12,258 nt of DNA. Source: a candidate division WOR-3 bacterium. Lineage in GTDB: Bacteria > SDB-A. Under the pieces are notes generated by a model. That model did no database searches. It worked only from the letters and a program-made list of their open reading frames with translations, and had not been told where the DNA came from. Of the stretch, positions 1 to 12,258 are shown one piece after another. The translations under genes were made by a program, and so were the position numbers. How positions within the stretch are numbered: position 1 is the stretch's first letter; the number at the start of each line of letters is the position of its first letter. The stretch lies in assembly GCA_016926475.1 (NCBI GenBank), contig JAFGON010000099.1, positions 1-12,258 on the forward strand, read 5' to 3'.

Positions 1-2
1 CA

Positions 3-249
3 GATAAAGGTTATTAAGATCTCGTTGTGCTTCTTCTTGAAAAATGGGCCGATGTCAACGCAAAAAACAAAGTCGAAAATACTCCGCTTATGTTAACCGT
101 GGACAAAGGATTTATAGAAATTGCTGAACTGCTTTTCCGCAAAGGCGCGGATGTCAAAGCTGAAAACCAAAAAAAGGGAACACTCCTTTTAAATTGGCGA
201 AGATGAAGAGACCGAAAATACAGTTGCTTTGTTTAAGTCACGGTCATAA
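3..249 (+). pseudogene. Decayed ankyrin-repeat protein fragment
   Basis: Conceptual translation shows about two and a half ankyrin repeats, but no single frame holds them. Frame 3 reads DKGY, a TAA stop at 15-17, then DLVVLLLEKWADVNAKNK and a second repeat ending ELLFRKGADVKAEN. The typical continuation TPFKLA is in frame 2 (from 182), and the tail EDEETENTVALFKS is in frame 1, ending with TAA at 247-249. LLLEKGADVNAKN is the usual ankyrin consensus, so the W in EKWADVN is also a degraded position. One nonsense codon and two frame changes in under 250 bases indicate a dead gene rather than one sequencing error. The 5' part lies outside the window. Ankyrin repeats mediate protein-protein contacts; the specific role is unknown. 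Confidence 0.7.
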
Positions 250-418
250 TTACTTCTTTGACAACATCCTGGATTATATACAGCGGCAATAATATTTGGC
301 AAATCAAACCGTGAAGGCAGACCGGATTTTCTTTTTCAAATGAATTTAAAACATTCTTCGCTCTAAGTTAGTTTAATATCACTTTTTGTTTTTTATCCAG
401 ATAATGATTTTATGTTAT

Positions 419-436
419 GTAAATATACACATTTAC
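419..436. promoter_or_regulatory. Perfect 6-bp inverted repeat, possible operator
   Basis: GTAAAT and ATTTAC are separated by six bases. The repeat lies about 30 bases upstream of the TTGACA in front of the DtxR-like regulator gene. The TGTAA...TTTAC shape vaguely resembles sites of CRP/FNR-type regulators, but AT-rich sequence produces such repeats by chance. Function is not established. Confidence 0.3.
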
Positions 437-446
437 GAATCATAAT

Positions 447-467
447 ATAATTAACTGAAATAATTAT
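447..467. promoter_or_regulatory. 7-bp AT-only inverted repeat upstream of regulator gene
   Basis: ATAATTA (447-453) and TAATTAT (461-467) form a perfect 7-bp inverted repeat around a 7-base centre, abutting the TTGACA hexamer at 467-472. It could be a binding site or only a product of local A+T richness. Together with the repeat at 419-436 and the box at 486-505, it makes three palindromes in under 90 bases before the regulator gene. Confidence 0.25.
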
Positions 468-495
468 TGACATGATACTGAAAATATGTTAGTGA
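467..495 (+). promoter_or_regulatory. Candidate promoter of the DtxR-like regulator
   Basis: A perfect -35 hexamer TTGACA (467-472) is followed after 17 bases by TAGTGA (490-495), a poor -10 element. Transcription would start near 502-504, which would make the message nearly leaderless and fits the absence of a good Shine-Dalgarno sequence before the ATG at 504. The operator-like box 486-505 covers the -10 region. The -35 is convincing; the -10 is weak. Confidence 0.4.
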
Positions 496-505
496 AGTCT
501 AATAT
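486..505. promoter_or_regulatory. DtxR-type operator box 1 (autoregulatory)
   Basis: The 20-mer ATGTTAGTGAAGTCTAATAT has the inverted core TTAG-N6-CTAA flanked by AT. It matches the two boxes before feoA at 15 fixed positions. TTAG...CTAA arms are the hallmark of DtxR/IdeR/SirR-family operators. It overlaps the -10 region and runs into the ATG at 504, so binding would block transcription of the regulator itself. Confidence 0.7.
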
Positions 506-974
506 GGAAGAGAGAAAATTTCAGATTACTTTGAGCTCGAGTTTAGAGGATTATTTGAAGACGATATTCGAAATTTGTAAAAAAAACGGCAAGGTAAGAA
601 TAACTGACATAAGCAACGAGCTAGACGTTGAAAAACCCTCTGTGACATTTGCCATAAAAAAACTTAAAAACCTAAAACTTGTAGAACATGAAAAATACGA
701 AGATATAACTCTAACTGAAAAAGGGAGAATTAAGGCAAACCAAATCCTGTTTCGTCACAACATATTGTACAGAATTTTGCACGATTTTCTGGGGACACCC
801 CATAAATTCGCTGAAAAAGACGCTCACAGAATAGAACATGTTTTGAGCGAAATTTCTCTTGATAGACTTTCATTGTTCGTTGACCTCTTCGATAAAAAAA
901 ACGGTATTGATATAGGAAAATGGCAAAAGTTTTTTGAATCTTATGTCAAAAAAGCAGAAATTGAAAAATCATAG
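504..974 (+). CDS. DtxR/MntR-family iron- or manganese-dependent transcriptional repressor
   Basis: 156 aa from the ATG at 504. Residues 11-75 form the winged-helix DNA-binding domain (SLEDYLKTIFEI, then ITDISNELDVEKPSVTFAIKKL as the helix-turn-helix, then a wing ending LTEKG). Residues 80-130 form the metal-binding and dimerisation domain with RHNIL and the signature AHRIEHVLS. Likely metal ligands by comparison with MntR/DtxR are D16, H85, H108, E111 and H112. There is no C-terminal SH3/FeoA-like domain, so it is the short MntR-like form. The ATG at 486 is in frame, but its first six codons are the operator box itself, so 504 is preferred; neither has a good Shine-Dalgarno. It lies directly upstream of feoAB, whose promoter carries two copies of the same box, making it the probable Feo repressor with metal as co-repressor. 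Whether it senses Fe(II) or Mn(II) cannot be read from sequence. Confidence 0.88.
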   Translation: MEERKFQITLSSSLEDYLKTIFEICKKNGKVRITDISNELDVEKPSVTFAIKKLKNLKLVEHEKYEDITLTEKGRIKANQILFRHNILYRILHDFLGTPHKFAEKDAHRIEHVLSEISLDRLSLFVDLFDKKNGIDIGKWQKFFESYVKKAEIEKS

Positions 975-987
975 AAGAAAAAAAATT

Positions 988-1016
988 TTAACCATAATGT
1001 TAGTCCCGTCTAATAT
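988..1016 (+). promoter_or_regulatory. Candidate upstream feoA promoter
   Basis: TTAACC (988-993) and TAATAT (1011-1016), spaced by 17 bases, make a plausible sigma-70-like promoter just after the regulator stop codon. Its -10 is the right arm of operator box 2. Hexamers match consensus only partly. Confidence 0.3.
997..1016. promoter_or_regulatory. DtxR-type operator box 2 (feoA upstream)
   Basis: ATGTTAGTCCCGTCTAATAT shares ATGTTAGT and CTAATAT, at the same spacing, with boxes 1 and 3. It lies 22 bases past the regulator stop codon and 51 bp (about five helical turns) before box 3, so proteins bound to both would sit on the same DNA face. Confidence 0.7.
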
Positions 1017-1039
1017 AAAACACGAAGAGGCAATTTTTT

Positions 1040-1067
1040 TTGCCGCAATGTTAGTTAAAACTAATAT
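1040..1067 (+). promoter_or_regulatory. Candidate proximal feoA promoter
   Basis: TTGCCG (1040-1045) and TAATAT (1062-1067) are spaced by 16 bases. The -10 is the right arm of operator box 3. Transcription would start near 1074, just before the AGGAGG ribosome binding site (1077-1082), leaving a very short leader, which is a mild argument for the upstream promoter instead. Confidence 0.35.
1048..1067. promoter_or_regulatory. DtxR-type operator box 3 (feoA proximal)
   Basis: ATGTTAGTTAAAACTAATAT is the most symmetrical of the three boxes: TTAGTT and AACTAA flank a central AA, and the outer AT...AT also pairs. It covers the candidate -10 and lies 10 bases before the feoA Shine-Dalgarno. Repression by occlusion of RNA polymerase is the natural reading. 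Confidence 0.72.
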
Positions 1068-1086
1068 TTATACAACAGGAGGAAAA

Positions 1087-1332
1087 TTGATCGGAAAAAT
1101 CGGTGATTTATCCATCGGCGAAAAGGCAGTCATAGTCGGTTATGAAAAAAAAGGTGAAAAATACAGACAAAAACTGCTTTCAATGGGGCTTACGAAAGGA
1201 ACTGTGTTGACCCTTTTGAAACGCGCTCCTCTCGGGGACCCCGTGGAAATTTCAGTGTTGAATTACAAACTTTCACTGAGAAAAGATGAAGCGGATATTT
1301 TGATCTTGGCCGGAGAAAATTACCATGAATGA
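1087..1332 (+). CDS. feoA: FeoA, SH3-like accessory protein of ferrous iron transport
   Basis: 81 aa from a TTG start at 1087, preceded by a perfect AGGAGG (1077-1082) with a tight 4-base spacing. The protein shows the FeoA pattern: GDLSIGEKAVIVGY at the start, RQKLLSMGLTKGTVLTLL in the middle, APLGDPVEISV and finally LSLRKDEADILIL. FeoA is a small cytoplasmic SH3-fold protein that partners FeoB in Fe(II) import. The reading frame is open back to 934 with ATG codons at 934 and 1048, but those would translate the operator boxes and lack a ribosome binding site, and FeoA homologues begin near the L-x-x-L motif. Its last 8 bases overlap the feoB start, typical of translational coupling. Transcription is probably controlled by boxes 2 and 3. 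Confidence 0.9.
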   Translation: MIGKIGDLSIGEKAVIVGYEKKGEKYRQKLLSMGLTKGTVLTLLKRAPLGDPVEISVLNYKLSLRKDEADILILAGENYHE

Positions 1333-3622
1333 CACCATTGCAATAGTAGGAAATCCAAATTGCGGAAAATCAACGCTTTTCAATGGCCTCACTGGCGGGA
1401 ACATCAAGACCGGAAACTGGCCCGGCGTTACGGTTGAAAAGAGAGAAGGAAGTTTTAAAAAAGACAAAATCGCGGTCACGGTCGTCGACTTGCCTGGAAT
1501 ATACTCGTTTTCCGCGCATTCAGAAGACGAAAAGATCGCAAGAGACTATATTTTGAGCGGAGAGTCGAACATCATCATAAATATCGTCGACGCGACAAAC
1601 CTTGAAAGAAATCTATATCTGACGACCCAACTCATCGAGATGAAAATTCCTGTTTTACTTGTCCTGAACATGATGGATCTCGCTGAAAAACAAAAGATGG
1701 AAATAGACATCAAAGGTCTTTCAAAATTGCTCGATTTACCCGTTATGGCCATCAGCGCCGTTCAACAAGATGATATAGCAAAAGTTAAGATTGAAGTTAT
1801 GAAAAGAATCTCAGACCCAAAAGTATCAAATGTCGAAGTGGAATATCCAAACGAAGTTGAATCAGTGATATCGAAATGGCAGGAAAAAACAACCAAAACA
1901 TCCATGGCTATGTCTATTGACTCGAGGTGGATTGCCTTAAAACTCATGGAAAACGATGCATGGCTGAAAAGAAAAGTGTTTGAAAACGACGGTTTTACCG
2001 AAAGAGAAATACTCAAAGAGCAAAGCAATATTGAGAACATATTAAAAGATACACCAGATGTAATTTGCGCGGATCACCGTTATGGATTCATACATGGAAT
2101 ATCTAAAAAAGTTTTAAAAAGAGCTGAGCCACAAACGACATTCACCGAAAGAATTGACGGGATTGTTTTGAGCAGGTTTTGGGGTATACCCGTATTTCTT
2201 GCGGCGATGCTTGTCGTCTTTTGGACGACAATAACAATAGGCGGAGCTTTTATAGATTTTTTTGATATTTTGTTCGGGACTGTATTCGTCGATGGATTGG
2301 GCACCGTTTTAGATAAAATCGGGACTCCCTCTCTGCTGACGACTTTTTTGGCAAACGGTGTCGGCGGAGGAATTCAAATAGTCTCAACTTTTGTGCCAAT
2401 AATATTTTTCATGTTCTTGATGCTTTCAATCCTCGAAGACAGCGGTTACATGGCAAGAGCCGCTTTTGTTATGGACCGTTTTCTGCGGTTTATCGGCTTG
2501 CCCGGGAAATCGTTCATCCCGTTGCTCATAGGTTTCGGTTGCACTGTTCCCGCTGTAATGGCAACAAGGACGTTGGAGAGCAAAAAAGACAAATTTCTGA
2601 CAATTTTTATGACCCCCTTTATGTCTTGCGGAGCGAGACTTCCGGTTTACGCTCTTTTCGTCTCGGTTTTTTTTCAGAAAAACGGAGGATTGGTCGTTTT
2701 CTCTCTTTACATAACTGGAATAATCATCGCCATCCTCACGGGGTTGTTGCTCAAAAAAACTCTTTTCAGAGGTGAAGTTTCGTACTTGATCATGGAACTC
2801 CCTCCTTACCACCGACCGAGGTTCAGGCATATATTGCTGCATACTTGGGAAAAACTTAAGGGTTTTTTGCTTCGGGCAGGACAGGTGATCGTTCTTGTGG
2901 TAATTGTGCTGAGCTTACTAAATTCTCTCGGCACAGACGGAAGTATTGGAAACGAGAACAGCGAAAAATCTATTCTTGCAGCGGTTGGAAAATTTTTAAC
3001 CCCTGTGTTCCAGCCCATAGGTATTGAACAAAAAAACTGGCCGGCAACGGTGGGTATCTTTACCGGTTTGTTTGCCAAAGAAGCTGTTGTCGGCGCTCTG
3101 AATTCCCTCTATGAACAGATGGGTTTTTCAGAAAACACTTTAGAACAGTCAGAATTTGACTTTTGGGGCAGTATTAAAGAAGCCATTATATCCGTGCCCA
3201 TAAATCTAAAAGGAATTATAGGCAGTGCAGTTGACCCCCTCGGTTTGGGGTTGGTTAAAATTCGCGACAAAGATACCCTCGCCGAAGAGATTGGCGCGGA
3301 AGCGGCTCTCTTCTCGTCAATCCAAACATATTTTTCAAAGGGAAAATATCAGGCATATGCTTATCTTCTGTTTATTTTACTCTATTTCCCTTGTGTTGCG
3401 GCTTTCGGAGCAATAACAAAGGAAATGGGTCTCGCATTTGGACTATTAAACGCGGGATATTCAACCATAGTAGCTTGGATCGTGGCAACTTTGTTTTTCC
3501 AGATTACAACCGGTCACAATGTGTTTTGGATTGCGTTTTCTGTCGTTTTATCCGTGTTCATTGCAATTCTTTTCTACGCGTTGAAATACATGAAAATTTT
3601 TAAAACCCAAAACCTTGAGTGA
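1325..3622 (+). CDS. feoB: FeoB, GTPase-linked ferrous iron transporter
   Basis: 765 aa, close to the usual full length. The N-terminal G domain has GNPNCGKS (residues 9-16, P-loop), the switch region GVTVEK (34-39), DLPG (55-58), NMMD (115-118) and ISA (143-145). A helical regulatory segment runs to about 275. The membrane part has the first Gate region around 396-445 with GFGCTVPA and MSCGARLPVY (C406 and C435 are the gate cysteines), LPPYHRP at 492-498, the second Gate with GLFAKEAVVGALN (581-593) and LLYFPC (685-690), and a closing helix. It sits in the inner membrane and carries Fe(II) into the cytoplasm. It overlaps feoA by 8 bases, and a GGAG lies about 10 bases before its ATG. No feoC follows; an outer-membrane porin comes next after 31 bases. 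Confidence 0.97.
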   Translation: MNDTIAIVGNPNCGKSTLFNGLTGGNIKTGNWPGVTVEKREGSFKKDKIAVTVVDLPGIYSFSAHSEDEKIARDYILSGESNIIINIVDATNLERNLYLTTQLIEMKIPVLLVLNMMDLAEKQKMEIDIKGLSKLLDLPVMAISAVQQDDIAKVKIEVMKRISDPKVSNVEVEYPNEVESVISKWQEKTTKTSMAMSIDSRWIALKLMENDAWLKRKVFENDGFTEREILKEQSNIENILKDTPDVICADHRYGFIHGISKKVLKRAEPQTTFTERIDGIVLSRFWGIPVFLAAMLVVFWTTITIGGAFIDFFDILFGTVFVDGLGTVLDKIGTPSLLTTFLANGVGGGIQIVSTFVPIIFFMFLMLSILEDSGYMARAAFVMDRFLRFIGLPGKSFIPLLIGFGCTVPAVMATRTLESKKDKFLTIFMTPFMSCGARLPVYALFVSVFFQKNGGLVVFSLYITGIIIAILTGLLLKKTLFRGEVSYLIMELPPYHRPRFRHILLHTWEKLKGFLLRAGQVIVLVVIVLSLLNSLGTDGSIGNENSEKSILAAVGKFLTPVFQPIGIEQKNWPATVGIFTGLFAKEAVVGALNSLYEQMGFSENTLEQSEFDFWGSIKEAIISVPINLKGIIGSAVDPLGLGLVKIRDKDTLAEEIGAEAALFSSIQTYFSKGKYQAYAYLLFILLYFPCVAAFGAITKEMGLAFGLLNAGYSTIVAWIVATLFFQITTGHNVFWIAFSVVLSVFIAILFYALKYMKIFKTQNLE

Positions 3623-3653
3623 CAATGAAAAACACAACGTCAGGAGTAAAAAG

Positions 3654-4730
3654 ATGAAAGCTTTGAAAGAAAAATTGTTTTTGTGCGGCTCGTTCCTTTT
3701 TTTTATAACCTTGTCGTTATTTTTACCAAAATCCCTCTTTTCACAAGATATAAATCTACCGGAAATGCACGCTACTCTGTCAATCCAATACAATTCATAT
3801 TTCGGGGAAGACGACACCGTTCTGGGATACCTCGTTCCGGATGACAATTTTGAAATGCGTTATGCTGCAGTTGAATTCGAGGACGAATTGAACGATTATG
3901 TCGAGTATAATTTCGGAATAGGAGCCGCAAGTTGTCAGGGTTCAGGCAGCCAAATCAGCTTGATGGAAGCCGGAATCTTCTTTAAACCCTTTGATTTTGT
4001 GAAATTTGGTTTTTCCAAAGGGCATATTATGCGAGGTTTCGAGGCCTATGAAGGATGCCCCGAGGTTTTGACCGCGGAAAAACCGCGCTTTATCAACACC
4101 TTTTCGGTGTCATGCCACCCCATGGGCGCAGTTATCCTTTTGGACTACAACTGGACTGATTTAACAGGCCTTTCCGTCCAGCTCTCTTATCTTAACGGCT
4201 CTCAGAGAAACACAGCCGAAAAAGAACATGATATAAACGCCGGTATGGTTTTTCGGACGCCAATTCAAGGTCTTTCTTTAGCAGGATTCTACAACGATCT
4301 GAAACTGGATTTTGAATACGACAATACATTGGACAAAGCGTCAAGAAGCGGATTCGGTTTTGACTATGAAGATTTCAACATTAATTTAAGGGGTGAATAC
4401 TATACAGGCAAAGGGTTTTTCAGTTCATATCCTGAAGTCAAATCAGAAGACCTTCAGATGAGCGCTTATTATATTGAAGGCGGTTACAAAATAAAAATAA
4501 ATTCGGAGATATTTCCCTTCATTCAACCCTACATGATGTACCAATCCTGGGACAAAGCTAACAACACCGACGGTGAACATGTCTGGACTTATTTGACCGC
4601 AGGGATGACTTTTGGCCTCGGTTCTGAGAACACAAAACTGCGGCTTGACTTCGAAACATCTTTGAATTTTCCTGAAGACACACCTCGTGAAGCGAGCCGA
4701 GTTTTAGTCAGACTTCAAACGCATTTTTAA
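3654..4730 (+). CDS. OprO/P-like outer-membrane porin, probably in the feo operon
   Basis: 358 aa from the ATG at 3654, which has AGGAG (3642-3646) 7 bases upstream; a TTG at 3615 overlapping feoB is in frame but lacks a ribosome binding site. A signal peptide covers about residues 1-30 (basic start, long hydrophobic stretch, ending SLFS before QD). The mature protein has alternating aromatic and polar strands and ends in LQTHF, a terminal phenylalanine typical of BAM-targeted barrels. The stretch FVKFGFSKGHIMRGFE...EKPRFINTF...GAVILLDY resembles the phosphate-selective porin O/P family pattern (vGqfk..f..E.......e........GV.l). Three cysteines (94, 135, 154) fall in probable loops, which is uncommon for porins. 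It lies 31 bases after feoB and 15 before the next gene, so it is probably co-transcribed and iron-regulated. Substrate unknown; entry of Fe(II) or a small iron complex is an inference from context. Confidence 0.72.
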   Translation: MKALKEKLFLCGSFLFFITLSLFLPKSLFSQDINLPEMHATLSIQYNSYFGEDDTVLGYLVPDDNFEMRYAAVEFEDELNDYVEYNFGIGAASCQGSGSQISLMEAGIFFKPFDFVKFGFSKGHIMRGFEAYEGCPEVLTAEKPRFINTFSVSCHPMGAVILLDYNWTDLTGLSVQLSYLNGSQRNTAEKEHDINAGMVFRTPIQGLSLAGFYNDLKLDFEYDNTLDKASRSGFGFDYEDFNINLRGEYYTGKGFFSSYPEVKSEDLQMSAYYIEGGYKIKINSEIFPFIQPYMMYQSWDKANNTDGEHVWTYLTAGMTFGLGSENTKLRLDFETSLNFPEDTPREASRVLVRLQTHF

Positions 4731-4745
4731 ACTCAAGGAGCAAAA

Positions 4746-5573
4746 ATGAATATTTTGAAAATTTTATTTGCGATAACATCGGTGCTATTTTTCCCCGTTG
4801 AACATTCCCTCAACTCACAGACAATCGAGCCAATCTACGACATGTTTACCGACCCAGACCATGCTACAGGACACCCTGTAGGGGAACTATGGGTGGCAGA
4901 TTACGCTCCCCTCAGCAACTATCAGAGGATAATGATCATGTTCGATCTTTCCGCATATACCGGAGGGAAGGTCGACAGCGCTTTTTTAAACCTTGACAGA
5001 TTTTTTGGCTGCCCCAGCGGAACACCTACAAATGTAAAATTATACGCAATAACTGAAACTTGGAACGAATCCTGGCCGGAAAACGTTCACATTTCTCATG
5101 GGACGACAGAATGGGCAAGTTACAGTTTTATTGTCAATGGATGGCACAGAATAGATATCACATCACTCGTAAATTCCTGGCTCGACGAGTCCGTGGCTAA
5201 TTACGGCCTGGTTTTAAGAGGTCTGTCCGGAAGTAAATGGAGCAAGTTTTATTCACGGGAAGCTTCACCCGGCTTCTGCCCTTATCTTGAACTTGTCAAC
5301 TACACCGGCGTGGATGAATCCCAGGGCAACATTTCCCGAATCATTGAAATCAACGCCTATCCGAATCCATTCTATTCACATTGTCAAATAACAGTTCCAG
5401 AAGTATCATCAATTGAAATAGTGGCTTTGGACGGAAGAGTAATTTATGGGGCTGAAAACTTTCGGGGCAACTTCACATGGAAGCCCAGTGAATCGGAAAA
5501 AAGCGGCGTCTATTTCGTCAGGGCTCTGTCCAACGGTCAAAACTTTTTCAGAAAAATCACTTACATCAAATAA
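4746..5573 (+). CDS. Secreted DNRLRE-type protein with T9SS type A sorting domain
   Basis: 275 aa; AAGGAG (4735-4740) stands 5 bases before the ATG. Residues 1-24 look like a signal peptide ending near LNSQ. Residues 30-185 resemble the DNRLRE/CBM96-like beta-sandwich: the strand RIMIMFDLSA, then VDSAFLNLDRF, a W-rich middle (ETWNESWPEN), WHRIDITSLVNSWL and YGLVLRGL. Residues 200-275 are a Por-secretion-type C-terminal domain with YPNPF (205-209), VSSIEIVALDGRVIYG and SGVYFVRA. Such a protein is exported by Sec and then by T9SS and left on the surface or released. It follows the porin by 15 bases and appears to belong to the feo operon. The ligand of the DNRLRE-like domain is unknown; carbohydrate or surface attachment is possible. 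Confidence 0.75.
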   Translation: MNILKILFAITSVLFFPVEHSLNSQTIEPIYDMFTDPDHATGHPVGELWVADYAPLSNYQRIMIMFDLSAYTGGKVDSAFLNLDRFFGCPSGTPTNVKLYAITETWNESWPENVHISHGTTEWASYSFIVNGWHRIDITSLVNSWLDESVANYGLVLRGLSGSKWSKFYSREASPGFCPYLELVNYTGVDESQGNISRIIEINAYPNPFYSHCQITVPEVSSIEIVALDGRVIYGAENFRGNFTWKPSESEKSGVYFVRALSNGQNFFRKITYIK

Positions 5574-5593
5574 ACTTAATCCTAGGAGGAGAC

Positions 5594-6721
5594 ATGAGCC
5601 TTTTTTTCACAATTATTTCAGTGATTACAGCAATCGCCTGCCCTTTAGATCCCTTTTCAGGCGATTCACCTCTCGATCCCGCTCCACCGATATATTTGAC
5701 AGAAAACACAGGCCGGGGTCTGGGAGACATTCTTCTTACAATTGATGTTCTTGCCCTGGGAATCGACGGGCCGAGCGGACTGAGCTGGGATGGTCAGTAT
5801 TTATACGTAGCCTCCTTGCTGAAAGACTCTGTTTTTGTTCTGGATCCTTTCGTACCCGCAATCATCAACAAATGGGCGACGGACGCTTTCGCGGCTAGTC
5901 CCTATGGGGTCGCTTTTGATCAAAACCTCTGGGTAACCCATATATCCCCCGACACTGCGAGAGAATACACGGTTTCTGGAACAGCGACCGGCAACGCATT
6001 TTGCACCGAACCGAGCGGAGCTCTTTATTGCGCAGATGGAAGCGAATGGTGGCAAAGCGGTGAAGTCTGGTTTATCGGGATTGGATCCGCTTGCGGAAAC
6101 CAGGCGATCAAGTTTTCTGTCCCCTCCGGCACGGTTCTCGATTCAATAGGAGATCCTGCCTGGACTTATATCTCTCAGCGCGGGATGACCTATGATCCTT
6201 TCAATCAGAAATTCTGGATCGGGGGATGGAACAGCGATTCAGTTTGGGAGTTGAACACAGACGGATCTCCTACTGGAAGAACTTTTTTCATGGACGGTTG
6301 CGCCGGCATTGCCTACGACTGGCAGTCGACATACCACCCGACTCCAGTACTTTGGATTTCAAGACAGGCGGCAGACCAAATTGTAATGGTAGATGCCGAC
6401 AATCCAGCCATGGGGGTCGAAGAATACCCTGTCGAAAATTCATCTAAAGGCGGATTTCGCTTGGTTTCGCTGACCGACCAGAGCAATCGGGTTGAATTCA
6501 GGATTTACACTCCAGCCGGGGGGCAAGTACATTTCAGTGTTTACGATATAATTGGCTGTAATATTCTGGAAAGAAATCTTGTCAACCTCAACCAGGGTTA
6601 CAACACAATTTACTGGGATAGAAAGGATGAACAAGGTCACGACGTATCCGCCGGAGTATATTTCGTCAGATTAAACAATTCAGAAACCACAGAAACAGGA
6701 AAATTCATGATTATGCTTTAG
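5594..6721 (+). CDS. Secreted beta-propeller protein with FlgD/T9SS-like C-terminal domain
   Basis: 375 aa; a strong AGGAGG (5584-5589) is 4 bases before the ATG, and the gene starts 20 bases after the previous stop. The N-terminus is hydrophobic (residues 1-16, ending ITAIAC) but has no lysine or arginine, so it is an atypical signal peptide; C16 could be a lipobox cysteine. Residues 55-275 show propeller-like repeats: GLSWDGQYLYVAS...FVLDP, YGVAFDQNLWVTH, GMTYDPFNQKFWIGG...VWEL, and VLWISRQAADQIVMVD. Four cysteines (137, 146, 167, 235) may pair. Residues 285-375 form an Ig-like tail with VHFSVYDIIGCNIL, YNTIYWDRKDEQG and AGVYFVRL, matching FlgD-like/T9SS sorting modules but without YPNPF. 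It seems to be the last gene of the feo operon. Function unknown. Confidence 0.7.
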   Translation: MSLFFTIISVITAIACPLDPFSGDSPLDPAPPIYLTENTGRGLGDILLTIDVLALGIDGPSGLSWDGQYLYVASLLKDSVFVLDPFVPAIINKWATDAFAASPYGVAFDQNLWVTHISPDTAREYTVSGTATGNAFCTEPSGALYCADGSEWWQSGEVWFIGIGSACGNQAIKFSVPSGTVLDSIGDPAWTYISQRGMTYDPFNQKFWIGGWNSDSVWELNTDGSPTGRTFFMDGCAGIAYDWQSTYHPTPVLWISRQAADQIVMVDADNPAMGVEEYPVENSSKGGFRLVSLTDQSNRVEFRIYTPAGGQVHFSVYDIIGCNILERNLVNLNQGYNTIYWDRKDEQGHDVSAGVYFVRLNNSETTETGKFMIML

Positions 6722-6949
6722 AAGCAGACAATATAATTATTTTTCTTTAACATCGTATAAAAACTTTTGAGAAATTTTATGGGTATTTAGTTCAGAATAT
6801 AGTTGTTTATTTGATTTGGAATTTTTAAGTATTTGATGAACAACTCTTGGAATAACATGCTAAATTAGTCTTTTAAGGTTTTTATTGCCTCTTGTTATTT
6901 TGACAATTACATCTCATTAAAAATTCATTGGTCCGGAAATACACAAAAA
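6722..6949. other. AT-rich intergenic region after the feo operon
   Basis: No gene, RNA structure or convincing terminator is visible. TTGACA at 6900-6905 could be a -35 element, but what follows at 16-18 bases is not a good -10. The only TTAG (6866-6869) lacks a partner CTAA at operator spacing. Confidence 0.5.
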
Positions 6950-6978
6950 ATGTCATGTACCGAGATTTATGGTATAAA
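6950..6978 (+). promoter_or_regulatory. Candidate promoter of the 126-aa secreted protein gene
   Basis: ATGTCA (6950-6955) and TATAAA (6973-6978) are spaced by 17 bases. Predicted transcription starts near 6985, so the message would begin at the hairpin 6986-7001. The -10 is good, the -35 partial. Confidence 0.4.
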
Positions 6979-6985
6979 ATTGTGT

Positions 6986-7001
6986 CGCTCCAAAAGGAGC
7001 G
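6986..7001 (+). promoter_or_regulatory. Perfect hairpin enclosing the Shine-Dalgarno
   Basis: CGCTCC-AAAA-GGAGCG is a perfect 6-bp stem with a 4-base loop. The ribosome binding site AAGGAG (6994-6999) for the ATG at 7007 lies in the loop and 3' arm, so folding would hide it. If transcription starts near 6985 the stem is at the very 5' end of the mRNA, where it could also slow decay. Confidence 0.55.
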
Positions 7002-7006
7002 AACAA

Positions 7007-7387
7007 ATGAAAATTATTTTCCCCTTCATTTTTTTGACACTTTTATTGACCCAGGCAAATTTATCCTCCGAATCCACGCTCATGCTGGAAATAAAAATCA
7101 TCAACTCTCTCCCGATCGGCTGGGGAACTCTTTATAGATGCGAACTGCAGGAGGTTATTGATGGTGAAATGACCGGTATAGACAGCACATTCACCTTGAG
7201 CGCTTCAGTAGGAAGCGAAAATATGTTCGAAAACATTCACTCTCTGGTCATCGGAGATGTTTATTTGATGAGTTTTATCAAAACTGACAAGACCACAAAA
7301 AATCCTCATATCCCCGCGGGGACTACCGGTATGATGGACAAAACCGGAGTTATTTGGAACCTTGTATATTTACAGAAAAAAGAATGA
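7007..7387 (+). CDS. Small secreted protein of unknown function
   Basis: 126 aa from the ATG at 7007, 7 bases after AAGGAG. The frame is open upstream to an ATG at 6950, but that start has no ribosome binding site and would put a basic, cysteine-containing extension before an evident signal peptide (MKIIFPFIFLTLLLTQANLSSES, residues 1 to about 20). The mature part of about 105 residues is rich in beta-type alternation (LMLEIKIINSL, TFTLSASV, VIGDVYLMSFIKT, VIWNLVYLQ) and has a single cysteine. No family is recognised; a small Ig- or transthyretin-like beta-sandwich is possible. It has no T9SS tail, so it is probably periplasmic or outer-membrane associated. It converges with the minus-strand gene, whose stop lies 20 bases further on. 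Confidence 0.65.
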   Translation: MKIIFPFIFLTLLLTQANLSSESTLMLEIKIINSLPIGWGTLYRCELQEVIDGEMTGIDSTFTLSASVGSENMFENIHSLVIGDVYLMSFIKTDKTTKNPHIPAGTTGMMDKTGVIWNLVYLQKKE

Positions 7388-7407
7388 ATGTTCTGTACAA
7401 ATATATA

Positions 7408-8706
7408 TTACTCAATCACAAAAAAAGTCTCCGTTACTTTCCAGCATTCAGTTCTGAAGTTCGTAAAATAGACACCCGCAGGAAAATCCGCAATATCTAT
7501 TTCGACTGAATTCTCCCCTTTTGAATACTTTTTTTGCGCCATAAAGAAGACGCCCTGTCCGAGTATATTATAAACAGATATCTCGGCATGAGTGTCAGTG
7601 TTCAGATGAAAAGAGACATTCAAAGTTCTGTTTGACGGCATTAGAGACATCATAAATTCAGAACCTGTCAGCTCGACGCGCTCTTCTTCGACTGCCGTTC
7701 CCCCGTCTTGAGTGCATAGAATCGTCCCGCTGTCTCCGCCGACCCATCCTCTCAACGAATCGAGAAAAAATACTGTCTTCAGGTCGCGATTTGTTCCCGA
7801 ATTCTGACTGCCCCAGTCAACCCCGCCGTTATCAGTGTAGAGTATTGTCCCATCGTCTCCGACTATCCATCCCATGTTTTCGTTGAAGAAATAAACATCT
7901 TCGAGATTATCCGTCACACCTGACACCTGCTGATTCCAACTCCCTCCGTTGTCGGTTGTCTTGTAAACACAACCATACCAACCCACTGCCCACCCGACAT
8001 TTTGATCGATGAAAAAAATGCTTCTCAATGGAGGGATATCTCCTGTCAGGATGGTATTCGGAATCCAATTATCGCCGCCGTTGGTAGTCATATACAAAAT
8101 CCCCTTAGCAATATTGCTCATACCGACTGCGTATCCGTTGAATGAGTCGTGAAAGAATAAGTTTTTAAAGTATCCATTAGTTAAAGTATATTGAAGTGGC
8201 ATGACGCCCGGATTAAATATATTGCCTGTATGGCAAATATGATGTTCGGTTAGAGTCCAGCATTGGATGGAGTCTATAATGCATATTCTCTTCACAGGTT
8301 CAACCGAGTTAATCCATGCGAATGTATCCCATTGAACTCCGCCGTTCTCTGTCTTAAAAATCATACCAAAAGTTCCTAAAGGATAAAAAGGATTGTCGGC
8401 GGGTTCCCATATATCGCCTGCGGCAAAGCCGAAGTTTTCATTGTAGAAATAAAGACAATTCTGGTGACACCAGTCGCTGAAAATAATTGCGTTCCAGTTA
8501 ACACCTCCGTCAGTAGTCTTGTACAACCGGCTTGAGTCTTCATAGACTTCGTCGAAATCGAGTGTCAAATAACCCACTGTGTCGTTGAGGAACTGAACAT
8601 CGCAGACAGGTAGGGTGTCGTTGACGTTTATCTCCGTCCATCCCAACAATGGGACCGCAAAACCGAATAGTGCGATCAGCAATGCTTCAATTTTCAAGAT
8701 TTTCAT
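7408..8706 (-). CDS. Secreted YCF48/Asp-box beta-propeller with T9SS-like C-terminal domain
   Basis: 432 aa. The start has AAGGAGG (complement of 8711-8717) 4 bases upstream. Residues 1-22 are a signal peptide. The body has repeated Asp-box motifs of the sialidase/YCF48 type: TTDGGVNW (64-71), TENGGVQW (119-126), TTNGGDNW (207-214), TTDNGGSW (250-257), TDNGGVDW (291-298) and a last degenerate TQDGGTAV (332-339), each after strands such as VGWAVGWYGCVYK or MGWIVGDDGTILY. Six blades or so form a propeller. Residues 345-432 are a sorting-type module with HAEISVYNILGQGVFF and FPAGVYFTNF; the usual YPNPF has drifted to LMPSN. Related proteins are abundant secreted propellers in FCB bacteria with unknown roles; catalytic sialidase residues are not apparent. 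Upstream on the same strand lies a broken gene. Confidence 0.8.
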   Translation of the reverse strand: MKILKIEALLIALFGFAVPLLGWTEINVNDTLPVCDVQFLNDTVGYLTLDFDEVYEDSSRLYKTTDGGVNWNAIIFSDWCHQNCLYFYNENFGFAAGDIWEPADNPFYPLGTFGMIFKTENGGVQWDTFAWINSVEPVKRICIIDSIQCWTLTEHHICHTGNIFNPGVMPLQYTLTNGYFKNLFFHDSFNGYAVGMSNIAKGILYMTTNGGDNWIPNTILTGDIPPLRSIFFIDQNVGWAVGWYGCVYKTTDNGGSWNQQVSGVTDNLEDVYFFNENMGWIVGDDGTILYTDNGGVDWGSQNSGTNRDLKTVFFLDSLRGWVGGDSGTILCTQDGGTAVEEERVELTGSEFMMSLMPSNRTLNVSFHLNTDTHAEISVYNILGQGVFFMAQKKYSKGENSVEIDIADFPAGVYFTNFRTECWKVTETFFVIE

Positions 8707-8730
8707 CGCCCCTCCTTAAGTAAGCAAATT

Positions 8731-8756
8731 AAAAAAACCTTGTTATCTTGAAAGGC
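8731..8756 (-). terminator. Weak hairpin with T-run, possible terminator
   Basis: Read on the minus strand, CCTT-TCAAGATAAC-AAGG is followed at once by seven T. The stem is only four pairs (five with a G-T), so it is a weak rho-independent terminator at best. It would sit between the broken gene and the propeller gene. Confidence 0.2.
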
Positions 8757-8767
8757 AGGATTCGATT

Positions 8768-9376
8768 TTACTTAAATAGTGGAATCATGAACTTGAATCC
8801 TCCGCTTTCGACTGCACCGACAGCAAAATCCGGATACTCCCATTGCAGTTCATGACCGTCCACGGAAAAATTCTCCCAATACCGGAAATAGAGGGTTTCG
8901 GTAATTGGTATGATTGAAATATCGTTTCCCGTCTGATTTTAATCGAAATCTTCGCTGAAATACATTTCTTTTGTGAGAAGATCCAGAAAAGGGCTGAATT
9001 CTCCAGTACCCGAGACTGATTGAGGGGCAATCTCTTTTTCCCGGAGTTTCCCACACAGAAGCTATTTCATAGCTTTCGATTTTTCCAGTCCCATTTATCT
9101 GTGACATCGGTATTACACCATGCGATCTCGTCGGACCCGCCGGCACTTCAAACCATGCGTCGAAGGCGAGTTAAATCGAAAGTCCAAACTTGACGTCGTC
9201 GAATTTTCCGATTGATGTATATGAGCTAAATCCGCACTGTTCACCGTAACAGCTGGTCTGCCTGTTGTAACTTAAACCGATAATTATGTCGTAACGGGCC
9301 GAACCCCCGAAAACAGTTTTTTCCCCGTGTTCAGAACAAAGAGGTAAAACTATAAAAAATAGTGCTGTTTTTTCAT
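8768..9376 (-). pseudogene. Broken gene for an exported protein of about 200 aa
   Basis: An ATG (complement of 9374-9376) with AGGAG just upstream is followed by six A; one more A would open the frame into a signal-peptide-like KKTALFFIVLPLCSE and a beta-rich body (GGSARYDIIIGLSYNRQ, SSYTSIGKFDDVKFGLSI). That frame meets TAA at 9171-9173, continues with LAFDAWFEVPAG...GTGKIESYEIASVW, then must shift near 9030-9055 into a frame reading REKEIAPQSVSGTGEFSP, TKEMYFSEDFD, a second TAA at 8939-8941, ITETLYFRYWENF, QWEYPDFAVGAVE and FKFMIPLFK, ending at 8768. The reconstructed product looks exported and beta-rich, perhaps an outer-membrane or surface protein. Two frame lesions and two stops argue for true decay. 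It may once have preceded the propeller gene, 61 bases downstream, in one transcript. Family not recognised. Confidence 0.65.
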
Positions 9377-9630
9377 ATTCTCCTCTCTTTTTAATCTTAT
9401 TGAAATTTAAAACAACGGGTAGAAAATTACAACTTTCGTTTAATAATTGTGATTAAAAAAAAATAACTTCTTTTTTTGAAGCCTCCCAAAACCCGCATCT
9501 TCTTAATATAACAATGTCACTGGATTTCATATACTTAATCAACTTCATTTCAGACAATCCAAGACTAAGAGTTCTTTTTATTATTATTGACGGCAGAAAA
9601 GAGATAAAATAAAAAAAAGGGAGGTTTATA
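9377..9630. other. Divergent intergenic region
   Basis: Lies between the start of the broken minus-strand gene and the plus-strand 299-aa gene. It holds A/T runs and TTGACG at 9587-9592, but TAAAAT (9605-9610) follows at only 12 bases, so no confident promoter can be called. No RNA gene or operator box is seen. Confidence 0.4.
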
Positions 9631-10530
9631 ATGAAATTATTACTCTTTTATGCTTTTATTTTTATGAATCTCAATTTATTTGCTCAGATCACGGAAGGGC
9701 TTTATAAAAGTTCGGAAGATTCCTTCAAAAAGAATTTCTACCTTTATGTCCGAGGAGACAGTGCGACTCTTTACGGATGGGATTTACTTGTCTTTGTTGA
9801 CACGTCAGGAACTGACACCATACACTATAAAGCCTGCGCCGAATTTTCAATGTTGGACAGTTCATACATCTCTATGAATTTCAAAAATCATGAATTTTCA
9901 CGAGAATCATTTTTATCTGAAAATTTCGACAGTACGGATATACTCGCTGAAAATGACTCAGGTTTAATTTTCCCTTACGTAAACATGTTCGGCGGGATTA
10001 AGGATGGTAAATTATACATGTACGCAGTTAAATTCACCTACCTGAGCAACACGGATAATTTTATATTTGAACTTCAAGCCGACACCTCGTCACTGTTTTC
10101 TGCGACAATCCGGGGTTTGAATACACCTGACAGCGCTGACGCGATAAAATCCCTTTCCGAGGTTTATCCCGAATTCTTCGAGCCCGATTACGATACAACA
10201 GGCTTGATAGAATGCACTGCAGTGCTTCACGGTGTTTGGCCAACCCAAAAGTGTAGACAGTCCTTCGTATTCACTTTCGAAGTATTTGAAGGACTGCCTG
10301 ATTCGATGATTTACGACGGAATGTTTTCCGTCGAACTATGGGACGATGCGGCCGCGTGTTTTATGAAATACATGGAATTTAAAAAAGCGGAAGAAGACAC
10401 CATCAGACCCTCTTATTACGGCTTGGTCTTTCCCGACAGAGATATATATCTTGTCCTTAAATTATTAAAAAAATACAGCCCAAATTATTACTATCTCTGC
10501 GACGCTGTTTTAATCGAAGGCCAAAAATAA
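9631..10530 (+). CDS. Secreted protein of unknown function
   Basis: 299 aa; GGGAGG (9619-9624) is 6 bases before the ATG. Residues 1-18 are a signal peptide ending NLFA before QITEG. The mature chain is acidic and rich in Asp, Ser, Tyr and Phe. It opens with EGLYKSSEDSFKKNFYLYVRGDSATLYGWD, a pattern like a lipocalin- or LolA-like strand meander, and ends with YYYLCDAVLIEGQK. It has no T9SS tail, lipobox or recognisable catalytic motif, so it is probably periplasmic. Only three cysteines are present. It appears to be a stand-alone transcription unit, with about 100 bases between the decayed-gene upstream region and possible promoter sequence, and 208 bases before the next gene. No family is recognised. 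Confidence 0.7.
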   Translation: MKLLLFYAFIFMNLNLFAQITEGLYKSSEDSFKKNFYLYVRGDSATLYGWDLLVFVDTSGTDTIHYKACAEFSMLDSSYISMNFKNHEFSRESFLSENFDSTDILAENDSGLIFPYVNMFGGIKDGKLYMYAVKFTYLSNTDNFIFELQADTSSLFSATIRGLNTPDSADAIKSLSEVYPEFFEPDYDTTGLIECTAVLHGVWPTQKCRQSFVFTFEVFEGLPDSMIYDGMFSVELWDDAAACFMKYMEFKKAEEDTIRPSYYGLVFPDRDIYLVLKLLKKYSPNYYYLCDAVLIEGQK

Positions 10531-10738
10531 CCTCTTGCTCCTAAATACCTGATCGAAAAATTCCGTGGATTTATGGTAAAACAGAAAAATAAATACAATA
10601 AAAAAACGCATTGCCTCGTCTTATAAATAAAAAGGGTCTGTGGATGTAATATTAAATTGGATTATGCCACATCTTGAATCTTCAGATCTTTTTTGTAACA
10701 GGATAAAAAAAATAAACATCAACTATAAGGAGGCATAA

Positions 10739-11278
10739 ATGAAGCCAAGAGGACCTCTGATGATAGAGCACCGTTTGATAGAAAAAATGTTGAAATTAGC
10801 TGAAAAGGAACTGGAATCTATCAAAAAAAACAAATCTGTCGATCCTCTTTTCATCGACGCAATCGTAGATTTTATCCGAACATACGCCGACCGTACGCAC
10901 CATGGCAAAGAAGAAGACATACTTTTCAAAGAATTGGAAAATAAGATACTTGACGCCAAAGACACAAAGGGCATGCAGGAACTGATAGACGAGCATATTT
11001 CAGCGAGGAAAGCAGTAAAAGAACTTGTCGAAGCAAAAACAAAATTCATCCATGGTGATTCAAGCAGTATTGAGACGATAATTGATAAATTGACCTTTCT
11101 GACAAATTTTTATCCGGTACATATAGAAAAAGAGGACAAGGTTTTTTTCCCTGACACCGAAAAATACTTTTCAGATGAAGAATTAGATAATATGCTGAAA
11201 GAATTCTTGGAGTTTGACAGGAAAATGATCCATGAGAAATACAATAAACTCTATCAACTTTTATCTGAAAATTATTGA
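10739..11278 (+). CDS. Hemerythrin HHE-domain protein
   Basis: 179 aa; AAGGAGG (10727-10733) is 5 bases before the ATG. It shows the diiron four-helix-bundle pattern: H11 in MIEHRLIE, HHGKEED (H54, H55, E58) followed by ILFKEL, H86 in LIDEHISAR, and H128 with E132 in YPVHIEKEDKVFFP. These are the expected ligands for an oxo-bridged diiron centre. Bacterial cytoplasmic hemerythrin-like proteins bind O2 or NO, help repair iron-sulfur centres or sense oxygen; which applies here cannot be told. There is no signal peptide or fused signalling domain. The gene stands 87 bases before a methyltransferase gene on the same strand, and the TTGACA overlapping its stop codon suggests that gene can be transcribed separately. 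No DtxR-type box is visible upstream. Confidence 0.9.
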   Translation: MKPRGPLMIEHRLIEKMLKLAEKELESIKKNKSVDPLFIDAIVDFIRTYADRTHHGKEEDILFKELENKILDAKDTKGMQELIDEHISARKAVKELVEAKTKFIHGDSSSIETIIDKLTFLTNFYPVHIEKEDKVFFPDTEKYFSDEELDNMLKEFLEFDRKMIHEKYNKLYQLLSENY

Positions 11279-11303
11279 CATCCCACTGAATCGATATTCT
11301 ATT
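11275..11303 (+). promoter_or_regulatory. Candidate promoter of the methyltransferase gene
   Basis: A perfect TTGACA (11275-11280) overlaps the hemerythrin stop codon; TCTATT (11298-11303) follows after 17 bases. The surrounding ATTATTGACAT...ACTGAA is repeated almost exactly at the regulator promoter (463-482). Confidence 0.45.
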
Positions 11304-11365
11304 CTATAAAGCAACAAAACCGGATTACCATTGTGGCATGATACAAAGTTTCAAAGGCGAAAAAA

Positions 11366-12055
11366 ATGGATAAAATTAAGGATTCGGTAAAAATCATCAG
11401 AAAAAATGGAATCAATTTCATTCTTGATGACAAAAACAGAATTATCAAGAAAAAACCCTGGCTCGGTGATTTATTTTCATTTCTTTATGATAAAATTATG
11501 AAAAATTCTGTTTTCCCCAAAAGGTTGAGCGCTTCCTTCAAAGAGCATTATAAGATTCTTGAGAAAATATACGAAAACATAGAAAACAAAACAATTCTTG
11601 AGTTCGCGACCGGAAGCGGAGACATCATAAAACTGTTGAATAACAACAATTCATATACTGGTTTAGACATAAGCCCTGGTCTTCTTCGTTTAGCAAAAAG
11701 AAAACTGGGAAAATATGCATTTGATAAATTTGAACTCTACTGCGTGGACGCGTTAGACACACCTTTTCAGAATTATTCCTTTGACATTGCAATATGCAAT
11801 CTTTCATTGAATTTTTTCCATAATATAGAGAGATTTATTTCAGAAACAAGCAGAATACTCAAAGAAGACGGAATATTTTATTGCAGCGTCCCCGTGCCGG
11901 AGAGAAAAAATCTTAAAGCGGAAATTCATGGGACGCTTTATAAAATTGAAGATCTAAAAGCTTTGTTTGAGAACAATAATTTCAGCTTTGAAACATTGCC
12001 TTTTGAAAACGGATCCCTGCTTTATTTCAAAGCAGTTGCAAGTAGAAAAAAATGA
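11366..12055 (+). CDS. Class I SAM-dependent methyltransferase
   Basis: 229 aa. AAAGG (11353-11357) is 8 bases before the ATG, a weak Shine-Dalgarno. After an N-terminal helical part (YDKIMKNSVFPKRL, residues 41-54) the Rossmann-like fold begins: motif I ILEFATGSGD (77-86), the acidic residue D101 in YTGLDISPG that holds the SAM ribose, D129 in CVDALDTPF (adenine contact), motif SFDIAICNLSLNFF (138-151) and SRILKEDGIFYCSVP (162-176). The profile is that of the UbiE/methyltransferase-11 group. The C-terminal substrate-facing part is short, and the methyl acceptor cannot be deduced. There is no membrane segment, so it is cytoplasmic. It follows the hemerythrin gene by 87 bases and may be read from its own promoter. 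Confidence 0.88.
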   Translation: MDKIKDSVKIIRKNGINFILDDKNRIIKKKPWLGDLFSFLYDKIMKNSVFPKRLSASFKEHYKILEKIYENIENKTILEFATGSGDIIKLLNNNNSYTGLDISPGLLRLAKRKLGKYAFDKFELYCVDALDTPFQNYSFDIAICNLSLNFFHNIERFISETSRILKEDGIFYCSVPVPERKNLKAEIHGTLYKIEDLKALFENNNFSFETLPFENGSLLYFKAVASRKK

Positions 12056-12118
12056 ATTTGTGTTTTATCTACCAGTCAATATAAATTCCATCGGAAAGTA
12101 ACCCAAAAGATTTTATAT

Positions 12119-12258
12119 TTATCTTCTAACCAGACCTGCCAAAAGACCCCCGAGAACTGCAGAAGCCATACCGACGAAAGTCCAAGGATTCAGACCGCCT
12201 ATTAAGCCGAACAATAAACCGGCAAGCGCCGTCACAACTCCGATTAAAATGCAGACGG
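12119..12258 (-). CDS. Small membrane protein, YeaQ/GlsB (transglycosylase-associated) like, C-terminal part
   Basis: The minus strand has an open frame of 45 codons running off the window edge and ending at TAA (complement of 12119-12121). It reads ILIGVVTALAGLLFGLIGG, then LNPWTFVGMASAVLGG and LLAGLVRR. Two glycine-rich hydrophobic helices with a basic end match the C-terminal two helices of YeaQ/YmgE/GlsB small inner-membrane stress proteins, which usually have about 80 residues and three helices. The N-terminal helix and start codon are outside the window. It converges with the methyltransferase gene, 63 bases away, and no clear terminator is seen between them. Confidence 0.6.
   Translation of the reverse strand, partial: VCILIGVVTALAGLLFGLIGGLNPWTFVGMASAVLGGLLAGLVRR

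Follow-up and report, generated by a model that had tools for sequence, protein, structure and literature searches.

A feo gene run headed by a DtxR-type repressor gene, with a candidate outer-membrane cassette for ferrous iron entry

Introduction

The route of ferrous iron through the outer membrane to the transporter FeoB is usually credited to general porins. Fur-regulated porins for ferrous iron have nevertheless been predicted in Geobacter and Desulfuromonas (Rodionov et al. 2004, PMC545781), the FupA protein of Francisella, an outer-membrane protein for Fe2+, has been shown to form pores (PMC7432831), and OmpC of E. coli has been described as being involved in Feo-linked uptake (PMC7315122). 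In view of the first two reports, the premise of an earlier note on the DNA analysed here, namely that Feo has no dedicated outer-membrane part, was found to be too strong.

The window of this study (the whole stretch of DNA that was analysed, 12,258 nucleotides) carries a feo gene run which we read, with a probability of roughly 60%, as a metal-repressed ferrous-iron operon of the order dtxR-feoA-feoB joined by a two-gene outer-membrane cassette that encodes a porin and a DNRLRE protein, this cassette also being found apart from feo. The reading is drawn from sequence comparison and gene neighbourhood.

Organisation of the gene run

Five genes, namely feoA, feoB, a porin gene and the genes of two exported proteins, were found to lie on one strand with gaps of -8, 31, 15 and 20 bases, an arrangement that the earlier note had described and that coordinates and ribosome sites now confirm. 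The genes and spacings of that description stand; the extent that it gave to the run does not, as a dtxR-type gene and three palindromes upstream had been overlooked. The real head of the run was identified as the gene of a DtxR/MntR-type repressor, situated upstream of feoA. The features of the run are as follows.

467..505, + strand: promoter and predicted operator of the repressor gene, consisting of TTGACA (467-472), 15 nt and GTTAGTGAAGTCTAATA (layout match, whole-genome pattern scan)
486..974, + strand: gene of a DtxR/MntR-type metal-dependent repressor, 162 aa (Fe_dep_repr_C, E=1.1e-14; Fe_dep_repress, E=1.2e-13)
997..1016, + strand: second predicted operator palindrome, ATGTTAGTCCCGTCTAATAT, upstream of feoA (whole-genome pattern scan)
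1048..1067, + strand: third predicted operator palindrome, ATGTTAGTTAAAACTAATAT, ~20 bp before feoA (whole-genome pattern scan)
1087..1332, + strand: feoA (PF04023, E=1.5e-17), with a TTG start and an AGGAGG ribosome site
1325..3622, + strand: feoB, 765 aa (FeoB_N, FeoB_Cyto, Gate and FeoB_C domains; NCBIfam FeoB, 725.9 bits)
3654..4730, + strand: porin gene, the product belonging to a divergent Porin_O_P subfamily marked by a Cys/His motif (marginal in Pfam; hhalign; homologues in what are very probably two other phyla)
4746..5573, + strand: gene of an exported DNRLRE/CBM96 protein with a T9SS sorting tail (Pfam/NCBIfam; homologues behind the porin in genomes G655, G711, G712, G706 and G574)
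5594..6721, + strand: gene of an exported repeat/propeller-like protein with a FlgD/T9SS-like tail (Pfam/NCBIfam tail matches), outside the conserved cassette

A ribosome site was found ahead of every gene from feoA to the propeller gene, with the exception of feoB, which feoA overlaps by 8 bp. The start of the porin gene was placed at the ATG at 3654, which has an AGGAG ribosome site, an alternative longer TTG start at 3615 being unlikely. No terminator-like sites on the + strand were identified in any intergenic gap of the run. By their domains, feoA and feoB of the window are assigned to the Feo ferrous iron transporter, with transport of Fe2+ being predicted, and the score of FeoB exceeds the NCBIfam equivalog cut-off of 683.

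The repressor and its predicted operators

The repressor was found to possess both PF01325 (the N-terminal winged helix) and PF02742 (the metal-binding/dimerisation domain), and its best NCBIfam model was MntR, with a score under the cut-off of that model. Three GTTAG-N7-CTAA palindromes start at positions 488, 999 and 1050, at the repressor promoter and ahead of feoA, and a pattern scan of the whole 2.15-Mb genome returned the full 17-letter motif without mismatch at these three sites only. One of the few one-mismatch sites genome-wide is situated at a second dtxR-feoA-feoB locus of the same genome, on contig C71. The spacing TTGACA-N15-GTTAG was the same in the window, at C71 (G000), in both congeners (G001 and G002) and at locus L058, which indicates a repressor-type site overlapping the -10 region. 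The core TTAG-N6-CTAA was identified upstream of 23 of the 49 feo loci belonging to the FeoB subfamily of the window, with dinucleotide shuffles as the control (mean 0.7, maximum 4), and upstream of just one locus among the 34 whose FeoB is more distant. The palindromes are predicted to be operators, located at the repressor's own promoter and at that of its target.

Sensing of manganese is possible for repressors of the DtxR type. The Cys of the C-x-x-E-H metal-site signature of the iron type of DtxR was not found in the window repressor, which reads DAHRIEH; its paralogue and its relatives, including that of locus L046, possess Cys at this position (EACKIEH/DACRMEH). As His replaces the Cys of the paralogue in the metal site, manganese is a possible metal of this repressor. 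The same substitution, by which the repressor's metal may differ, lends weight to an explanation in which the cassette serves another metal or complex (Mn2+, or iron held by a tetrapyrrole or chelate) and lies beside feoAB only through shared DtxR-type control. The location of feoAB 31 bp upstream of the cassette in the same run points to iron instead, and we regard this explanation as unlikely, though not negligible, beside that of a cassette for ferrous iron.

A divergent porin subfamily with a Cys/His motif

The product of the gene behind feoB had been called an OprO/P-like barrel, and this assignment holds at the profile level while being marginal in Pfam. The match of the porin to Pfam Porin_O_P amounts to 21.8 bits (cut-off 20.9) over a short stretch, and the remaining members of the subfamily gave no Pfam Porin_O_P match. 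Profile-profile comparison of the subfamily with Porin_O_P-type proteins using hhalign gave a probability of 99.1 (E=1.7e-18, 315 columns). This likeness would suit a conventional OprO/OprP-type porin that admits anions or phosphate for general nutrition, a role that is nevertheless highly improbable in light of three properties of the subfamily. Its six long members share the invariant residues C94, G123-H124, R127-G-F, C135, E142-K-P and C154-H155 (window precursor numbering), a Cys/His motif that is missing from the ordinary Porin_O_P members L022 and L023, which contain zero Cys. A strongly acidic make-up (net about -22 to -38) characterises the long members, whereas L022 and L023 stand at -2 and +2, though two other distant relatives are also acidic (-15 and -19). 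Lastly, the neighbours of the subfamily are metal regulators and not phosphate genes.

For the iron-linked porin that we favour, the Cys/His motif is a putative metal site; alternatively, the three Cys of the porin may form disulfides. Single-sequence AF2 prediction of the window porin yielded no usable model (pLDDT 30.5), and a PDB sequence search with the porin returned nothing credible.

The exported surface proteins

The earlier description of the next gene product as a DNRLRE protein with a T9SS tail was borne out, both matches being found (78.6 bits for DNRLRE and 30.7 bits for the tail). For the propeller, the T9SS part of its FlgD/T9SS-like tail was recovered (25.0 bits), but the FlgD_ig match of 21.3 bits lies under the Pfam cut-off, with the rest of the protein giving weak matches. 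The C-terminal sorting domain TIGR04183 was above its cut-off in both proteins.

T9SS tails are ordinary in the window genome, with 65 matches, and such a tail is consequently taken to indicate export and nothing further.

The grouping of all three downstream genes as one unit was rejected for the propeller, as it matches other proteins mainly through the common T9SS/FlgD tail; its membership of the conserved unit is not supported.

FeoB copies of the window genome and its near relatives

Three FeoB proteins were identified in the window genome. The FeoB proteins of both congeners group with the C71 copy, with tree support of 100/100, away from the window copy. Conservation of the window operon within the genus was considered and rejected, as the feo loci of the congeners (L126 and L127) carry FeoB of this C71-type grouping. 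The porin was found to be absent from the two congeners and from a family-mate, from which it follows that Feo functions in these organisms without need of the porin. Both congener contigs stop ~100 bp past feoB, making the gene order behind these copies unreadable.

Co-occurrence of the whole five-gene order with feoB elsewhere, a possibility raised in the earlier note, was looked for, and no second case of the full order feoAB-porin-DNRLRE-propeller was found in anything searched; within this scope it is unique to the window contig. Among the loci with a porin cassette, that of the window is the only one whose run includes feoB. Chance packing, in which unrelated envelope genes have by accident ended up a short distance after feoB and are transcribed by read-through from the feoB promoter, would account for an order confined to one contig, for congeners that are without the porin, and for a propeller and T9SS tails of a kind common in the genome. 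This explanation still holds for the propeller. As an account of the run it is improbable, given the distribution of the porin and its DNRLRE neighbour in other lineages and the recurrence of barrels beside feoB, which are described below.

The porin-DNRLRE cassette in other lineages

Strong homologues of the porin were identified in two of 386 genomes, G655 (43%) and G574 (35%). A profile search of 20 genomes from the phylum of G655, a set that includes neither G574 nor the window genome, added G711, G712 and G706, along with a truncated porin copy in G705. Downstream sequence could be read for six members, that of the window among them, and in each of the six the next same-strand gene after the porin was a DNRLRE homologue, those of G655 and G574 matching the window protein at 41% and 36%, respectively, by BLASTP.

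The surroundings of the cassette were found to vary. A Fur gene (PF01475, E=3.8e-31) lies ahead of the porin in G655 and G711. G706 and G705 share the order dtxR, TonB-dependent receptor, exported CbiX-like chelatase and porin, followed in G706 by the DNRLRE gene, and in both a TTAGGTGCACCTAA-type box (TTAGG-N4-CCTAA-type) is situated between dtxR and the receptor. The cassette of G574 has no adjoining regulator and a gap of 692 bp between the porin and DNRLRE genes. Since G655, G711 and G712 share a genus, and G706 and G705 likewise share one, the cassette counts as three independent lineages, one of them with two operon types. G574 belongs to neither the genus nor the family of the window genome, whose own phylum apparently comprises only four genomes; from this listing of G574, the four-genome phylum and the 20-genome set of G655's phylum, the cassette very probably spans three phyla. 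These arrangements support the DNRLRE protein as a conserved companion of the porin, with the pair mostly behind a metal-sensing regulator, and such a distribution argues against chance packing.

They bear in two directions on a cassette for another metal. The TonB receptor and the exported CbiX-like chelatase ahead of the cassette in G706 and G705 suggest a tetrapyrrole-linked metal, as compared with the periplasmic removal of iron from heme that feeds FeoAB in Bacteroides fragilis. Fur at the head of the cassette in G655 and G711, however, points to iron, in agreement with the ferrous-iron reading.

Other barrels paired with feoB

A barrel family unrelated to the window porin was identified directly downstream of feoB in Kiritimatiellota-type genomes. 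It is present in 83 of the 115 genomes searched, and feoB is located upstream on the same strand in 21 of the best-scoring 30 loci. A DtxR-type box was found at most 320 bp upstream of the barrel in 11 of these 21 feoB-linked loci (shuffled mean 0.05) and in none of the nine loci of this barrel without feoB. A weak likeness to TorF porins was seen in two members, and the one barrel that was modelled has 12 strands (pLDDT 73.7), with outer-membrane barrels as its best PDB matches. A third, unrelated barrel lies 18 bp after feoB at L046, a locus of a Spirochaetes MAG, behind dtxR and a GTTAG palindrome; a search of 198 relatives for homologues returned only itself and one weak match, and this barrel looks lineage-specific. 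Both the Kiritimatiellota-type and L046 barrels are acidic too. The pairing of feoB with a barrel is independent evidence for an iron-regulated outer-membrane partner of Feo, which is well supported on the whole, and the recurrence of this pairing in Kiritimatiellota, where a box can precede the barrel, is a further argument against chance packing.

Proposed route of ferrous iron

From the predicted operators we infer iron regulation of the genes downstream of feoB: under iron limitation, the palindromes would be vacated by the DtxR-type repressor and the whole unit would be transcribed. Fe2+, or a small Fe2+ complex, would cross the outer membrane via the porin, whose Cys/His/Glu motif and acidic character may favour a metal cation, and FeoB with FeoA would take Fe2+ across the inner membrane, as is expected of this family. 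Export of the DNRLRE protein would probably proceed through the type IX system, and at the surface this protein could work together with the porin by anchoring, by gating or as an accessory that binds metal, this being the least certain step. As judged from sequence, it is very probable that the porin serves as an outer-membrane partner under iron control. The earlier proposal of an envelope-spanning iron route thereby keeps its iron-linked porin and DNRLRE companion, a pair with members in what are very probably three phyla, and loses the propeller. Surface capture of iron, the first step of that proposal, would be no more than a possible role of the DNRLRE protein.

A wider proposal is advanced tentatively, its parts taken together having somewhat less than an even chance of being correct. 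It states that Fe2+ may enter through the outer membrane by a hitherto undescribed TonB-independent, two-protein system, made up of a porin whose pore region holds a selective metal site of Cys and His and of a T9SS-exported DNRLRE partner. This system would be common to several phyla, in which it would be joined to operons of Feo, Fur or DtxR. In many cases, moreover, Feo may possess an iron-regulated outer-membrane barrel dedicated to it, with no fewer than three barrel families having been drawn on independently.

Comparison with known systems

In Geobacter, a predicted porin is located directly upstream of feoA-feoA-feoB, with entry of Fe2+ being speculated, and the 'psp' and OprB-type porins of Geobacter and Desulfuromonas are iron-regulated, one of them being weakly Porin_O_P-like (PMC545781). 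These porins have Fur operators, in contrast to DtxR in the window, and no DNRLRE partner is mentioned in the available text of that source, from which psp is compared by description. FupA, together with FeoB, represents an outer-membrane protein dedicated to ferrous iron, similar to the role proposed for the window porin but as a functional analogue only; no surface partner of FupA is described in the available text of PMC7432831, whereas the window carries a DNRLRE partner. A literature search found no paper tying a DNRLRE protein to a porin and iron.

The dtxR-feoA-feoB order and GTTAG-type palindromes of feo loci regulated by DtxR/IdeR/MntR are common to many Spirochaetota loci, and the window differs from these in the porin and surface protein added to the operon. 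The stripping of iron from heme by BtuS/FeoAB of Bacteroides fragilis (PMC6460266) resembles G706 and G705 in the combination of a receptor with an exported chelatase-like protein. The window run differs in being without a receptor or chelatase gene, and the chelatase of G706 and G705 is CbiX-like, not CobN-like.

Iron-linked porins are thus already known, having been predicted in 2004, with one of them (FupA) studied. What is new is the porin-DNRLRE cassette, its Cys/His motif, the varied metal-regulated settings in which it is found, and the Kiritimatiellota pair of feoB and a barrel with a box of its own. With putatively iron-regulated barrels recurring by feoB in unrelated phyla, and a porin and surface protein recurring behind Fur or DtxR, the assumption of entry through general porins becomes testable, and the cassette supplies defined genes and a mutable sequence motif with which to address the question of Fe2+ entry.

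Metal site of the repressor, propeller N-terminus and other genes of the window contig

The metal site of the window repressor (486-971) was found to contain a His (DAHRIEH), the same position being occupied by a Cys in its paralog at the second dtxR-feoA-feoB locus of this genome, in the repressors of both congeners and in that of a Spirochaetes MAG feo locus (L046). The metal sensed by the window repressor may differ from that of these Cys-bearing relatives. The propeller N-terminus (5594-5680) reads TAIAC, which could represent a lipoprotein signal instead of a plain signal peptide; if so, it would be an odd fit with the T9SS tail. A further iron-linked gene, encoding a hemerythrin-domain protein, was identified on the contig along with two broken-looking coding stretches (read by eye only):

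1-260, left end: ankyrin-like fragment, broken-looking
8785-9360, minus strand: decayed-looking gene, broken-looking
10739-11278: hemerythrin-domain protein (PF01814, E=1.9e-14)

Feo loci and porin cassettes in other genomes

Among the 30 best-scoring loci of the TorF-like barrel family (L159-L188, Kiritimatiellota-type genomes), 21 have feoB directly upstream of the barrel gene, at which a DtxR-type box of its own is frequent. A DtxR/IdeR-like box, TTTAGGTTAGCCTAACCTAA, was also observed upstream of feoB in the feo locus of a Thermoprotei archaeon (L091:4660-4680). Both congener feo contigs (L126, L127) end 88-104 bp past feoB, possibly at a repeat.

In the G574 cassette, a membrane-protein-like frame (L199:2636-3327) separates porin from DNRLRE and is broken by an in-frame TGA, which may reflect either a pseudogene or recoding. 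Related cassettes in two genomes that share a genus with each other (G706 and G705) were arranged as follows:

L210:5534-11805, minus strand: dtxR, TonB-dependent receptor, exported CbiX-like chelatase, porin, DNRLRE
L211:1-4689, minus strand: dtxR, TonB-dependent receptor, exported CbiX-like chelatase, porin

This run has the appearance of an operon for the uptake of a metal or of tetrapyrrole iron.
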